Source: an uncultured Arenicella sp. (GTDB lineage: Bacteria; Pseudomonadota; Gammaproteobacteria; Arenicellales; Arenicellaceae). From it: a DNA stretch of 64,000 nucleotides. Shown piece by piece: positions 1 to 64,000 of this stretch. Each line of letters opens with the position of its first letter. Position 1 is the stretch's first letter. The stretch is taken from the NCBI GenBank assembly GCA_937974565.1, contig CALJWL010000018.1, positions 62,001 to 126,000 on the forward strand, given 5' to 3'. Below the pieces are notes generated by a model. That model did not search any database. It saw only the letters and a program-made list of their open reading frames with translations, and had not been told where the DNA came from. The translations under genes and the position numbers were made by a program.

Positions 1-770
1 ACTTATTAAGTAGGCTTTTCGAATATTTGCCTCTTTACACCCACTCTGGGGTGGTATTGTCCAACGAGACCGCTAAGGGCCATGAGGACGACAGAAGCGA
101 TATTAAACTTGGCGTGACTTCTCCAAAAAGGATAAACCCGAGCGCGTTTACAGAAGTGATGCGTGAATTGAATTACAGCCAATACCATTATGGACACCTA
201 CCTTACTCTAAAGAAACCGACGAAATACTGACGCAGCTTGGCGTCAAAATGGTGGTTCTTCTAAGAGATCCGAGAGCCGTGGTTTGCTCAAACGTGCATT
301 TTATTCTTAAGAATAAACATCACGAACTTCATGACACTTTCACCGCTCTACCCAATTTCAACGCGCAACTGAAAACAGCAATAGTTGGCTTTGATCGAAC
401 TCAAAATGCTAGAAAAGAACTGCTCTCAATCAATCAATGCTATGCATCCATCGCCAAGTGGGGAACAGATGCCAATAAAAAGCTTATCTTTTTTGAAGAC
501 CTTATTGGCGCACGCGGAGATGGAGATGAGCTATCTCAAAGGAAAACCGTGTCTGAGATTCTATCTTACGTGGGCTACCCCTATACTAACGACGATTTAA
601 CTAAGCTTTGCGACCAAATTTTCTCGGAATCAAGCCCGACTTTTTCCAGGGGTAGAGTAGAAGGTTGGCGGATGGATTTCACACCGGAATTAGAGCAGTA
701 TTTTAACGACAACGCCGGAGACAGTTTTAAAATGCATCAACAGTTAAGGCAAAAACACACCGCAGATTAA
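1..770 (+). CDS. Sulfotransferase-family protein, 5'-truncated by window edge
   Basis: The reading frame is open to the first base of the window, so the N-terminus, including the expected 5'-phosphosulfate-binding loop, is missing. What remains is about 255 residues. A segment reading VVLLRDPRAVVCS near the middle matches the 3'-phosphate-binding motif of PAPS-dependent sulfotransferases: a strand, then RDP, then a conserved Ser. By family knowledge it would transfer sulfate from PAPS to a sugar or other acceptor; the acceptor cannot be read from sequence. It converges on another sulfotransferase gene, and the two stop codons overlap. The first TTG or ATG inside the window should not be taken as the real start. 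Confidence 0.7.
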   Translation, partial: LLSRLFEYLPLYTHSGVVLSNETAKGHEDDRSDIKLGVTSPKRINPSAFTEVMRELNYSQYHYGHLPYSKETDEILTQLGVKMVVLLRDPRAVVCSNVHFILKNKHHELHDTFTALPNFNAQLKTAIVGFDRTQNARKELLSINQCYASIAKWGTDANKKLIFFEDLIGARGDGDELSQRKTVSEILSYVGYPYTNDDLTKLCDQIFSESSPTFSRGRVEGWRMDFTPELEQYFNDNAGDSFKMHQQLRQKHTAD

Positions 771-1534
771 GCCGTAAGCCAATCGCCCACATTAATGCCA
801 GTTAGAGCTTGAACTTTTTTTAAATCCTTTCGAAACACGCCTCTCAGCAGACGAGCAATCACGGAGTTCATAGGGTGATCGTACTGCCCTTGGTGGATTG
901 CAAGCCTCTCAGGGATATACGTTGAATCAACCCCCAGAAACGTAAACACTCTCTTAAGAGTCTCTTCGTGGTCTTTTTTAAGGTCCTCATTTCGAATAAA
1001 AAGACACTGATCCTTACTAAAATATTTAAAAAGGTTTTCAATTTGACGACTGTAAAAACCTCTATGAATGTATGAGTAAACAGGGTGTTGATCAAAAAAC
1101 CCTCTGCGCAATGGCTCACTCAACATTGCTAGAAAAAACTGTCTATTTTCATTGCCTCTGTTGTACTCCATATTCCAATGTGAATACGCGCGATCAACGG
1201 GGTTCCTCAGTAAAACAACAACCTTCATATCAGGGTTATAAACCTTGATTCTTTCAATGCATGGTCGCCAATAGGTGTAGATGGGTGTGATATCGCCAGT
1301 AACTTTAGATAAACTCTCATCTGTGAACCAATCATGATACGTTTGGTAATTCGGACACCCAGATTTAAAAAAGTCATCTATATCAAAAAAGTGAGGAGCT
1401 ATTTTAGGCGGGCTCACTATGCCGATTTCAGGGTGCTGAGATAAAAAATGATTTAGTGCCTGCGTGCCTCCTTTCTGCATTCCGGCAACCACAAAATTTA
1501 CTTTTGGTTCAACTGTCACGTTTTCTAATAACAC
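767..1534 (-). CDS. PAPS-dependent sulfotransferase (heparan-sulfotransferase-like)
   Basis: This 255-residue protein has both sulfotransferase signatures. The 5'-PSB loop is at residues 17-25 (AGMQKGGTQ) just after the first beta strand, and the 3'-PSB motif reads VVVLLRNPVDRAYSHW at about residues 103-118. Lys in QKGGT is the expected catalytic/PAPS-binding lysine. The length is normal for a single-domain Sulfotransfer_1 or _3 enzyme. No signal peptide is seen, so it probably acts in the cytoplasm on a lipid-linked or nucleotide-linked glycan before export. It overlaps the preceding gene tail-to-tail by 4 bp and is one of four sulfotransferase domains in the first 14 kb, which suggests a sulfated polysaccharide. 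Confidence 0.85.
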   Translation of the reverse strand: MLLENVTVEPKVNFVVAGMQKGGTQALNHFLSQHPEIGIVSPPKIAPHFFDIDDFFKSGCPNYQTYHDWFTDESLSKVTGDITPIYTYWRPCIERIKVYNPDMKVVVLLRNPVDRAYSHWNMEYNRGNENRQFFLAMLSEPLRRGFFDQHPVYSYIHRGFYSRQIENLFKYFSKDQCLFIRNEDLKKDHEETLKRVFTFLGVDSTYIPERLAIHQGQYDHPMNSVIARLLRGVFRKDLKKVQALTGINVGDWLTA

Positions 1535-1569
1535 AGATCAATAGAATCAACTTCTTGCAAATAAACAAA

Positions 1570-1603
1570 AACCGCCGAACACTTTAAACAGTGTTCGGCG
1601 GTT
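1570..1603 (-). terminator. Rho-independent terminator of the tail-fibre-like gene
   Basis: A perfect 14-bp GC-rich stem (1570-1583 with 1590-1603) closes a 6-nt loop. On the minus strand it is followed by a T-rich stretch (TTTTGTTTAT). It lies 22 bp after the stop of the gene ending at 1626. Confidence 0.9.
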
Positions 1604-1625
1604 CAGAGTAGAAAATGATAACGAA

Positions 1626-2759
1626 CTAATCTTTTTCTAAATCAGCAAAGCGCTCTTCCATCGCTTTTAAACGTTCATGCAACTGCTCAATGTATATATG
1701 AGCGACCTCAAGTTCATGCAAAATTCCCGTGGTTTTCTGTGTGATATTAATAGGTTGATCTGGTTTGGTTGGCCCCACAGCTCCTAAAAATTTATTGTTC
1801 CACATCTCTTTCGCATGCTCTTCAATTGGCTTAACGGTAAAGACGCTCGGATCAAAAACTCTGTCACACGGTATAGCAGCAGTGCAGTTTCCGGCTGTGC
1901 CTGTAATCAAACCGCCTTCAAGTGTGAGCGTTCCGGTATCCGATAATGCGAACTCAAAGTTTGAATCACCGGTCGCATTTATAACGAATTGACCCACAGT
2001 ATTATTACGCATACGCCATTCAGCCGCGCTGTTTTTCAACTGCAAATCAACATTTTGCGCAGTGCCATTTACGTTTTCAACAAGCATGGCTGTTAATGCG
2101 GCGCTCGTTTCACGGATATGAGCAGCTTGAGAGGGCGCATCCGTACCAAAACCGACACCACCATCAGCCGCAATCACAAGCGCATCACCATTGCCCGAAC
2201 CTGGTTTGATTCTGAAAGGTAGACTTGAACCATTGGTGACATCACGAATAAAGAAGTTCGCTTCGTTACTAGCCATGTCCCAAGTCTGCGGTGTGAAACC
2301 GCTTGAGCCGTCTTGCTCCAGGCGTATAGCTGGCGAATCACCATCTACTATGTGCAGTTTGACTACCGGGTTTAGCGTGCCGATACCAACGTCGCTGTCT
2401 GCCTCGACCACCAGTGCGTTAGCTGCTGCACCTGCTTCTACTCGAAAAGGTAATCTGCCCGCTGTTGAGTCTTCAATTGAGAAGTGGCTTGTGCCACCAT
2501 TTTCGGCATCGTTGGCTACCAGCCGCCAATCGTTACTTGGAAAGCTCGCTGAGCTACTCGTGTCGTCAAAGTGAATGCGCAAGTTATTCTCTTTGAGGCG
2601 CAGAGTGTCGAAACCAAACGACTCACCGTTATTACAGTCGTTACCTACGCATGCGCTAAAGGTAACAATTAAATCGTCATTAATGACATTGTCTGCATTC
2701 GCAGCACCAATGGCCGCTGCAGAGCCAATAAAAAGACACAGCTGTTTAAAGTATTTCAT
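1626..2759 (-). CDS. Secreted tail-fibre/adhesin-like beta protein
   Basis: The 377-residue product starts with a clear Sec signal peptide (MKYFKQLCLFIGSAAAIGAANA) of about 22 residues. The body has imperfect beta-repeat units such as VGIGTLNPVVKLHI and VGFGTDAPSQAAHI, the GIGT-x-P-x-x-x-LHI pattern seen in phage tail-fibre and trimeric adhesin shafts. Further repeats read SFPSNDWRLVANDA, FTPQTWDMASNEA and NSAAEWRMRNNT. The C-terminus is a predicted coiled coil (ELEVAHIYIEQLHERLKAM), as in trimerising stalks or S74-type chaperone domains, although the S74 catalytic residues cannot be identified. It is not in a phage context. A surface adhesin or matrix protein is the likely role, but this is inference. 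Confidence 0.6.
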   Translation of the reverse strand: MKYFKQLCLFIGSAAAIGAANADNVINDDLIVTFSACVGNDCNNGESFGFDTLRLKENNLRIHFDDTSSSASFPSNDWRLVANDAENGGTSHFSIEDSTAGRLPFRVEAGAAANALVVEADSDVGIGTLNPVVKLHIVDGDSPAIRLEQDGSSGFTPQTWDMASNEANFFIRDVTNGSSLPFRIKPGSGNGDALVIAADGGVGFGTDAPSQAAHIRETSAALTAMLVENVNGTAQNVDLQLKNSAAEWRMRNNTVGQFVINATGDSNFEFALSDTGTLTLEGGLITGTAGNCTAAIPCDRVFDPSVFTVKPIEEHAKEMWNNKFLGAVGPTKPDQPINITQKTTGILHELEVAHIYIEQLHERLKAMEERFADLEKD

Positions 2760-3043
2760 ATCCTAGTACCCAATTTTATCGATCACGTTAACTGTGTCTC
2801 GCCCATCTACAACACGCAGCTGCAACCGAATTACTTTTTAACCAAATTCAATGGTTGTTAAATTACGCTTTGAATCATTATGGCCATAACGATTCAAATC
2901 CTTAATAACTTCGTTTTTTCAAACACTTTGAATTCAAATGCTTAGAGCTTGTTAATTCAAACTCTGGCATCCAAGTTCTTTAAAAAACGTTTAAAAAAAA
3001 CGAAAACGACCAACCAATACACACAATCTGCCAGTTTAATCTG

Positions 3044-3784
3044 TTAACCACCGTCTTGATCCGACTTTGGTGCATCAACCAACGAAGGTCTAACCACGCC
3101 GTTCTCAACAATAAAACTGCCAGATTGCCTATTCTTTCTCGCCTGCTCGTCAGTTGGGATGCTCCCTTCTGATCTTAAGCGGGCGATTAATTCTTTCTCG
3201 GCTTGAAAATCACCAGATTGTCTGACCTCTCTCATTTCTTGCCTTGTGTACTCGTCAACCTCAGGGCTAATCACGGTTTCCCAGTCATACACACCATCTG
3301 GCAAATCACCGTACAATTCAATGGGCTCGCCAGGGCTGAAGTTACGCGTGGTTCTGTCTCCACCACCTGCGGAGATAGTAACCTGCGCATTACTGTAATT
3401 AATGCCTTCTGGGGCTTCCCAGCGAATCACGCCCTCGGTTTCTTCGGCGTTAAAGGTAACCTTGGTTGATGACTCGTAGTAGCTTGTCTCGCTTTGATCT
3501 TCAAGGTATTCAAGTTGTTCGACAGACTGGTTGTCTTGCCCAGATAACTCGCCATTCGATTGGACCTCTCTGGTAGCAACCTTGTCTTCGCTAAAAGACT
3601 GATCTGATTTAAATTTACCCAGCGCGGTATCACTATTTGAAAGATCTGAAAAATTTGCTGATTGCTGATTATTCGCAGTTTCTTCAGGCGCCTTTTCATC
3701 ACTGCATGCAGCAGTGAACACAGCGATAAATGCAGCTAAAAGTAAGCCAGATACCTTATTAGATATTTCAATAGTCCTGATCAT
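3044..3784 (-). CDS. Putative lipoprotein with duplicated RQSG motif
   Basis: The 246-residue protein has a lipoprotein signal ending in FTAAC, with lipidation predicted at Cys27. A Ser/Glu/Gln-rich low-complexity linker follows to about residue 110. A compact domain then begins VTFNAEETEGVIRWEAPEG and looks like a beta-sandwich. Near the C-terminus the motif RQSG(D/S)F occurs twice (EVRQSGDFQAE and KNRQSGSFIVENG), apparently an internal duplication. I do not recognise the family. It lies 284 bp upstream of the tail-fibre-like gene in the same orientation. The two may work together at the cell surface, but no sequence feature proves it. Confidence 0.6.
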   Translation of the reverse strand: MIRTIEISNKVSGLLLAAFIAVFTAACSDEKAPEETANNQQSANFSDLSNSDTALGKFKSDQSFSEDKVATREVQSNGELSGQDNQSVEQLEYLEDQSETSYYESSTKVTFNAEETEGVIRWEAPEGINYSNAQVTISAGGGDRTTRNFSPGEPIELYGDLPDGVYDWETVISPEVDEYTRQEMREVRQSGDFQAEKELIARLRSEGSIPTDEQARKNRQSGSFIVENGVVRPSLVDAPKSDQDGG

Positions 3785-3949
3785 TTGACCCCAAATTTGG
3801 GTAAAAACTTATTTTCGACACTCTCAAAAGTGTTGGGAATTAACCCTAACCCCATAAACCTAACGGAAAGTTAACATGTTTTTACGTTTATCTCTATAGT
3901 CCAAATGTCAAAAGAAAATCACCCTTTCAATAACCCACAAGATCGAAGG

Positions 3950-6220
3950 CTAGCGGCCGATTTTATGGTATTGACCCGCCGCTGGATTACTGATCACTTT
4001 CTCTTTACCATTCGCCCAAGTCACTTTAATCTGATCGACCTTATTAAGCTTGCCGAGACCAAAGTGTACATTTGACGAGTGCTGAGACGAGAATGAGTCA
4101 CCCGTAACCAAGCGATTGAACTGGCTGCCTTCAGCCGTGGTTATTTCAACCGTAGCACCAATGGTTGACAAGCCTTTTTCATCGCTTAACTGCACGCCTA
4201 TCCAGTTACCCGCCTGTGAAAACACGTTTCTATATACGTGCAAGCGGTAGCTGGTCTTATCCAAACCTTTGGCTTCGTGTTCGACCACTAGCAAGTCTTT
4301 GCGGCCGTCTAGGTCAATATCTTCGGTCACGACCGCGCGTGCATCGTACTCAAACGCCACGCCCATCAAATAGGCGATATTAATGTATTCATTATTGTGC
4401 TTTAGGTAGAGAACTTTGTGTTCATAACCATTCCACGAGATATTGGCTTCCCTAAGGTCAGTGGACTCGGATTGAAATAAGATATCGCGAGCCACGTTTT
4501 CAGCGCCCTCTTCGTAGATATCATGGCGCCAGAAGGTCGTGCAATAATCTTGTGTGCTTTCGCCGCTGTAATGACCGTTGGCGACAAAAATGTCTTTATC
4601 GCCATCGTTATCAAAATCAAAGCTGCTGGTGCCCCAAGACCAACCTGTTCTGGCTACTTGATCGTTAAATGACGCTTTCTCAAAACCATCACCGCGGCGC
4701 AAAAACATGCGATTGCCATACCCCATTGCGTTACGCATTTCGGTGTGTTTTTTTAGATCCGAACGCCCAACGCCTAACTCTTGTAGGCGACGAGCGGTGG
4801 TGGAACTCATGCCAATCACATAAAAGTCTAACTTACCATCACCGTCAAAATCATCAAAGGTGTGACCCATGCCGAAAAAGTGGCGATCAAGCCCAAAATC
4901 ATCGGTTATATCGGTGAAGTTTCCTTTACCGTCATTGGTGTACACATCAAAACCGGCGTAATCACTGACAACGATTAGGTCCATATCGCGGTCGTCGTCT
5001 AAGTCCACAAACGAACTGCTGTAGGAACGCCTGTTGCGTTTTGAGGCCAGACCCGAAGATTCGGTGATATCGGTAAATTTCCCCTCCCCATCGTTACGCA
5101 ACATAACGGCTGGAAAACCATCGTTTGCATCAAAGTATGGGCTGGGCATTTGTCCTTCACGATAGGCGTATTTGTAGTTGGCTATGTGGATATCCAGGTC
5201 GCCATCGCCATCGACGTCACCTGCTGTAAAGGTTTTCGGTAACCCCAGTCTGGTGTCATCCATTTTGGTTGGCTCACCTTTGAACTCGCCTTTTTCGTTG
5301 CCTTGAAACAACAGTGGATACCCGTTACTGTCTACCCCAACAAAGTCCACCTGCCCGTCACCCGTGAAATCAGCAATAACGGCACCGTCGTACATCGCGC
5401 GAGCCTTATCGAATAGTTTTTCAGCCACTAACTGACCGTTACCTTTGTTACGCAGTATGGTGTTTTGCCCGCCAACGACGATTTCAGAAAGGCCATCTTT
5501 ATCCAAGTCATACACCAACAAAGGATGAATAAGCGGAGAGTTTTCAGAACCCACCACGTTAAAGACTTCCTGAAAAATGGGCGGCTGCTCACGCTCTAAA
5601 ATAGTGAGTTTAGTTACATCGATGGTGTCGGCTTGGATATCGACATCGGCATTCAAGCTCACCAACCACGTAATATCCATCAACCCTTTAAGCACAATGC
5701 GGTGCGCCGGTTCAGCACGTGCAATATGTAACTCAAAGCTCACCTCGGAGATCGCCGCCTCACCGTTTTGAGGCGGCGTAAAACCACTGTGATGCCATTC
5801 TGTTTGCTCAAGCACATAACCATCTTTAACTGCGCCCGCCAAAAAGCCTAACCAACGTTGTGTGTTCCACGTTTGTCCCACACCGTCGCCAAAACTGTAT
5901 TGAGCAATTCGGTGCTGAAGGGGCTCACTCTTTTGATGTTTGGGAATGCTTAGCGAGCTAAACGTGAAATTAGCCAATGTCTCAAATTTCTTTTGTGACT
6001 TTAGCAAATCATCCCACAGCTTAACGATGCGAGTTTCGTATTGCTGCGCCAATACCTCTGGCCCCCAAATAAGCTGATCAAGCTTACGCCTCGTTTCCAC
6101 CAAACTGATGGCTTCATCTCGATTTTGTGCAAATTCCTCCTTAGTGGGCCCTGGCGTCTGTGCCATTAAAGCGCTAGAAGAAAAGACGATTAATGCGATT
6201 ATAAATTTTTTCACTTTCAA
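3950..6220 (-). CDS. CRTAC1-like secreted VCBS/FG-GAP repeat protein with ASPIC/UnbV C-terminus
   Basis: The 756-residue protein begins with a Sec signal peptide (MKVKKFIIALIVFSSSALMAQ). From about residue 240 it carries seven Ca-binding FG-GAP/VCBS motifs of the form D-x-D-x-D-G-x-x-D, for example DLDKDGLSEIVVGG, DVDGDGDLDIHIAN and DFDNDGDKDIFVANG, which predict a seven-bladed propeller. The last ~85 residues, with STIGATVEIT and VHFGLGKLNKVDQIKVTW, match the ASPIC/UnbV domain that follows such propellers in CRTAC1-like proteins. An N-terminal region of about 220 residues is not recognised. The protein should act outside the cytoplasm. The family has no firm enzymatic role; binding of ligands or cell-surface partners is the usual proposal. 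Confidence 0.85.
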   Translation of the reverse strand: MKVKKFIIALIVFSSSALMAQTPGPTKEEFAQNRDEAISLVETRRKLDQLIWGPEVLAQQYETRIVKLWDDLLKSQKKFETLANFTFSSLSIPKHQKSEPLQHRIAQYSFGDGVGQTWNTQRWLGFLAGAVKDGYVLEQTEWHHSGFTPPQNGEAAISEVSFELHIARAEPAHRIVLKGLMDITWLVSLNADVDIQADTIDVTKLTILEREQPPIFQEVFNVVGSENSPLIHPLLVYDLDKDGLSEIVVGGQNTILRNKGNGQLVAEKLFDKARAMYDGAVIADFTGDGQVDFVGVDSNGYPLLFQGNEKGEFKGEPTKMDDTRLGLPKTFTAGDVDGDGDLDIHIANYKYAYREGQMPSPYFDANDGFPAVMLRNDGEGKFTDITESSGLASKRNRRSYSSSFVDLDDDRDMDLIVVSDYAGFDVYTNDGKGNFTDITDDFGLDRHFFGMGHTFDDFDGDGKLDFYVIGMSSTTARRLQELGVGRSDLKKHTEMRNAMGYGNRMFLRRGDGFEKASFNDQVARTGWSWGTSSFDFDNDGDKDIFVANGHYSGESTQDYCTTFWRHDIYEEGAENVARDILFQSESTDLREANISWNGYEHKVLYLKHNNEYINIAYLMGVAFEYDARAVVTEDIDLDGRKDLLVVEHEAKGLDKTSYRLHVYRNVFSQAGNWIGVQLSDEKGLSTIGATVEITTAEGSQFNRLVTGDSFSSQHSSNVHFGLGKLNKVDQIKVTWANGKEKVISNPAAGQYHKIGR

Positions 6221-6359
6221 AACCCGTGGTGACCGTTGCGAATATCCTTACGCAATTAAAAACCATCGAACCAATAATGACAAGGACACAAATGGATTAG
6301 TGAGCCTTTGATTTACAGGTTATATTACAGGCTCCACAAACCAGCCGCCCAACTACTCG

Positions 6360-7289
6360 ATGCAAATCGTATACATAAGCAATAGGCCAACCATTTTTGC
6401 CGAGACATTGCGACATGTGGCGCTGTTTATGGAGTTTATCGACCAAATATTGGTTTGCGTGCCCGATCATCAACAAGCTGAGTTCAAGTCCATTCAAGCC
6501 AACCGACCGATCACCGTGTTGAGTGAAAGTGAGATATTAAGCCATTCTGAACTCGCTGAACTGCCCAATTTAGACCATCAGCGCCGAAACTACCTGCTAA
6601 GAACACGGCTCACACAGTCTGACTCAGTCAGTGATCAGTTCATTATGTCAGACGATGACGCTCGGCCGTTAAAGCCAATACCGGTCGAAACATTTCTCAA
6701 AAACGGCCGCTATCGGCGCTACTTCTTTTACGACCTAGCGCACTGGAACAACAATCAAACTGAATTTGATGCCGGGCAAATTGCCACTTACGCCGTACTA
6801 AATTACGAAAATCTGCCTCATCTCTCTTACGCCAGCCACATGCCACAGGTGATCGATAGAAACATATTTATAGAGGCCGCTGGCTTTTTTGCAGTTCACC
6901 AGCAAGACCACCCATTATGCGAATGGAGTACATATTTTAATTTAGCGGCAAATCGGCACCCGGAAAAATTTCATGATGCAGAGGCTTATATTACGCTCTG
7001 CTGGCCGGAGCATCCGCTGGCGTGGAAACAATTTGTCAAACCAACTAAATACTCGTTTGAAAACTACACATCCTCGCTCTACTTAGAGGGCAGCGTATTT
7101 AGTCAAGGCTGTGGCGAAGTAAATAAATTTACACCTGAAGACTCAACCAAGTATGCTATCAGCAAAATTGTTGCATGGAGAAAACACACCATTTTCTGTA
7201 AACACCCTGAGCAAAGAAGAGGCTCATCAAAGTATCTCTCTCCAAGAGCGTTGGTCAATAGGTGTTTAAAGGGAATTAGCCATAGCTGA
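6360..7289 (+). CDS. Possible glycosyl/phospho-sugar transferase of the polysaccharide region
   Basis: This 309-residue cytoplasmic protein starts MQIVYISNRPTIF, like the first Rossmann-type strand of a GT-A enzyme. A segment FIMSDDDARPLKPIPVE offers an acidic DDD motif, as expected for metal/nucleotide-sugar binding. Later segments (SYASHMPQVIDRN and PEHPLAWKQF) recall stealth-type capsule sugar-phosphate transferases, where an acidic motif is followed by an H-x-P-x motif. The similarity is from memory and weak, so a transferase acting on a surface sugar is only a working idea. It is divergent from the VCBS gene; about 140 bp between them must hold both promoters. Another view is an orphan protein of unknown function. 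Confidence 0.45.
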   Translation: MQIVYISNRPTIFAETLRHVALFMEFIDQILVCVPDHQQAEFKSIQANRPITVLSESEILSHSELAELPNLDHQRRNYLLRTRLTQSDSVSDQFIMSDDDARPLKPIPVETFLKNGRYRRYFFYDLAHWNNNQTEFDAGQIATYAVLNYENLPHLSYASHMPQVIDRNIFIEAAGFFAVHQQDHPLCEWSTYFNLAANRHPEKFHDAEAYITLCWPEHPLAWKQFVKPTKYSFENYTSSLYLEGSVFSQGCGEVNKFTPEDSTKYAISKIVAWRKHTIFCKHPEQRRGSSKYLSPRALVNRCLKGISHS

Positions 7290-7370
7290 ACCCGATCAGC
7301 TAATTTGTTCCTTATTTATTGCATTGCCGTTTTCATTTCCCGCCAGCCTCCAAAATTAACCAAATCAACG

Positions 7371-7393
7371 AATATGGGCTGAAAGTCCATATT
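7371..7393 (-). repeat. Subterminal hairpin of the IS200/IS605 relic
   Basis: AATATGGGCT and AGTCCATATT form a 10-bp stem (one G-T pair) with a 3-nt GAA loop, 20 bp beyond the stop codon of the transposase remnant. IS200/IS605 elements carry imperfect subterminal hairpins that TnpA recognises, and this fits the right-end hairpin. Confidence 0.5.
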
Positions 7394-7412
7394 ATCGGCT
7401 CAAGCCAATTGC

Positions 7413-7588
7413 CTAACTCTCAACATCAAATTTTTCATCTGGATTTCTCTCAAAATGATGTTCTAAATATTCTCTGATCATTTCTTTTGTTAACTCACCT
7501 GCTGTAACGCAAAAATACCTTTTTGCCCAGAAATGCCTTCCCAAATATCTCTTTTTAAATGCGGATACTCTTCAAACAACTTTAAAGT
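7413..7588 (-). pseudogene. IS200/IS605-family TnpA (Y1 transposase) C-terminal remnant
   Basis: Minus-strand translation from the stop at 7413-7415 upward gives about 43 residues, including GRHFWAKRYFCV and GELTKEMIREYLEHHFE. This is the typical C-terminal end of IS200-type TnpA; the Tyr in REYLEHH is probably the catalytic one. Just upstream, in another frame, are residues LKLFEEYPHLK that belong to the same family. A one-base shift in an A-run near 7555 therefore separates two halves. The N-terminal part with the HUH motif is absent, and the remnant abuts the stop codon of the large glycosyltransferase gene. It cannot encode a working transposase. Confidence 0.75.
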
Positions 7589-10500
7589 CTAGTCTTTTAT
7601 GGATTTAACAATCGACTCTAGAGTGTCCGATGCCTGCTGCTTAGAGCAATCGTGAGTAACTCGATTTAACGCATTGTTACGAATTTTTTCCCATACACTC
7701 TTCTTATTTAAAAGCGAAACGCAACAACCTAAAAAGGTGTCATGATCATTCACTTTTGCCGATAACACTTCGAGATCATTCTCCCAACCTGATTGTTTAA
7801 CCAGCAAATCTGTTGCAACGCAAGGCAATCCTTTAGCTGCCGCTTCGTGTAATTTATAGGGGATACCTGCTGCAAAGCGCGTCGGAGCAATAAATACTTT
7901 TGCGTTAGAGTAATACTGATCAATGTCGTCAACTCTACCGTAAAACTTAATGCTTTCATCTTTAATTTGCTCAAGGGAGGAAGCTTGATTTGATCCTACA
8001 ATAGACAGAGTCACATCGGGAATTTCACTCTTTAGAGCAGGCCATACTTTTTCATAAAACCATAGCAAAGAATCAACGTTGGGAGTGTTGTCTCTGTCCA
8101 AATTCCCCACGAACAGCAACCCTTTTCGTTTGGCAAAATCTACGTGACTGGGACTAACATCAATCACAAAACCATATCTGAATGTTGATATTGATGACGG
8201 TAAGTTTTTTCGAAAAGTCTCCCTATCCTTTTTGCATACTGCAACCACCACATCAGCTTGCTTAGCCAACGAAATTTCTTCGTTCAGCAGTTTCTTCACA
8301 GACCTATCTGATATTTCGTTTGGTTTGATAATTGCTAATGATTTCTCACGATCAGCAAAAATGGCTTCCGCATCGTATACTATTTTAGGTTTAAACTTGA
8401 TTGTCAACTCAGACTTTAATTCTTCAATGATCGGTAAAACGAACTCCATGTTGTGTGGGCGACTGATCCAAAGAATGTCGTAGTAGCTAAATCTGGCTGT
8501 TAAAAAATCTTTGAATTTTTCTCTACCTACCCCACGTGCAATCTCTATACGCCGATCTATATCGGTATAAACTGAACCCAACGTTTCTTCATGAGGAAAA
8601 TTCAGTGGCAGCATGGTAACTGAGTTACCAGACTCAGCAAGAGTGTTTAGGACGGAATTTGATCTAGGAAAGCCAGAACCGTAATAACCATGCGGCACGC
8701 GATCATCGATATACAGAATACGCGTTACGTTTGGCTCTAAAACAGAGCTCCTCGCTGCCAATATGTCGTCGGTGAAAGGGGATAAATGTCTCAACAGTCG
8801 ATTTTGGTGTTTGGCAGCAAAAATTTCTCGGTTCTTCACCATCAAATCATGAGCTTGGCTAGATTCTTCAGCACTGCCAAATTCGTAATGACGCACACTG
8901 ACTTGTGGCTCATAGACGCAACGATAGCCGAGTTTTTCCAGTTCAAAGCAATAATCAACTTCCTCGTAATAAGCCGGAGCGTATCGATCATCAAACCCCT
9001 CGGTTTTCCTCAATAATTCAGATTTAGTCATCAAAAAAGCGCCTGACACAAAATCCACATCGCGCTGAAACTGATATTCAAATGAATCAGGGTCACCACC
9101 ACGTCCATAGCCGCTACAAGAACCGTCGTTCCATACAAATGAACCCGCTTCTTGCAATGTTCCGTCTAGAAGAATTATTTTGCCTCCGACTGCTCCAATT
9201 TTAGATTTTGAGAACAGAGTTTTATAAGCGGAATCCAAGCAATTTTCAAAGAGTTCAACATCATTATTCAAAAACAGTACCGCAGGGGAACTCACATTCT
9301 CTACAGCTTGATTGCAAGCCAATAGAAAACCCAAGTTTTCCTGATTATCGATCAATTTAATGCCTCTAACTCTCCCCAACAATTCGGGTGTGGAATCAGA
9401 ACTACCATTATTTACAATCACCAATTCATAATTGAGATCACTAAAATGATTAGCGAGGCTTCTTAAGCATAAGTAGGTAAGTTCGGCTTTATTGTACAAA
9501 ACCAGAATAATCGTAAGATCAGCTTTATCCGAACACCGAAAGTCAAAGCACTCACCACTATCTAAAAAATTTTGTAGCGATTTCAACGCTTCAGCGGAGT
9601 GCTTATGTTTGAGAAGTTCAATGTCGACTTCGTTCGACTCTTCATCATTGATACTCAAATCTAACTCAGAGTCTAAACGCTTGTACTGTTTTTGAATTTC
9701 TTTCTCTGCAATGTCAAACTGCGGAAACTTACTTCTTGATAGTCGTAACATCTGCAAACAAGAAATGACACCATCACCTACTTTCCAGCGCCTAGACATT
9801 TTTATCTGGCTCAATGTGTAGCTGTAAGAACCCAACAATGAACGAATATGTGTATCGAATTTACTAATAACGTTAGTCTGTTCTAACAACCTAAATGAAG
9901 ATTCGTTTAACTTTTCTTGCAGCCATGTCCGACCTTCCGCTTCCTCATCTAACTTTTCCCTAAGCCAGTCGTTTGCTTTGCGCTCCTTTGATAAATCCAA
10001 AAGCAACATATTTATCTTTTTGTTTAACTTAGCAAATGCTTTTTTAGTCCTCTTTGAGTTTCTTTTCTCGCGCTCTAAACCATTCAACACCTCCATTTGT
10101 CGACGCTCAGAGTCTTGGCGAAACTGATTCAGTTCATTAACTATTACTTCTGACACCCTTGCTGAACGTTCGACTTTTTTTCTAGCCAAACCCAAAATTC
10201 CATTTTCAGTACAGGATAAGTGAGCTTCATTATTCGATATCGACTCAAATTGATTGGCGTTAACAATTGCGGTGAGATGAAGATGTAACTTTAAACGATA
10301 AGCTTCATGTTCCGATTGAAGCTTATTCTTTCTATCTAAAATTTCTTTTAACCAAATTTTATCAACGACTTGGACACCGGAATTCTCTTTCAAGAACATG
10401 TAAACTTGCCCCGCTACCGAATTATCTACTTGATCAGCCAACACTTGATGATGATGCAACTTCAGATCTAAGTACTCTTTCGAAAACGTGTTTAGCCCAG

Positions 10501-11125
10501 AGTGATATAGCTCATTGCCCAGCGACAAATAGGCTTTGAGTTCTTGAGCAACGACTTCATAGTCATGTAGCAGGGTATCGTAATCGACGATTAGAGTTTC
10601 CTCTTCACTGAACTCGCACAACGACGTTAAACTGTCTAACCAAAGAACGTGCGAGTGCCCCCGTGAAAACCCATTTCTTTTATTTAGTGATTGGTAAACT
10701 TCTTCAGGGTTGCGATAAATGAACACCACGTTAATTTCAAACCCCATGCCAATCAATACTGCTTTCCAAAATGGCAGCAGGTTAATCAGTCTAGGATCCT
10801 TAATGATTATGTTTTGGTTTTGTTCATCAAACTCGGTTGCAACCAGCTTTTCGGCCCTGTGTAGGAAAGCATCACACAAAATATCATTACAACTTTGCCA
10901 AGATTGGACACTAGGCAAATCCCAACGACAACCGACTGAACTCAGCATCTCATCGTTCAAATCCACAATAGCTTGGTTTTCCCAAAATCCATTTGGGTTA
11001 TCTCTTTTCGCTGGCATAATGTTTTCACCAACAGAAAAACCCATTGAACTGACAAGAGCAGAAAGAGCACTTGAACCAGATCTATGCATACACACGATCA
11101 AACATACTTGCTTGGATGTTTTCAT
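7589..11125 (-). CDS. Trimodular sulfotransferase – GT2 – GT4 protein
   Basis: The 1178-residue protein has three catalytic modules. Residues 1-230 form a sulfotransferase domain: the 5'-PSB loop CMHRSGSSALS is near residues 12-22 and the 3'-PSB YRNPEEVYQSL is near 137. Residues ~260-470 are charged and helical, with a coiled-coil heptad region (~310-415). Residues ~535-780 are a GT2 domain (TIILVLYNKAE, VIVNNGSSDSTPE, then FLNNDVE as the metal-binding DxD equivalent). Residues ~815-1175 are a GT4-like domain (LLFVGNLDRDNTPN and the sugar-nucleotide site KLHEAAAKGLPCVAT). No signal peptide or membrane span is seen. It is probably a cytoplasmic chain-building enzyme that also sulfates the product. 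It lies downstream of the ABC exporter genes on the same strand. The fusion order is unusual. Confidence 0.8.
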   Translation of the reverse strand: MKTSKQVCLIVCMHRSGSSALSALVSSMGFSVGENIMPAKRDNPNGFWENQAIVDLNDEMLSSVGCRWDLPSVQSWQSCNDILCDAFLHRAEKLVATEFDEQNQNIIIKDPRLINLLPFWKAVLIGMGFEINVVFIYRNPEEVYQSLNKRNGFSRGHSHVLWLDSLTSLCEFSEEETLIVDYDTLLHDYEVVAQELKAYLSLGNELYHSGLNTFSKEYLDLKLHHHQVLADQVDNSVAGQVYMFLKENSGVQVVDKIWLKEILDRKNKLQSEHEAYRLKLHLHLTAIVNANQFESISNNEAHLSCTENGILGLARKKVERSARVSEVIVNELNQFRQDSERRQMEVLNGLEREKRNSKRTKKAFAKLNKKINMLLLDLSKERKANDWLREKLDEEAEGRTWLQEKLNESSFRLLEQTNVISKFDTHIRSLLGSYSYTLSQIKMSRRWKVGDGVISCLQMLRLSRSKFPQFDIAEKEIQKQYKRLDSELDLSINDEESNEVDIELLKHKHSAEALKSLQNFLDSGECFDFRCSDKADLTIILVLYNKAELTYLCLRSLANHFSDLNYELVIVNNGSSDSTPELLGRVRGIKLIDNQENLGFLLACNQAVENVSSPAVLFLNNDVELFENCLDSAYKTLFSKSKIGAVGGKIILLDGTLQEAGSFVWNDGSCSGYGRGGDPDSFEYQFQRDVDFVSGAFLMTKSELLRKTEGFDDRYAPAYYEEVDYCFELEKLGYRCVYEPQVSVRHYEFGSAEESSQAHDLMVKNREIFAAKHQNRLLRHLSPFTDDILAARSSVLEPNVTRILYIDDRVPHGYYGSGFPRSNSVLNTLAESGNSVTMLPLNFPHEETLGSVYTDIDRRIEIARGVGREKFKDFLTARFSYYDILWISRPHNMEFVLPIIEELKSELTIKFKPKIVYDAEAIFADREKSLAIIKPNEISDRSVKKLLNEEISLAKQADVVVAVCKKDRETFRKNLPSSISTFRYGFVIDVSPSHVDFAKRKGLLFVGNLDRDNTPNVDSLLWFYEKVWPALKSEIPDVTLSIVGSNQASSLEQIKDESIKFYGRVDDIDQYYSNAKVFIAPTRFAAGIPYKLHEAAAKGLPCVATDLLVKQSGWENDLEVLSAKVNDHDTFLGCCVSLLNKKSVWEKIRNNALNRVTHDCSKQQASDTLESIVKSIKD

Positions 11126-11260
11126 ATTAGATTTTAGGCAGTAAATTTTTCAAAAAATAAGTTGAGTTAACTTTATATCCGAGGAGTTTTGAAAATCTCT
11201 AATTTATTCGCGAGATAAGTAATTAGGCTTGGGGGCGTCTGTTGGTTAACCTGATATGTG

Positions 11261-12034
11261 TTAAACAATGCTTTTGGCAGCCGCAGAAGATGCTGAGGCA
11301 TATTTTTTGGCCACCTCATTCACTTCTCCGATTAAAGACACTCGACCGTGTTCTAAATAAACACCTTTATTACACAGTTGCATAGCGACTTGAGGGTTGT
11401 GTGTAGCAAAAACCATAATTGAAGACCTCAGAACCAATTCCGAGAGGCGCTGCTTGCTTTTTTCAATAAACGCTTGGTCTCCGGCACCAATCCACTCGTC
11501 TAATAATAAAATTTCACAATCAAAACTGGTGCATATCGAGAAAGCCAGCCGCAAAATCATGCCTGATGACAGCAGTCTCACAGGCATAGTCAAATAATCA
11601 CCAAGTTCGCTGAATTCCGCTATATCATCAACACGATCGAAGGCCTGCCTGCGAGTCAATCCGTGCAACATTCCACATAACAAAATATTTTCATAGCCGT
11701 CGAGGTTAATGTTCATTCCCGACATCAATTTCAATAATGCAGAGACCTTGCCCTCTCGAACGATATGACCAGATGAGGGTTCGTAGAAGCCAGCTAAGAC
11801 TTTTAATAATGTCGTCTTTCCTGCCCCATTGTGGCCGAAAATTGCAACTCGGTCACCGGGTTCAAATTTGAGGCTAACGTCATCTAGAGCAAGCACGGAT
11901 CTACGCTGACCCGGCGCATTCTTTATTCGCCCACCCACTGGCAATTTGTTCGTGATAGAACGCCTGAATGAGCGACTTTGTGAATCATAAACAGGATAGT
12001 CTAAACAAACATTACGTAGTTCTAATCGCAGCAT
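11261..12034 (-). CDS. ABC transporter ATP-binding subunit, polysaccharide export (KpsT/Wzt type)
   Basis: From the ATG at 12034 this encodes 257 residues with Walker A GHNGAGKTTLLK, signature region LLSSGMILRLAFS and Walker B EILLLDEWIGAGD. The EWIGAGD form of Walker B is typical of ABC-2 polysaccharide exporters (KpsT, Wzt, TagH). An upstream in-frame start would extend the protein into the permease gene, so I reject it: the chosen start is 5 bp after the permease stop, and MLRLELRNVCLDYPV is the usual family N-terminus. There is no C-terminal carbohydrate-binding domain, unlike Wzt of O9-type systems, so export is unlikely to depend on a terminal cap recognised by this subunit. With the next gene it forms a two-component exporter. 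Confidence 0.9.
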   Translation of the reverse strand: MLRLELRNVCLDYPVYDSQSRSFRRSITNKLPVGGRIKNAPGQRRSVLALDDVSLKFEPGDRVAIFGHNGAGKTTLLKVLAGFYEPSSGHIVREGKVSALLKLMSGMNINLDGYENILLCGMLHGLTRRQAFDRVDDIAEFSELGDYLTMPVRLLSSGMILRLAFSICTSFDCEILLLDEWIGAGDQAFIEKSKQRLSELVLRSSIMVFATHNPQVAMQLCNKGVYLEHGRVSLIGEVNEVAKKYASASSAAAKSIV

Positions 12035-12039
12035 CTTGG

Positions 12040-12837
12040 CTATACCCAGAAAGCAATTCGAGAGCGATACTTCGCAAACAAAGGAAACGCGACCGCCCAG
12101 CCCAAACAACCGATAGCAAGAGAAACAACCCAACTTTTTATGGACACATGACCTGATAGAAATGGCCCACGATAAATCTCTATCAAATGATAGAACGGAT
12201 TCAAATTAGCAACTAAATCAAGCTCTTCTTTCATTTCTGGCATCCACATGATTGGGGTGACAAAAAATATAAGCCTAAAAAGGTTATTAAGTATTTCCCC
12301 TACATCCCTGAAGCGTGTCGCTAATACACTCACAAACAATCCCAGCCACAGAGCGTTTAACGTAATGACGAGCAAAGCAACGGGAACTATCAACCAGGAT
12401 ATGTTCCATACCTGACCCATTACTAACACCAAGCCGAGAAAAACTAACATTTGATAGCCCATTACCACTAGGTTTCTCCAGACAACCCTAAGCAATAGAG
12501 TGAAGTAACTAAGTTGAAATGAAGCTATATAATTTACCGAATTGGCGTACTCTCTTCCACTTTCTAAAATTATGGCTTGAGTATAATTCCAAACAACCAA
12601 ACCAAGCATCAAGTGCAGGATGTAATCTGATGAACTTACATCAAAAAGCCTGGAGTAGATCGGGCCCAGAGTACAAACAAAAATAAGAATACTCAAGCTC
12701 GCCCAAAAGACACCTAATTTAGAGCGATTATATCGCCCTTGGACATCGTTCCAACCCAGAGCTAGCCAGATATCATAACTGGTTAACCCTTTTTGAAAGT
12801 CTGATCGAGCTTCCTTTAGTTTTTTAGTGAAGTTCAT
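12040..12837 (-). CDS. ABC-2 type polysaccharide exporter permease (KpsM/Wzm type)
   Basis: The product has about 265 residues, counted from the ATG at 12837, which has AGAG a few bases upstream. An alternative start lies 15 codons upstream. Six hydrophobic spans are visible, beginning after the conserved N-terminal stretch LGWNDVQGRYNRSKLGVFW, which is characteristic of this permease family. It moves undecaprenyl- or lipid-linked polysaccharide across the inner membrane using the ATPase encoded 5 bp downstream. The large sulfotransferase/glycosyltransferase gene follows in the same direction, so the three probably form a minus-strand operon that starts upstream of 12882. Confidence 0.9.
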   Translation of the reverse strand: MNFTKKLKEARSDFQKGLTSYDIWLALGWNDVQGRYNRSKLGVFWASLSILIFVCTLGPIYSRLFDVSSSDYILHLMLGLVVWNYTQAIILESGREYANSVNYIASFQLSYFTLLLRVVWRNLVVMGYQMLVFLGLVLVMGQVWNISWLIVPVALLVITLNALWLGLFVSVLATRFRDVGEILNNLFRLIFFVTPIMWMPEMKEELDLVANLNPFYHLIEIYRGPFLSGHVSIKSWVVSLAIGCLGWAVAFPLFAKYRSRIAFWV

Positions 12838-13019
12838 CTTTACTCTAATTTTCAAGCATGCGCGTCTATTACTTTTTACCAATCAACATAGAATCGCCTA
12901 AAACGGCAGAAACCACTATTGCAAAGTCTATCACTTAAAATAGCATATTGGTTTTCAGTTGATTTCAGTGATGCAAGTAATGCACATCTGGTTGAAAATA
13001 AGCCTTCCATTTTCTATGT

Positions 13020-13859
13020 CTATACCTTGAAATCGTAATTGTAGGCTGTGAAGTCTCGCAGATACAAAGCCTCGACAATCTCCCTCATTTCAGCATTGTA
13101 AAATGACTTTTTATCAAAATCTAAATGAGAGTAATCACCGTAGCTTACACTGGCAATGTCCTCTACTTTCGAGTTCGAAAATTTTTCGGTAGCGTGGTGT
13201 TCGTATTTTTTATTTTTATACTTTGAATAATTAAGGTTTAGATTAAAGTCTCGATTTAACTTCGCGATGTCTTTTTCAAGGTTTTCAAGTTTAATGACTC
13301 TGTCAAGAGTCATTTTTTTGCTAATCTCAAGCGGGTGTTTTTGTAATCTAAAATGAGGGTCAGTATTGTTCAAATCAATATATTTCAGTGACAAACAAAA
13401 ACTCTTAAAAGATAATCTCAACGGTGAGGAGATACTGTTTCTTTGACAGGCAAAACTCAAAAAACCGGTTGGGTCAGCATCGTTAGATTCGTAATTTCTA
13501 AGAAGCATCAGAAAACCACTTAACGCCCTCGTATAGGGGGATCTAACTAACTTGAACTTTGCAAACTTTTTTTTTCTAGCGGATCTTTTATACGAGCGAT
13601 TATTGATACCAATGTTTAAATTATAGAGTGTGCGGCACTCATCGATATGATTAGGGTGCGTCAACTCATAAGCATGGCCTGGGTGAGTGTTTCGAAACTC
13701 AGAGATATATTGATCACACCTAAAACCGCAATCCTCCAAAAACATTAATGAGGTCAAAACGCTGCCACATTTTGCATTCCAGAAGAACATATACTTCTTC
13801 TCAAAATTAACAATCGGGAGCGGTGGATAATGAGTCTGTTTGGTTATATTGGTAACCAT
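13020..13859 (-). CDS. Sulfotransferase family 2-like protein
   Basis: The 279-residue protein has FFWNAKCGSVLTSLMF near residue 27, a 5'-PSB-like loop with Lys-Cys-Gly-Ser, and FKLVRSPYTRALSGF near residue 100, matching the 3'-PSB motif (Arg ... Ser). Both are arranged as in Sulfotransfer_2 enzymes such as carbohydrate sulfotransferases. The rest is Lys/Asn-rich and AT-rich compared with core genes in this window, in keeping with transfer. There is no obvious signal peptide. It precedes the exporter genes on the same strand, 183 bp upstream of the permease start, and could be the first gene of that unit. Confidence 0.75.
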   Translation of the reverse strand: MVTNITKQTHYPPLPIVNFEKKYMFFWNAKCGSVLTSLMFLEDCGFRCDQYISEFRNTHPGHAYELTHPNHIDECRTLYNLNIGINNRSYKRSARKKKFAKFKLVRSPYTRALSGFLMLLRNYESNDADPTGFLSFACQRNSISSPLRLSFKSFCLSLKYIDLNNTDPHFRLQKHPLEISKKMTLDRVIKLENLEKDIAKLNRDFNLNLNYSKYKNKKYEHHATEKFSNSKVEDIASVSYGDYSHLDFDKKSFYNAEMREIVEALYLRDFTAYNYDFKV

Positions 13860-14177
13860 GTCTATATAGTAAAGCTTCGGATACCGTATGTATCACATTC
13901 GTAGGAAGGAGCTGTATTAAACCGAGATCCTATCCACCATCAAAGGATAGGGCTACGCTCTTGCATAATTAACGCATTTTTATTTATATTACAGAGGTGG
14001 TAGCGCAACTTAATCCTTCTGCATCAAACGGTCAACTTAAAAATATTGTTATAAACAGTTTGGTTACCTAATCATCAAAAAAACTACCTGCCTACCGAAT
14101 TTCCCCAGACTTTCTGGCGTTTAGTCATAATAGTTGGCATAGTTGCATGTCGAAGCCCAAGGGTCACCAAACATTTC
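13860..14177. other. Divergent intergenic region with ops-like element and hairpin
   Basis: These 318 bp separate the minus-strand sulfotransferase from the plus-strand GMD-like operon, so they must contain promoters in both directions. A perfect 7-bp inverted repeat (13929-13935 with 13945-13951, 9-nt loop) lies about 45 bp upstream of the ops-like sequence. I see no convincing consensus sigma-70 promoter. Confidence 0.5.
13996..14005 (+). promoter_or_regulatory. ops-like element (RfaH antitermination site candidate)
   Basis: The plus-strand sequence GGTGGTAGCG differs at one base from the ops core GGCGGTAGCG that recruits RfaH in leaders of polysaccharide operons. It is about 170 bp upstream of the first gene of a polysaccharide operon and in the right orientation. 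No rfaH gene is in this window, so the function is inferred from match and position. Confidence 0.5.
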
Positions 14178-15221
14178 ATGAAAACTGCATTAATAACTGG
14201 CATTTCTGGTCAAGGGGGTTCATACCTTGCTGACGCTCTGCTAAATGAAGGTTATCGCGTTATAGGAACAGCCAGAAGTGCATCTGAATCCAGCTATAGC
14301 AATTTATCAAGGTTAGGACATAGGCAAAAAGTAGACATACGTTCGTTGAACCTAACTGATGGCCAAGCCGTACTGGATCTGATTGATACACTCCGACCAA
14401 ATGAAGTTTATCACTTAGCCGCCCCCTCTTCAGTTGCAAGGTCGTTTATAGAACCAGCAAATACTATCTCCGACATCACGTCGACCACAGTAAATGTACT
14501 CGAGGCGATAAGAAAGTCCGACAGAAACATCCGTTGTTTTGTCGCAAGCTCGACAGAAGTGTATGGCAATTGCTTAGAGCCAGCTAACGCCTTTACACGT
14601 CATAACCCACGCAGTCCGTATGGCATTGGAAAAAGTTGTGCCCATCATCAAGCTGTAGTTTATCGAGAGGCTTATGGTCTTTATGTTTGCACCGGTGTTT
14701 TGTCCAACTTTGAGTCGCAGCTTCGCCCGCGAAACTACGTAACAGCCAAAATCATAAACTCAGCGTGCGATATCGCGCTGGGGCATAGCTACGAGATCGA
14801 ATTAGGTAATACGGGCATTGTTCGGGACTGGGGTGCGGCGCAAGACCTTATGAATGCAGCTAGACTCTCACTCAAACAGCCAACGGCCAGAGACTACCTT
14901 ATTGCTACTGGGGTTTCTCACAGCCTGAATGATTTCCTAAAAATGAGTTTTTCCCGCGTCGGGCTTAACTACCAAGACCATTTAATCTCAAAAGAAACCC
15001 TAGTACGACCGTTGGACATCAAGCAAACTCTTTGCGATATAAGCGAGACCGAGACAACACTGGGCTGGAAACCGAAGAAAAGCTTGGGTGATGTTATCAC
15101 CTCCATGCTCTATTTCGAACTGGCGAGAAATGTAGGCACAACAAAAGCAAGCGAAATGCTTGAGCTTGAATACACAAGCTCGAAAAGCAACGTACTCAAC
15201 ATTGATTTTCAAAACAAGTAA
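14178..15221 (+). CDS. GDP-mannose 4,6-dehydratase-like NAD-dependent sugar dehydratase
   Basis: The 347-residue extended SDR starts with the NAD(P)-binding loop ALITGISGQGGSYLADAL. The active-site set is present: SSTEVYG (Ser/Thr and Glu) and SPYGIGKSCAH, which supplies the YxxxK pair. The segment VYREAYGLYVCTGVLSNFES aligns with the GMD signature around NHESP, but here it reads NFESQ, so the substrate pocket differs a little from classical Gmd. The usual reaction is GDP-D-mannose to GDP-4-keto-6-deoxy-mannose, the precursor of GDP-fucose, rhamnose or perosamine. It heads a plus-strand operon with two glycosyltransferases (15 bp to the next gene). A related nucleotide-sugar dehydratase is the main alternative. 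Confidence 0.8.
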   Translation: MKTALITGISGQGGSYLADALLNEGYRVIGTARSASESSYSNLSRLGHRQKVDIRSLNLTDGQAVLDLIDTLRPNEVYHLAAPSSVARSFIEPANTISDITSTTVNVLEAIRKSDRNIRCFVASSTEVYGNCLEPANAFTRHNPRSPYGIGKSCAHHQAVVYREAYGLYVCTGVLSNFESQLRPRNYVTAKIINSACDIALGHSYEIELGNTGIVRDWGAAQDLMNAARLSLKQPTARDYLIATGVSHSLNDFLKMSFSRVGLNYQDHLISKETLVRPLDIKQTLCDISETETTLGWKPKKSLGDVITSMLYFELARNVGTTKASEMLELEYTSSKSNVLNIDFQNK

Positions 15222-15236
15222 ATTTCAACTCGATCT

Positions 15237-16376
15237 ATGTCACTAGCTTCACGGGGCGACTCAGCAAAACTTGAAGTTCTGCATCTATGCAAAGTTTACT
15301 TGCCAATCAGAGGTGGTGTACAGCGGGTTGTTCATGCGATGACACGTTTGCTGGACAAATATCAGCATCAGGTGCTAACCACGGGCGAAGACGGTGCGAT
15401 TCAACATCAAGTTCTTGATCAGGTGGACATTACCCGCTGCCGCTCTTATCTTGAGATTGCCTCGATGCCCATTGCTCCGTCGATGGTTTTACATGCACGA
15501 AGAAAGGCCCGACGGGCAGATATTGCATGCATTCATTACCCCTTCCCTCTAGTCGATTTTGCACTTTTTCTGACCTTTAAAATGCCCCCCCTAATCGTCT
15601 TCTGGCACTCGAACATTGTTGCTCAGAGAAGACTAAGGTGGCTGAGCTATCCCTTTATCTTGTGGACTTTATGGCGAAGTTCAGCGATCGTTGTAACGTC
15701 GGATAAGATGACGAAAAACTCAACACTTCTTAGTCTTTTTCGCAACAAAATTCGAGTCATTCCATATGGTTTACCTGCACTGAATGATGATATGAGCAGA
15801 AGCGCGGTTAGCAGAATCAACGTTAATTCGTCTAAAGATTACTTTCTGCTAATTGGCCGACATGTTTCTTACAAAGGCATTGATGTAGCCATCAACGCTA
15901 TGGCAGGCGTCGATGGCCAACTGATCATCGCAGGCGAGGGACCACTATATGAGCAGCACAAAGTACTGGTCGAAACGCTGGGTATTGAGAGCAAAGTCAC
16001 GTTTGCACGATACGCATCGAATGAAAAAGTTATTGAACTTTTGAAAGACTGCATCGCACTTATAGTTCCATCGGTGATGCACAATGAAGCCTTCGCCTTG
16101 GTTCAACTTGAGGCAATGAGACTGAAAAAGCCGGTAATCAATACCGACCTACCGTCTACCGTGCCTCTTATTGCGCGCGACCAAATAGAAGGTTTGACAG
16201 TGCAAGCCAGAGACCCTGAGCAATTGGCTGATGCAATGTCAAAGCTATCTTCAAATAGGGATTTGGCAGCACGGCTTGGCGAGAATGGTTTTGACCGCTT
16301 TAGTAGTGAGTTTTCCGACACGCAATATGGGAAGGCCCTAAATTCACTGTTCGAAGATATGCTCGCTGCCAAATAA
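15237..16376 (+). CDS. GT4-family glycosyltransferase
   Basis: The 379-residue GT-B enzyme has the N-terminal acceptor-side motif YLPIRGGVQRVVHAM and the C-terminal donor-side motifs FLLIGRHVSYKGIDVAI and EAFALVQLEAMRLKKPVI, where the E-x7-E pattern binds the nucleotide sugar. It is probably cytoplasmic and membrane-associated, adding one sugar to the growing repeat unit. Its TAA stop overlaps the ATG of the next gene by one base, a sign of translational coupling. Donor and acceptor sugars cannot be named from sequence; GDP-mannose or a product of the upstream dehydratase would fit the operon. Confidence 0.85.
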   Translation: MSLASRGDSAKLEVLHLCKVYLPIRGGVQRVVHAMTRLLDKYQHQVLTTGEDGAIQHQVLDQVDITRCRSYLEIASMPIAPSMVLHARRKARRADIACIHYPFPLVDFALFLTFKMPPLIVFWHSNIVAQRRLRWLSYPFILWTLWRSSAIVVTSDKMTKNSTLLSLFRNKIRVIPYGLPALNDDMSRSAVSRINVNSSKDYFLLIGRHVSYKGIDVAINAMAGVDGQLIIAGEGPLYEQHKVLVETLGIESKVTFARYASNEKVIELLKDCIALIVPSVMHNEAFALVQLEAMRLKKPVINTDLPSTVPLIARDQIEGLTVQARDPEQLADAMSKLSSNRDLAARLGENGFDRFSSEFSDTQYGKALNSLFEDMLAAK

Positions 16377-17578
16377 TGAAACCGCTTATTTACAATCTCA
16401 GTCGCATTCGTCCGCCGCTAACCGGTGTAGGCCGATACGCTATTGAATTAATACGTGAGGTTTCGAAACAACAACCAAACACCGCTGCGGCTAAGGGCGG
16501 CAAACTGTTTCATGGTGTGGCGCTTAAACGGTTGCTGGCAAGTTACGATTCAGTCGGTGACTCGAATAACGATGCAAACGATTTACCCATTGGTCGTATC
16601 GATAACCGGTTTAGCAAGGTTGTTGGCAGTATTCCGATGAGCCGATCACTGTATCGTGCGGCCGATAACCGGCGGTTCAACAAGTTAGCCAAGCCTTTAA
16701 TTGCCGACGACGCGATCCACCACGACCTAAACTACGCATCGCCACCTTCAGCGAACAACAAGTCGAGGCCGTCTGTTTGTACGGTTTATGACCTTTCCAA
16801 CGTGGTTTGCCCAGAAACACACCCCACTCATCGCGTGCGGTACTTGAACGAGTATTTCCAGAGCTTGGCTCGCGTAAGCTCGAAAGTGATCACCATTAGC
16901 AACGCGGTAAAGTCCGACCTTGTCGAACACTTCGGTATTGACGAGAACCGCATCCACGTTACTCACCTTGCAGCAGACAATTCTTTTCGACCGATGTCGC
17001 AAGATGAATGCGCCGATGTATTGCAGCCTTGCGATTTACGCCATAAGCATTACGTGTTAAGTGTGGCGACTTTAGAACCCAGAAAAAACCTCGCCCGAGT
17101 ATTAGACGCTTATGACGCTCTAACTACCGAAACTAAACAACGTTTCCCACTGGTTTTAGCGGGCACCATAGGCTGGAAGAGCAGTAAACTCGAGCAAAGA
17201 ATAGATCGCTTGCAGTCCAAAGGAATAGTGAAACAACTTGGCTATGTGCCTCAGTATAAGCTACCCAAACTCTACGCGGGTGCCGCCGCCTTTGTTTACC
17301 CATCACTCTATGAGGGCTTTGGTTTGCCATTGCTGGAAGCCATGCAAAGTGGTTGCCCTAGCATCACGTCGAACAACGGCGCGCTGGCCGAAGTGGCTGG
17401 TGGTGGCGCGATTTTGATTGACCCAACGGATGTTGAGGAGTTGGCGTATCGACTTCAGCAGGTATTGTCAGATACAGGCCTGCAAGATAACTTGCATCAA
17501 TTGAGCCTTCAACGTGCTAAGGATTTTACGTGGTCAAAAACCGCCAGAGAGACTTGCAAGGTTTATGATCGTCTATAA
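16376..17578 (+). CDS. GT4-family glycosyltransferase (mannosyltransferase-like)
   Basis: This 400-residue GT-B protein begins MKPLIYNLSRIRPPLTGVGRY, the typical start of a GT4 subgroup often annotated as mannosyl- or rhamnosyltransferase. The donor-binding half has VLSVATLEPRKNLARVLDAY and FVYPSLYEGFGLPLLEAMQSG, with the E-x7-E motif intact. It is coupled to the preceding glycosyltransferase by a one-base stop/start overlap and ends the recognisable glycan operon. About 100 bp later a thioredoxin-fold lipoprotein gene begins. Confidence 0.88.
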   Translation: MKPLIYNLSRIRPPLTGVGRYAIELIREVSKQQPNTAAAKGGKLFHGVALKRLLASYDSVGDSNNDANDLPIGRIDNRFSKVVGSIPMSRSLYRAADNRRFNKLAKPLIADDAIHHDLNYASPPSANNKSRPSVCTVYDLSNVVCPETHPTHRVRYLNEYFQSLARVSSKVITISNAVKSDLVEHFGIDENRIHVTHLAADNSFRPMSQDECADVLQPCDLRHKHYVLSVATLEPRKNLARVLDAYDALTTETKQRFPLVLAGTIGWKSSKLEQRIDRLQSKGIVKQLGYVPQYKLPKLYAGAAAFVYPSLYEGFGLPLLEAMQSGCPSITSNNGALAEVAGGGAILIDPTDVEELAYRLQQVLSDTGLQDNLHQLSLQRAKDFTWSKTARETCKVYDRL

Positions 17579-17680
17579 TATGTGTGCAAGCCTTGCTCAG
17601 AACACTTATTTAGTTACTTCAAGCCTTCTATGAGCCACGGGCACACCATCGTAAACCCGTACAATTATCGAGCCGACGCC

Positions 17681-20065
17681 ATGCCTTCACTCACCAAACT
17701 AATACAATCTTGCGTGATCGCCGCTTTGGCTTGCTTATTGACATCCGCCTGTGGTGTTGACAGCCAAAGCCTAGAGAGCATTTTTCAAAGCAAGAAAGAC
17801 AGTTACCCGCTTACCACCAAACACCTGAACGATCAGGGCGAACCATTGTTTGTGAATCGATTAATCAAACAAGATTCGCTTTATTTACTACAGCATGCAA
17901 ATAACCCAGTTCAGTGGTGGGGTTGGGGCGATGCCGCGTTCGCAAAGGCAAAAGAGTTGAATAAGCCTATTTTTCTTTCGATTGGCTACTCTACCTGCCA
18001 TTGGTGCCATGTCATGGCCAGAGAAAGCTTTGAAAGCATTGAGGTCGCCAACTACCTCAACGAACATTTCATCCCCATCAAGGTTGATCGCGAAGAACAC
18101 CCAAGTGTGGACGAATTGTATTTAACGTCTGTGCAAATGCTAAGCGGCAAAGCGGGGTGGCCACTCACGGCGGTGCTTACCCCCGATGGCCAAGCGTTTT
18201 TTGGTGGTACCTATTTTCAACCTCGCGAGTTGTTAAACCTGCTGAACAGAATCAGCGATACGTGGGTGCAGCGTCGAGAGGCGGTACTTGAACAAGCCAA
18301 TCGGCTGACAACATCGCTGGAGGCGATTAATAAATCATCTGGCGACGCTAAGGCCATTACCAGCGTGGTGATAGCCGAGGCGGCGCGGCGCGTTAACAAC
18401 GAGCTGACGAACTCGACCAATACCAGCAGTAACAACCGGAAAAACCGTGTTCGCGACTCGAAAGCAGGTTTTCCGCGTGAACCCGAAATGCTGTTTTTAC
18501 TCGATCAAGCTCGCCGCGACTTATCCTCATCGACCATTAAAACGGTCAGTGAGCGCCTATTAAAATTGGCGGCCGCTGGCATTCATGACCAGGTTGATGG
18601 TGGGTTTCACCGCTACACCGTTGACTCGGGGTGGGTTGTACCGCATTTTGAAAAAATGCTCTACAACCAAGCACAAATGGGTCAAGCCTATTTTCAAGCT
18701 TATCAACTCGACGGCAACCCAGCTCTAAAAGAGGTGGGGCAAAAAACCTTTGATTTTCTTCTTCGCACCATGCAGTCGCCCGACGGCGGCTTTTACTCGG
18801 CCATGGATGCCGAAAGCGAACAAGCCAATGGCGATAAAAGCGAAGGAGCCTACTACATCTGGGCTCACCAAGAACTTGAATCATTGCTGAGTTCTGAACA
18901 ATTACAGTTAGCTGAGCAACTATTGGGCGTAAGCTTGATCGGCAATTTCAATGGCCATAATGTTTTACAAAACCAGCTCTACGACACCAGCAGTTCGGAA
19001 CAGCAATCAGAACAGAGCAAACAAGTCGCGCTGATTCTCAAAAAGCTCTCGGCCACAAGAGCGCAACGCAAGCAGCCCCACATTGATACCAAAATCATCA
19101 CATCTTGGAACGCAATGGTCATCAGCGCACTACTGGTTGGCCACCAAATAGTAGGGGACGAGCGCTACCGCACGTCAGCGTTAAAGGCTGCCGAACGAAT
19201 TTGGCTCGAATCGTACAACAGTAAACAAGGCTTGGCGCGGACTATCCCCAGCGCCAAACTACGTGTGGCGGGTGCACTGGAAGATTACGCATACCTTACA
19301 AACGCCATGATTGATGCCTACGACGCTACTGCCAATAAAAAGTGGCTTAACCGCGCGACTGAAATATCAACGCAGATGATTGAGCGCTTTCACGATGCCC
19401 AAACCGGTGGTTTCAACATTGCGGACGCTAGCCAGACCAATGCACCAACAATGAGGCTGGTTACCGCGCGTGACGACGCCACCTACTCGGGCAACTCAGT
19501 GTCGGCGAGAGCATTAGCTCGGTTGCTGGCCCGCACTGGCACCTTAGACTTCAAACACAAAGCCAATGCGACCATCGCCGCATTTTCCAAACAACTGCTG
19601 GCCAACCCCGAAACGCTGAGCGGCATGTTACTGGCCGCCAACACACTTAATAATGGCGACTTAAGTGCCAAGCAGTACGCTGCCAAAGGCAAAATATCCA
19701 TCCAAACCATGCACCTCGAAGCCGACACATTTGCCGTTGACCTGACTATTGCTGACGGTTGGCACGTGAACGCCGCCAAAGTCCTGAGCGACTATTTGAT
19801 TCCCACCACACTGACGGCCGCCACGTTAGAAAATACGGATTCGTGTTCAATAAGCTCAACCAACTACCCAAATGGCCAACGCGTGTCGCTGGGCTTTCAA
19901 GAAGACGAACTGTTGGTTTATGAAAAGACCACACGCTTAAAGGCCACAACTACCAGCGATCAAAGCAGCAAAGATTGCAAAATGGCCGCCGCGGAGTTAA
20001 GAATTCAGGCCTGCTCTGACGAAATTTGTCTAGCGCCGGAAGTAATCAATATACGCGCCTTTTAA
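17681..20065 (+). CDS. DUF255 thioredoxin-fold / six-hairpin protein (YyaL/SPATA20 family), lipoprotein form
   Basis: I place the start at the ATG at 17681 because it gives a clear lipoprotein signal ending LLTSAC; the frame is open 33 codons further upstream. The mature ~775-residue protein has the family core: [19 protein letters not shown], then a thioredoxin-like [16 protein letters not shown] with a CxxC pair, then [14 protein letters not shown] long alpha/alpha six-hairpin region follows ([22 protein letters not shown] and [13 protein letters not shown]). The last ~110 residues resemble a DsbD alpha-like beta domain ([17 protein letters not shown]). The biochemical role is unsettled. 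Anchoring in a bacterial envelope is less usual, since most relatives are cytosolic. Confidence 0.85.
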
Positions 20066-20521
20066 TGCTGCCTTAGGTTTCTTAAGGGTCAAAGCGTTAG
20101 GCCATAACTAAATACACAGTAAGCCCACTAAAAATACTAAAACAAGCATGAGAATGCGGTAAAAGGCTTATTTAGACTGCTTAGCTATTTTCCTTTGTCA
20201 CAAACATGGTGTAGAGTTAACATAAGTTAACAAATTGAGTGCATTAGGGTAAACACTCAATTGCAATGACCGAGAGCAACGCGCGACTAGTCCAATTCGC
20301 GTATGGTGTTAGGCCAAGCCTCGGAATATGGTGCGCGCAAGGCTATACCATACTTAACTTAATCTGGGTTAACGGTTTGATACTTTGGCTTGCCACTATA
20401 GTCACGACTTAAGCAGCACGATTGCGCTGCGCGACTGTGGCTGCTGCAACGTTAAATGTGTTGAACAAGAGCCCAGCACGTCGCCCAAAAAACAAGCTCC
20501 AACTAATCAGCGATACAAAAA
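20066..20521. other. Intergenic region with several inverted repeats
   Basis: This 456-bp region has no credible reading frame. It contains a perfect 9-bp inverted repeat (20233-20241 with 20254-20262) just after a GTTAAC...GTTAAC pair, and a GCAGC/GCTGC-rich segment around 20413-20455 that could fold in the leader of the next gene. No consensus promoter is convincing. It probably carries the promoter and a structured 5' leader for the giant repeat protein. Confidence 0.4.
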
Positions 20522-23500
20522 ATGAATAAAAACCAATCAGCCACCATACTCTTCGCCACTCATTTTTCATGGGCTAGATCGTTTTCAAAGGCCGTTGTAA
20601 AAATATCGCTGCTGTTAGTATCGCTGTTGGCGGCCGAATCCGCGTTCGCTCAAGCCAATTTTTCCAAAAGCCTATCACCCAACGTAATCGGCCCAGGCAG
20701 TGTCACCACACTGACTTACACCATAGACAACGGTTCAGTGTCACCAATTACTGGGTTGTCATTCACCAATACATTACCGAGTTTACCTGGCCCCATGCAA
20801 ATCGCATCGCCAGCAAATATAGAAACCAACTGCGACGCCGGTGCCAGCGGCACAATCACGGCCGCCGCCGGTAGCAACACCATTAGTTTAAGCGACTATC
20901 GGATTGGGGCGTCTCAGTCCTGCACCATTTCGGTAGACGTAACGGCCAATACACCTGGCAACCACACAGTGCCCATGACAACTCTAATGTCTAGCGCAGG
21001 CTCTAGCGACAGCAGCCCAATAGACTTGGAGGTCAATACGGTCATACCAGGGTTTTCCAAACGCTTTTCACCTTCGTCGATCCTTTTTGGTGGTCGCAGC
21101 ACGCTAACGTTCACCATTGATAACTCGCTTAGTACCGCCCAAGTTACTGGCATCGATTTTACCGACAACTTTCCTCTCGGCATGGAGGTTGCCAACCCAT
21201 CGAATGCGTCAACCAACTGTCAGAATTCGGATCCAATGTTACAGGCCACATTAACGGCCGTTCCAGGCTCCAATACGGTGGTATTAGATGCCAACGGTGC
21301 ATTTGGCCTTGAAGTATTAGCCGCAGGCGCGACTTGCACAGTGCAAGTCGACGTAACAAGCACAGGTATTGGGCAACTCACTAATGTTACGGGCAACTTA
21401 CAGGCCCAGTTCACAACGTCGCCATTTTTTACAAGCTCTGGCGGGCGAGCCAGTGCCGCACTTACTATTACGCGTGACGATCTTGCCTTACAGCAATCTT
21501 TTGTAAACGATCCAGTGGTGCCCGGTGGCGTCGCTGAGCTTGAGTTTACCTTAAGCAATTTTAGCCGTAACGACGAAGCGACTGCGGTGGCGTTTAGCAA
21601 TGATCTAACATCGATTACCCCCTCGCTGAGCGGCCTAACTTTTAGCTCATTAATGTCGAACAACTGCGGTGGCAGTGTCACTGGTGTGGGCACAACGAAT
21701 ATTGGACTCAGCGGCGGCACAATCGCCGCTCAGGGTTCTTGCTCAATTCGTGTTGGTTTGAGTGTGCCTGCTGGCGCAACACCGGGTATTTTTTCCAACA
21801 CGACTAGCACCATCGCCGCAAATGTGGGGGGCTTGCCAGTGGTGGGTGGAGCCGCGTCAGACACTCTGAATATCGAACCGGTTCCCATGATAACGGTTGA
21901 ATTCTTAGAAGCCGAAACCTTAGCGCCAAACCCCGTAGTTAATGCCGGAAGCGATCTCGTAATACGCTATACCGTGAGTAATACCAGCTCAACATCGGGC
22001 GCCACAGATGTTGGATTCTCAGATCAAGTAACCGACTCATCGAATGGGCTGGGTTTTCTGCCAGACCCCGCAACAATCGCCCTACCACCCACACCCAACC
22101 CTCCTTGTGGGGCGGGTTCTTCATTGAACCTCATTGGAGGGGGGTTTACACCCCAAGCGCTTCAACTGTCGGGCGGTAGTTTAGCGGCAGCGGGCACGCC
22201 TGGGGACAGTTGCACATTTGATGTCACGGTGACTATTCCCGCCGATGTAGGGGCTGGTGTTTTCAACACGACGACAGGGCCAATAATGGCGACCATTGAC
22301 GGAGTAACCCGATCCGGCGCCCCTGCCAGTGATACTTTCACTGTGGTCTCTGCCCCCGTTTTGGCTAAGATATTCACCAACAGCCCCACCGCTCCAGGCA
22401 CCACCGCTAACCTTGAATTCACATTAAACTATTCCGGCAGCGCCACGGCCGATGCCACGGCCATCACTTTTACTGATGACCTTGCCACCGTTTTAGCTGG
22501 AGCAACCGCCACCGGTTTGCCACTCGCCGGCGCCTGTGACCCTGATGGTGAAGGCCCGGCTGCGGGAACCGGCACACTCAGCGCGAGTGCGGGCGACACA
22601 TTGCTCACATTCTCTGGCGCCACGCTCGCCGCTGGCGAAAGTTGCACGTTCAGCGTGCCTGTGACTGTGCCGTCTAACACAGCACCCGACACTTACACCA
22701 GCACAACCAGTAATGTTGCTGCAACCAATGGCGCGCTCACGGTAACATCACCTGCGGCTTCGGCCGACTTAGTGGTGACCGGGCTATCGTTCACCAAAGA
22801 ATTCTTAACCAACCCGGTGATACCCGGCGAGATGACGATATTAAGGTATACGATGGACAATATCAGCCCGACTGATGATGCCGTTATCACGTCTTTTACT
22901 GACAACTTAAATGGTGCCCTTGCAGGTTTAAGCGCTATTACTAGTGGCTTAACCGTAAGCAATACCTGCGGTGGCGCCCTATCTGGCACAACTAATTTAG
23001 TCTACGTTGGCGGCGATGTTTTAAGTGGCGAGTCGTGTACCATTGAGGTCGAGTTAAACGTACCACTTAATGCTTCCGACGGCTTATTTGGGAGCATCAG
23101 CAGCAATTTATCCGCGAATCAAGGCGGCGCTATTGCGGTGAACCCCGCAATCGATTCACTGATGGTGAATTCACAGCTCATTTCCATCACTAAAGAATTC
23201 ACCAATGACCCTGTTGTTGCCGGCGGCACCGCGACAACGCGTTACACCATCAGCAACCTTGACCCGACACGCAGTGCAACCGATATTGAATTTACCGATA
23301 ATATTGACTCTGTTATATCAGGCTTACAGGTCACCAGCGTAGAGATGCCATCAAGCTGCGAAAACAATGGTGCGATTATCACGGGTTTAAATTCTGCTAC
23401 TTTTAACGTATCTAACCTGACCTTGGGGCCTGGCATCACATGCACAATCATTGCCAATGTGGACATTCCAGTTGCGACACCCGCGGATACCTATGCAAGT

Positions 23501-25552
23501 CAAACCAGCGTAATCAGTGGCCTTATAAGCGGTCTGGATGTAGGTGGCCTAGCCGCAAGCGATGATCTCACAGTGGTGGCCTTTGATATCGACTTTGCTA
23601 AAGCGTTCGGCACCGGCGTTGTTCGTCCGGGCGACTCAACCACACTGGAATTCACTATCAGCAATAATGGCACAGAGCCATTAACACGCTTCTCTTTCAC
23701 TGATGACTTCGAAGCCGTGATACCCGACTTAGTGGTCACAGGCTCACCAAGAGCGGATGTGTGTGGCTCGGGCTCATCTCTCATAGGCAGCTCAACGATT
23801 ACCTTAGTTAATGGCTCGCTGCCGGTCGGCACCAGCTGTACGTTTAGCGTTGATTTGAGCGTTCCAGACACCGCAGTCGCCGGTAATTTCACTAGCACAA
23901 CCAGTGACATAAACGAAAACGGGCTTGTCGCCGCGGCACCAGCCAGCGCCGACCTAACGATCTCACCGCCGTTACCTATCTTTAGTAAAGCATTTGCTCC
24001 AACACTCATTGGTTCAGACGGCATTTCGGTACTCACATTCACTATCAATAATACCGCCAGCACCGTGGACGCATCCGCACTCAACTTTACCGATAATTTA
24101 CCGCAAGGGGTTGAAATTGCGACACCAAGTAATGCAAGCACAAGCTGCACTGGCGGCAATGTAACAGCTTCAGACGGTGGCACATCAATTAGCTATGCCG
24201 CAGGCTCGGTAACCGCCGCGTCTAACTGCACTGTTTCAGTGAATGTCACTTCACCGATAACCGGTGAATTTACCAATACAACAGAAGACCTCACCTCATC
24301 GGCCGGAAACAGCGGCACCGCCAGCGCTAATCTTACTGTGTTGGGTGCCACCGTCAGTAAACAGTTTGACGATGCTTCACCAATTCGCGCAGGAGGCTCC
24401 GTTGATTTAACCTTCACTATTACCAACGACAGCTCAACACTGGATTTACCCAACTTAAACCTCAGCGATAATATTAACGCCGTTGTATCGGGGCTCAGCC
24501 CAACCAACTTACCACTAAACGATGTCTGTGGAACTGGCTCGTCATTCACTGTTGGGTTTGCCCCACCATTGCCACCAAGCTCCAATCAAAGTTTAAATGA
24601 TTTGCCTAGGGCGAATGGGAGAACAGCCTCCAACCAGCTCTTTCTGACGAACGGCAGCTTATTAGCCGGTGAGGCATGTACTTTCACAGTGAATTTATCC
24701 GTGCCTGACACCGCATTGCCCGGCGACTTCATCAATACAACCAGTTCACTGCAATCTGGGCTGGTTAGTGTGGCACCACCGGCGACTGATACGCTGACCA
24801 TCACACCAATGGCACCCATATTCAGTAAAGCCTTCACACCAAATGAAGTCCAAACTGATGAAATATCACGACTGACATTCACCATAAATAACTCGGTCAG
24901 CCCAGTGGATGCGAGCGACCTTGCTTTCATTGACACCTTCCCGATGGGGCTACTACTAGCCTCGCCATCAAACCCAGTCAACACATGCGGCGGCCTGTTA
25001 ACGGCAATTAATGGCACCGATACGATTACCCTGACGGGCGGCACCGTGACTGCAAGCACAACATGTTCGATCAGCGTAGACACCGTTGCTGCATTTGGCG
25101 GCACCTACGTGAACCTTACTGGCGACTTAACTTCAAGCTCAGGCAACAGTGGCACAGCCACAGCCACCTTAATTGTCGATGACGACGCCGATAACGATGG
25201 CGTTATTAACCGTACAGACAATTGCCCTAACGATGCCAATGCCGATCAGGCTGACCTTGATCAAGACGGTCAAGGTAATGCGTGTGACTTTGATGACGAC
25301 GGAGATGGTCTGCCCGACGAGTACGAAATAGCGAACGGCCTAGACCCACTTAATTCGTTCGATCAACAAGCAGACCCTGATGGCGATGGTTTTACTAATT
25401 TGGAAGAGTTTAATTTCGGTACAAACCCGAATGTTGCCGACGCCGACGAAAACGGTAACGGTGTTCCAGATTCGGTCGACCTAAGACGGATGAGAACCAT
25501 TGTGCCCAACATACTATTTCCATTGCTGCTTGATGGGCCTTCAATTACTTGA
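20522..25552 (+). CDS. Giant exported DUF11-like repeat protein with thrombospondin type 3 repeats
   Basis: The 1676-residue protein has a long signal peptide with cleavage expected after SAFA near residue 42. Eleven repeats of about 130-150 residues follow. Each opens with a variant of FSKxFxPxxxxxGxxxxLTFTIxN and contains a T(D)NLP-type segment and CxF/CTxxVxVxVP; examples are [28 protein letters not shown] and [14 protein letters not shown]. These are DUF11-like Ig-fold units with paired Cys. The C-terminus has acidic Ca-binding thrombospondin type 3 repeats ([20 protein letters not shown] and later). It ends without a recognisable anchor (no LPxTG, PEP-CTERM, beta-barrel or IPTLSEW motif), so the export route is unclear. 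A Tat-signal gene follows 63 bp later. Confidence 0.8.
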
Positions 25553-25615
25553 TGACAAAAACACACAATCATGGAATCTTTTAAAAAGACAATTCTTAAT
25601 AACCAAGGCGCTCCT

Positions 25616-25945
25616 ATGAACCAAGAGAATCAAAAACACACAAGCCGACGAAAGCTATTAGCCGCGTTTGGAGTTGGAACAGTTGCCACGTTAACACTGC
25701 CATCGAAGTGGAAAAAACCGTTGGTGAATGCCGTTGTGCTACCAGCACACGCTCAAACCAGCAACATGTGCATGACAGACGCAACCATTGGAGGCCCCTT
25801 AGCTGGAAACCCGTCAGGCTCAGCCTCCTGCCAAATCGCATGCGAAGTCGAAGCCGAAGCACAAAACGCACAACTGTGTAATGTGACCGAGAGCGTCGAC
25901 GCCATGGGGGCAACCCAATGTAGCTGTGATCTGGATTTGCCATAA
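25616..25945 (+). CDS. Small Tat-signal exported Cys-containing protein
   Basis: I chose the ATG at 25616, with AAGGCG just upstream; a start 15 codons earlier is possible. The 109-residue product has a twin-arginine signal: SRRKLLAAFGVGTVATLTL, then a basic segment KWKKP and AHA as cleavage site. The mature part is only about 60 residues and holds six Cys (CMTD, ASCQIAC, QLC and CSCDL), likely as disulfides or a metal site. I do not know the family by function. It directly follows the giant repeat protein and is probably co-transcribed with it. Tat export suggests it folds, or binds a cofactor, before crossing the membrane. Confidence 0.65.
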   Translation: MNQENQKHTSRRKLLAAFGVGTVATLTLPSKWKKPLVNAVVLPAHAQTSNMCMTDATIGGPLAGNPSGSASCQIACEVEAEAQNAQLCNVTESVDAMGATQCSCDLDLP

Positions 25946-26418
25946 GCAGCTCACGAAATAGAGCGTCAACGAAAAAGGCTGCACAAGAGTTACACAGACA
26001 CACTTCTGTTTCGTTAACTGAAAAAGAAAACGCCTGATTTCTCATACCATTTGATTAAATACCTTCACCACAAGTCATTACATCAAATGCATAAGCTTGA
26101 ACTCGATCTGGCGCTACAAAAACTGAGGTTAGATGAAGCCTGACAATTAGGCTTTACTTTTCAAAAAGGCAGAATCATACTCATAATGATCGTTCCGGAC
26201 TTTCAACAATACGGTGATTTTTTATCAAGAAGAAAGCACCAAAGGTGCCAGCACCTATGCAAATGCTCAAACACAACATTCTACAAAAGAGTCATTTTGT
26301 AGAGAGATTGGATAATGTCTAAAAATCTCATACAGCCACTTAAAAGACAGCGTTTATGACAATAAGCAGCTGAGTTTTCCAACCAACTTATTTCAACATG
26401 ACGTTCATGGAGCGACTA
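25946..26418. other. Intergenic region with weak terminator and hairpins
   Basis: No convincing gene is seen in 473 bp. A 6-bp stem (26136-26141 with 26149-26154) followed by TACTTTT may be a weak terminator for the Tat-signal gene. A perfect 8-bp inverted repeat occurs at 26281-26288/26295-26302. An 18-codon frame at 26089 (starting MHKLELDL) is too short to call. The promoter of the beta-helix gene should lie here. Confidence 0.35.
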
Positions 26419-27975
26419 ATGACTAAAATATTTTCAACTTCAATAGCTTTATTTTTTCTATTTCATATCTCCAATTCTCAGGCCGCTGTTGTTGAAATTA
26501 CTGGACTCATCAATCACGATTTACAACCTGGTGTAGTTAATGCTGATATTATTAATGCGGACAAAATATTAGAAGCGATTACCGACAATACGGGTGATGT
26601 CTTAATAAAGTTCCCAGCGGGTACCTACTATGTAGGTAAAACGGTAAGACATTTAGAGCCAGAAACTAGTAATAGAAATATTCATATTGATATCCCTAGT
26701 GGGACTGTGATCAAGGCTAGTGAGAGGTTGGTAGATGGGCCAATTTTTTCAATAACTCATGCTTACTCTAACTCATATTCTAATGGTAGCATTTGTTTTT
26801 CAGGAGCGGGTGACTGCCACTACCAAAATAGTGTGCTGGGAGGAACTATAGATACATCAGAAGCAGGCAATAGCGGAATATTCTCTAATATTGGTGCTTT
26901 TAGAGTAGGTAATTTTGCGTCAAATACTGTCCAAGGACTTAATATCATAGGTTCTTCGGGTACGGATTATTCGAATGAACTGAACCGAGCAGGTGACACT
27001 GCAATTGAGGGTGCCGGCAAATTTATCACTATACGTTTTAATAAGATCTCTGGGTATTTGGATGCAGGGGTATACGTAAGTGGCAAAGAAGTAAATGGCG
27101 TGGAAATTTCGGAAGAAATTAATATTCAAAATAATGAATTTAACAATATTAATTCTGCAGTTGTTATTAAAAGAGGGTTTAAAAAAGCCTTAGTTCGCTG
27201 GAACACATTTCAATATAATACTGCGGACATCGGTGCCTCTACAGTTGGCCCCGAAGGAAACACCCCTTTCAACGCATACCCTGGTAGGGAAATAGTTGCT
27301 TTCGGAAACACCTCTAGAAATGTAAGAGGGTTATTTTTTGTTTCACAATGGGGGAAAGCACATCAGAAAAACGATGGGTCTGGACATTACAGGCCAAGTC
27401 ATTACATTCACCATAACACCATCATTGATGCGTTTAAGAAGGGTGAAAGCTGCAGCCCAGTTCATCCTGGCGCGCTATTCAGACTCTTTAATACTGAATT
27501 AGCGCACATCGCGAACAATACAATTTCAACATGCTCTCAACACTCCAAAGTTTTTGCCGTAATCACCAAGGAAATAGAATACGGAGGCATTCCAAATTCA
27601 GCACACTCGCGTTGTAATTCGATCACGAATAACAACGTCATTAAAGCAGATAATATTATTTACGAGGGGGCGCCACAACCAGTCGGCCAAAGCGGTTACT
27701 CTAGTCATGCAAATTGGTACACAAATAATACCGTTAACACCAATGGTTCCGATGTTTTTATTTCAGGTGGTCAATGGTCAAGCGACAAGGGTACTACGAC
27801 TGTGATTCGAAACGGTATAACTCAATGTGTTAGATCTCAATCAACGGGAGTTATAAATGATGACTGGTGGACTGGTTATGGAACAATGTTAAACGAAGAA
27901 TTTGTAAGTAATGGAGCATGTCCAAAAACAACGCAAATATACCCTTGTGATCATTATAAAATCACTCGTCCATAA
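26419..27975 (+). CDS. Secreted right-handed parallel beta-helix protein
   Basis: The start at 26419 has GGAG 6 bp upstream and gives a clean Sec signal peptide (MTKIFSTSIALFFLFHISNSQA); an upstream ATG in the same frame at 26398 is less likely. The ~518-residue protein is rich in Asn, Gly and short beta segments such as NIQNNEFNNINSAVVIK, VRWNTFQYNTADIG and HIANNTISTCSQ, the pattern of pectate-lyase-like beta-helix coils with Asn ladders. The N-terminal segment VLIKFPAGTYYVGKTVRHL is the usual cap of such folds. Catalytic residues for a lyase or hydrolase cannot be assigned. It is visibly more AT-rich than its neighbours, which points to transfer. It may be a polysaccharide-binding or degrading enzyme. 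Confidence 0.7.
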   Translation: MTKIFSTSIALFFLFHISNSQAAVVEITGLINHDLQPGVVNADIINADKILEAITDNTGDVLIKFPAGTYYVGKTVRHLEPETSNRNIHIDIPSGTVIKASERLVDGPIFSITHAYSNSYSNGSICFSGAGDCHYQNSVLGGTIDTSEAGNSGIFSNIGAFRVGNFASNTVQGLNIIGSSGTDYSNELNRAGDTAIEGAGKFITIRFNKISGYLDAGVYVSGKEVNGVEISEEINIQNNEFNNINSAVVIKRGFKKALVRWNTFQYNTADIGASTVGPEGNTPFNAYPGREIVAFGNTSRNVRGLFFVSQWGKAHQKNDGSGHYRPSHYIHHNTIIDAFKKGESCSPVHPGALFRLFNTELAHIANNTISTCSQHSKVFAVITKEIEYGGIPNSAHSRCNSITNNNVIKADNIIYEGAPQPVGQSGYSSHANWYTNNTVNTNGSDVFISGGQWSSDKGTTTVIRNGITQCVRSQSTGVINDDWWTGYGTMLNEEFVSNGACPKTTQIYPCDHYKITRP

Positions 27976-28088
27976 CAGATAATACAGAAATACGAGGCAG
28001 AGATTATGCTCTTTGCCTCATTAGCTGGATGGAACGCCAATGGTAATTAGCTGACATGACCCTGAATAAATCATCTAAGGTGTAACTG

Positions 28089-28310
28089 CTACATAATACC
28101 GGGCTCTCTCTCAAGCGTTTAAATAGGTATTGAGACATGAGTTCGAGCGTCTTGCTAAAAACCACATTCCAGACGAGCGTTCCGGTCTGATTATCGCAGA
28201 TCAGAGTTTATTAACCTCATTGTCACGCAATTATCAAGCCGACGTAGTTTGCAAGATATCGTTGGAAACCTCTCTGCTCAAACAAATTTTATCCGCTGTA
28301 TGAAAAGTCT
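28089..28310 (+). pseudogene. Remnant of IS4-family (DUF4372) transposase N-terminus
   Basis: The plus strand encodes, in more than one frame, HNTGLSLKRLNRY, then EFERLAKNH, then INLIVTQLSSRRSLQDIVGNLSAQ. These follow in order the start of DUF4372-type IS4 transposases (MHNTxFxQLLKLxxRxEFExLxxxH ... QLSxRxSLRDIxxxLxAQ). Frameshifts separate the pieces, and nothing after ~28310 can be recognised. It is a dead fragment. Confidence 0.55.
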
Positions 28311-28420
28311 TTGGCCAACTTTTTCTCTACCAAAGGCACATCACGTTAGTCTGCCGGCATAAACGGCTCGGCCACAAGCAACCGAGTGGTTTATTCGACT
28401 TTTGCTTAGCCAAAAAATAA

Positions 28421-28445
28421 CCTCAACTCTGATTTAGAATTGAGG
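28421..28445 (-). terminator. Probable terminator of the H1-like gene
   Basis: An inverted repeat (28421-28430 with 28436-28445, one mismatch, 5-nt loop) is followed on the minus strand by TTATTTTTTGG. It lies about 90 bp after the stop of the lysine-rich gene. Confidence 0.55.
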
Positions 28446-28533
28446 CCATCGTGGTCAAGATAAGTGCCGACTCCAGCGGCTTAATGGAACGGCCAGCACT
28501 CAATGGTGAGTTTTTCTGCTTTTTACAAAGCGT

Positions 28534-29058
28534 TTAAAATGGCCTTGGAATACTTAAGCCCGCCTTCTTACTGCGTTTTTTTGCGGCCTTTTTCTTCCCT
28601 ACTTTTTTCGCTACTTTCTTAGCGGCCTTTTTCGTTATTTTCTTTTTAGTCGCCTTCTTAGCCACTTTCTTGCTTGCCTTTTTACTCACCTTCTTAGACG
28701 CCTTCTTTTTTGTGGCGACCTTCTTCGCTGCTTTCTTCTTGGCCACCTTCTTAGTGATTTTCTTAGCTACCTTCTTGGCGATTTTTTTAGCTACCTTTTT
28801 AGTTGCTTTTTTCTTTGAAGCTTTTTTTGCCGTCTTTTTCTTAGTTACCTTAGCCACGGCCTTTTTAGCCGCTTTCTTAGTCGTCTTCTTAGTCGTCTTC
28901 TTAGTAATTTTCTTTGCTGCTTTCTTAGCCACCTTCTTAGTGGTTTTCTTAGCCACTTTTTTAGCTGCTTTTTTCTTAGTCACTTTTTTTCTTTCAGTCT
29001 CAGCCGCTTTGTTTACGGTGACCTTCTTTGCCTTCTTTTTGGATTTAGCAGTAGCCAT
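28534..29058 (-). CDS. Histone H1-like lysine/alanine-rich DNA-binding protein
   Basis: The 174-residue product is almost entirely Lys, Ala, Thr and Val arranged in KKAAKK/KKVAKK units, ending in SIPRPF. This composition matches bacterial histone H1-like proteins (Hc1/AlgP-type tails) that bind DNA non-specifically and compact the nucleoid. The repeat runs through nearly the whole chain, with a short non-repetitive N-terminus (MATAKSKKKAKKVTV). The coding strand is therefore strongly purine-rich and the repeat count may vary between strains. The opposite strand is also open over most of the gene, but only because of the codon bias. The gene has its own probable terminator. Confidence 0.75.
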   Translation of the reverse strand: MATAKSKKKAKKVTVNKAAETERKKVTKKKAAKKVAKKTTKKVAKKAAKKITKKTTKKTTKKAAKKAVAKVTKKKTAKKASKKKATKKVAKKIAKKVAKKITKKVAKKKAAKKVATKKKASKKVSKKASKKVAKKATKKKITKKAAKKVAKKVGKKKAAKKRSKKAGLSIPRPF

Positions 29059-29288
29059 AATTTCCTCGTTGGGTGGTTGTGATCAGCGTTAAATTAGCAC
29101 ATTCAAAGTCGAGTTTCGCATGAGCGGTGGGTGCGGTTAACGCGCATTACAGTTGAAGAATATGTTTGACCTTTGTGAAATGTCAAGTAAACCGCTATTT
29201 CGCCTGTGACTTATGCACTTGCTCGTTAGAATTAATCATAGGCTCCTGTATACTACGCGGCTTCAAAAATCAAAAATTGTGTTGCGAA

Positions 29289-30302
29289 ATGTCTGAATTC
29301 TTTTTCTCATATGGCTTGTTTATCGCTAAAGTCATTACCGGTTTGATAGCGTTGGCATTTGCCATGGCAATTCTTGGCAGTGGTCGCAAAAAAGATGAGC
29401 CTTCAAAACTCAAAGTAACCAACCTGAATGAGAAGCACACTGAATTAACTAACTCGGTAAAGCACGTATTGCTGGATAAAAAGACGATCAAGCAACAGCA
29501 AAAAGAAGAAGCAAAGAAGGCCAAGCAAGATAAGAAATCTAAAGTACAAGAAAAAGCGAAACCTAAACTGTTTGTGCTTAATTTTGATGGTGATATTCGC
29601 GCTACTGAAGTTGAGACTTTGCGCGAAGAGATCACCGCAATGTTAAGTGTGGCAGAGCCTCACGACGAAGTGTTACTTAAATTAGATAATTCTGGCGGTA
29701 TGGTGCATGAACACGGTTTGGCTGCATCACAGTTACAGCGAATAAAAGACGCGCGGCTGAATTTCACTGTAAGCATTGATCGAGTTGCCGCAAGTGGTGG
29801 CTATATGATGGCGTGTGTGGCAGATAAAATTGTTGCTGCTCCGTTCGCTATCATTGGTTCAATTGGTGTGCTAGCTCAGTTACCCAATTTCAATCGCTTG
29901 TTAGACAAAGCTGGCATTGATTTTGAACAACACACAGCGGGTGAATTTAAACGTACCGTCACCATGTTTGGTCAAAATGGTGAAAAAGAACGTGAAAAGT
30001 TGAAATCGGAATTGCAAGAAACACATGACTTGTTCAGAGACTTTGTGTCCGATAACCGTCCAAAATTAGATGTTGATCAAGTCTCTACCGGCGAACATTG
30101 GTATGGAAAGCAAGCTCTTGATCTTGCTCTAGTGGATGAATTGAAAACCAGTGATGAGTATTTAATTGAAAATTTAGCACTTTATGATATCTACGAACTG
30201 AAGATGGAAGTGAAACAGAGCCTACAAGATAAGTTTTTGGGTGGTTTGTTCTCCAGCGTCGATAAGCTTAAAACCGGATTATCTCAAACGAATTATCGAT
30301 AA
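29289..30302 (+). CDS. sohB: SohB-type inner-membrane S49 serine peptidase
   Basis: I take the ATG at 29289, giving MSEFFFSYGLFIAKVITGL and 337 residues; the frame is open further upstream, but that part is Cys-rich and unlike the family. One N-terminal membrane anchor (residues ~8-29) is followed by a charged linker rich in KKxKQ. The S49 domain starts KLFVLNFDGDIRATE, with KLDNSGG forming the oxyanion region, then RVAASGGYMMACVADKI containing the catalytic Ser (SGGY), and TAGEFKRT supplying the catalytic Lys region. E. coli SohB is a periplasmic-facing protease of similar length. It is probably transcribed alone, divergent from the H1-like gene. Confidence 0.9.
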   Translation: MSEFFFSYGLFIAKVITGLIALAFAMAILGSGRKKDEPSKLKVTNLNEKHTELTNSVKHVLLDKKTIKQQQKEEAKKAKQDKKSKVQEKAKPKLFVLNFDGDIRATEVETLREEITAMLSVAEPHDEVLLKLDNSGGMVHEHGLAASQLQRIKDARLNFTVSIDRVAASGGYMMACVADKIVAAPFAIIGSIGVLAQLPNFNRLLDKAGIDFEQHTAGEFKRTVTMFGQNGEKEREKLKSELQETHDLFRDFVSDNRPKLDVDQVSTGEHWYGKQALDLALVDELKTSDEYLIENLALYDIYELKMEVKQSLQDKFLGGLFSSVDKLKTGLSQTNYR

Positions 30303-30494
30303 CCAATAAAATACATCGGCAAGAATGCCCTTTGACGTAGTCAAAAAGCGGTGAACTAGCACCTACAAAGCGCGTTTGCCAAAAAATCTGCGTTTTAAAA
30401 ACATAAAAACGAAATTTATTATTTTGTGGAGTCGGGTAGTATCGAAAAGTAGGCACTTATTCGACAACTGTGTTTTAAACATTAGGGTGGTATC

Positions 30495-30677
30495 ATGCCC
30501 AATACGATGAGCAAAGGTAGTAAACAAAAAAGTCTGCAAACCATTTTAGAACGGGGTGCAGAAGAAGCCAGAACATCCAGACGTGAAAAGCGCTTGGCTC
30601 AACATCAACATTGGATGCGGGTGATGATGGAAGGCCAAGCAACTCCTGATTTAACGTATCAGAAACCAAAAATTTAA
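30495..30677 (+). CDS. Small basic hypothetical protein
   Basis: The 60-residue reading frame has a strong ribosome binding site (AGGGTGG about 6 bp before the ATG), which supports translation. The product, starting MPNTMSKGSKQKSLQTILERG, is basic and probably helical, with many Arg and Gln and no membrane span or signal. It ends TPDLTYQKPKI. I do not recognise the family. It lies 192 bp after sohB on the same strand and may be read from its own promoter. Confidence 0.5.
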   Translation: MPNTMSKGSKQKSLQTILERGAEEARTSRREKRLAQHQHWMRVMMEGQATPDLTYQKPKI

Positions 30678-31538
30678 ATTCTTCTAAAGCCAGCGTCAGT
30701 TGTTCGCTGTCTGTTTTTGACGGATCAAACCTTTCAATTCAGCCTGCCTTAAGGATAGGCTCTTTCGTATACTTACACGACTGAAAATCATTGCCTTGCA
30801 AGTTTTTCTATTTCCGTACACGTTGACGTTTAAATGCAGAGCATTCATTAAGGAATATTGATGCATATTAAAACTGAGAGATTAAACTCATCAAGAGCGT
30901 TGTTTTGGTACTTGCGTCCTTGATGTGAGGCCACATTACTAAATGCTCAAAAGCAAAATCAGAAACTAAAAAAGTGTTTATAGCCCTTTCGGCGTCTGAC
31001 TAAACCCGTTTTTAAGTTCTCTATCATTTCAGTTAATGACGCTACTTTTAACCAGCCCATGCGGCTCAAAATAGATTAGAAAAAATAAGCAAATTTACAG
31101 CAGAAACATTGGTTTCTAGCGTTGAGACTAGAATGATCAAAATACAAAGTGTCGTGAAAGGCTGAACAAAATTCTATATTTGATGCAAATCAAATAATAA
31201 ACTGCAACCGAAACCGTACGGATTTGTGGTATTTTCAAGGAGTTTTGCGCAACCTCTATAACGTTGTGCTTAGTTTAGGAGGCTTTGATTAATTCTAAGC
31301 ACTCTCTGACGTTTATGCGACGTCACAGTTAAGGTCTTGTTTTGCCAGCATGGTGAATTAGACAAAAACGGCAGCATCGTGTGTGATATCGCATGAGTTC
31401 TTGCAAGGCAAGACTCAAAATTACAGAGAGTATTTAGAATTAATCAGAGTCTTCTTTGTATCAAACTCCGTTCTGACAAGCTCAATGTTTCAAGACCTAC
31501 GAGCCAGAGTTATAAATCAAAAATAGAAAGGTAAATCG
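30678..31538. other. Long intergenic region, no gene seen
   Basis: No supported gene is seen in these 861 bp. A 6-bp inverted repeat (31114-31119/31128-31133) and a longer imperfect inverted repeat (31286-31446, listed separately) are the only clear structures. The region could hold a decayed gene or small RNA; the sequence alone does not show which. It must contain the promoter of the peptide transporter operon. Confidence 0.4.
31286..31446. repeat. Long inverted repeat upstream of the peptide transporter
   Basis: The 23-nt arms 31286-31308 and 31424-31446 are inverted copies with two mismatches, and flanking bases add weaker pairing (a GTCTTG block in each arm). They bracket 115 bp without a gene. 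It could be the ends of a small non-autonomous element or a large foldback in the leader of the POT gene. Confidence 0.5.
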
Positions 31539-33050
31539 ATGAATCAAACTACCTCTACCTCGCTGGATACCAGCTTTTTGGGGCACCCAAAGGGGCTGCA
31601 AACCTTATTTCTAACTGAAATGTGGGAACGCATGAGTTACTACGGCATGCGCGGCCTACTGGTCATATTCATGACCGCTGCGATTACCGACGGCGGCATG
31701 GCAATGACGACCGCAACGGCCACCGCGATCTATGGCATTTATACGGCTTCTGTCTATTTCATGGGGTTGCCTGGGGGTTGGTTGGCTGATCGCTTAATTG
31801 GTGGCCAGAAAGCTATTTGGTATGGTGGAATTATCATAATGCTAGGCCATATCGTACTGGCAATCCCCAACGACAGTACTTTTTTTATCGGCTTAATACT
31901 TGTTGTGCTTGGCACAGGCTTACTTAAGCCTAACATTGGCGCTGTTGTAGGGTTATTGTATAAGTCAAATGATGAGCGCCGCGACTCAGGCTACGCCATC
32001 TATTATATGGGCATCAATATAGGGTCGTTGATCGGCTATACGGTATGCGGTTACCTTGGAGAAGAAGTCGGTTGGCACTATGGTTTTGGAGCAGCTGCGG
32101 TGGGCATGGCATTTGGCCTAATTTACTTCCAACTTACCAAAGAAAATTTACAAGGTGAGGGCGAGCTACCTACTCAACAACTTTCACCCAAAGGAATAAG
32201 CTATACGTACGCGGTGATTGCTGCGTTTCTAGTCGTGTTAGCAAGCGTTACCTTTGCAATGATCAGCGGTTCATTAAGCTTCAATGCCGAGGAAGTACGC
32301 GACTATGCGCAAAAGGCTTTTATGCTGATCTTTTTCATCAGCTTTGCTTATATTTTCTTTATGGGCGATTTGTCAAACGTTGAGAAAAAAGGCATGGCCG
32401 CACTATTCTTAGTATGCATAGCGTCCACCTGCTTTTGGCTAGGCTTTGAGCAGGCTGGCTCATCTTTAAGTCTATTTACACGTGATTTTACAGACAGAAG
32501 TATGTTTGGCATTGAAATTCCGATTACTTGGTTTCAAAACGCTAACCCGTTTTTCATCATTTTATTAACACCACTTTTTGCTGCATTCTGGATTCGTTTA
32601 GGGCAGAGTTGGGTAACCCCGGGATACGGTCTTAAATGCGCTATCGGTTTAATGATTATGGGCAGCGGCTTCATCGTCATGGTTATGGCTGCGAAAGTGG
32701 CTGCCAATGGAACCAGTGCGGCGGCGTATTTTCTTATTTTGACGTACTTTTTACACACCGTTGGCGAACTGTGGTTGAGCCCAATTGCCCTTAGTGCGGT
32801 AAGTAAGTTGGCACCCAAACGCTATATTGGACAAATGATGGGGGTGTTTGTCTTAACCTACTCAATGGGCAATATCATCGCCAGCCAATTAGCTGGCGGG
32901 TATGATCCAAATAACGTCGCTGACTTACCAAACCTTTATCAACAAATCGCCATCATCGCCATCGGCACTGGTGCCGTCGTCTTACTAATAGGCATGTTCA
33001 GTAAAGGCTGGGAGAAAGAAGTGGTCGATTCAAAAGCAAACGAGTCATAA
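31539..33050 (+). CDS. POT-family proton-coupled di/tripeptide transporter
   Basis: The 503-residue membrane protein has the POT hallmarks: HPKGLQTLFLTEMWERMSYYGMR, with the ExxER-type motif in helix 1, then GGWLADRLIGGQKAIWYGG, and later GIGAVV/GYAIYYMGINIGSLIG, matching the PTR2 signatures. About 12-14 hydrophobic spans are visible. It imports di- and tripeptides with protons across the inner membrane. The next gene, an M2 peptidyl-dipeptidase, starts 11 bp after the stop with a strong AGGAG, so the two form an operon: the peptidase releases dipeptides and this carrier takes them up. Confidence 0.92.
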   Translation: MNQTTSTSLDTSFLGHPKGLQTLFLTEMWERMSYYGMRGLLVIFMTAAITDGGMAMTTATATAIYGIYTASVYFMGLPGGWLADRLIGGQKAIWYGGIIIMLGHIVLAIPNDSTFFIGLILVVLGTGLLKPNIGAVVGLLYKSNDERRDSGYAIYYMGINIGSLIGYTVCGYLGEEVGWHYGFGAAAVGMAFGLIYFQLTKENLQGEGELPTQQLSPKGISYTYAVIAAFLVVLASVTFAMISGSLSFNAEEVRDYAQKAFMLIFFISFAYIFFMGDLSNVEKKGMAALFLVCIASTCFWLGFEQAGSSLSLFTRDFTDRSMFGIEIPITWFQNANPFFIILLTPLFAAFWIRLGQSWVTPGYGLKCAIGLMIMGSGFIVMVMAAKVAANGTSAAAYFLILTYFLHTVGELWLSPIALSAVSKLAPKRYIGQMMGVFVLTYSMGNIIASQLAGGYDPNNVADLPNLYQQIAIIAIGTGAVVLLIGMFSKGWEKEVVDSKANES

Positions 33051-33060
33051 GGAGACAGTC

Positions 33061-34851
33061 ATGTTAAAAAATCTTATCATTGCAGTGAGTCTAGCAGGCC
33101 TAGTTGCACCGTCGGCGATGGCCGAGAAAAAAGAAACCGCCAAAGAATTTGTGGCGCGCATTCAACAAGAATCGTTGGAACTTGCTAAAGAGTTGGAAGC
33201 AGCGTATTGGGTTCGATCAAACTTTATCACCAAAGATACTGCCGTTTTAGCTGCTAAAGCGGGCGAACGCGGCCTGGCATTTGAGGCGTCTGTGGTCGAA
33301 CAAGCAAAGCAATTCAAAGACGCTAAAACTGACCCAGTAACTGCTCGCGCAATAGAGTTAATGCTGCGTGGATCAGCCGCACCGGCCCCAACTGATCCAA
33401 AGTTGCAAGCCGAATTAGCGCAAATACTGACGGACATGGAAGGTCAGTACGGCTCGGGTAAGTATTGTAATGCAGCTGGGCAGTGCCGAGAACTTCAAGA
33501 GCTTGAAGCGGTGCTGGCCAAGTCGCGCGACTACGACGAGTTACTTGATGTGTGGCAGGGTTGGCGCACGGTCTCTCCGGCTTATCGTAAGACGTATCAA
33601 CGATTTGTCGAACTGGGTAATCAAGGCGCTAAAGACTCTGGCTTTAACGACCTGGCCGACGCGTGGAAGTCCAATTACGACATGACATCAGAGGAATTTA
33701 CCGAAGAAGCCAGCCGCTTGTGGAATCAAGTAAAACCGTTCTACAGCGAACTTCAATGCCATGTCAGAGCCAAGCTAAGCGAGCAATATGGTGAAAATAA
33801 AGTACCACTTGATCAACCCATACCGGCGCACTTGCTTGGCAATATGTGGTCACAAACGTGGGACAACCTCTACCCATTAATGGAGCCGCATAAAGGCGTG
33901 GCATCGCTTGACGTAACGGCGGCATTAAAAGAGCAAGGTTATGATGAGAAACGCATGGTGGAAACAGCTGAAGGGTTTTTTACCTCACTGGGCTTGCCGG
34001 AATTGCCCGACAGTTTCTATGAAAATTCGTTGATTAAAAAACCGGCTGACCGCAACGTGGTTTGTCATGCGAGTGCTTGGGATCTGGACAACGGCAACGA
34101 CCCACGGATTAAGCAATGCGTGGAAATTACCGAAGAACACTTAAGTACTTTGCACCACGAGTTAGGTCATATCTATTACTATTTGATGTACAAACACCAA
34201 CAACCGGTGTTCAAAGGCGGTGCCCACGATGGTTTTCATGAGGCCATTGGCGATACCATTGTGCTATCAATGACACCTGGTTATTTAAAAGAGAAAGGCC
34301 TAATAGAAGAAGTTGTCGAAAGCCCTGAAGCCACTTTGAATAAGCAAATGAAATTGGCACTCGAAAAGATTGCCTTCTTGCCGTTTGGAAAAATGATCGA
34401 CGAGTGGCGTTGGAAGGTATTCTCAGGAGAAATAGCACCACAAGACTACAACAAAGGTTGGTGGGACTTACGCACAGAGTATCAAGGTATTCAAGCTCCT
34501 GTTGAGCGCACTGAAAAGCATTTTGATGCAGGGGCCAAGTACCATATTCCTGGTAATACGCCTTATACCCGCTACTTTTTGTCGTTCATTATGCAGTTTC
34601 AATTTCATAAATCTCTGTGCGAAAAAGCCGGCGTTGAAGGCCCACTTCATGAGTGTTCCATTTATGGCAATGCAGACGCTGGTAAAGCACTTGGCGACAT
34701 GTTAGCGCTAGGTCAAAGTAAACCATGGCCTGATGCAATGGAGGCCTTAACAGGGCAGCGCCAAATGGACGCCAGTGCGATTATCGATTACTTTGCGCCG
34801 CTGAACGCGTGGCTGAAAGAGCAAAACAAAGATCGACAATGCGGTTGGTAA
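33061..34851 (+). CDS. M2-family peptidyl-dipeptidase (ACE-like), exported
   Basis: The 596-residue protein has a Sec signal (cleavage near AMA, residue ~21) and the M2 zinc site: HHELGH with ligands His366 and His370, catalytic Glu367, and the third ligand Glu394 in HEAIGD. Segments AWDLDNGNDPRIKQC and FMLQ-like FIMQFQFHKSLC are also typical of angiotensin-converting-enzyme-like peptidases. It removes C-terminal dipeptides from oligopeptides, probably in the periplasm. It sits right behind a POT transporter and ends with a strong terminator, so the pair is a compact peptide-scavenging operon. The length agrees with other bacterial single-domain ACE homologues. Confidence 0.93.
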   Translation: MLKNLIIAVSLAGLVAPSAMAEKKETAKEFVARIQQESLELAKELEAAYWVRSNFITKDTAVLAAKAGERGLAFEASVVEQAKQFKDAKTDPVTARAIELMLRGSAAPAPTDPKLQAELAQILTDMEGQYGSGKYCNAAGQCRELQELEAVLAKSRDYDELLDVWQGWRTVSPAYRKTYQRFVELGNQGAKDSGFNDLADAWKSNYDMTSEEFTEEASRLWNQVKPFYSELQCHVRAKLSEQYGENKVPLDQPIPAHLLGNMWSQTWDNLYPLMEPHKGVASLDVTAALKEQGYDEKRMVETAEGFFTSLGLPELPDSFYENSLIKKPADRNVVCHASAWDLDNGNDPRIKQCVEITEEHLSTLHHELGHIYYYLMYKHQQPVFKGGAHDGFHEAIGDTIVLSMTPGYLKEKGLIEEVVESPEATLNKQMKLALEKIAFLPFGKMIDEWRWKVFSGEIAPQDYNKGWWDLRTEYQGIQAPVERTEKHFDAGAKYHIPGNTPYTRYFLSFIMQFQFHKSLCEKAGVEGPLHECSIYGNADAGKALGDMLALGQSKPWPDAMEALTGQRQMDASAIIDYFAPLNAWLKEQNKDRQCGW

Positions 34852-34906
34852 GCTTAGAATAGTTAGCATTATCGACCGTTGATACGATGACTGCTAAAAG
34901 CCATTT

Positions 34907-34935
34907 AAAGGAGGTTCTTCGGAACCTCCTTTTTA
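34907..34935 (+). terminator. Rho-independent terminator of the peptide operon
   Basis: A perfect 11-bp stem (34907-34917 with 34922-34932), a TTCG tetraloop and a run of Ts follow the M2 peptidase gene by about 55 bp. Confidence 0.92.
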
Positions 34936-34979
34936 ATTGATCAGATTCGCAGAAATAAGACAAAAGAGGCATTTATAAG

Positions 34980-35612
34980 ATGACCATTTTCTCAGCCGCG
35001 CTACTTCTCTTTTTAGTGATGGACCCATTGGGGAATATCCCTTTGTATCTTACTGCTCTGAAAAATGTGCCCTCACAAAGGCGCACTAAAGTCATTTTCA
35101 GGGAGTTACTGATTGCGCTACTGGTGATGGTGGTTTTCCTGTTTTCAGGCCAAGCCTTTTTATCCGCGCTGCATATTTCAGAACCGGCGTTAACCGCCAC
35201 TGGTGGTGTGATCTTATTCTTGATTGCACTTAAAATGATCTTTCCACAAGGAGATGATGGAACGTCAAAAAACGAAGAAGAGCCTTTCATCGTTCCGTTA
35301 GCGATTCCTTATGTAGCGGGCCCATCGGCATTAGCCACTTTGTTACTAATCATCAACGGAGAACCGGACCGCTGGCCAGATTGGCTTATGGCCTTGTTTG
35401 CGGCCTGGGCTATTACTGGCGCGATATTGCTAATGGCGGGGCCATTGGCCAAAGTGTTGCGTAATCGGGGGTTAATTGCGATTGAACGCTTAATGGGCAT
35501 GATATTGATCGCCATCGCAATTCAAATGTTATTAGACGGTATCGCCGAATTTGCCATTGAACTCAATCGCACCTTAACGCAAGCCGCGCCGATCAACACT
35601 GGCTCTCTTTAA
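34980..35612 (+). CDS. yhgN: MarC-family inner-membrane protein (YhgN-like)
   Basis: The 210-residue integral membrane protein has six hydrophobic spans. It has the family pattern DPLGNIPLYL in helix 1, GGVILFLIALKMIFP near residue 80, EEPFIVPLAIPYVAGPS in the middle, and IERLMGMILIAIAIQMLLDGI near the end. Each aligns closely with E. coli YhgN. The family is called MarC by history; its transported substrate, if any, is not established. It follows the terminator of the peptide operon, so it is likely transcribed on its own. Confidence 0.85.
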   Translation: MTIFSAALLLFLVMDPLGNIPLYLTALKNVPSQRRTKVIFRELLIALLVMVVFLFSGQAFLSALHISEPALTATGGVILFLIALKMIFPQGDDGTSKNEEEPFIVPLAIPYVAGPSALATLLLIINGEPDRWPDWLMALFAAWAITGAILLMAGPLAKVLRNRGLIAIERLMGMILIAIAIQMLLDGIAEFAIELNRTLTQAAPINTGSL

Positions 35613-35690
35613 AGAATCCACTGAAATCGCTAACAAATCGATCGTCAACCTTATGAAGCAACGGCTAGTGCTTTAGTATCGGCAGGCGCC

Positions 35691-35696
35691 TATAAT
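35691..35696 (+). promoter_or_regulatory. Candidate -10 box for the methyltransferase gene
   Basis: An exact TATAAT lies 30 bp before the ATG at 35726, giving a short leader. The -35 region at the right spacing (around GTGCTT) is poor, so an activator or extended -10 contact may be needed. Confidence 0.35.
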
Positions 35697-35725
35697 TGCT
35701 GTAAATATATCGTCCGAATTAGAAC

Positions 35726-36919
35726 ATGCCTTTTACTTATCATCGAAAAAGTTTAACCAATGGAATTGATCTTGCCACTTCAACCGGCATCGAAATTGGG
35801 CCGCTGGTTAATCCCATGATACGCCCCGATGAGTCGAACGTGCATTACGTTGATCGAGCCACAACGCAAGAGTTAAAAAAATGGTATGCGAATGAGCCTC
35901 ATCTCAATGTCGACGACATCATGCCGATTAGCTACGTTTGGGGAGATCAATCTTTAGCGCAAGCAACCGGCGGCACAGAACAATTTGATTACTGCATTGC
36001 GTCTCATGTGATTGAGCATATTCCCGATTTAATTTCGTGGCTAAGTGAAATCTCGTCTGTGCTAAAACAAGGTGGCATCGCAAGCTTTGCCGTTCCTGAC
36101 AAACGATACACTTTTGATTATCTTCGCAATGAGACAACACTGTCTGATCTGGTTGAGAACTATTTGGTAAAGCGACGCAAGCCATCGACCAAACAGATTT
36201 ACGATCACTTTACTAATTTTGCTGAACTGGATGTAATGCACGCTTGGAGTCAAGACTTCGACCCTTCGCTTTTGGTAAGAGAGAATTCAAAGTCTTCTAT
36301 ACTGGGTGTTTGTAAAGACGCCCTACAAAACGATAAGTATATCGATTCTCATTGCTCGGTTTTTACATCAGAATCGTTTTTTAATTTATTGGACGGAATT
36401 TGTGAACTTGGCTTACTGGATTTTAAAGTTAGAAAGGTCTTTCCAGCAAAACGAGGCATGTTTGAGTTCTTTGTGCAGCTCGAAAAGCTTGACTCATCAC
36501 TTAGCCAGGAAGCCAAGCTGCAAGCCTTTAGAGACAGCCGGCTCAAAGGAACTTACTTTGATGTGGAAATGGTGGCTAATTCAGCCTGTGTGGCAAAAGT
36601 CTACTACGACATAGGAAACTCATTTTGCGAACAAGATTCAATTGAATCTCACTACCAACTGGCCAATCAAACTCAAACAGTGCGCTTTCAGCTTCCTGAT
36701 AATGACATCAGCGCCATACGATTTGACCCATCAAATCACGAACTCAGCCTTAAAATAAATCGGATAAGTGTGTGCCATAATGGCGAACAAAAGGACGTTG
36801 CTCTAGGTTCCCTGCAGCCAGGAGATCAATTAGCCGAGTCAAAAATTATCGATGGCGTGTTAAAAGCTAAAACTAAGCCCAACGCCAAGGACCCGTATTT
36901 TGTAATCCCAACGATCTAA
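35726..36919 (+). CDS. SAM-dependent methyltransferase with C-terminal extension
   Basis: The 397-residue protein has a class I methyltransferase core within the first ~220 residues. IEIGPLVNPMIRPDE and VHYVDRA are the SAM-binding strands, FDYCIASHVIEHIPD is motif IV, and VLKQGGIASFAVPDKRYTFD follows, as in methyltransferases found beside glycosyltransferases. The C-terminal ~130 residues look like a beta-rich domain (VRFQLPDNDISAIRFDPSN) of the kind seen in surface-glycan proteins. It probably methylates a sugar or lipid carrier. It converges on the minus-strand GT-C module. The true substrate is unknown. Confidence 0.7.
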   Translation: MPFTYHRKSLTNGIDLATSTGIEIGPLVNPMIRPDESNVHYVDRATTQELKKWYANEPHLNVDDIMPISYVWGDQSLAQATGGTEQFDYCIASHVIEHIPDLISWLSEISSVLKQGGIASFAVPDKRYTFDYLRNETTLSDLVENYLVKRRKPSTKQIYDHFTNFAELDVMHAWSQDFDPSLLVRENSKSSILGVCKDALQNDKYIDSHCSVFTSESFFNLLDGICELGLLDFKVRKVFPAKRGMFEFFVQLEKLDSSLSQEAKLQAFRDSRLKGTYFDVEMVANSACVAKVYYDIGNSFCEQDSIESHYQLANQTQTVRFQLPDNDISAIRFDPSNHELSLKINRISVCHNGEQKDVALGSLQPGDQLAESKIIDGVLKAKTKPNAKDPYFVIPTI

Positions 36920-36953
36920 GCAGACATTGACCTATGACCACTAAATAGCCACA

Positions 36954-37724
36954 TCACTCACTCTTATTAGTAACCGACACAAAGCTCCGAACCAGCAAGA
37001 GCAAACAAATAAGAATCATCGTGAGCCAGAAAAGCAAGAACCAACGATCACCCGCCAAGCGGCTAAGCCCATCTTCTAAAGCAAAAAATACTTTTGCCAT
37101 AACGACATCGATGGACGTAAACCCCCTGCCAGGAATCTTTTCATAAGGCTCTAAGAATACCGTTGTGTTAACTGTTTCTGTTAACGCTGACTCAAGTTCT
37201 GTGGCACTGAGCGGGCTAAATCGAGATATCTTTAGCGACACCGTTCGGTTAACAGGGAAGTCAAAACGAAACCCCGTAATGTTTCTTTGTAAATTGGGGC
37301 TATTCAAGTTTCCACTAAAGCGATACATCTTACATAAAGGCAAAATAAAACGCGTTGGCTCTATCGTCTGTTGATGGTTTACGAGAAAACGTGCTTTTTG
37401 TGACTCAGCGAAGGCACCTGAAGAGGTTGACCAAAAAATCTCAAACATGGCTGGGCGAAACAAAGGCTGAGCAAACTCCAAGTCCAATAACAAATTGCAG
37501 GCTTGCCCCCTCGGAAGATCAAAACCTTGCAGTGTAAAAAAACCATCCGTTGAGGTGTTTTTTAAAAAGCCCGCTTCGTCGAATTTCAACTCTTTAAGCT
37601 TCAAACCCTTCAGCTCTGGGCCAAATGCACCTGGCCTATTACTAACAGTCAATTCACGACTCGCATCGCCCATAGCCAGTATCGAATACAAACAGCAAGA
37701 CAATACGATTAACAACCTGATCAT
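36954..37724 (-). CDS. Exported beta-sandwich protein with C-terminal membrane anchor
   Basis: The 256-residue protein has a signal peptide (to about SILAMG), a beta-rich domain containing LLLDLEFAQPLFRPAMFEIFW and ITGFRFDFPVNRTVSLKIS, and one C-terminal membrane helix (WFLLFWLTMILICLLLLV). The domain should face the periplasm. It overlaps the upstream GT-C gene by 4 bp, so the two are translationally coupled. I do not recognise it by name; similar beta-sandwich domains accompany membrane glycosyltransferases, where they may bind the glycan or lipid acceptor. Confidence 0.6.
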   Translation of the reverse strand: MIRLLIVLSCCLYSILAMGDASRELTVSNRPGAFGPELKGLKLKELKFDEAGFLKNTSTDGFFTLQGFDLPRGQACNLLLDLEFAQPLFRPAMFEIFWSTSSGAFAESQKARFLVNHQQTIEPTRFILPLCKMYRFSGNLNSPNLQRNITGFRFDFPVNRTVSLKISRFSPLSATELESALTETVNTTVFLEPYEKIPGRGFTSIDVVMAKVFFALEDGLSRLAGDRWFLLFWLTMILICLLLLVRSFVSVTNKSE

Positions 37725-39052
37725 GTTCGCGCTCCGGAGTTAATAGAGCGAATCTCTTTCCAATACATCAAGCTCATTTGAACCGCCAGATAGATCAACG
37801 CCGCGCGAAAAAACGTGCCCCAAATTCGACCAAAGGTCAACAGGTCAAGCGATTGACTCAGCCCTAGTGCTTGATACATTTGCGGAAAATTCGGAAAGCC
37901 TGCAAAGTGCATGGATAACGGCGATGCTAAAAAGGCAGTGAAAACGCCCAGGTCGGTGATGGATAAGTTGTACATAAACCAACTAACAAAGAGCGTCAAC
38001 ATGGGTTTAAGCAACAACGGGTTGCGAGCAAAGTAAAGACAGGGGAAAAGCGCAACCCAAGAAACGTAGTGCGCCGTGTGAGAAGAGAAAACGAAGAAAC
38101 TCACCATTACTAATGAAAACATTAACGGTGCTTGGTTTTTAATAGGAGCGTCGTTATTCCATGTATATAGTAAAACCACAAAATAGATCATGGGAAACAT
38201 CAAAAAAGAGCCAACAATAAATCGAAATAAATTGTCGACCCTGCCTTCGGCAGCAATCGAAGTCACTTCACGACCAAAAGAGTCAAGCGAGCTGCCGGTA
38301 AGCGACACAAGCTGCACCGATATCGCCACTGCAAAAATAACAATCGCACAAGCCACCAATCTAGAAACCAAAGAGTGCTGTGCCGCACCTCGGGAAAACA
38401 TCATCGCGACAAACACGGGCCCTAAAAAGATGAACAGTTCTCTCGAATTGATACTTAGACCAATCGCCACCGCCGCCAAGACAAAACGTTCTCGTTGTAA
38501 AGCCAATAAAGACAAAGCGCAAAACATCACCGGTATGGACTCAAAGCGCCCGAATATATAGACAGCGAACAGCATCAACGGGTTATAAAGCCACAAAACC
38601 GTCGCTCGACGTGCGCCATGGTTTTTTCCACAATATTGATATACGCACCAAGCGGTCACTAGGTCGGCAACAAAGAAAGGAAGTTTAATAATGAACAACA
38701 CCCTAAAAATAGAGTCATTACTAACGAACTCAAAGTACTCTATCGGAGTGGCCGTGGAACTACGCATATTTTCATGCAAAAACAGCGTACTTTCATCGAC
38801 TATAAAAACCGACAACACTTTATAAAACATCAGCTGAAATATTGATGTCGCATTTCGGCTAATGTCATCAAAGTAAATGCCTTGTTGGTCCCAAAAGAAA
38901 ATTCGGCGGGCCTCAGAAAGCACATCCACGTGCCCGAAAAACGGCAACAGAATAATCCGCAACAAAATAGCGAAGATAACTAGGCGAAAAAAGTTTTCCT
39001 GCGTTAGCCAAACGCAGCCGGCTGATGAGTTGGGTGTGCTGATCACCGTCAT
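37721..39052 (-). CDS. Multi-pass GT-C-fold glycosyltransferase candidate
   Basis: The 443-residue protein has about ten hydrophobic spans. Early residues HVDVLSEARRIFFWDQQG look like the acidic first luminal/periplasmic loop that holds the catalytic Asp in GT-C enzymes, and WLYNPLMLFAVYIFGRFESIPVMF resembles the N-P...G-R-F-(D/E)-x-x-P loop of PIG-M/ALG-type mannosyltransferases. It probably moves a sugar from a polyprenyl-phosphate donor to a periplasmic acceptor. The next genes on either side, each with a membrane helix and a beta domain, are coupled or nearly so (4-bp overlap; 2-bp gap), so the three form one unit. Confidence 0.6.
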   Translation of the reverse strand: MTVISTPNSSAGCVWLTQENFFRLVIFAILLRIILLPFFGHVDVLSEARRIFFWDQQGIYFDDISRNATSIFQLMFYKVLSVFIVDESTLFLHENMRSSTATPIEYFEFVSNDSIFRVLFIIKLPFFVADLVTAWCVYQYCGKNHGARRATVLWLYNPLMLFAVYIFGRFESIPVMFCALSLLALQRERFVLAAVAIGLSINSRELFIFLGPVFVAMMFSRGAAQHSLVSRLVACAIVIFAVAISVQLVSLTGSSLDSFGREVTSIAAEGRVDNLFRFIVGSFLMFPMIYFVVLLYTWNNDAPIKNQAPLMFSLVMVSFFVFSSHTAHYVSWVALFPCLYFARNPLLLKPMLTLFVSWFMYNLSITDLGVFTAFLASPLSMHFAGFPNFPQMYQALGLSQSLDLLTFGRIWGTFFRAALIYLAVQMSLMYWKEIRSINSGART

Positions 39053-39054
39053 GT

Positions 39055-39501
39055 TTAATACTCGAAATCGGTGAGAGGTAGACGGTACAACCAGTTTGTA
39101 CCTTCTAAGGTTGGGCCATCACTGGGAATAGGGACATCGAATTTGACCCCGTTCTTCGTAATATTGAGTGCGTTTAGTCTGTAAGGTGCGTCCTTAGGGG
39201 CAATAAAGTAAAGAGCATGCACGGCTTTCCAAGCACTGACTGATAGTGTGAAATGTTCAAGTGGCTCGTCTAATTGCAAACGTCTTATATGTTGATCAGC
39301 AATTCCATAACCGTAGTCATAGGATAGAAAAACCGTGCTGTTTGGCACGCCTGTGATCTGCACAGAGACTTCGTAGGGTTCAATTTTTTGATACGAATAA
39401 GCACGCAGAACGCTAAAAGCCAGCCAACACAACAGGGACAACAAGATTATTACGCCAATAACAATGAACCTTGGCTTTGATAAGACTGTTTTGAGTTTCA
39501 T
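39055..39501 (-). CDS. Membrane-anchored beta-domain protein of the GT-C module
   Basis: The start is set at the ATG at 39501, giving 148 residues: MKLKTVLSKPRF, then one membrane helix (IVIGVIILLSLLCWLAFSVL). The longer frame upstream adds 42 residues with no family character. The periplasmic part includes STVFLSYDYGYGIADQHIRRL and YFIAPKDAPYRLNALNI, which matches the small beta-sandwich seen in many membrane glycosyltransferase systems. It ends 2 bp before the GT-C gene start, so it is the first gene of the three-gene unit. Confidence 0.55.
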   Translation of the reverse strand: MKLKTVLSKPRFIVIGVIILLSLLCWLAFSVLRAYSYQKIEPYEVSVQITGVPNSTVFLSYDYGYGIADQHIRRLQLDEPLEHFTLSVSAWKAVHALYFIAPKDAPYRLNALNITKNGVKFDVPIPSDGPTLEGTNWLYRLPLTDFEY

Positions 39502-39708
39502 CTGCGTGTTGCTTACAAAGTTTGAGCAACACGCAGAATAACAGAAAGGCGGGTTCGGTTCATTCCATAAAACCACCAACAGTGGCTTGCGAGTTATCCT
39601 GCTGACTATAAAGCCCCAAGAACTCAATCTGGAGTAATTCAGGGCAAACGTCTTAATTAGACCAGTGCAAAAACTCCGCCAAAAACAAAATCAATGAACT
39701 GAGATTGT

Positions 39709-40215
39709 CTAAGGACGCTTATCTTGTTCGGCTGCGCCATCACTGCCAATCTCTTTCTCATTATCATGGCCAGTTTCGGATACTTGATCACCATCAGCCT
39801 TGCCTTCGGTTTCTTTCGAACTTTGTTCGGCCTTTAATGAAGAATGATCCATTTCAGACTGATTGGCTTCATCATCACGAGCATCAACCTCTTTGGACTC
39901 TAGCTGTGCTGGCTTTGAAGCCGGGCCGCTACCATCCACCAGCGCTGCTGCAACACTATCAGGCCTGCACAATGATGTCGCGCCCACTGACAGATGCTGA
40001 TATAGATCTTGATACTGCTCGGTCATATTTTGGAATTTTTTTGACGTTGCTTCAAAATGTGCTTCAACCTCATTTTTATAGTCTTCAAATTCTTGTTTGA
40101 CTCCCGCTGGCGATGCTGAGCCCGTTTTGACTTTATTAAATACCAACATTGCGACCACGCCTAAGATCAAGCCAACCGCAATGCCCCCCAAAAATTGCAA
40201 TAATTCCAGTTCCAT
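39709..40215 (-). CDS. zapG: ZapG/YhcB (DUF1043) cell-envelope protein
   Basis: From the ATG at 40215 the product has 168 residues. It has an N-terminal membrane helix (LLQFLGGIAVGLILGVVAMLVF), then a coiled-coil segment with FEDYKNEVEAHFEATSKKF and MTEQYQDLYQHLSVGA, which is the conserved core of YhcB. The C-terminal half is Glu/Ser/Asp-rich and unstructured. In E. coli the family links cell division and peptidoglycan or lipid synthesis. A longer in-frame start 21 codons upstream is less likely because the family begins at the hydrophobic helix. It is divergent from prc, with about 260 bp between them. Confidence 0.85.
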   Translation of the reverse strand: MELELLQFLGGIAVGLILGVVAMLVFNKVKTGSASPAGVKQEFEDYKNEVEAHFEATSKKFQNMTEQYQDLYQHLSVGATSLCRPDSVAAALVDGSGPASKPAQLESKEVDARDDEANQSEMDHSSLKAEQSSKETEGKADGDQVSETGHDNEKEIGSDGAAEQDKRP

Positions 40216-40477
40216 ACGTTTCTCTATAAAATACAGTGATAGCATATTGTAACGTAGAAGTGTTGCAACCAAATGCAAACAAGTGATTAAGGTTTAGTCA
40301 CAGTCACCTTATTTAACACAGAACGCTTGCTCTAATACGAACCAAGCGTTAGTTTTAAATACTTACCATTACTAGCGGGTCATTGTGTCTGAGCTACAAC
40401 GTTCATGCAGTCCTAACAACACAAGCCACAATGGTAATAAACAGATGTCATCGAAATTTAAAATCAGGTTATAAAAC

Positions 40478-42625
40478 ATGGTATTTCCACGTTCACTTTC
40501 AGATACATTGTCTAAGCGGTTCAACCTTGGCCAATTCAACTTTTCACGGATAAAGCTTGCAATAGCTGTGTCGGCTGTTTGTTCACTCGCAGCCACGCCT
40601 ATTGCTAACGCAGACGTGCAAGAAGTGCCTGAGTCAGAACTTACTATGACAAAAGACCTAAGCTTTGATATCCACAAAACACTCTACTACTTACGTTATC
40701 TTCATTACTCTCCCAAGAGTTTAGACGATGAGTACTCGTCACGAGTCTTTGATAGTTACTTAAAAGTGTTAGATCCCAACAAAATTTATTTCACGGCGTC
40801 CGATATTGAAGAGTTTGAAAAATTTCGCGGGAAAATTGACGACTTTTTAATTCGCCGTGATGCTGAAGTGGCATTCGACATATTTAAAGTGTTTCGCCAA
40901 CGCTTAGAAGCGCGCACCAAAATGATTCGTGAGTTAGTTAAAACTGATTTTGACTTCACTAAGAATGAATCACTTAATATTGACCGTGACAGCTACGTCT
41001 GGAAAACCGAAGCGCAGATTAACGACGAATGGCGCAAGCGCATTAAGAACGACACACTACAGCAATTAATGGCTAAAACACCGCTTGAAGAAATACGAGA
41101 GAATTTATTACGCCGATACGACCGCCAACGTGACGTGATTTTCCAACTCAAAGGCGAAGAGGTCTTTGAATGGTTTATGAATTCATACACTACTGAACAC
41201 GGCCCACATACAACGTATATGTCACATGTAACGGCGGAAAATTTCAATATTAGTATGTCATTGTCGCTGCAGGGCATTGGCGCTGCATTGAATACCGATG
41301 AAGATTACACGGTCGTAAACCGCATTATCAAAGGCGGCCCAGCGGAGAAAAGCGGGGTCATAAAAGCCGAAGATAAAATCGTAGCTGTGGGTCAAAACGA
41401 AGGCGAGATGATCAATGTGATCGGCTGGCGCTTAAACGATGTTGTGCAAATGATTCGCGGAGATAAAGGCACTAAAGTGCGATTAGATGTGTTGCCAGGC
41501 GATGCTGCGCCAGGTTCGCCTGCCGAGCGTATTGAGCTGGTACGCGACATCATTCAACTCGAAGATCAAGCCGCAAAGCTTTCTTACATTGACATGCCCA
41601 ATGGCCAAGGAACCACTAAATACGGAGTCATTAGCATCCCGAGCTTTTATTCTAACGCACGCCAAGTTGGCCGGGGCGGCGGAAAATACGTTGCGACAAC
41701 TCATGATGTAGCCAAACTTATCAAAGAAGCTAAAAAAAATAACGTCGACGGTCTCGCACTTGACCTGCGTGGCAATGGTGGTGGCTATTTAAACGAAGCC
41801 GTATCGTTGACGGGTCTGTTCATTGACCAAGGGCCCGTGGTGCAAATTGTAGGGTCACGCCCAAACCAACGCTCTGTTGAAAAAGACACCGACATCAATG
41901 TCGCTTACGACGGCCCATTGGTAGTGATGATTGACCGATATAGCGCATCGGCCTCTGAAATTTTCGCGGGGGCAATGCAAGACTATGGCCGCGCCCTCAT
42001 TGTTGGTGAACGTTCGTTTGGCAAAGGCACTGTCCAGCGTCCAGAGCCATTGCGCGGAGGTGACCGTAAAAGCACCATTAAATTTACCAATGCTCAGTTT
42101 TTCAGAATCAGCGGCAGCAGCACCCAACATAAAGGGGTGATTCCAGACCTGAAACTCAATTCGGGTCGAGAAGATGAAGAGTTTGGCGAGCGCTCATACG
42201 ACAACGCCTTACCCTGGACTCAAACACAGGCCGCCGATTATGAGCCAGGAACATTACCTCTTGGCCTTGTTGCTTCTCTGAGTAACAAGCATCTAAACCG
42301 TTCTGAAGAGTCCCCCGCGTTTGAGTATCTACGCAAAAATTCGGAACGCGTACTAGCCAATAAAGAGATTAAGTCACTGTCGTTGAATCTTAAAGAGCGT
42401 CAAACTCAACGAGATAAACGAGAGGCGCAAGCTTTGGCCGATTTAAACGAATATCGCGCGGCCTTAGGGTTAGAAAGCGTGACCTCTGACACCCGAAAAG
42501 ACAATCCTTTGCCAGGCGAAGATGAACACTGGAATACAGTGTTTCACGAAGAGGCGGCTCGCATACTTCACGACTATCGCAAGCATACGTCAGCCGTGAT
42601 TACCAAGCACACCATCGACCGTTAA
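40478..42625 (+). CDS. prc: Tail-specific (C-terminal processing) protease Prc
   Basis: The 715-residue protein has a signal peptide (to about residue 45, ANA), an N-terminal helical domain (FDIHKTLYYLRYLHYSPKSL), a PDZ domain (~245-330, VNRIIKGGPAEKSGVIKAEDKI) and an S41 core. The Ser/Lys dyad is Ser491 within YSASASEIFAGAM and Lys516 in FGKGTVQ; the spacing of 25 residues matches E. coli Prc. The C-terminal DUF3340-type region (EESPAFEYLRKNSERVLANKE) is intact. It acts in the periplasm, trimming proteins at hydrophobic C-termini, including peptidoglycan hydrolases and FtsI. It is probably monocistronic. Confidence 0.95.
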   Translation: MVFPRSLSDTLSKRFNLGQFNFSRIKLAIAVSAVCSLAATPIANADVQEVPESELTMTKDLSFDIHKTLYYLRYLHYSPKSLDDEYSSRVFDSYLKVLDPNKIYFTASDIEEFEKFRGKIDDFLIRRDAEVAFDIFKVFRQRLEARTKMIRELVKTDFDFTKNESLNIDRDSYVWKTEAQINDEWRKRIKNDTLQQLMAKTPLEEIRENLLRRYDRQRDVIFQLKGEEVFEWFMNSYTTEHGPHTTYMSHVTAENFNISMSLSLQGIGAALNTDEDYTVVNRIIKGGPAEKSGVIKAEDKIVAVGQNEGEMINVIGWRLNDVVQMIRGDKGTKVRLDVLPGDAAPGSPAERIELVRDIIQLEDQAAKLSYIDMPNGQGTTKYGVISIPSFYSNARQVGRGGGKYVATTHDVAKLIKEAKKNNVDGLALDLRGNGGGYLNEAVSLTGLFIDQGPVVQIVGSRPNQRSVEKDTDINVAYDGPLVVMIDRYSASASEIFAGAMQDYGRALIVGERSFGKGTVQRPEPLRGGDRKSTIKFTNAQFFRISGSSTQHKGVIPDLKLNSGREDEEFGERSYDNALPWTQTQAADYEPGTLPLGLVASLSNKHLNRSEESPAFEYLRKNSERVLANKEIKSLSLNLKERQTQRDKREAQALADLNEYRAALGLESVTSDTRKDNPLPGEDEHWNTVFHEEAARILHDYRKHTSAVITKHTIDR

Positions 42626-42691
42626 CTTGCAACAAAGTGCAATAACAAGGGTTTAATTAAGACATCCTAAAACCAGAAAGGATCGCAATGC

Positions 42692-45457
42692 ATGAAGAAG
42701 CTTAACCAGCGAAAATCAAGCAGGCAATCAGCTTATTTGGCCGGTTTCATCCTAGTGATGGCCGGCCAATTTGCTTTTGCTAACCTAGAAACCGCAACCA
42801 AAAAGACACCACACACGGAAGAAGAAAAGCTCGTTCCTGCCATATTGGCCACTCAAATTAACGACAGCAACGTGGCTAATTTACAATCCAAAGGCCCCGA
42901 TGCAATCGGCGGAGTCGGCGATTGGTACATCAGCAATGGTACGTTGTGTGCCATCGTCTCTGACACTGAACACGAAGGGGAGTTTTCCAGCAATGGCGGT
43001 TCATTAATTGACCTTGGGTTTTGCGGGCGGGCGGACGATCATTTTTCGTTTACCAGTGACCTTATCAACGGTAACCGTCGTCGCCCCCTGGACGCCAAAA
43101 GTGTATCAATCCAAACCTATAAAGGCCAACCCAGCATCGAAGTTCAATCGGTCGGCGATGGTGCAATACTGACCATCAACTATTATTTTGACTCGTCTTC
43201 TGCGACTCAGTTACGCATTGCGAAGCGTTACCAGCGCGCTGAGGGTAAGTCGTTCAACTTTTTGTCACCACTCACTTTTAACTATCATTCACTCGAACCA
43301 TTTGTGTTCAATAGCGAAGACACTCGCTTAAGTAACGGATTTCAAAATCGTGAGTTTGTTAAACGAGGTGTGAGCGCCATTCGAGACGCGGCTCGCCATG
43401 CAGACACCTTAATCACCATCAGCCCCAGAAGTGCAGAATACGGTATTTCTTATGGCTGGCGAATGGTTTCAGCGGAGCGAATTGAGCGTGATGAACGATA
43501 TAAGTTACCGTATTTTATCTTGGCGGACACCGATGGCACGGCCTTTATGCTGCTAACAGACACCTTCTACATCGGCGATGGCAGTAAAATAGGCTTGGTT
43601 CAGTTACCACAAATTCCCCTCTTGAAGCTAGCAAATGATGCCCTCATAGAAACACAAGAAGTCATCTACGTGGGTAAACGAGGCGATGCTTCTTCAATAA
43701 CCGATCAATTACTCAGTGAAGAGACCTTAGTTTTAGGCTCGGTAGACAACGCAGACTCTGCGATTCATATTCTTCAAGAAAACGGCGCACCGCTGACCCA
43801 TATCGTGCCTAATGAAGAGGGGCACTTTAGTTTTAGAGCACCCGCTGGTACTTACACATTGAAGGTGCTTGGACACGGCTCTCGGCAAACGTCACGCGAT
43901 ATAAAAGTCACCAGTACGGATCAAAACCTTGGTCTAATAAAACTGCCTAGAGCCGCGCGATTAATGCTGCCACAAGGTCACGCTATGCGCTTAGTGTTCG
44001 TCGGTATTAATGACACGCAAAACCCAGATTTTTCCAATCAACTTACCGAAGCGTCCGTGGCTTTTGATGATCACATCGAGATTAGAGAAAGAAATTCAGC
44101 GATATTTTTTGCTGGCGTAGACAGCGATCTAAAAGAGGTCAGTCTGGCGGCAGGCGACTATAGAATTTACGCCAGTAAAGGCCCAGAATTTTCATTAGAG
44201 CAGACTGAAATTAAATTAGCGGTTGGAGAAAAACGAATTCTAAATATCAACACCCCACGGCGGGTACTTAACACCCCAAGTTTTATTGCCAGCGACCTGC
44301 ATGTGCATTCAGGTCTGAGTTTTGACAATACGTTTGCTGAAACCGAGCGTGTGCGCACCTTCGTCGCCGAACACGGTGAAGTAATGGTTGCCAGTGAGCA
44401 TGACTTGCCGACTGATTACACACCCCACATTAAAACCATGGGTGTAAGCGACAAAATGGTGTCTATTTCCGCGGTTGAAATTACCAGCTTGTTACCCAAC
44501 GCCACCAATCCCTATACCGGAGGCCATATCAACGCGTTTCCAGTCGAACCAAGGCCAAAGGAATATCGTAACGGCATGATTGCGCACGAAGGCAAACGAA
44601 TTCGAGACGTATTGCATAGCCTCAGACAACAGCACGGTGATCCGGTAGTTCAACTCAATCACCCACGAGCTGATTTACGACTCAGCGGCAAAAAGCCGCC
44701 AAGCGATTGGCAAGACCTCATCGATAACGGGCATTATCTTGACCATATGGGTAGCGCCGCTCACCCCTACAATCCACATAATGAACTGCACACACACCCT
44801 AACAACATCTTGATCGAAAGGCACCCTGAGACGGGCATTAAAGATCTTGATTTCGACTTAATCGAGGTCATCAATCCTGGCGGTAAAAACCATCAAGCGC
44901 GTATAGCGGCAGTACGTCAAGACTGGCTATCTTTTGTCAAACAAGGTGAGAAAATTGTAGGCACCGCTAACAGCGATTCGCATAATGCCCTAGAACAGGT
45001 TGCTGTTCCAAGAACAATGGTGGCGATGAGCAGTGATAAAATCGCTGACTTCAATCAGGATGAATTTATCGCTAACCTTAAAGCTGGCAACGCGTATGGC
45101 ACCACTGGGCCGATGTTGGAACTCTCGTTATCTGATTCACTAATGGGGGAAACCCATGCCGGTGTGAGAGCCACCTTGCTTATCAAAATCGATAAAGCAC
45201 CTTGGGTGCCCATAGAGCGCATGGAAATCCAGATTAATGGTGAGACCGTTGCCACCCACAAACTATCGGATAAACCCCAACAATTACTGCGCATACCACT
45301 GGAGTTCAAAAAAGACTCCTTCGTTACAGTGGAAGTTTTCGGCCCCACTTCGCGTGATTATTCTGCAATCTACCCCGGCATTAGCCCATACGCTTTCAGT
45401 AACCCAATCTATGTGGATTTTGACCAAGACGGAAAATGGCAAGCCCCCGGGCTGTAA
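42692..45457 (+). CDS. Exported CehA/McbA-family PHP-type metallohydrolase
   Basis: The 921-residue protein has a signal peptide (around LAGFILVMAGQFAFA). After about 530 residues of beta-rich sequence comes a PHP-type metal site: ASDLHVHSG gives the HxH pair, VMVASEHDLPTDY the next, QLNHPR the third, and TANSDSHN the last. The arrangement is that of the CehA/McbA family (carbaryl- and microcin-type hydrolases of the PHP superfamily). It should work outside the cytoplasm on an ester or phosphoester; the substrate is not known. A clear terminator follows. The next gene lies on the other strand. Confidence 0.8.
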   Translation: MKKLNQRKSSRQSAYLAGFILVMAGQFAFANLETATKKTPHTEEEKLVPAILATQINDSNVANLQSKGPDAIGGVGDWYISNGTLCAIVSDTEHEGEFSSNGGSLIDLGFCGRADDHFSFTSDLINGNRRRPLDAKSVSIQTYKGQPSIEVQSVGDGAILTINYYFDSSSATQLRIAKRYQRAEGKSFNFLSPLTFNYHSLEPFVFNSEDTRLSNGFQNREFVKRGVSAIRDAARHADTLITISPRSAEYGISYGWRMVSAERIERDERYKLPYFILADTDGTAFMLLTDTFYIGDGSKIGLVQLPQIPLLKLANDALIETQEVIYVGKRGDASSITDQLLSEETLVLGSVDNADSAIHILQENGAPLTHIVPNEEGHFSFRAPAGTYTLKVLGHGSRQTSRDIKVTSTDQNLGLIKLPRAARLMLPQGHAMRLVFVGINDTQNPDFSNQLTEASVAFDDHIEIRERNSAIFFAGVDSDLKEVSLAAGDYRIYASKGPEFSLEQTEIKLAVGEKRILNINTPRRVLNTPSFIASDLHVHSGLSFDNTFAETERVRTFVAEHGEVMVASEHDLPTDYTPHIKTMGVSDKMVSISAVEITSLLPNATNPYTGGHINAFPVEPRPKEYRNGMIAHEGKRIRDVLHSLRQQHGDPVVQLNHPRADLRLSGKKPPSDWQDLIDNGHYLDHMGSAAHPYNPHNELHTHPNNILIERHPETGIKDLDFDLIEVINPGGKNHQARIAAVRQDWLSFVKQGEKIVGTANSDSHNALEQVAVPRTMVAMSSDKIADFNQDEFIANLKAGNAYGTTGPMLELSLSDSLMGETHAGVRATLLIKIDKAPWVPIERMEIQINGETVATHKLSDKPQQLLRIPLEFKKDSFVTVEVFGPTSRDYSAIYPGISPYAFSNPIYVDFDQDGKWQAPGL

Positions 45458-45474
45458 TAACCGCTTAAATTAGG

Positions 45475-45506
45475 TAAGCCTCTGGGTTGCCAGAGGCTTA
45501 TTATTT
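45475..45506 (+). terminator. Rho-independent terminator after the CehA/McbA-like gene
   Basis: A perfect 10-bp stem (45475-45484 with 45491-45500), a 6-nt loop and TTATTT follow the stop by 18 bp. It sits between two converging genes and may serve both. Confidence 0.8.
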
Positions 45507-45543
45507 GCGACTTAGTGCGAAACTTGGCGTTGGGCAATAAAAA

Positions 45544-46536
45544 TCACGGGGCCACATCAGCAAAGGCAGCACGTAATTTTTGTTTTAACGATTTCAGATC
45601 TGCATTAAATGGGTCAAGCTCGGTAATAACACGAAGTATCGAGTTTGATCGCCCAACCTTACCTTGTTCTATTGCCAATATTAATTCTGATTTCAATTCT
45701 GAGATCACCGCCTTATGTCGATCTTGAGCTAAGGTACCGTAAGGAGCAATACTGAGAGCAAGGCGATAAAAATGCAATGCATTCACGTCTTCTGGGCCCA
45801 CAATGTAACCTTTCTTTAACGCTTGCCTAGCTTGGTCTATGTAACCCAATGCGTCGAGGTTAAAAAGGCTTTCATTATTGCTTGAATTTTGAGCGTCAAC
45901 ACGATCGCCCAAAACCGTCGATGCCATCGTCTCTGTAACGTCTCTAGAGCTATGAGTTATTAACGCTACGTCAAACATTGCATTCACAGATCGCTGATTT
46001 AGATACCAATACCCCGCAATGGAAAGCAACAATATCGCTATCAGAATAAAAAGTGACAGCCCTCTTTGTGGCTCTTTTTTAGGGCTGGGTTTGACCGGCT
46101 TCAACTCAGTTGAGCGCACCTCATCCCCCCTCTTTGACACACTTAGTGCCGATCTCACTCGTTCGGGTTTTAATGGGGTTACCAAGCGTCTTTTCACACT
46201 TTGGCGAATGCTCCGCACCTGCATTAATGCTGATAAATTATCTTCAGAGCCAAGTAAATATAGAGGGTAACGGCCAGTCTGCCCCTTTATTTTATCGATG
46301 CACGCCACAACTTGCTCTTCATTGTGTTCACCATTGCCCCCAACCAACCGCAAATCAAGCACCGAGGCCGTTGCTGTGTTTCCTAATTCGGATATCTCTG
46401 ACTGACGTATAAGAACGTATTCTTTACGGTGTTTGTGTTCACCCTCATTGAGAATATCAGACAACTGATGAACCAAGTCATCGTCGTCAGTAAAAACAAT
46501 AATTACTTGTTTAGTCACTGCATCATTGGAATACAT
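45544..46536 (-). CDS. Membrane protein with receiver-like N-domain and helical C-domain
   Basis: The 330-residue protein begins QVIIVFTDDDDLVHQLSDIL, with a run of Asp where response regulators hold their acidic pocket, followed by ASVLDLRLVGG and a Ser/Lys-type position (RRLVTPLKPERVRSAL). This looks like a degenerate receiver domain. One membrane helix (LFILIAILLLSIAGYWYL, ~residues 165-182) follows a basic, Pro-rich linker. The C-terminal ~130 residues are helical with TPR-like spacing (YIDQARQALKKGYI and ALHFYRLALSIAP). No partner kinase is nearby. I cannot name it. A membrane-tethered pseudo-receiver is the most economical reading. Confidence 0.5.
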   Translation of the reverse strand: MYSNDAVTKQVIIVFTDDDDLVHQLSDILNEGEHKHRKEYVLIRQSEISELGNTATASVLDLRLVGGNGEHNEEQVVACIDKIKGQTGRYPLYLLGSEDNLSALMQVRSIRQSVKRRLVTPLKPERVRSALSVSKRGDEVRSTELKPVKPSPKKEPQRGLSLFILIAILLLSIAGYWYLNQRSVNAMFDVALITHSSRDVTETMASTVLGDRVDAQNSSNNESLFNLDALGYIDQARQALKKGYIVGPEDVNALHFYRLALSIAPYGTLAQDRHKAVISELKSELILAIEQGKVGRSNSILRVITELDPFNADLKSLKQKLRAAFADVAP

Positions 46537-46981
46537 ACCCTACCCACTTACTCTTACAACCCACAAAACTCACAAAAACATAAGGGAACATGTTGCTGCT
46601 CAACGCCCCTAAAAATAACATCCGAGAATCCGTCTACCCCAGAACCGAATGCCTCTGCTAAGGGTACACCCTAGATACCATCAAAGTTTAGTCTAAGTCG
46701 ACAACCTTTGACGCTTTTTCACAGTATCAGACACGACTTTTCCGCAGCGTTCGTCAATGTTCGTCGCACAACACGCAACACGCACCCATACCGCGGAAAT
46801 TAATCGTGCCTTCGACGTTTAATAAGCGATTTTTCATATGAATTGATTAACCCTTACCGTGCCGTCTGGCACAATAGCACATGCGAGTTAGAGCAACTAA
46901 GCACGGTCTACAAGCTCAAATACAAATATCCGTTCAATAACCAGCTAAACACCATAATATGGTCTGTTGGCGATTACAAAA
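46537..46981. other. Divergent intergenic region upstream of dsbD
   Basis: These 445 bp separate the minus-strand membrane protein from dsbD and hold promoters for both. A perfect 5-bp inverted repeat with a GTCT loop lies at 46859-46872. No gene or strong consensus promoter is seen. Confidence 0.4.
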
Positions 46982-48805
46982 ATGAAAACAAATAGACAAT
47001 CTATTTTACGACTTATCTTCACTTCATTCTTATTGAATGCACTGTTATTTTTGTGTTTTGAAGCGCAAGCGCAGTTTTGGAAAAAGCAAACCGACACACT
47101 ACTGCCCGACAATGAAGCGTTTATCGAGTCAGCAAGCGTAAACAAAAACTCACTTACGGTTATCTGGGACATCGCCGACGATTATTATATGTATCGTGAC
47201 CAATTTCGCGTTGTGCCAATCACACCCGGGCTCACCGTCGGCTCAGCCAGTTACCCTGAAGGCGTGGTGGAAAACGACCCAGAATTTGGTGAAGTGATGG
47301 TTTATTTCAACCGGATTCAATACACAGTGCCAATCACCCGATTCCCTAACAGCGGCGATGTTTTGGAATTTGAACTTAAAGGCCAAGGTTGTAATAAGCC
47401 CGTTGGAGTTTGTTATGCACCGCAAACCCGCCTAGTCAGCACGAGCTACACCAAGCCGGCGGATTCGGAACTGGCTGTCAGCACTCAAACCGACTCAGTA
47501 CCAAACATAAACACCACAACACTCAATAACTCCAGCAAACTCGAAAAAAGCTTTTGGGGCTATGTTATTACCGCCTTTGGCGCCGGAATACTGCTGAGCT
47601 TTACGCCATGCGTACTGCCTATGATTCCAATATTGGCAGGTATTATTGCAGGGCAGAAGAACCCGACCAAACTGCAATCTGGCTGGTTAGCCATTTGTTA
47701 TGTTATTGGCACCGTGGTGACCTACGCCTGCGCTGGGTGGGTGGCCGGCGCATCGGGCGTTCAGCTTCAAGCACACTTTCAAAGCCCTTGGGTAATTGGT
47801 GTGATATGCACTTTTCTTATCATCTTGGCAATATCGCTGTTTGGTGCATTTAAGATACAATTGCCCAGTCACATACAAACCAAACTTGGCAACGCTTCGG
47901 TAAACAGTCGCTCAGCCAGTTTCTCAAGTTTTGGCTTAGGCCTTATCTCGGCTTTAGTGGTTGGGGCTTGCGTATCCCCTATTTTAATTTTGACGCTAGG
48001 AGCGGCCATCAGTAAAGGTGACCCCGTTCTAGGCGCCGCTATTATGAGCGCCATGGCACTTGGCATGGGCAGCTTGCTAATTCTATTTGGCTTTGGCGCA
48101 GGTTGGCTATTGCCAAGAACAGGCGCGTGGATGAATCACATACAAGTGCTATTTGGTTTTATGGTGATCGGCGTTGCTATTTATATAGCCAGCGCACTAC
48201 CCACGGTGCCAGCTTTGTATTTATGGGCCGCATTGCTGCTGTGGGCGGGCAGTTACTTATTGCGATTTGCTGGCGAGTTAAGCGTTGATTTAATGGCGTC
48301 ATTTTTACGTGGCGCTGGTTTTGCAGCGCTACTTTGGGGAGGCATGGCTTTAGTTGGTGCCACCGGCGGCGGCACTGAAATATTAAACCCACTGAGTTCT
48401 CTTCAATTAAGCAGTGGCAGCGCCGGCACACAAAAAACCAAGCTGCCCTTCGATGTAGTTACCACCGAAGAACAAGCCAAAGCTTTACTGAGCAAAGCTC
48501 GAAATTCAGGTAAACCAACCTTGGTGGATTTTTATGCAGACTGGTGCTTAGACTGCGTGCGCATGGACAAAACCACCTTTTTAGAACCCTCAGTTCATCA
48601 AGCTCTTACTGATTGGGCTCTGATTAAAGTGGATGTGACCAATACCAATGAAAACAGCGAAGCTGTGAAACGGTATTTCGACGTGTTCGGCCCGCCAGCC
48701 ACTCTTTTCTTCAAAGCGGACGGCACCGAGCATCAAAACCTGCGACAATACGGCTACTTAAAAAAGGCCGACTTTTTAACCCTTGTGAACCAAGCTTCTC
48801 AGTGA
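46982..48805 (+). CDS. dsbD: Thiol:disulfide interchange protein DsbD
   Basis: The ATG at 46982 gives 607 residues; a TTG five codons upstream is less likely. After a signal peptide (EAQA) comes the DsbD-alpha domain with Cys in GQGCNKPVGVCYAP, then eight hydrophobic spans with FTPCVLPMIPILAG and GACVSPILILTLG holding the two membrane Cys, and a C-terminal thioredoxin domain with YADWCLDCVRMDKTTF. Electrons pass from cytoplasmic thioredoxin across the membrane to periplasmic partners such as DsbC and CcmG. The next gene is a TlpA-like thioredoxin, which could be one of those partners. Confidence 0.95.
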   Translation: MKTNRQSILRLIFTSFLLNALLFLCFEAQAQFWKKQTDTLLPDNEAFIESASVNKNSLTVIWDIADDYYMYRDQFRVVPITPGLTVGSASYPEGVVENDPEFGEVMVYFNRIQYTVPITRFPNSGDVLEFELKGQGCNKPVGVCYAPQTRLVSTSYTKPADSELAVSTQTDSVPNINTTTLNNSSKLEKSFWGYVITAFGAGILLSFTPCVLPMIPILAGIIAGQKNPTKLQSGWLAICYVIGTVVTYACAGWVAGASGVQLQAHFQSPWVIGVICTFLIILAISLFGAFKIQLPSHIQTKLGNASVNSRSASFSSFGLGLISALVVGACVSPILILTLGAAISKGDPVLGAAIMSAMALGMGSLLILFGFGAGWLLPRTGAWMNHIQVLFGFMVIGVAIYIASALPTVPALYLWAALLLWAGSYLLRFAGELSVDLMASFLRGAGFAALLWGGMALVGATGGGTEILNPLSSLQLSSGSAGTQKTKLPFDVVTTEEQAKALLSKARNSGKPTLVDFYADWCLDCVRMDKTTFLEPSVHQALTDWALIKVDVTNTNENSEAVKRYFDVFGPPATLFFKADGTEHQNLRQYGYLKKADFLTLVNQASQ

Positions 48806-48875
48806 AAATATTCGATGTAACGCTTGGCTAAAAAAACATCTGGAATGCAGGCAATATTCAAAGACTCAGTACTTT

Positions 48876-49406
48876 ATGTCTAACCAAAATAAAATATTAC
48901 TGGCCGCCGTGGCCTTAGCCGCCTTTTTAATCGGCGCCGCAATCAATTCAGCACGCGTTACCGAGATTTCAAATGCTTCTGAGTTACTCAGTGCCGAATT
49001 ACTCACTGGCACTGGTGAAGAGCAAACCACCCGACAAAACTTGGGGAAATTTACCTTGATCAATTTTTGGGCCAGTTGGTGTTCACCTTGCCGCAGAGAA
49101 ATGCCGCTATTTCAAGCCGTATACGAGCGTGAAAAATCAAACGGCTTTCAAATTATCGGCATCGCAATTGACGACGTCGAAAAAACTCAACCATTACTGG
49201 ATTCCATGGCCATAAGTTACCCCATTTTATACGCTGAACAAACGGGCATGACACTGATGGAATTATCAGGCAATGAACTTGGTGCAATGCCCTATTCATT
49301 GCTACTAGACGAAAAAGGCAATGTCATCGATCAAAAATTAGGGGAAATACACGAGGCCCAATTAACCGCTTGGTCTCAAGGGCGAGTCTATGAGGCAGAA
49401 AAGTGA
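48876..49406 (+). CDS. TlpA/ResA-like membrane-anchored thioredoxin
   Basis: The 176-residue protein has an N-terminal membrane helix (LLAAVALAAFLIGAAI), then a TlpA-type thioredoxin fold. The motif FTLINFWASWCSPCRREMPLF has the CxxC pair; AMPYSLLLDEKGNVID carries the cis-Pro strand, and IGIAIDDVEK is the typical insert. The domain should face the periplasm and reduce disulfides, with electrons from DsbD encoded just upstream. Its stop overlaps the GTG start of prmA by 4 bp, so a redox gene and a translation-factor methyltransferase are coupled. Confidence 0.88.
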   Translation: MSNQNKILLAAVALAAFLIGAAINSARVTEISNASELLSAELLTGTGEEQTTRQNLGKFTLINFWASWCSPCRREMPLFQAVYEREKSNGFQIIGIAIDDVEKTQPLLDSMAISYPILYAEQTGMTLMELSGNELGAMPYSLLLDEKGNVIDQKLGEIHEAQLTAWSQGRVYEAEK

Positions 49407-50317
49407 GTTGGTCTCAAGCCGCTTTTGTTGTTGATGCTGTTGAAGTTGAACGGCTTTCAAACTTGTTGGAAGCGTTTCTTGCCTCGGCTGTAACCACAGA
49501 AAACGCCGGTGACAATGAGTTCTACGAAGTGGCATTTCCCGGCACTCCTGATTGGGAAAAAGTGAAAGTTACGGCTTTGTTTGATGAGCGAGTAGACTTA
49601 GTACCTATTGTTGAGTTTGTGCAAAAGCAATATCTTGAGCAAGAAATCCCTTTTCAAATCAAAAAGTTAGTAGATCAAAATTGGGAACGGGTTTGGCTGG
49701 ATTCATTTAAACCCATAGAAGTGGGCACGGATTTATGGGTTTGCCCAACTTGGTGTGAACCAACGCAGCCTAAGGCCCGCAATATTTTATTGGATCCAGG
49801 TTTGGCTTTTGGCACCGGCACCCATGCCACCACTTATATGTGTTTAAGATGGTTAGCCGACCAAAAACTCAATGAGCAACGCGTACTCGACTACGGAAGC
49901 GGTTCTGGAATTTTAGCCATTGCGGCACTGTTCAGTGGCGCAAACCATGCTGACTCAGTTGATATCGACCCGCTTGCGGTGAATGCCTGCGTTGAAAATG
50001 CGCAACGTAACTCAGTCACCAATCGAATGTCGGCTTACCTACCACAGAATTTGCCAATCAAGCCTGAACACGAATACGATTTGGTCATTGCCAACATTTT
50101 GGCTGAGGTAATAATTGAATTAAAAGACACGTTGCTGCTACATTTAAAACAAGGCGGCACCTTGCTGTTAACCGGTATTCTCGATTCACAGTCCGAACGA
50201 GTAAAACAGCACTTCGGTGATGGCTTTGACTTTACTGAGCAACAACACGATCAGTGGACTATGTTGATAGCAAAAAATACGCCTGACAGCGGCGATGCAT
50301 TAAACATCGAACGTTAA
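49403..50317 (+). CDS. prmA: Ribosomal protein L11 methyltransferase PrmA
   Basis: The start is a GTG at 49403, overlapping the end of the thioredoxin gene; no ATG near it fits the family N-terminus. The 304-residue protein has the PrmA hallmark LLDPGLAFGTGTHATT, the SAM-binding loop VLDYGSGSGILAIAALFSGA, VDIDPLAVNACVENA and the catalytic segment YDLVIANILAEVIIELKD. It trimethylates several residues of ribosomal protein L11 in the cytoplasm. It begins the gammaproteobacterial cluster prmA – DUF3426 gene – dusB – fis. Confidence 0.95.
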   Translation: MSWSQAAFVVDAVEVERLSNLLEAFLASAVTTENAGDNEFYEVAFPGTPDWEKVKVTALFDERVDLVPIVEFVQKQYLEQEIPFQIKKLVDQNWERVWLDSFKPIEVGTDLWVCPTWCEPTQPKARNILLDPGLAFGTGTHATTYMCLRWLADQKLNEQRVLDYGSGSGILAIAALFSGANHADSVDIDPLAVNACVENAQRNSVTNRMSAYLPQNLPIKPEHEYDLVIANILAEVIIELKDTLLLHLKQGGTLLLTGILDSQSERVKQHFGDGFDFTEQQHDQWTMLIAKNTPDSGDALNIER

Positions 50318-50339
50318 CGTGTAACAGCGGTAATAAAAA

Positions 50340-51650
50340 ATGGCTTTTCACAACATACAGTGCCCACATTGCTTTACGGATTATACAATTAGCGATGCAC
50401 GCTACCGTGCGAACGACGGTGTGATGCGCTGCGGCACCTGTCGTGAGCAATTTAAGGCCATACTGGTTACGGAAGATCAAACTCCAAAATTTGATCCTAG
50501 AGACGTTTTTATTGAGCCACTCTCAGAACCATTGCCCGCCAGCGACGGTGGCGAGATTGCGTTTTCAGGCGAACCCGAACCGTCATACGTTAGCTACGAA
50601 AAATCCATTGACCCTGATACCGAAACCGATGTCGAACTCATGAGTACTCACGAATTCGAATATAAGGAACCGAAGAAACGCGACTCCAGCCAAACTGGAA
50701 TTACGCATGAACGGTCACCTTCGGTTTCATCAGATGTGCTTGAAAAATACGGCCTTAGTGACGAGTTATCAACATCACAAATACTGCAGAATTTGCGCAA
50801 ACGGGCACACAAAGATTCCATCAAACAAGGGCAGTTAGACCTTGAGCTACCGATCAACGATCGTCGGTCACAATCCACTGATTTAAAAATTGAACCCACA
50901 TTAGACGCAGACAATAACTTAATAAACGAAGTTGATAAGCTAGTCGATCAAAAATTAGGGCTTGCACACGCTGAGAAAGCGAGTACGAATCAAACCTCAG
51001 TAAAGCACGCCAAACGCAGGCCAGCAAAAAAAGGGAAAGCAACTGGCACTCAGTCCGTACGCAGCTCTAATAATGATTTTTTATTAGGGCCACGTAAAAC
51101 CAAAAAAGGGAAAGAAAACAGGGCACTGCGTTTTGTGAGAAGTTTGCTGTATTTTTTATTGACGATTATTTTAATTACCTTGCTGGGATACCAACTTTGG
51201 CTAAAACAATTAATTCAATTGCCAACCGACCAAGCCTGGTTTTTGAGCCTTGAAGAAAAATCAGCCCCCTACGTCACGCCCTTGTTAGCCATGGCCGACC
51301 AAAAACTCAGCGAAATTGGCATCAAACTACCAAAGCGACGTAATCTAAGCCAACTCAAATTATTATCAGCCACGACTGAACCACACCCAACCAGGTCCAC
51401 GACGGTGTTGTTAAAAATAAGTTTGATAAACCGAGCTGATATTGCGCAGCCATTGCCGTGGCTAGAAATGTCATTAACCGACACGGACGGTCGGCTTGTT
51501 GCTCGGCGTAACTTAGCGCCAACGGATTATATCTATAAGAATAAAACCGACTCTAACATTGGGGCCAACGAATTAAAGAAGATAACTATTGAGCTATTGT
51601 CTTTTCCTAAGGCAGCCACCGGCTATGGCATCAAGCTGCTGAGTAAATAA
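50340..51650 (+). CDS. Zinc-ribbon and DUF3426 membrane protein
   Basis: The 436-residue protein starts with an MJ0042-type zinc ribbon (IQCPHC ... MRCGTC), then a long polar, low-complexity region. A single membrane helix lies near residues 262-282 (LLYFLLTIILITLLGYQLWL). The C-terminal DUF3426 domain includes TRSTTVLLKISLINRADIAQ and WLEMSLTDTDGRLVARR, a beta-rich unit on the periplasmic side. The family is conserved between prmA and dusB in many gammaproteobacteria, but its role is not established. The gene order here is exactly that, which supports both the call and the taxonomic placement. Confidence 0.85.
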   Translation: MAFHNIQCPHCFTDYTISDARYRANDGVMRCGTCREQFKAILVTEDQTPKFDPRDVFIEPLSEPLPASDGGEIAFSGEPEPSYVSYEKSIDPDTETDVELMSTHEFEYKEPKKRDSSQTGITHERSPSVSSDVLEKYGLSDELSTSQILQNLRKRAHKDSIKQGQLDLELPINDRRSQSTDLKIEPTLDADNNLINEVDKLVDQKLGLAHAEKASTNQTSVKHAKRRPAKKGKATGTQSVRSSNNDFLLGPRKTKKGKENRALRFVRSLLYFLLTIILITLLGYQLWLKQLIQLPTDQAWFLSLEEKSAPYVTPLLAMADQKLSEIGIKLPKRRNLSQLKLLSATTEPHPTRSTTVLLKISLINRADIAQPLPWLEMSLTDTDGRLVARRNLAPTDYIYKNKTDSNIGANELKKITIELLSFPKAATGYGIKLLSK

Positions 51651-51653
51651 TTC

Positions 51654-51681
51654 AAATTGCTTAAAAAATACGCAATTTTTT
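51654..51681 (+). terminator. Weak terminator after the DUF3426 gene
   Basis: A perfect but AT-rich 7-bp stem (51654-51660 with 51672-51678) ends in a run of six Ts (51676-51681). It may reduce read-through into dusB. Confidence 0.4.
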
Positions 51682-51771
51682 AGTTAGAAATCTTTACGCT
51701 TTTTAAGCGCACCGGTATCATCACACGCCCCAGAATCGAAACAATAACGGTAACGTGTGAAATAAGCGGCG

Positions 51772-52785
51772 ATGCAGATTGGTCCATACAAATTAACCAA
51801 CCCTGTAATCGCAGCACCCATGGCCGGTGTTACCGATAAACCCTATCGACAAGTATGTCGTGACAATGGGGCTGGGCTAGTGGTATCGGAAATGGTAACC
51901 AGCCAAGCAAACCTTAGGCACACCAACAAAACCAAGTTCCGCTCTGATCTTACCGGTGAACCAGAACCGGTGGTGGTGCAGATCGTAGGAACAAACCCAG
52001 ATCAACTTGCCGAAGCCGCACGTTATAATGTTAACAATGGCGCGCAGATCATTGATATCAACATGGGCTGCCCAGCAAAAAAGGTATGCAGGAAGGCCGC
52101 AGGGTCCGCTTTGCTGGCTGATGAACCTTTAGTTCAAAAAATACTCTCTACTGTGGTTACATCGGTCGACGTGCCAGTAACTGTAAAGATTCGCACTGGC
52201 ACCACGCCATCAAGTAAGAACGCCATCACTATCGGAAAAATTGCACAAGATGCCGGTGTTCAAGCAATCACCATACACGGTCGTACTCGCGAGTGTAAAT
52301 TTGCCGGTGACGTTGAGTACGACACCATTGCCGCAGTCAAAGCAGAGCTGGATATTCCGGTAACGGCAAATGGTGACATCATCTCTCCCGAACAGGCCAA
52401 TAGAGTGTTAACTTATACCAAGGCTGATGCTGTAATGATAGGTCGCGCGGCTCAAGGCCAGCCTTGGTTGTTTAAACAGATAGCCGACTACCTAAACCAT
52501 CGTTCGTACTCACCTGCGCCCAACGCAACGCAACGCTACCTTATTATTACCAACCATATTCGAGCCATTCACCAGTTTTACGGCGATGATTTAGGCGTAC
52601 GTTTGGCACGCAAGCACATCAAATGGTATCTCGCGCATTGGGATACCCCGATAAGCGATAAAGATCGAAACGCTATTAGCACCGCCGAAAACACAAACAC
52701 CCAGGCGGCACTATTAGACCGTTTCTTATGCTCATCAAAGGCAAAAGACAATACTCCCTTAAACAAAGAAACTAAGGCCGCATGA
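51772..52785 (+). CDS. dusB: tRNA-dihydrouridine synthase B
   Basis: The 337-residue flavoenzyme begins IGPYKLTNPVIAAPMAGVTDKPYR and has the catalytic Cys in IDINMGCPAKKVCRKAAGSALL. FMN-binding segments VTVKIRTGT, ITIHGRTRECKFAG, VTANGDI and VMIGRAAQGQPWLF follow in the family order. It reduces uridine 17 in tRNA by analogy with E. coli DusB, using FMN and NADPH. It is followed by fis, as in most gammaproteobacteria, where dusB-fis is one operon. Confidence 0.95.
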   Translation: MQIGPYKLTNPVIAAPMAGVTDKPYRQVCRDNGAGLVVSEMVTSQANLRHTNKTKFRSDLTGEPEPVVVQIVGTNPDQLAEAARYNVNNGAQIIDINMGCPAKKVCRKAAGSALLADEPLVQKILSTVVTSVDVPVTVKIRTGTTPSSKNAITIGKIAQDAGVQAITIHGRTRECKFAGDVEYDTIAAVKAELDIPVTANGDIISPEQANRVLTYTKADAVMIGRAAQGQPWLFKQIADYLNHRSYSPAPNATQRYLIITNHIRAIHQFYGDDLGVRLARKHIKWYLAHWDTPISDKDRNAISTAENTNTQAALLDRFLCSSKAKDNTPLNKETKAA

Positions 52786-52882
52786 CTAAATCAACTAAAG
52801 CCCCTGAACCGGCCAGCCAGCGCTAAGCCAATAAACCAAAACAAACCATAAAAATAAGCACAGCAAGACCTGACCAAACAAC

Positions 52883-53119
52883 ATGACAAAGAACGACCCA
52901 TTATCCGCCTGCATCACCCATTCGATGCAAGAGTACTTCGATGATCTAAAAGGCCAAGAGCCAGCAAACTTGCATAATTTTTTTATTGCCGAAGTGGAAA
53001 AACCGTTCTTAGAAGTTGTGATGCAGCGCGTTAATGGCAATCAAACCAAGGCCGCAGACATACTCGGTATCAACAGAAATACTCTGCGGAAAAAATTAAA
53101 AACTTATGACCTTTGCTAA
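52883..53119 (+). CDS. fis: Fis nucleoid and transcription-regulatory protein
   Basis: The 78-residue protein ends in the family's helix-turn-helix: EVVMQRVNGNQTKAADILGINRNTLRKKLKTYDLC aligns with the Fis C-terminus (helix pair, then RGTLRKKL-type recognition helix). It is shorter than E. coli Fis (98 residues) because the N-terminal beta-hairpin region that contacts Hin or Gin recombinase is missing. It should still dimerise and bind DNA. The gene is 97 bp after dusB and 72 bp before purH. Confidence 0.93.
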   Translation: MTKNDPLSACITHSMQEYFDDLKGQEPANLHNFFIAEVEKPFLEVVMQRVNGNQTKAADILGINRNTLRKKLKTYDLC

Positions 53120-53191
53120 AAATGCAACCAAGGTTATTCTCACTCTAACAACGCTCAAGCGTTATCATCCAATATAAAGTTGAACACTACG

Positions 53192-54769
53192 ATGACTGAT
53201 TTTTCTTCAGACTCTCGCATCAAGCCCATACGCGCACTGATCAGCGTATCCGACAAAACCGGCGTATTAGAGTTCGCCCAGGCCCTGCACACTGCCGGAG
53301 TTGAAATTCTGTCAACCGGCGGCACAGCCAAGCTGCTCGCCCACAACAATGTTCCGGTTACAGAAGTGTCTTCCTATACCGGCTTTCCAGAAATGATGGA
53401 CGGTCGCGTTAAAACCTTACACCCCAAGGTACACGGTGGCATTCTCGGGCGTCGAGGCACCGACGATGCCGTAATGCAAGAACACGGCATTTCCCAAATC
53501 GATATTGTGGTAGTAAACCTCTACCCGTTCCAACAAACTGTGGCCGACCCTAATTGCGACTTACCCACCGCCATCGAAAACATCGATATCGGCGGACCCA
53601 CTATGGTGCGCTCAGCCGCTAAAAACCATAAAGACGTAGCCATTGTAGTAGACGCCAGTGATTACAACAGTCTGGTCGAAGAAATCAATCAAGGCGGCCT
53701 AACTTACGCTACTCGCTACCGATTGGCCACTAAGGCATTTGAACACACAGCCCAATACGACGGCGCCATCGCCAACCATCTTGGCCACATTCAAAACGAC
53801 GGCAGCAAAGCCGATTTTGCACGCACCTTTAACGTTCAATTCAAACATCAACAAACCATGCGTTATGGTGAGAACCCACATCAGAAGGCGGCTTTTTATG
53901 TAGAAGAAAACGCGCCTGTCGGAATTTCCAGCGCCACACAAATTCAAGGCAAAGAGCTGTCTTATAACAATATCGCTGACACCGATGCGGCTCTGGAGTG
54001 TGTCAAACAATTTGATGGCACACCGGCGTGCGTGATCGTAAAACACGCCAACCCTTGTGGCGTTGCCGTTGCTTCCACCTTATTAGAAGCCTACAAGAAG
54101 GCTTTCTCTACCGACCCTGAGTCCGCCTTTGGTGGCATTATTGCCTTTAACCAAGAGCTGGATATTGAAACCGCTTCACTGATTTTAGAAAAACAGTTTG
54201 TCGAGGTCATCATTGCCCCTAGCGTCTCAGACGCTGCCAAGGCGGCCATTGCCAACAAGAAGAACGTACGCTTATTGGAATGCGGGCAGTGGAATGAGCA
54301 CTCTCACAACGCCATTGAATACAAGCGCGTTAACGGTGGTCTGTTAGTACAGGACAATGATTTAGCCTTAACCGAAAAGCTTGAAGTGGTCACCAAAGTT
54401 CAACCCACACAAAAACAAATGGTCGATCTTCAATTTGCATGGAAAGTCGCCAAGTTCGTTAAATCAAATGCCATTATTTACGCCAATCAGAACATGACCA
54501 TCGGTGTTGGCGCTGGCCAGATGAGCCGCGTAAACTCAGCTCGCATCGCGTCTATCAAAGCCGATCACGCGGGCCTTGAGGTCAAGGGCTCCGTTATGGC
54601 CTCAGACGCGTTCTTCCCGTTCCGCGATGGAATCGACAACGCCGCGGCGGCAGGCATAAGCGCTGTCATTCAACCCGGCGGATCAATGCGTGATGAAGAA
54701 GTGATTGCCGCGGCCGACGAAGCTGGCATGGCCATGGTGTTTACCGGCATGCGTCATTTTAGGCATTAG
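53192..54769 (+). CDS. purH: Bifunctional AICAR transformylase / IMP cyclohydrolase
   Basis: The ATG at 53192 gives 525 residues; the frame also opens at a TTG four codons earlier. The N-terminal MGS-like domain reads [19 protein letters not shown] and [10 protein letters not shown], with [18 protein letters not shown] marking the IMP cyclohydrolase. The C-terminal transformylase has [12 protein letters not shown] with the conserved Lys-His pair, and [15 protein letters not shown]. It carries out the last two steps of purine synthesis to IMP. In many gammaproteobacteria purD follows purH; here a restriction-modification pair starts 30 bp later. Confidence 0.96.
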
Positions 54770-54799
54770 TCTAGAGCGTAAAGCCCTCAACGGAAAACA

Positions 54800-56722
54800 A
54801 TGACCATTGATTCACAATACGATTTTCTTAATGAAGATCTTATTTCTGAAGATCATGACTTTTTCGACTCACCCGTCGCTTGGTGGGATAGTTTTGGTGA
54901 ATACATTCGCCAATTTTCTGAAAATGATCGAGCTTCAATAAAGACACTAAGCCTATTTAGTGGCGCCGGAGGGCTTGATATAGGTTTTCATGATGCGGGC
55001 TTTGATATTATAGAGGCCGTCGAACTGGACCCAAAACTTGCGGCCTCACTTGAAGCTAATATAGGGAATGGGAAGTACTTAGGCCCTGATACGAACGTGA
55101 TAGTGGGCGACATTTGCGAATACGACCCTAAAGTCACTGATATTGAATTCATAATAGGCGGGCCACCATGTCAATCTTTCTCAGCGGCTGGCGCACGTGC
55201 CTCTGGCGTGGCAGGCACCAAGGATTCTCGGGGAAACTTATTTCAAGAATACGTCCGTATTTTAAACAAGCTTAAGCCTGCAGGGTTCTTGTTCGAGAAT
55301 GTTTATCGCATTTTAGGGGCCAACAATGGCAAGGATTGGGAAGAAATCAGATCAGCCTTCTCTAACGTTGGGTATGATTTAACTTTTCGTGTTCTTGATA
55401 CAGCAGATTACGGTGTTCCACAAAATAGAGAACGGTTGATCATTGTGGGGGTTGCTAATGGCCGCACAAGGGAGCTTGCATTTAATTTTCCAAGGCCAAC
55501 GCACGGACCTGATTCTCGAATAAAAAGGAAATACTCAAGCGCTAGTCAGGCTTTAATTGGTGTGACTGAGAGGCCTGATAAGAACAGCTTAACAGGAAAA
55601 TACGGGCCATTATTAAACGATATTCCGCCCGGTCTGAACTATTCATTTTTTACGGAAAAAATGGGACACCCAACGCCTATATTTTCTTGGAGATCCAAAT
55701 TTTCAGACTTTTTATACAAATCCAACCCCGATGAGCCTGTCAGAACAATCAAAGCACAAGGAGGGCAATACACAGGCCCGTTTCATTGGGATAGCCGACC
55801 ATTCTCAAAACAAGAATTTAAACGGTTACAAACTTTTCCTGACCGTTACGACATGATTGGATCAAAGGCCACTGTAATAAAACAGATAGGTAACTCTGTC
55901 CCTCCTCAATTTGCGCGAATGCTTGCATTGTCTATTAAGGAGCAAATTTTCAAGCGTAATAGCCCATTTGAAATAGACACAATAGACACTGACTTTGTTT
56001 TGTCATTTCGCAAACACAAGAGCGCTCGCACCGCGAAATATCGGGATTCGGCTAAAAGAGCAATTGAGATGTTATCTCCTTTGAGTCCTACCTCTGATGC
56101 GTTACCGAAAACCGTTACGTATGATTTGGGAGACAATTTCAACCTCTCAACAATGCCAACGGATAAGTACAAATGTACGATTATTAAAAAATCTGCTCGC
56201 TTAACCTTTAACACAGCGCAAGCACCCGTTAACGAAAACGCCAAGATTATTATTACCCCAATTAATCAATGGCCCCTTCCATTTGAATCGGTCACTCTGA
56301 TTTTTAACCCAAAGCATTGGCAATCTTATACATCGGCTTGGAAAATTTTCGATCTTTATCTTTCAAAAAATAGTTATAAAGCAGACTTAGAACAATTGAA
56401 CGGTTATTACCAATACGAATCAAAATTAGATTGTCGCTTGGTCTCTAAAGCCAGCACTATGTTTAGTTCAATGGACACTCGGCTTTTGAAACTCATAATC
56501 GCAGGCAAGCTAACGCAACGAAAAATGTCTGCAAATGAAATTTCAGAGATTTCGAACCTAAATGAAAGTAACGTGCTAGATCAATTAAAACAACTCAAGA
56601 AAATTGGTTATGCAATAAGAAACTCAAACACCAACGTTGCCATGGATGAAAATATATTTTTGATTCCTTATAGCTTCCCAACACTTAACCCTCTGAGTGT
56701 TCAACTTAATAAAGAAATATAA
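54800..56722 (+). CDS. DNA C5-cytosine methyltransferase with C-terminal extension
   Basis: The 640-residue enzyme has the C5-methyltransferase motifs in order after a ~48-residue leader: motif I TLSLFSGAGGLDIGFHDAGF, motif IV GGPPCQSFS with the catalytic Cys, motif VI in FLFENVY, motif VIII QNRERLIIVG, and motifs IX/X with RTIKAQGGQYTGPF and QIGNSVPPQFA. About 230 residues follow motif X. Their last part (NEISEISNLNESNVLDQLKQL) resembles a winged-helix DNA-binding domain. It should methylate cytosine within a specific site and protect the host from the nuclease gene that starts one base after its stop. The codon usage and AT content differ from purH next door. Confidence 0.9.
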   Translation: MTIDSQYDFLNEDLISEDHDFFDSPVAWWDSFGEYIRQFSENDRASIKTLSLFSGAGGLDIGFHDAGFDIIEAVELDPKLAASLEANIGNGKYLGPDTNVIVGDICEYDPKVTDIEFIIGGPPCQSFSAAGARASGVAGTKDSRGNLFQEYVRILNKLKPAGFLFENVYRILGANNGKDWEEIRSAFSNVGYDLTFRVLDTADYGVPQNRERLIIVGVANGRTRELAFNFPRPTHGPDSRIKRKYSSASQALIGVTERPDKNSLTGKYGPLLNDIPPGLNYSFFTEKMGHPTPIFSWRSKFSDFLYKSNPDEPVRTIKAQGGQYTGPFHWDSRPFSKQEFKRLQTFPDRYDMIGSKATVIKQIGNSVPPQFARMLALSIKEQIFKRNSPFEIDTIDTDFVLSFRKHKSARTAKYRDSAKRAIEMLSPLSPTSDALPKTVTYDLGDNFNLSTMPTDKYKCTIIKKSARLTFNTAQAPVNENAKIIITPINQWPLPFESVTLIFNPKHWQSYTSAWKIFDLYLSKNSYKADLEQLNGYYQYESKLDCRLVSKASTMFSSMDTRLLKLIIAGKLTQRKMSANEISEISNLNESNVLDQLKQLKKIGYAIRNSNTNVAMDENIFLIPYSFPTLNPLSVQLNKEI

Positions 56723-56723
56723 A

Positions 56724-58034
56724 ATGGACGAGTTTCTAAAAGTTTGCCATGCTAAAAGTGAGCTTCATACCGATGATGGTGAAGTAACAGTTTTCAATGA
56801 GGGAAAGTTATCTGAAGATGCTATTTTGCGCAATAAGATAATTCGCTCAACTCTTGAACAAGGTTTTTTAAGCCGACTTATAGATGACGTGCTTGCCGGC
56901 GACACGGCTGACGTCGTTATTGACCAAACGCACATCGACCTCTTGGATGGATTAGTAAACTCAATCACAAGTGAAGTTGGGCGGGCTTTAGTCGGATTAA
57001 CGGTTCTTCAACTCAGCATTAAAACAATAGCGAAAGAACAATCAATTCGACTGCATAAAGGCAGCACCAATAAAAATGCTTTTTCGTGGTCAGAAGGAAT
57101 ATCCATGAGAACATTAGATAAGAGCTATATAACACCCGTATTGAGAAAATACGATTTATTGAAGCTTAATGCAGACGGCTTCATGATGACTAGAAGCCTC
57201 GCCGAAAACTACCCATACACAAGACTCTATAAAGCGGCTGTCAGAGGCGCAAAAGCTCAATGGATCGAGATCACAGATGAATTGGAGCGAGGGGCGCTAG
57301 ACCCAGAAAACGGGCTCAGATATTTATTGTCGATCTTAATAAATCAATCGGAAAATTTTAAGATCTCGGTTGAGAACGTAATCAAAAGCAAAGACTCTTT
57401 TCTCTCTAGTGAACCCAGTGCGGAGTCCGTATTTTCTTTGATCGTGGACTTTATAAAACGATCAGAATACGGTGCTAGAGTTTTCGAAGTCTCGTTGCAT
57501 TCAGCTTATCAAGCATTAGACGAAATGGGGCGCGTAGAAGGATACCTCAAATCTCTATCTCAAATGAGATCTGCAAACAAGAAACATGGAAACATCGGAG
57601 ATATTGAGATTTTAAAATCTAATATCGGCGTAATTATTGAAGAGTCTTGGGATGCAAAGTATGGAAAAACAGACTTAAGAGAAGAGGTTGAAGAGATTGC
57701 AGAAAAACTGGCATCGCACCCTGATTGTGAAATCGCCGGCTTTATTACCGATCAACAGCCCACGTTAAGCGATGGGCTTTTAGATCGTATGGAGCAAATA
57801 AGCGAATTTTATGGCTGTAACGTCGAAATACTTTCATTCGCTGATTGGTACAAAAACCTAGTAGAAGAAATGGGTGCTCAAGAAGTATCAACTTTTAATA
57901 AATTATGGCTAACGGCTATAACTGAAAGCTTTGGACAACGAAGAAGAAAGCAAGCCCCCATAGATGAGCCTTGTGAGCTTTGGATAGAAACGTTGTCAGA
58001 AATATTGAATAAAAGGCAGAAGAGTAAGGCTTAA
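56724..58034 (+). CDS. Putative type II restriction endonuclease (PD-(D/E)XK type)
   Basis: The ATG at 56724 starts one base after the methyltransferase stop, giving 436 residues. A stretch near residues 285-315 reads KKHGNIGDIEIL, then ESWDAKYGK. Asp293/Glu295 and Asp310-x-Lys312 fit a PD-(D/E)XK metal site of a restriction nuclease, where Asp replaces Glu in the second acidic position. The N-terminal half is helical, with no other catalytic motif. Coupling to a C5 methyltransferase is the typical arrangement of a type II system. The family name and recognition site cannot be read from sequence. A different nuclease or modulator would also fit. Confidence 0.65.
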   Translation: MDEFLKVCHAKSELHTDDGEVTVFNEGKLSEDAILRNKIIRSTLEQGFLSRLIDDVLAGDTADVVIDQTHIDLLDGLVNSITSEVGRALVGLTVLQLSIKTIAKEQSIRLHKGSTNKNAFSWSEGISMRTLDKSYITPVLRKYDLLKLNADGFMMTRSLAENYPYTRLYKAAVRGAKAQWIEITDELERGALDPENGLRYLLSILINQSENFKISVENVIKSKDSFLSSEPSAESVFSLIVDFIKRSEYGARVFEVSLHSAYQALDEMGRVEGYLKSLSQMRSANKKHGNIGDIEILKSNIGVIIEESWDAKYGKTDLREEVEEIAEKLASHPDCEIAGFITDQQPTLSDGLLDRMEQISEFYGCNVEILSFADWYKNLVEEMGAQEVSTFNKLWLTAITESFGQRRRKQAPIDEPCELWIETLSEILNKRQKSKA

Positions 58035-58216
58035 CCTTCACGTAAGTCATCAATTGAGGTTTCTCCAAGGTTAGTTTTTTGACTGAGAACGTAACTTTCA
58101 TGCTTCAGATGCAGAAGGTCAGATGGCGCAGCAAAAGGCACTATTAATATAGTTTCTTTTTCCTTTGATGTTAATAGTTGCGCATCCCTTACAAAGTTTA
58201 GTCCCGGCAATTGTGG
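58031..58216 (-). pseudogene. Truncated 3' end of an unknown gene
   Basis: A minus-strand frame ending at the TAA 58031-58033 encodes protein-like sequence: NFVRDAQLLTSKEKETILIV, then AAPSDLLHLKHESYV and TSIDDLREG at the end. It has no start codon of its own and runs into the end of the IS3 remnant, so its 5' part was probably lost when that element inserted. It overlaps the tail of the nuclease gene by 3-4 bp. I do not recognise the family. Confidence 0.4.
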
Positions 58217-58547
58217 TTCAATTTGGTTCGCCCCGGACTCGTCTGAGACAGTTTTATCTGAGTCACGAAGCTTTTCGTAACCCAGGGTTTTGATAATACA
58301 TTAATTCATACTCCGCCAGAGGCATGTCACCAATGGGTTGAAGTATTCGTCGTTTGTTGAACCAGTCTACCCAAGTGAGCGTTTCTCGTTCAACATCCTC
58401 AAGTCCACGCCACGGTCCGTCTTTGTAAATCACTTCTGCCTTGTAAAGCGAGTTAATGCTCTCGGCCATCGCGTTATCATAAGAATCACCAACGCGGCCG
58501 ACCGACGCTTTAAAACCCGCTTCCATGAGTGACTTTAAATAGCAAAA
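58217..58547 (-). mobile_element. IS3-family insertion-sequence remnant
   Basis: One terminus looks like an IS3 inverted-repeat end, with TTGGTTCGCCCCGGACTCG near 58215-58234. The element continues through the transposase 3' end and is cut off at 58547, where the 182-bp att-like repeat begins. The other terminus and the rest of the transposase are absent, so it is immobile. Confidence 0.65.
58263..58547 (-). pseudogene. IS3-family OrfB transposase C-terminal fragment
   Basis: The minus-strand fragment carries FKASVGRVGDSYDNAMAESI and LTWVDWFNKRRILQPIGDMP. This is the end of the DDE integrase core, where the Glu in NAMAESI is the third catalytic residue of the family. The N-terminal DD part is missing. 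A short reading frame continues to 58577, but the first residues come from the repeat, not the transposase. Confidence 0.8.
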
Positions 58548-58729
58548 TGGCCAGGGACAGAATCGAACTGCCGACACGGGGATTTTAAGTCGCGATCTAA
58601 AATAGTAAATCTATATTAATCAATCACTTAATGGCGTAGTTAAACGAAATCGGTAACAGTTTAGAATCAGTAACTTAGGGTAATTTAGCGAAAGTTGTAA
58701 AAACTTGTGTATGTACTGAATTTGTCACT
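58548..58729. repeat. Attachment-site repeat copy A (tRNA-Phe 3' end)
   Basis: This copy is 182 bp, the same length as copy B at 62557-62738. The first 39 bp are identical and read, on the minus strand, as the anticodon-arm 3' side, T arm and acceptor 3' strand of tRNA-Phe. The anticodon loop here is altered (CTTAAAA instead of CTGAAAA) and the encoded CCA is missing. The remaining ~140 bp are conserved in blocks such as GCGAAAGTTGTAAAAACTT. The stop codon of the helicase gene lies within its end. Confidence 0.75.
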
Positions 58730-60914
58730 CAACATCTATTGTATAGCCCATTACTTTATAGCCTTTCTCACGTTTTTTAAACATGCGTTGTAGCATGGGC
58801 AGCGAGGCATCGACATAGTCGTAAATAGTGACCTGTTCTTTCCCTTCCGATTCTCTATGGATTCTGCCCGCATACTGCGCTAATGAACCTTTCCATGAGA
58901 CTGGCATTGCTAAAAATAAAGTGTCTAGTCTCGGTAAATCAAACCCCTCACCAATGTACTTGCCAGTAGCAATGATAACTTGCGCGTCAGATAATTTTTC
59001 ATTCGCAAGTTTTAATTTCTTTGCCCCCATTGCACCTCTGAGAACAACAGCGTTGATTCCTTCCTTTGTCATGAGTTTATGCAAATATTCGGCATGTTGG
59101 CGTCTTTCGGTTAGTACTAGCGGATTCTTGCCAAGCGATATTTGAGCTATAACATCGATTACGATTAGCGCTGAACGAGCTTCGTTTTCCATTATCCAAT
59201 GGTAAACATCTGAGATTTTAGGGCGCGTGCCTTGCTCTAGGATTGCAGTAGGAGGGTGGTGGTCTAATTCTCTGACGATTACCTTTTGCTCAAAACGATC
59301 TGAATGAGTTGGTTTTACGTTGTGGCGAATGGGGCCGGCTATCATGAAAATTATTTTTTGATGACCGTCCTGTCTGTAAGGTGTCGCGGTTAATCCAAGC
59401 ACATACTTCGCTCTCACTTCGTTCAGTACCATTTCAAAGCTAGGCGCTGATATATGGTGACATTCGTCGATAATTATTTGGCCGTAGTCTTGTACTATTT
59501 CGTTGACGGTATTGTCCTTTTTGTTAATCAAGCTTTGGTACGTTGCAACATCGATCTGCCCACTCGGTCTTTTCTTTGAGCCATGAAAGACGCCTACTTC
59601 GACACCCTCTAGGAAAGCTTTTAGGCGCTCTTGCCACTGACTTAGTAACTGTTTGCTATGGGTTAATATTAACGTATTGGTCTTTCGTTTTTTAATGATA
59701 CCGATCGCAGTGACGGTTTTACCAAATGCGGTTGGGGCATGTAATACGCCGTTATCATGTTTAGCAATGGCATTAACCGCTTTAGTTTGGTCCTTACGAA
59801 GTTTACCGAGAAATTTGAGTGTCGTTAATCGATCGCCCCCATTTCGCTTATCATCTATTTTAGCTTCCACTCCTTGTTCATTTAACAGGGACAACAGATC
59901 GTCGTAGCAGCCTCTGGGAAGTGACAACCATTTTTCTCCTCCAGGCCCATTTTCTATGCGTGCGCAACTAATGTACCTCGGTATTCCGTGGGTAGAAAAG
60001 CGCATTGCCTGGGTTTTGAAGAACACGGGGTTAGAAAAACTTGCTAACCTTCTAGCTCTGGCAATAAGTGGTGCGGGAAGATCATCAATTTTTAGATAGA
60101 TATGGTTTGCCAACGTAATAGTAACCGCGGTTGGCACGTGTTGAATCTTTTCGACTACTGTTTTCGCACTGTACTCCCACGGCAGTAAGTTTCCTGATTG
60201 ATTGAGTTCGTCATTAACAGTCTTAGGTGCTGCTCTTGTAAGAGTTTCGTATAGTTTCTTTGGAGATACCGAGCTTACTTCGCTGAGGAGGCGCCATTGG
60301 TTTTCATGAGGCCTTAATTGACCATCTACAAATTCCGTATACCCTTTCTTCCTTGCTTGGAGTTGCATAGGAAGTGCAATAAGATTTCCAAATCCCCCCT
60401 CCGGCATTAGATCTTGGTTTGGAAACAATCTATCATAAGAATCGAATGACAAATTCGGGTAGCTTTCCATTGCTTTGTCCAAAATAGAAAAGCCGAGTAA
60501 TCTTGCATCTTTAGCTGGTACTGATTCAGAGAAAAATACCCAAAGGTGTGCTCCTTGCCCGGATTGAGATATTTCAACAAGGTAAGGAATATTTAGCTCA
60601 ACGCAGGATTTAGCAGTGGCAGTAATCGCTTCTTTCCAGTCACTTCTATCAAAATCAGCAGCGATTAAATGACAACTATTATTTTGCAGTAAGGGGTAAA
60701 GGCCAATGACTTTCTTACCAGCAAGGTGTTGATAAATAACCTGTTCGTTTATTGGTTTAAATCTCTGATTGGCACAATCCATGCATTTGACTTTCGGTTT
60801 ATGGCAAATTTTCGGAACCCACTCATTGTCGCACGCGACAGAGTAGCCGCTTCTACCTTGCGTATTTTGCCATCGGTTAGCAAATACATCTGTTCTTCCT
60901 TTAAACAGACTCAT
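58725..60914 (-). CDS. AEP primase–helicase fusion (TOTE conflict-system type)
   Basis: The 729-residue protein starts SLFKGRTDVFANRW and has Cys at 28, 37, 44 and 47 (possible zinc site). A primase-like domain follows: AADFDRSDW with Asp87/Asp89, and SGQGAHLWVFF with His123, as in archaeo-eukaryotic primases. From ~residue 380 it is a superfamily II helicase: Walker A HAPTAFGKTVTAI (~391), IIDECHHISA (~481), LGLTATPYRQDG, and the C-terminal motif VI region QYAGRIHRE. This order matches proteins described by comparative genomics as part of TOTE conflict systems, thought to act against invading DNA. The usual coiled-coil leader is present upstream but behind an in-frame TAA, so the protein may be truncated or made in two parts. 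Confidence 0.8.
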   Translation of the reverse strand: MSLFKGRTDVFANRWQNTQGRSGYSVACDNEWVPKICHKPKVKCMDCANQRFKPINEQVIYQHLAGKKVIGLYPLLQNNSCHLIAADFDRSDWKEAITATAKSCVELNIPYLVEISQSGQGAHLWVFFSESVPAKDARLLGFSILDKAMESYPNLSFDSYDRLFPNQDLMPEGGFGNLIALPMQLQARKKGYTEFVDGQLRPHENQWRLLSEVSSVSPKKLYETLTRAAPKTVNDELNQSGNLLPWEYSAKTVVEKIQHVPTAVTITLANHIYLKIDDLPAPLIARARRLASFSNPVFFKTQAMRFSTHGIPRYISCARIENGPGGEKWLSLPRGCYDDLLSLLNEQGVEAKIDDKRNGGDRLTTLKFLGKLRKDQTKAVNAIAKHDNGVLHAPTAFGKTVTAIGIIKKRKTNTLILTHSKQLLSQWQERLKAFLEGVEVGVFHGSKKRPSGQIDVATYQSLINKKDNTVNEIVQDYGQIIIDECHHISAPSFEMVLNEVRAKYVLGLTATPYRQDGHQKIIFMIAGPIRHNVKPTHSDRFEQKVIVRELDHHPPTAILEQGTRPKISDVYHWIMENEARSALIVIDVIAQISLGKNPLVLTERRQHAEYLHKLMTKEGINAVVLRGAMGAKKLKLANEKLSDAQVIIATGKYIGEGFDLPRLDTLFLAMPVSWKGSLAQYAGRIHRESEGKEQVTIYDYVDASLPMLQRMFKKREKGYKVMGYTIDVE

Positions 60915-60929
60915 GAATAGCCTTACCTT

Positions 60930-61082
60930 TTAATCGGTTGAAAGCACTGCTGAGTGTTGGGCGTTGGTATTTGAGGTCGCGTCGCTATCTAACAGAGCTT
61001 TTTGCTCTATCAACAGTTCGCTTTTTTGTCGCTCTAGTTCTACTAGCTGTTGTTCGATAATTTTTAGTCTATCTTCATTCAT
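60930..61082 (-). CDS. Coiled-coil leader peptide, in frame with the primase-helicase
   Basis: This is a 50-codon frame from the ATG at 61082 to the TAA at 60930-60932. It encodes EQQLVELERQKSELLIEQKA, a clear coiled coil. It is in the same frame as the helicase gene: after the TAA come five codons (KVRLF) and then its ATG, with no frameshift. Relatives carry a coiled coil directly before the SLFxGR motif, so this is probably the original N-terminus, split by a single stop. No strong ribosome binding site precedes the ATG. Confidence 0.55.
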   Translation of the reverse strand: MNEDRLKIIEQQLVELERQKSELLIEQKALLDSDATSNTNAQHSAVLSTD

Positions 61083-61154
61083 TCACTACATGCCAGTGTC
61101 GCTTCTGACTATTTAATATTCCCTAGTTGGTTTGTTCAGGGTTCTATATCGAAT

Positions 61155-62318
61155 TCACTTTCGAAACATAGCGATGAGTTTTTGCATTAGGCTTTCTAGA
61201 GACACTACGTTTATGTCATTTGGCAATTTATATTCATCATCGCCTAGATGAACTACCCATTTTGATGTTGGGTTTATATCTTCACAAGCAATATGGAAGC
61301 CTTTGCTTAAGGTAGGAGCGCTTGAGCGCTTTATTTCAATGGCAATTAACTCGTCCGCAAAATTTAATAGAAGGTCTATCTCAACGCCGGTTGCCGTTCG
61401 ATAGAAGTAAGCATCTACATTACGTGGGCAAATAGACAGAATGTTTTCTATCACAAACCCCTCCCAGCTATTGCCAGAAACTGGATGACCTAATAAACCG
61501 TCATAGGTAGAGATATTTAGTAGCGCGTGAACTAAGCCGCTATCACGAACATAGGTCTTGGCGCTTTTCACTAGGCGCTTTTTTGTATTAGTGTGCCATG
61601 GTCTTAATTTTCGCACCAACATCAGGTCGACCATTAAATCAAGATATCGGCTTGCAGATTGACCTGAAATTCCAAGGCTGCCAGCCATTTGAGCTGCATT
61701 GAATAACTGCCCCTGGTTGTGCGCAAGCATGGTCCAAAATCGTTGCAGTGTCTCTGCTGGTACGCGCATACCTAGCATTGGAATATCACGTTCCAGATAT
61801 GTTCTTATAAAGTCTAAACGCCAATTTAAGTCATTGTCTGCGTTAACAAAAGCTTCAGGGAAACCTCCTCGCAGCCAAAGAGCCCCTTCGTTTTTCTGAT
61901 CGACTTCTAATAAGTTGAGGGGAAATAGTTCTTGATACGAGATGCGCCCTGCTAGTGATTCTGACGATTGGTTCAATAACTCGTTAGATGCCGAGCCCAA
62001 CAATAAAAACTGAGAGAATGTATGGCCATTACGTCGGTTACGATCAATTTGGCTTCTCAAGATGGGAAATAAATCAGGCCGTCGTTGCACCTCATCAATA
62101 ATGATCAGGCGGTCAGTATACTGGTCAAAGTAATAGCTTGGATCACCAAGCTTTTGAATATCTCGAGGATCTTCAAGGTCAATATAAACACTTTCAAGGT
62201 TGTCTGATAGCTTATGAGCGAGAGTGGTCTTGCCTACTTGCCGTGGACCTAATAATGCAACGGCGGCCGACTTTTGAAGTTGAGCTTCTATTTTTGAGTA
62301 AAGTTGTCTTTCTAGCAT
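61155..62318 (-). CDS. AAA-type ATPase with DUF4143 C-terminal domain
   Basis: The 387-residue protein has Walker A ALLGPRQVGKTTLAHKL (~residues 21-37) and Walker B DRLIIIDEVQRRPDLF, then a sensor-like LLLGSAS segment. The C-terminal DUF4143 part begins near GNSWEGFVIENIL and contains GVEIDLLLNF plus IAIEIKRSSAPT, a PD-(D/E)XK-like arrangement (E...D...ExK). Such ATPases are common in mobile and defence regions, and their exact role is not settled. The gene is 73 bp upstream of the coiled-coil/helicase genes on the same strand, so they may be transcribed together. Its promoter overlaps an operator-like palindrome. Confidence 0.88.
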   Translation of the reverse strand: MLERQLYSKIEAQLQKSAAVALLGPRQVGKTTLAHKLSDNLESVYIDLEDPRDIQKLGDPSYYFDQYTDRLIIIDEVQRRPDLFPILRSQIDRNRRNGHTFSQFLLLGSASNELLNQSSESLAGRISYQELFPLNLLEVDQKNEGALWLRGGFPEAFVNADNDLNWRLDFIRTYLERDIPMLGMRVPAETLQRFWTMLAHNQGQLFNAAQMAGSLGISGQSASRYLDLMVDLMLVRKLRPWHTNTKKRLVKSAKTYVRDSGLVHALLNISTYDGLLGHPVSGNSWEGFVIENILSICPRNVDAYFYRTATGVEIDLLLNFADELIAIEIKRSSAPTLSKGFHIACEDINPTSKWVVHLGDDEYKLPNDINVVSLESLMQKLIAMFRK

Positions 62319-62428
62319 GCTTGTAAATATAACACTCTATGGAATATTTACAATGTTTGCACTTGAGTACACATGGTTGTATATCTTCCAAGTTTTAGAG
62401 AATTTACAATAATGAGAGTGCTGTAAAT
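62316..62428 (-). promoter_or_regulatory. Operator-like palindromes over a possibly leaderless promoter
   Basis: Two TGTAAATA-type inverted repeats occur here: TGTAAATA (62322-62329) with TATTTACA (62345-62352), and ATTTACA (62402-62408) with TGTAAAT (62422-62428). On the minus strand, TTGTAA, a 16-bp spacer and TATATT form a reasonable promoter directly over the first palindrome. The -10 box is only a few bases before the ATG at 62318, so the transcript may have almost no leader. A repressor binding here would block RNA polymerase. Confidence 0.45.
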
Positions 62429-62556
62429 AGCATACTCATTGGCCATATGAGTATTAGAGACAATCAAAAATGTACTGATTTGTACCGTTTAATAACTATT
62501 TTATTGGTGAAATAATAAGGGGATATATAAGTGATTGATTCTAATATAGAAAATGG

Positions 62557-62738
62557 TGGCCAGGGACAGAATCGAACTGCCGACACGGGGATTTTCAGTC
62601 GTGGAATCAAGCCGTAAATCTATATTAATCAAGGGTTTACTAGCGTAGATAAGCGTAATCGGTAACAGTTAAGAATCAATAAGTTAGCTTAATTTAGCGA
62701 AAGTTGTAAAAACTTATGCGTGTACTGAATTTGTCACT
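62557..62738. repeat. Attachment-site repeat copy B (tRNA-Phe 3' end)
   Basis: This copy is 182 bp, aligned with copy A without net length change. On the minus strand it starts in the anticodon loop CTGAAAA (anticodon GAA, Phe), passes through the T arm and ends with CCTGGCC, discriminator A and an encoded CCA just outside (62554-62556). The 5' half of the tRNA is absent, because similarity stops right before the anticodon loop. It is therefore a displaced 3' end, as left by an island integrating into tRNA-Phe. Confidence 0.75.
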
Positions 62739-62867
62739 TAGAATCGTAGGAGTTTGTCCTTGATCTTAAGTCTTTATGTTCTAGACTTGATGATTCAGGG
62801 ACCAAATTTATGGTAGGCAATGGCCGATCATTTTGACAACTAAAACACACATAATGGGGGTGAATTA

Positions 62868-63335
62868 ATGACTGACACAGTGGCTATTCTCACTGCTTTA
62901 ACCGCGCTCGCCGCAGTTGTATTCGCGCCGTTGATTTCTATCTACGTAACGAATAAGCAGATTAATGCGTCGACTGTTTCAGCTAATCGTCAGGCTTGGA
63001 TCAATCAGCTAAGAAACGAGTTAGCTGCATTGATTACTATAATAAGGCACGTCCCTTCTGCATACCATGCAGATACACTTTCCGTAGGCGAAGCTATTGG
63101 TAAGCATGGGGAGATGACTAATCGTGTTGAGGTAGTCAAGTTGCTTATCAACCCAGGCGAGACTAACCATAAAGAGTTGGTGCGTTTAATAGAGTCTGCA
63201 AGCATCAAAGTTATCGATGCTATAAATGCCAAGCACGCAAATGCTACAGAGTTAGAAAAAGCCGCCGAACGTATAGTCGATATGTCTCGTCTGATTCTGA
63301 AAACCGAATGGGTCCGAGTAAAGAACGGTACTTAG
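62868..63335 (+). CDS. Small membrane-anchored hypothetical protein
   Basis: The 155-residue protein has a good ribosome binding site (GGGGGTG 7 bp before the ATG) and one N-terminal membrane helix (AILTALTALAAVVFAPLISIYV). A mostly helical cytoplasmic part follows, starting NRQAWINQLRNELAALITII. The RQxWIxxLR stretch after a single helix occurs in small proteins near phage and defence genes, but I cannot assign a family. It sits 60 bp upstream of a multi-pass membrane protein on the same strand, so the two are probably an operon. Confidence 0.65.
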   Translation: MTDTVAILTALTALAAVVFAPLISIYVTNKQINASTVSANRQAWINQLRNELAALITIIRHVPSAYHADTLSVGEAIGKHGEMTNRVEVVKLLINPGETNHKELVRLIESASIKVIDAINAKHANATELEKAAERIVDMSRLILKTEWVRVKNGT

Positions 63336-63394
63336 TAAGAGATTGGGACTGAACATCAAAACTGAATTCCACCTTTAACGTAGCCCGTCCGACC

Positions 63395-64000
63395 ATGATT
63401 TTTATAGTGCCTATTTTAATGATTGTCGCTTTATCGACAGCCGCGTATTTCTATTTCAGGTTTACGATGATCGATCATCGATATCCCGATAAGAGCCCTA
63501 GTAAATGGGTTTGTATCGTATTTGGTATTATTGCAGGTTATATGGCGTTAAGTTCTGGTGCAATGGTCGAACAGGATCCAGCTATAGCAGCAACATTCGC
63601 GATGTTTGTTCTAGGTTTAATAACGGGTCCTGCAATAGCGCCTCCAGCGTATATTGATAAAGAGCAATTCCCAAAGTTCACCACCAGATTAATCGAACAA
63701 ATTAAAGGGAAAGTCTCAGGCGCAATTTTCCTTAAGCTAGTAGCTTTGATCGTTGGTTTTTGGCTTTCTTTATTCACTGACTATTGGTATTGGCTAATAG
63801 CAATAGTTTGCTGCTTTTTGATTTTTTCTAAAGGAGCTTCAATCGCTCTTTCACTGAGCCATGACCCAAGTGGGCTTCCGGATGGTGACGTTGTTTTGAT
63901 ATGGACCAAAAAATCTGTAGGAGCAATATTATGTTTTGCTGCAATCTGGTCCGCAGGGCCGTTTATGGTTTTCTCGGAAATAGAGTTCGTGCCATCTACC
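63395..64000 (+). CDS. Multi-pass membrane protein, 3'-truncated by window edge
   Basis: A reading frame runs without a stop from the ATG at 63395 to the last base, giving 202 codons. Hydrophobic spans include MIFIVPILMIVALSTAAYFY, GIIAGYMALSSGAM, FVLGLITGPAIAPPAYI, LKLVALIVGFWLSLF and YWLIAIVCCFLIF. No ribosome binding site is obvious, and a second ATG nine codons later may be used instead. No family can be named from this part. It follows the small membrane-anchored gene by 60 bp. Confidence 0.6.
   Translation, partial: MIFIVPILMIVALSTAAYFYFRFTMIDHRYPDKSPSKWVCIVFGIIAGYMALSSGAMVEQDPAIAATFAMFVLGLITGPAIAPPAYIDKEQFPKFTTRLIEQIKGKVSGAIFLKLVALIVGFWLSLFTDYWYWLIAIVCCFLIFSKGASIALSLSHDPSGLPDGDVVLIWTKKSVGAILCFAAIWSAGPFMVFSEIEFVPST

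Follow-up and report, generated by a model that had tools for sequence, protein, structure and literature searches.

A tandem of an integrase-less, probably CIME-like element and an IME at the tRNA-Phe gene of an uncultured Arenicella sp.

Introduction

How does a 4-kb segment without an integrase come to lie between two direct repeats that each open with the 3' end of a tRNA-Phe gene? The question is raised by a 64-kb stretch of contig C18 of an uncultured Arenicella sp. (hereafter the window; genomes are cited by number, the host being G000). A preliminary description of the window had proposed that one tRNA gene was used repeatedly as an integration target, and that the intact gene and an adjacent tyrosine recombinase should lie to the right. 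Arrangements that resemble this one have been described. The excerpted text of PMC7563491 and PMC5704250 reports streptococcal composites in which an integrase-less element with both att sites, a CIME, stands in tandem with an IME or ICE at the 3' end of a target gene. Classical CIMEs are given there as 1.2-13 kb, and in the excerpts of PMC7563491 they are always farthest from the target gene. Similarly, the available part of PMC3146451 describes tandem ssrA islands of Dehalococcoides that are bounded by repeats of the target-gene 3' end; 15 of these lack an integration module and are termed possible cis-mobilizable elements.

Results

The repeats carry displaced tRNA-Phe 3' ends

The features of the locus are listed below in window positions; those beyond the right end of the window are given as window-equivalent positions.

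58263..58577, minus strand: transposase C-terminal fragment (rve_3, PF13683 3.3e-10), reading up to and into repeat A
58548..58591, minus strand: A, displaced tRNA-Phe 3' fragment, distal attachment core of the 4-kb element; 43/44 bases as in B
58592..58729, plus strand: distal arm of the 4-kb element, 113/138 bases identical to the arm of B; TGTACTGAATTTGT at 58712-58725
58725..60914, minus strand: AEP-TOTE primase-helicase, 729 aa (PF22548 7.4e-93; ResIII 8.7e-29; Helicase_C 5.1e-09)
60930..61082, minus strand: coiled-coil-like reading frame, 50 aa
61155..62318, minus strand: AAA_14/DUF4143 protein, 387 aa (PF13635 2.5e-43; PF13173 1.1e-24; PADLOC candidate PDC-S01 3.7e-88)
62420..62553, plus strand: proximal arm of the 4-kb element; TGTACTGATTTGTACCG at 62471-62487
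62554..62600, minus strand: B, tRNA-Phe 3' fragment (nt 30-76 exact), border of the 4-kb element and the IME
62554..64000, no strand: left end of the 14.1-kb IME, from core B to the window end
62601..62738, plus strand: distal arm of the IME; TGTACTGAATTTGT at 62721-62734
~67272-68201 (beyond the window), plus strand: Mob_Pre relaxase of the IME (PF01076 3e-28)
~73830-75431 (beyond the window), minus strand: C5 methyltransferase of the IME
75509-76546 (beyond the window), minus strand: integrase INT of the IME (PF00589 3.7e-31)
76666-76741 (beyond the window), minus strand: intact tRNA-Phe

Repeats A (58548-58729) and B (62557-62738) are direct copies of 182 bp each, as first described, and share 156 of 182 bases. 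Both consist of a tRNA-Phe 3' fragment followed by a 138-bp element arm, and a gap-free alignment of 58548-58736 with 62557-62745 reaches 85% identity. When A was compared with the whole window, the best other 182-bp stretch matched at most 75 of its 182 bases. The first 39 bp had been described as the 3' part of tRNA-Phe, with the break just before the anticodon loop. The 39 bp are confirmed for A, whose exact match spans nt 35-73; in B, 47 bp match exactly, CCA end included, across the whole anticodon loop and into the 5' strand of the anticodon stem, slightly beyond the break first described. Core A differs from core B by one base in the anticodon loop, within the anticodon, and its TGGTGG (CCA) end is short of one TGG. 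ARAGORN found no tRNA gene in the 64-kb window. Rather than occurring widely without tRNA similarity, a pattern that had been named as evidence against an integration origin, the 182-bp repeat starts with a tRNA-Phe fragment in every full-length match among 61 genomes.

The 4-kb element lacks recombination genes

From A to B the element measures 4,009 bp, in line with the ~4 kb estimated earlier. An HMM built from 12 integrases detected no integrase between the repeats or in the rest of the 64 kb, and none of the PF00589 matches of the host genome falls inside the window. A Pfam scan restricted to frames of at least 100 aa, here the 729- and 387-aa proteins, returned no recombinase domains, serine recombinases included, and no relaxase, T4SS, TPR, OB or TBP domains. 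As far as these two large proteins are concerned, the element has no conjugation or mobilization gene. It has no recombination gene, and attachment sites formed by target-gene ends flank it on both sides. An integrase-bearing version of the cargo was not found in the genus, where TOTE occurs in 2 of 18 genomes and DUF4143 in only 2 of the 10 searched.

The 50-aa frame is in frame with the TOTE gene, with one TAA between them; in G003 and G007 the matching stretch runs on unbroken into the TOTE start. Like the TOTE conflict systems outlined in the available text of PMC12458937, the element encodes a protein whose primase domain matches the AEP-TOTE family (PF22548). Those systems are defined by TPR, OB and TBP components together with an effector, whereas here only the primase-helicase and the DUF4143 protein are present; we therefore do not class the element as a TOTE system despite its TOTE-type primase. 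Judged from family names alone, the two proteins may serve in defence or in conflict with other elements. The names Fic, AbiE, PIN, HigBA, DUF262, rhodopsin, LodA and yggX were assigned by eye, without a family search, as was the IS3 family label of the transposase fragment beside A.

An IME with its own integrase separates the element from the intact tRNA gene

The intact gene lies to the right on the minus strand, as predicted, at C18:138666-138741 of the host assembly and 14.1 kb from B. Adjoining it is the expected tyrosine recombinase, INT (C18:137509-138546), a 345-codon open frame with ATC where its relatives have ATG. INT is part of the adjoining element rather than of the 4-kb one. 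The adjoining element has its own integrase and a relaxase, and no T4SS domains were found in its 12 larger proteins that were scanned with Pfam; we accordingly call it an IME. The 4-kb element is thus in tandem with an IME (INT and Mob_Pre) that uses the same att site. The distal arm and core of the IME are 91% identical over 185 bp to the start of a contig of G006.

Only three PF00589 matches in the host genome are of whole-enzyme size (312, 322 and 345 aa). By rank and size the 312- and 322-aa proteins resemble the Xer pair that every genome has, so INT is likely the only helper integrase of the host. Contig C18 stops 62 bp beyond tRNA-Phe, and its final 141 bp recur unchanged as the opening 141 bp of contig C11, where the same tRNA-Phe is accompanied by a yggX-like reading frame and mutY. 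This exact overlap points to a branching of the assembly graph at the tRNA. Population switching was considered as the cause of the contig break, but the branch base fails to fit excision of either element.

Repeated use of one tRNA gene as a target is supported by the intact tRNA-Phe and the integrase to the right; the gene does not lie elsewhere without an integrase, as a counter-argument had envisaged. Among 10 genus genomes with a mutY match, INT relatives adjoin tRNA-Phe in six, four whole and two cut by contig ends. The relative G011 has a single tRNA-Phe match, no INT relative and unrelated genes downstream, and looks like an empty site.

The two ends of the element share an arm motif

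The best stretch common to both ends of the 4-kb element is the arm motif ATGTACTGA-ATTTGT. It lies 116 bp in from the distal end and is 85 bp away from the proximal core, a placement that roughly follows that of integrase-bearing elements. In G003, G004 and G015 the corresponding distances are 109-119 bp (distal) and 94 bp (proximal). By itself, the end-to-end match is weak (p = 0.09 against shuffles). TGTACC repeats adjoin the INT-type integrases of the host, G006, G004, G015 and G005, while other 11-bp repeats are found in G013 and at each end of the element in G003; arm motifs thus travel with the integrase. For the 13 units with both ends on fetched contigs, that is, those that happened to be assembled, distal and proximal arms are more alike within a unit than between units (0 of 20,000 permutations), and the same holds for 8 integrase-less units (permutation value 0.0086). 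The within-unit pair is nonetheless not top-ranked in 8 of the 13 units, that of the IME ranking 6 of 13. A generic search for 10-12-bp direct repeats was significant only beside INT (0/2,000), and not in A (0.41), B (0.11) or the right end of the 4-kb element (0.40). The arm pattern itself, picked after the sequences were seen, gave 3 matches against 0.00 expected.

Loss of an integrase or movement in trans

These features can be read in more than one way. With a probability a little below even, the 4-kb element is an old IME from which the integrase and transfer genes were deleted and which was left immobile when a second IME came. The excerpts of PMC7563491 and PMC5704250 give this as the usual origin of CIMEs, and the placement rule of PMC7563491 is obeyed, the 4-kb element being the one more distant from the target gene. 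Core A is damaged, a transposase fragment abuts it, and the TOTE gene, unbroken in its relatives, is split close to the start. Two observations argue against such decay. The arm motif persists at roughly the expected place in the proximal end, and TGTACTGATTTGTACCG of the proximal arm occupies the matching position in the G003 and G007 elements, which have no integrase at that end. Any integrase loss therefore predates the separation of these elements or happened several times.

The same sharing of the proximal arm by integrase-less elements of three species (host, G003 and G007) would also be expected of an active non-autonomous satellite that has kept both arms and relies on INT-type integrases acting in trans for its integration and excision, an explanation that we regard as rather unlikely. 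In its favour, related integrase-less elements are present at tRNA-Phe in other species of the genus, and the G007 element lies directly against intact tRNA-Phe, although its left end is off the contig. Moreover, the DUF4143 proteins of the host and G003 are 94% identical, compared with 58-59% for MutY (purH, 76%). At the DNA level, however, DUF4143 is only 84.0% identical, and 71/149 of its fourfold sites differ as against 60/91 in mutY. Protein conservation accounts for part of the 94%, and any transfer between species must be old. Recent transfer of the integrase-less element between the host and G003 is ruled out by these sites, which lowers the odds of movement in trans. Likewise, TOTE of the host and G007 has diverged much as a housekeeping gene would (107/168 fourfold sites, compared with 71/104 in mutY). 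Integrase-less units bounded by tRNA fragments also occur in related families. In G039, two PIN+TOTE units without integrase stand in tandem beside tRNA-Ser, identical over 3,352 bp, but amplification or an assembly effect may explain this. In G042, an integrase-less unit adjoins a tRNA, but the INT-like gene next to it is itself cut short.

Somewhat less probable still is a more general proposal, that integrase-less units with matched arms form a class of their own. These would be 1-4 kb cassettes, often with TOTE or toxin-like genes, serially integrated in trans into tRNA genes by any tRNA-targeting tyrosine integrase that recognises the arm motif. The 3' side of tRNA-Phe would then be a slow cassette array and not a graveyard of decayed IMEs.

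Self-mobility of TOTE elements, with the primase-helicase as the engine, is very improbable. TOTE does lie beside a tRNA gene and a tRNA-fragment duplicate, with no integrase between, in the host, G028 and G039. However, among 61 loci from named genomes a duplicate spans TOTE in one, the G028 contig again, and an integrase is present on the fetched stretch in 18, often ~1.3 kb upstream of TOTE. Together with 98 TOTE-carrying plasmid records, this makes TOTE look like cargo. The idea that TOTE marks a self-mobile family, to which G028 and G039 had given rise, was abandoned because the 61 named loci do not support it. A phage link was also dropped, as viral contigs yielded no TOTE relative and one distant INT relative (33%). 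That the repeats stem from ordinary segmental duplication or homologous recombination, unrelated to integration, is a general possibility for copies that are 86% identical. It is equally improbable, since both open with the same tRNA 3' fragment, the break is at the position usual for tRNA-targeting integrases, such fragments are likewise followed by homologous arms in G006, G008 and G004, and an intact tRNA and integrase lie to the right.

Discussion

We conclude that the 4-kb segment is probably a CIME-like integrated element that lacks recombination genes, retains both attachment ends and shares the 3' end of tRNA-Phe with a 14.1-kb IME arranged in tandem. A CIME-IME-tRNA composite built through repeated integration is the best reading of the locus. 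The elements would have been inserted through site-specific recombination at the anticodon loop of tRNA-Phe or close to it, each integration restoring the gene and displacing the old 3' end leftwards. We infer that the IME came second, because its distal core, B, has stayed intact whereas core A has decayed. Acting through arm sites of TGTACC spaced by 11 bp, INT could remove either the IME alone (B x tRNA) or, with the 4-kb element carried along, the entire composite (A x tRNA). The base change in the anticodon loop and the missing TGG of core A may block recombination there.

Tandems of this kind are known from other bacteria, and the present case is mostly a new example. It agrees with the streptococcal composites, as excerpted, in the order CIME-IME-target gene, in having both att sites and in a size within 1.2-13 kb; it differs in its gammaproteobacterial host, its tRNA-Phe target, its integrase and its cargo of TOTE primase-helicase and DUF4143 protein. 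In contrast to the placement rule in the excerpts of PMC7563491, the integrase-less units of G007, G039 and G042 adjoin the intact tRNA. The Dehalococcoides islands, in the portion of PMC3146451 available, are likewise tandem units between target-gene 3'-end repeats, some without an integration module, but they pair a serine recombinase module with the tmRNA gene where we find a tyrosine integrase and tRNA-Phe. CALINs and MITEs, as covered in the excerpts of PMC11389934, are also non-autonomous and keep recombination sites for a recombinase from elsewhere; their ends are integron attC sites and transposase ends, respectively, and not the tRNA-type att sites of a tyrosine integrase. No description of an integrase-less TOTE element at a tRNA gene was found in the literature searched, which was covered in part.

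With this locus the CIME-IME-tRNA composites gain a clean gammaproteobacterial case. It also offers a sequence signature, an arm motif common to both ends and lying at a fairly steady distance from the core, that allows integrase-less units to be paired with the integrase that is a candidate for moving them. If such movement in trans proves true, tRNA genes of this order would assemble cassette arrays, and the rule that the integrase-less element is the most decayed and the most distal would need revising.

A composite of two elements ends at an intact tRNA-Phe gene

The two 182-bp direct repeats with tRNA-Phe 3' ends, A and B, are present as proposed in the preliminary description, with 156 of 182 bases identical. 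Both open with a 3' segment of tRNA-Phe in minus-strand orientation (the core), which had been put at 39 bp. This length is exact for A (39 exact bases, tRNA nucleotides 35-73), but the match in B is longer (47 bases, nucleotides 30-76). The remaining 138 bp of each repeat (the arm) is non-tRNA sequence, identical between A and B at 113 of 138 positions. In the rest of the window, the best A-like stretch matched 75 of 182 bases and a tRNA search found no tRNA genes. Because core A is altered in the anticodon loop and is without one TGG while core B is exact, the left element looks older than the right-hand one and may no longer be able to recombine at A.

The window covers positions 62001-126000 of C18, one of the 72 contigs of the host assembly (genome G000). 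Further along C18, 14,111 bp from B, we found an intact tRNA-Phe with a tyrosine integrase (INT) adjoining it, which confirms the prediction that both lie to the right. The right-hand element is an IME of 14.1 kb. The left-hand element of about 4 kb is without an integrase, as had been stated: integrase profile and PF00589 searches found none between A and B.

Features of the two elements (window coordinates unless marked C18)
58548-58729, repeat A, 182-bp direct repeat
62557-62738, repeat B, 182-bp direct repeat
In the 4-kb element, AEP-TOTE primase-helicase, 729 aa (Pfam; nearest PADLOC model, PrimPol)
In the 4-kb element, AAA_14/DUF4143 protein, 387 aa (Pfam; PADLOC candidate PDC-S01)
Between B and the intact tRNA-Phe, Mob_Pre relaxase (3e-28)
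Between B and the intact tRNA-Phe, two cytosine-methyltransferase- and ATPase-like genes, plus others
C18:137509-138546, INT, tyrosine integrase (PF00589, 3.7e-31), between B and the intact tRNA-Phe
C18:138666-138741, minus strand, intact tRNA-Phe

C18 stops 62 bp past the tRNA-Phe; its last 141 bp are exactly the start of contig C11, on which mutY follows. This exact overlap, with the break at tRNA-Phe, has the pattern of an assembly-graph branch, and the sequenced population may hold more than one state at the site. The INT frame has no ATG, GTG or TTG start: it begins TGA-CGT-ATC-GCT (C18:138540-138550; near 19740 of fetched locus L005; outside the window), with ATC, preceded by GAGGTGA, replacing the ATG of relatives G004 and G015. 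G006 is identical in this, and an AUC start could possibly keep INT scarce. A decayed INT relative, in two pieces with an internal stop, adjoins a tRNA-Lys elsewhere in the host genome (C37:69732-70357).

The tRNA-Phe site is variably occupied in the genus

A mutY match was found in 10 of 18 genus genomes, and in six of these ten an INT relative adjoins tRNA-Phe (whole in G000, G004, G006 and G015; broken by contig ends in G005 and G013). INT relatives were also found beside tRNA-Lys, tRNA-Met and tRNA-Gly. An element with a different integrase lies in G003 between the tRNA and an integrase-less DUF4143 element, and in G007 TOTE and a Fic-like gene (labeled by eye) lie immediately beside the tRNA, without an intervening integrase. 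The site looks empty in G011, the state that related genomes were to be checked for; in G009 the contig breaks off at the tRNA. G008 carries an A-type arm and the final TOTE residues (88.3% over 231 bp). Searches for TOTE had hits in 2 of the 18 genomes of the genus and in 9 of 109 from the order (order: E <= 1e-100).

G026, G044 and G053 (family f2) and G042 (family f9) contain integrase-less units, 1.1-3.4 kb long, with tRNA-Phe 3' fragments at their boundaries. G039 has two tandem 3,513-bp PIN+TOTE units beside tRNA-Ser (L103, C280:517-7543). A 3,352-bp stretch is identical in both; they have 29-bp tRNA-Ser 3' ends as boundaries and lack an integrase, and to their left is the end of a third, related unit. 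These units and the G028 locus below are the ones that fit on fetched contigs, and their number reflects that selection. TOTE and two AbiE-like genes adjoin an intact tRNA-Phe in G028 (L101, C62:644-5106); on their far side is a 40-bp duplicate of the 5' half of this tRNA (5067-5106), with similar sequence past it, as if integration had taken place 5' of the tRNA. At several loci of marine gammaproteobacteria, among them L113, L116, L118, L119 and L133, an integrase ends about 1.3 kb upstream of TOTE, in some with HigBA-like genes between; these loci would represent an island-type relative that carries an integrase.

Element ends share arm motifs

In G000, G006, G004, G015 and G005, TGTACC is present twice at a spacing of 11 bp in the arm that separates tRNA from INT, and this spacing is kept with other repeats in G013 and in the G003 element, whose integrase has 446 aa. 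At its right end the 4-kb element contains TGTACTGATTTGTACCG, and slightly changed forms stand at this end of the G003 and G007 integrase-less elements. The pattern TGTACTGAN{1,2}TTGT, picked with the sequences already in view, has three matches in the window (arm A, the right end of the 4-kb element, arm B) versus 0.00 expected. In the 4-kb element the motif lies 116 bp inside the distal end and 85 bp from the proximal core; corresponding distances in G003, G004 and G015 are 109-119 bp and 94 bp.

The arm comparison covered the 13 units (9 without and 4 with an integrase) that had both ends on fetched contigs. Within a unit, the distal and proximal arms were more alike than arms taken from different units (mean local score 23.1 versus 16.9; 0 of 20,000 permutations), also among integrase-less units alone (8, one G039 copy left out; p = 0.0086). 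The same-unit pair came out top for five of the 13 units, including the 4-kb element; it ranked 6th for the IME, 7th and 9th for two G026 units, 6th and 3rd for the G039 copies and 2nd for three others. Taken alone, the 4-kb element gave p = 0.09 for its end-to-end arm match against shuffles, and generic short direct repeats at its ends were not significant.

Cargo and left flank

The 4-kb element and the IME have 41.3% and 41.0% G+C versus 45.0% in window positions 1-54000. A 50-aa frame directly upstream of the TOTE gene is followed here by TAA and is continuous with TOTE in G003 and G007. To the left, purH lies 3.8 kb from A and points towards it (54769-58548), whereas in G004 and G015 it has the opposite orientation and its distance to the island is 124 and 78 kb. 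This contrast and a transposase fragment that abuts A suggest that an inversion junction lies there. After purH (54800-58034) come a C5-cytosine methyltransferase, extended at its C terminus, and a protein of 445 aa that has no match in Pfam or PADLOC; the two are perhaps a restriction-modification pair.

Relation to known composites and mobility

Passages of PMC5704250 and PMC7563491 describe an element stripped of integration and transfer genes that kept attL and attR (a cis-mobilizable element, CIME), then an IME that shares its target gene, the composite being excised or transferred. The sequence of the 4-kb element and IME fits this arrangement. Tandem islands at ssrA, 15 of them without an integration module, are reported in PMC3146451. 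Set beside these reports, the pair would be a further case of an already described arrangement. In PMC7563491, every CIME occupied the position most distant from its target gene, whereas the G007, G039 and G042 units adjoin the intact tRNA instead.

A search of 10 genus genomes recovered the DUF4143 gene from two. Between G000 and G003 its protein is 94.1% identical (MutY, 58.4%), but identity at the DNA level is 84.0%, with differences at 71 of 149 fourfold sites (mutY, 60 of 91), so it may have been transferred after the species split, and any such transfer would not be recent. TOTE of G000 and G007 showed no sign of transfer (fourfold differences 107 of 168; mutY, 71 of 104). Collectively, the sequence comparisons support well a composite structure of the 4-kb element and IME at tRNA-Phe, and it is possible that the 4-kb element is mobile in trans.
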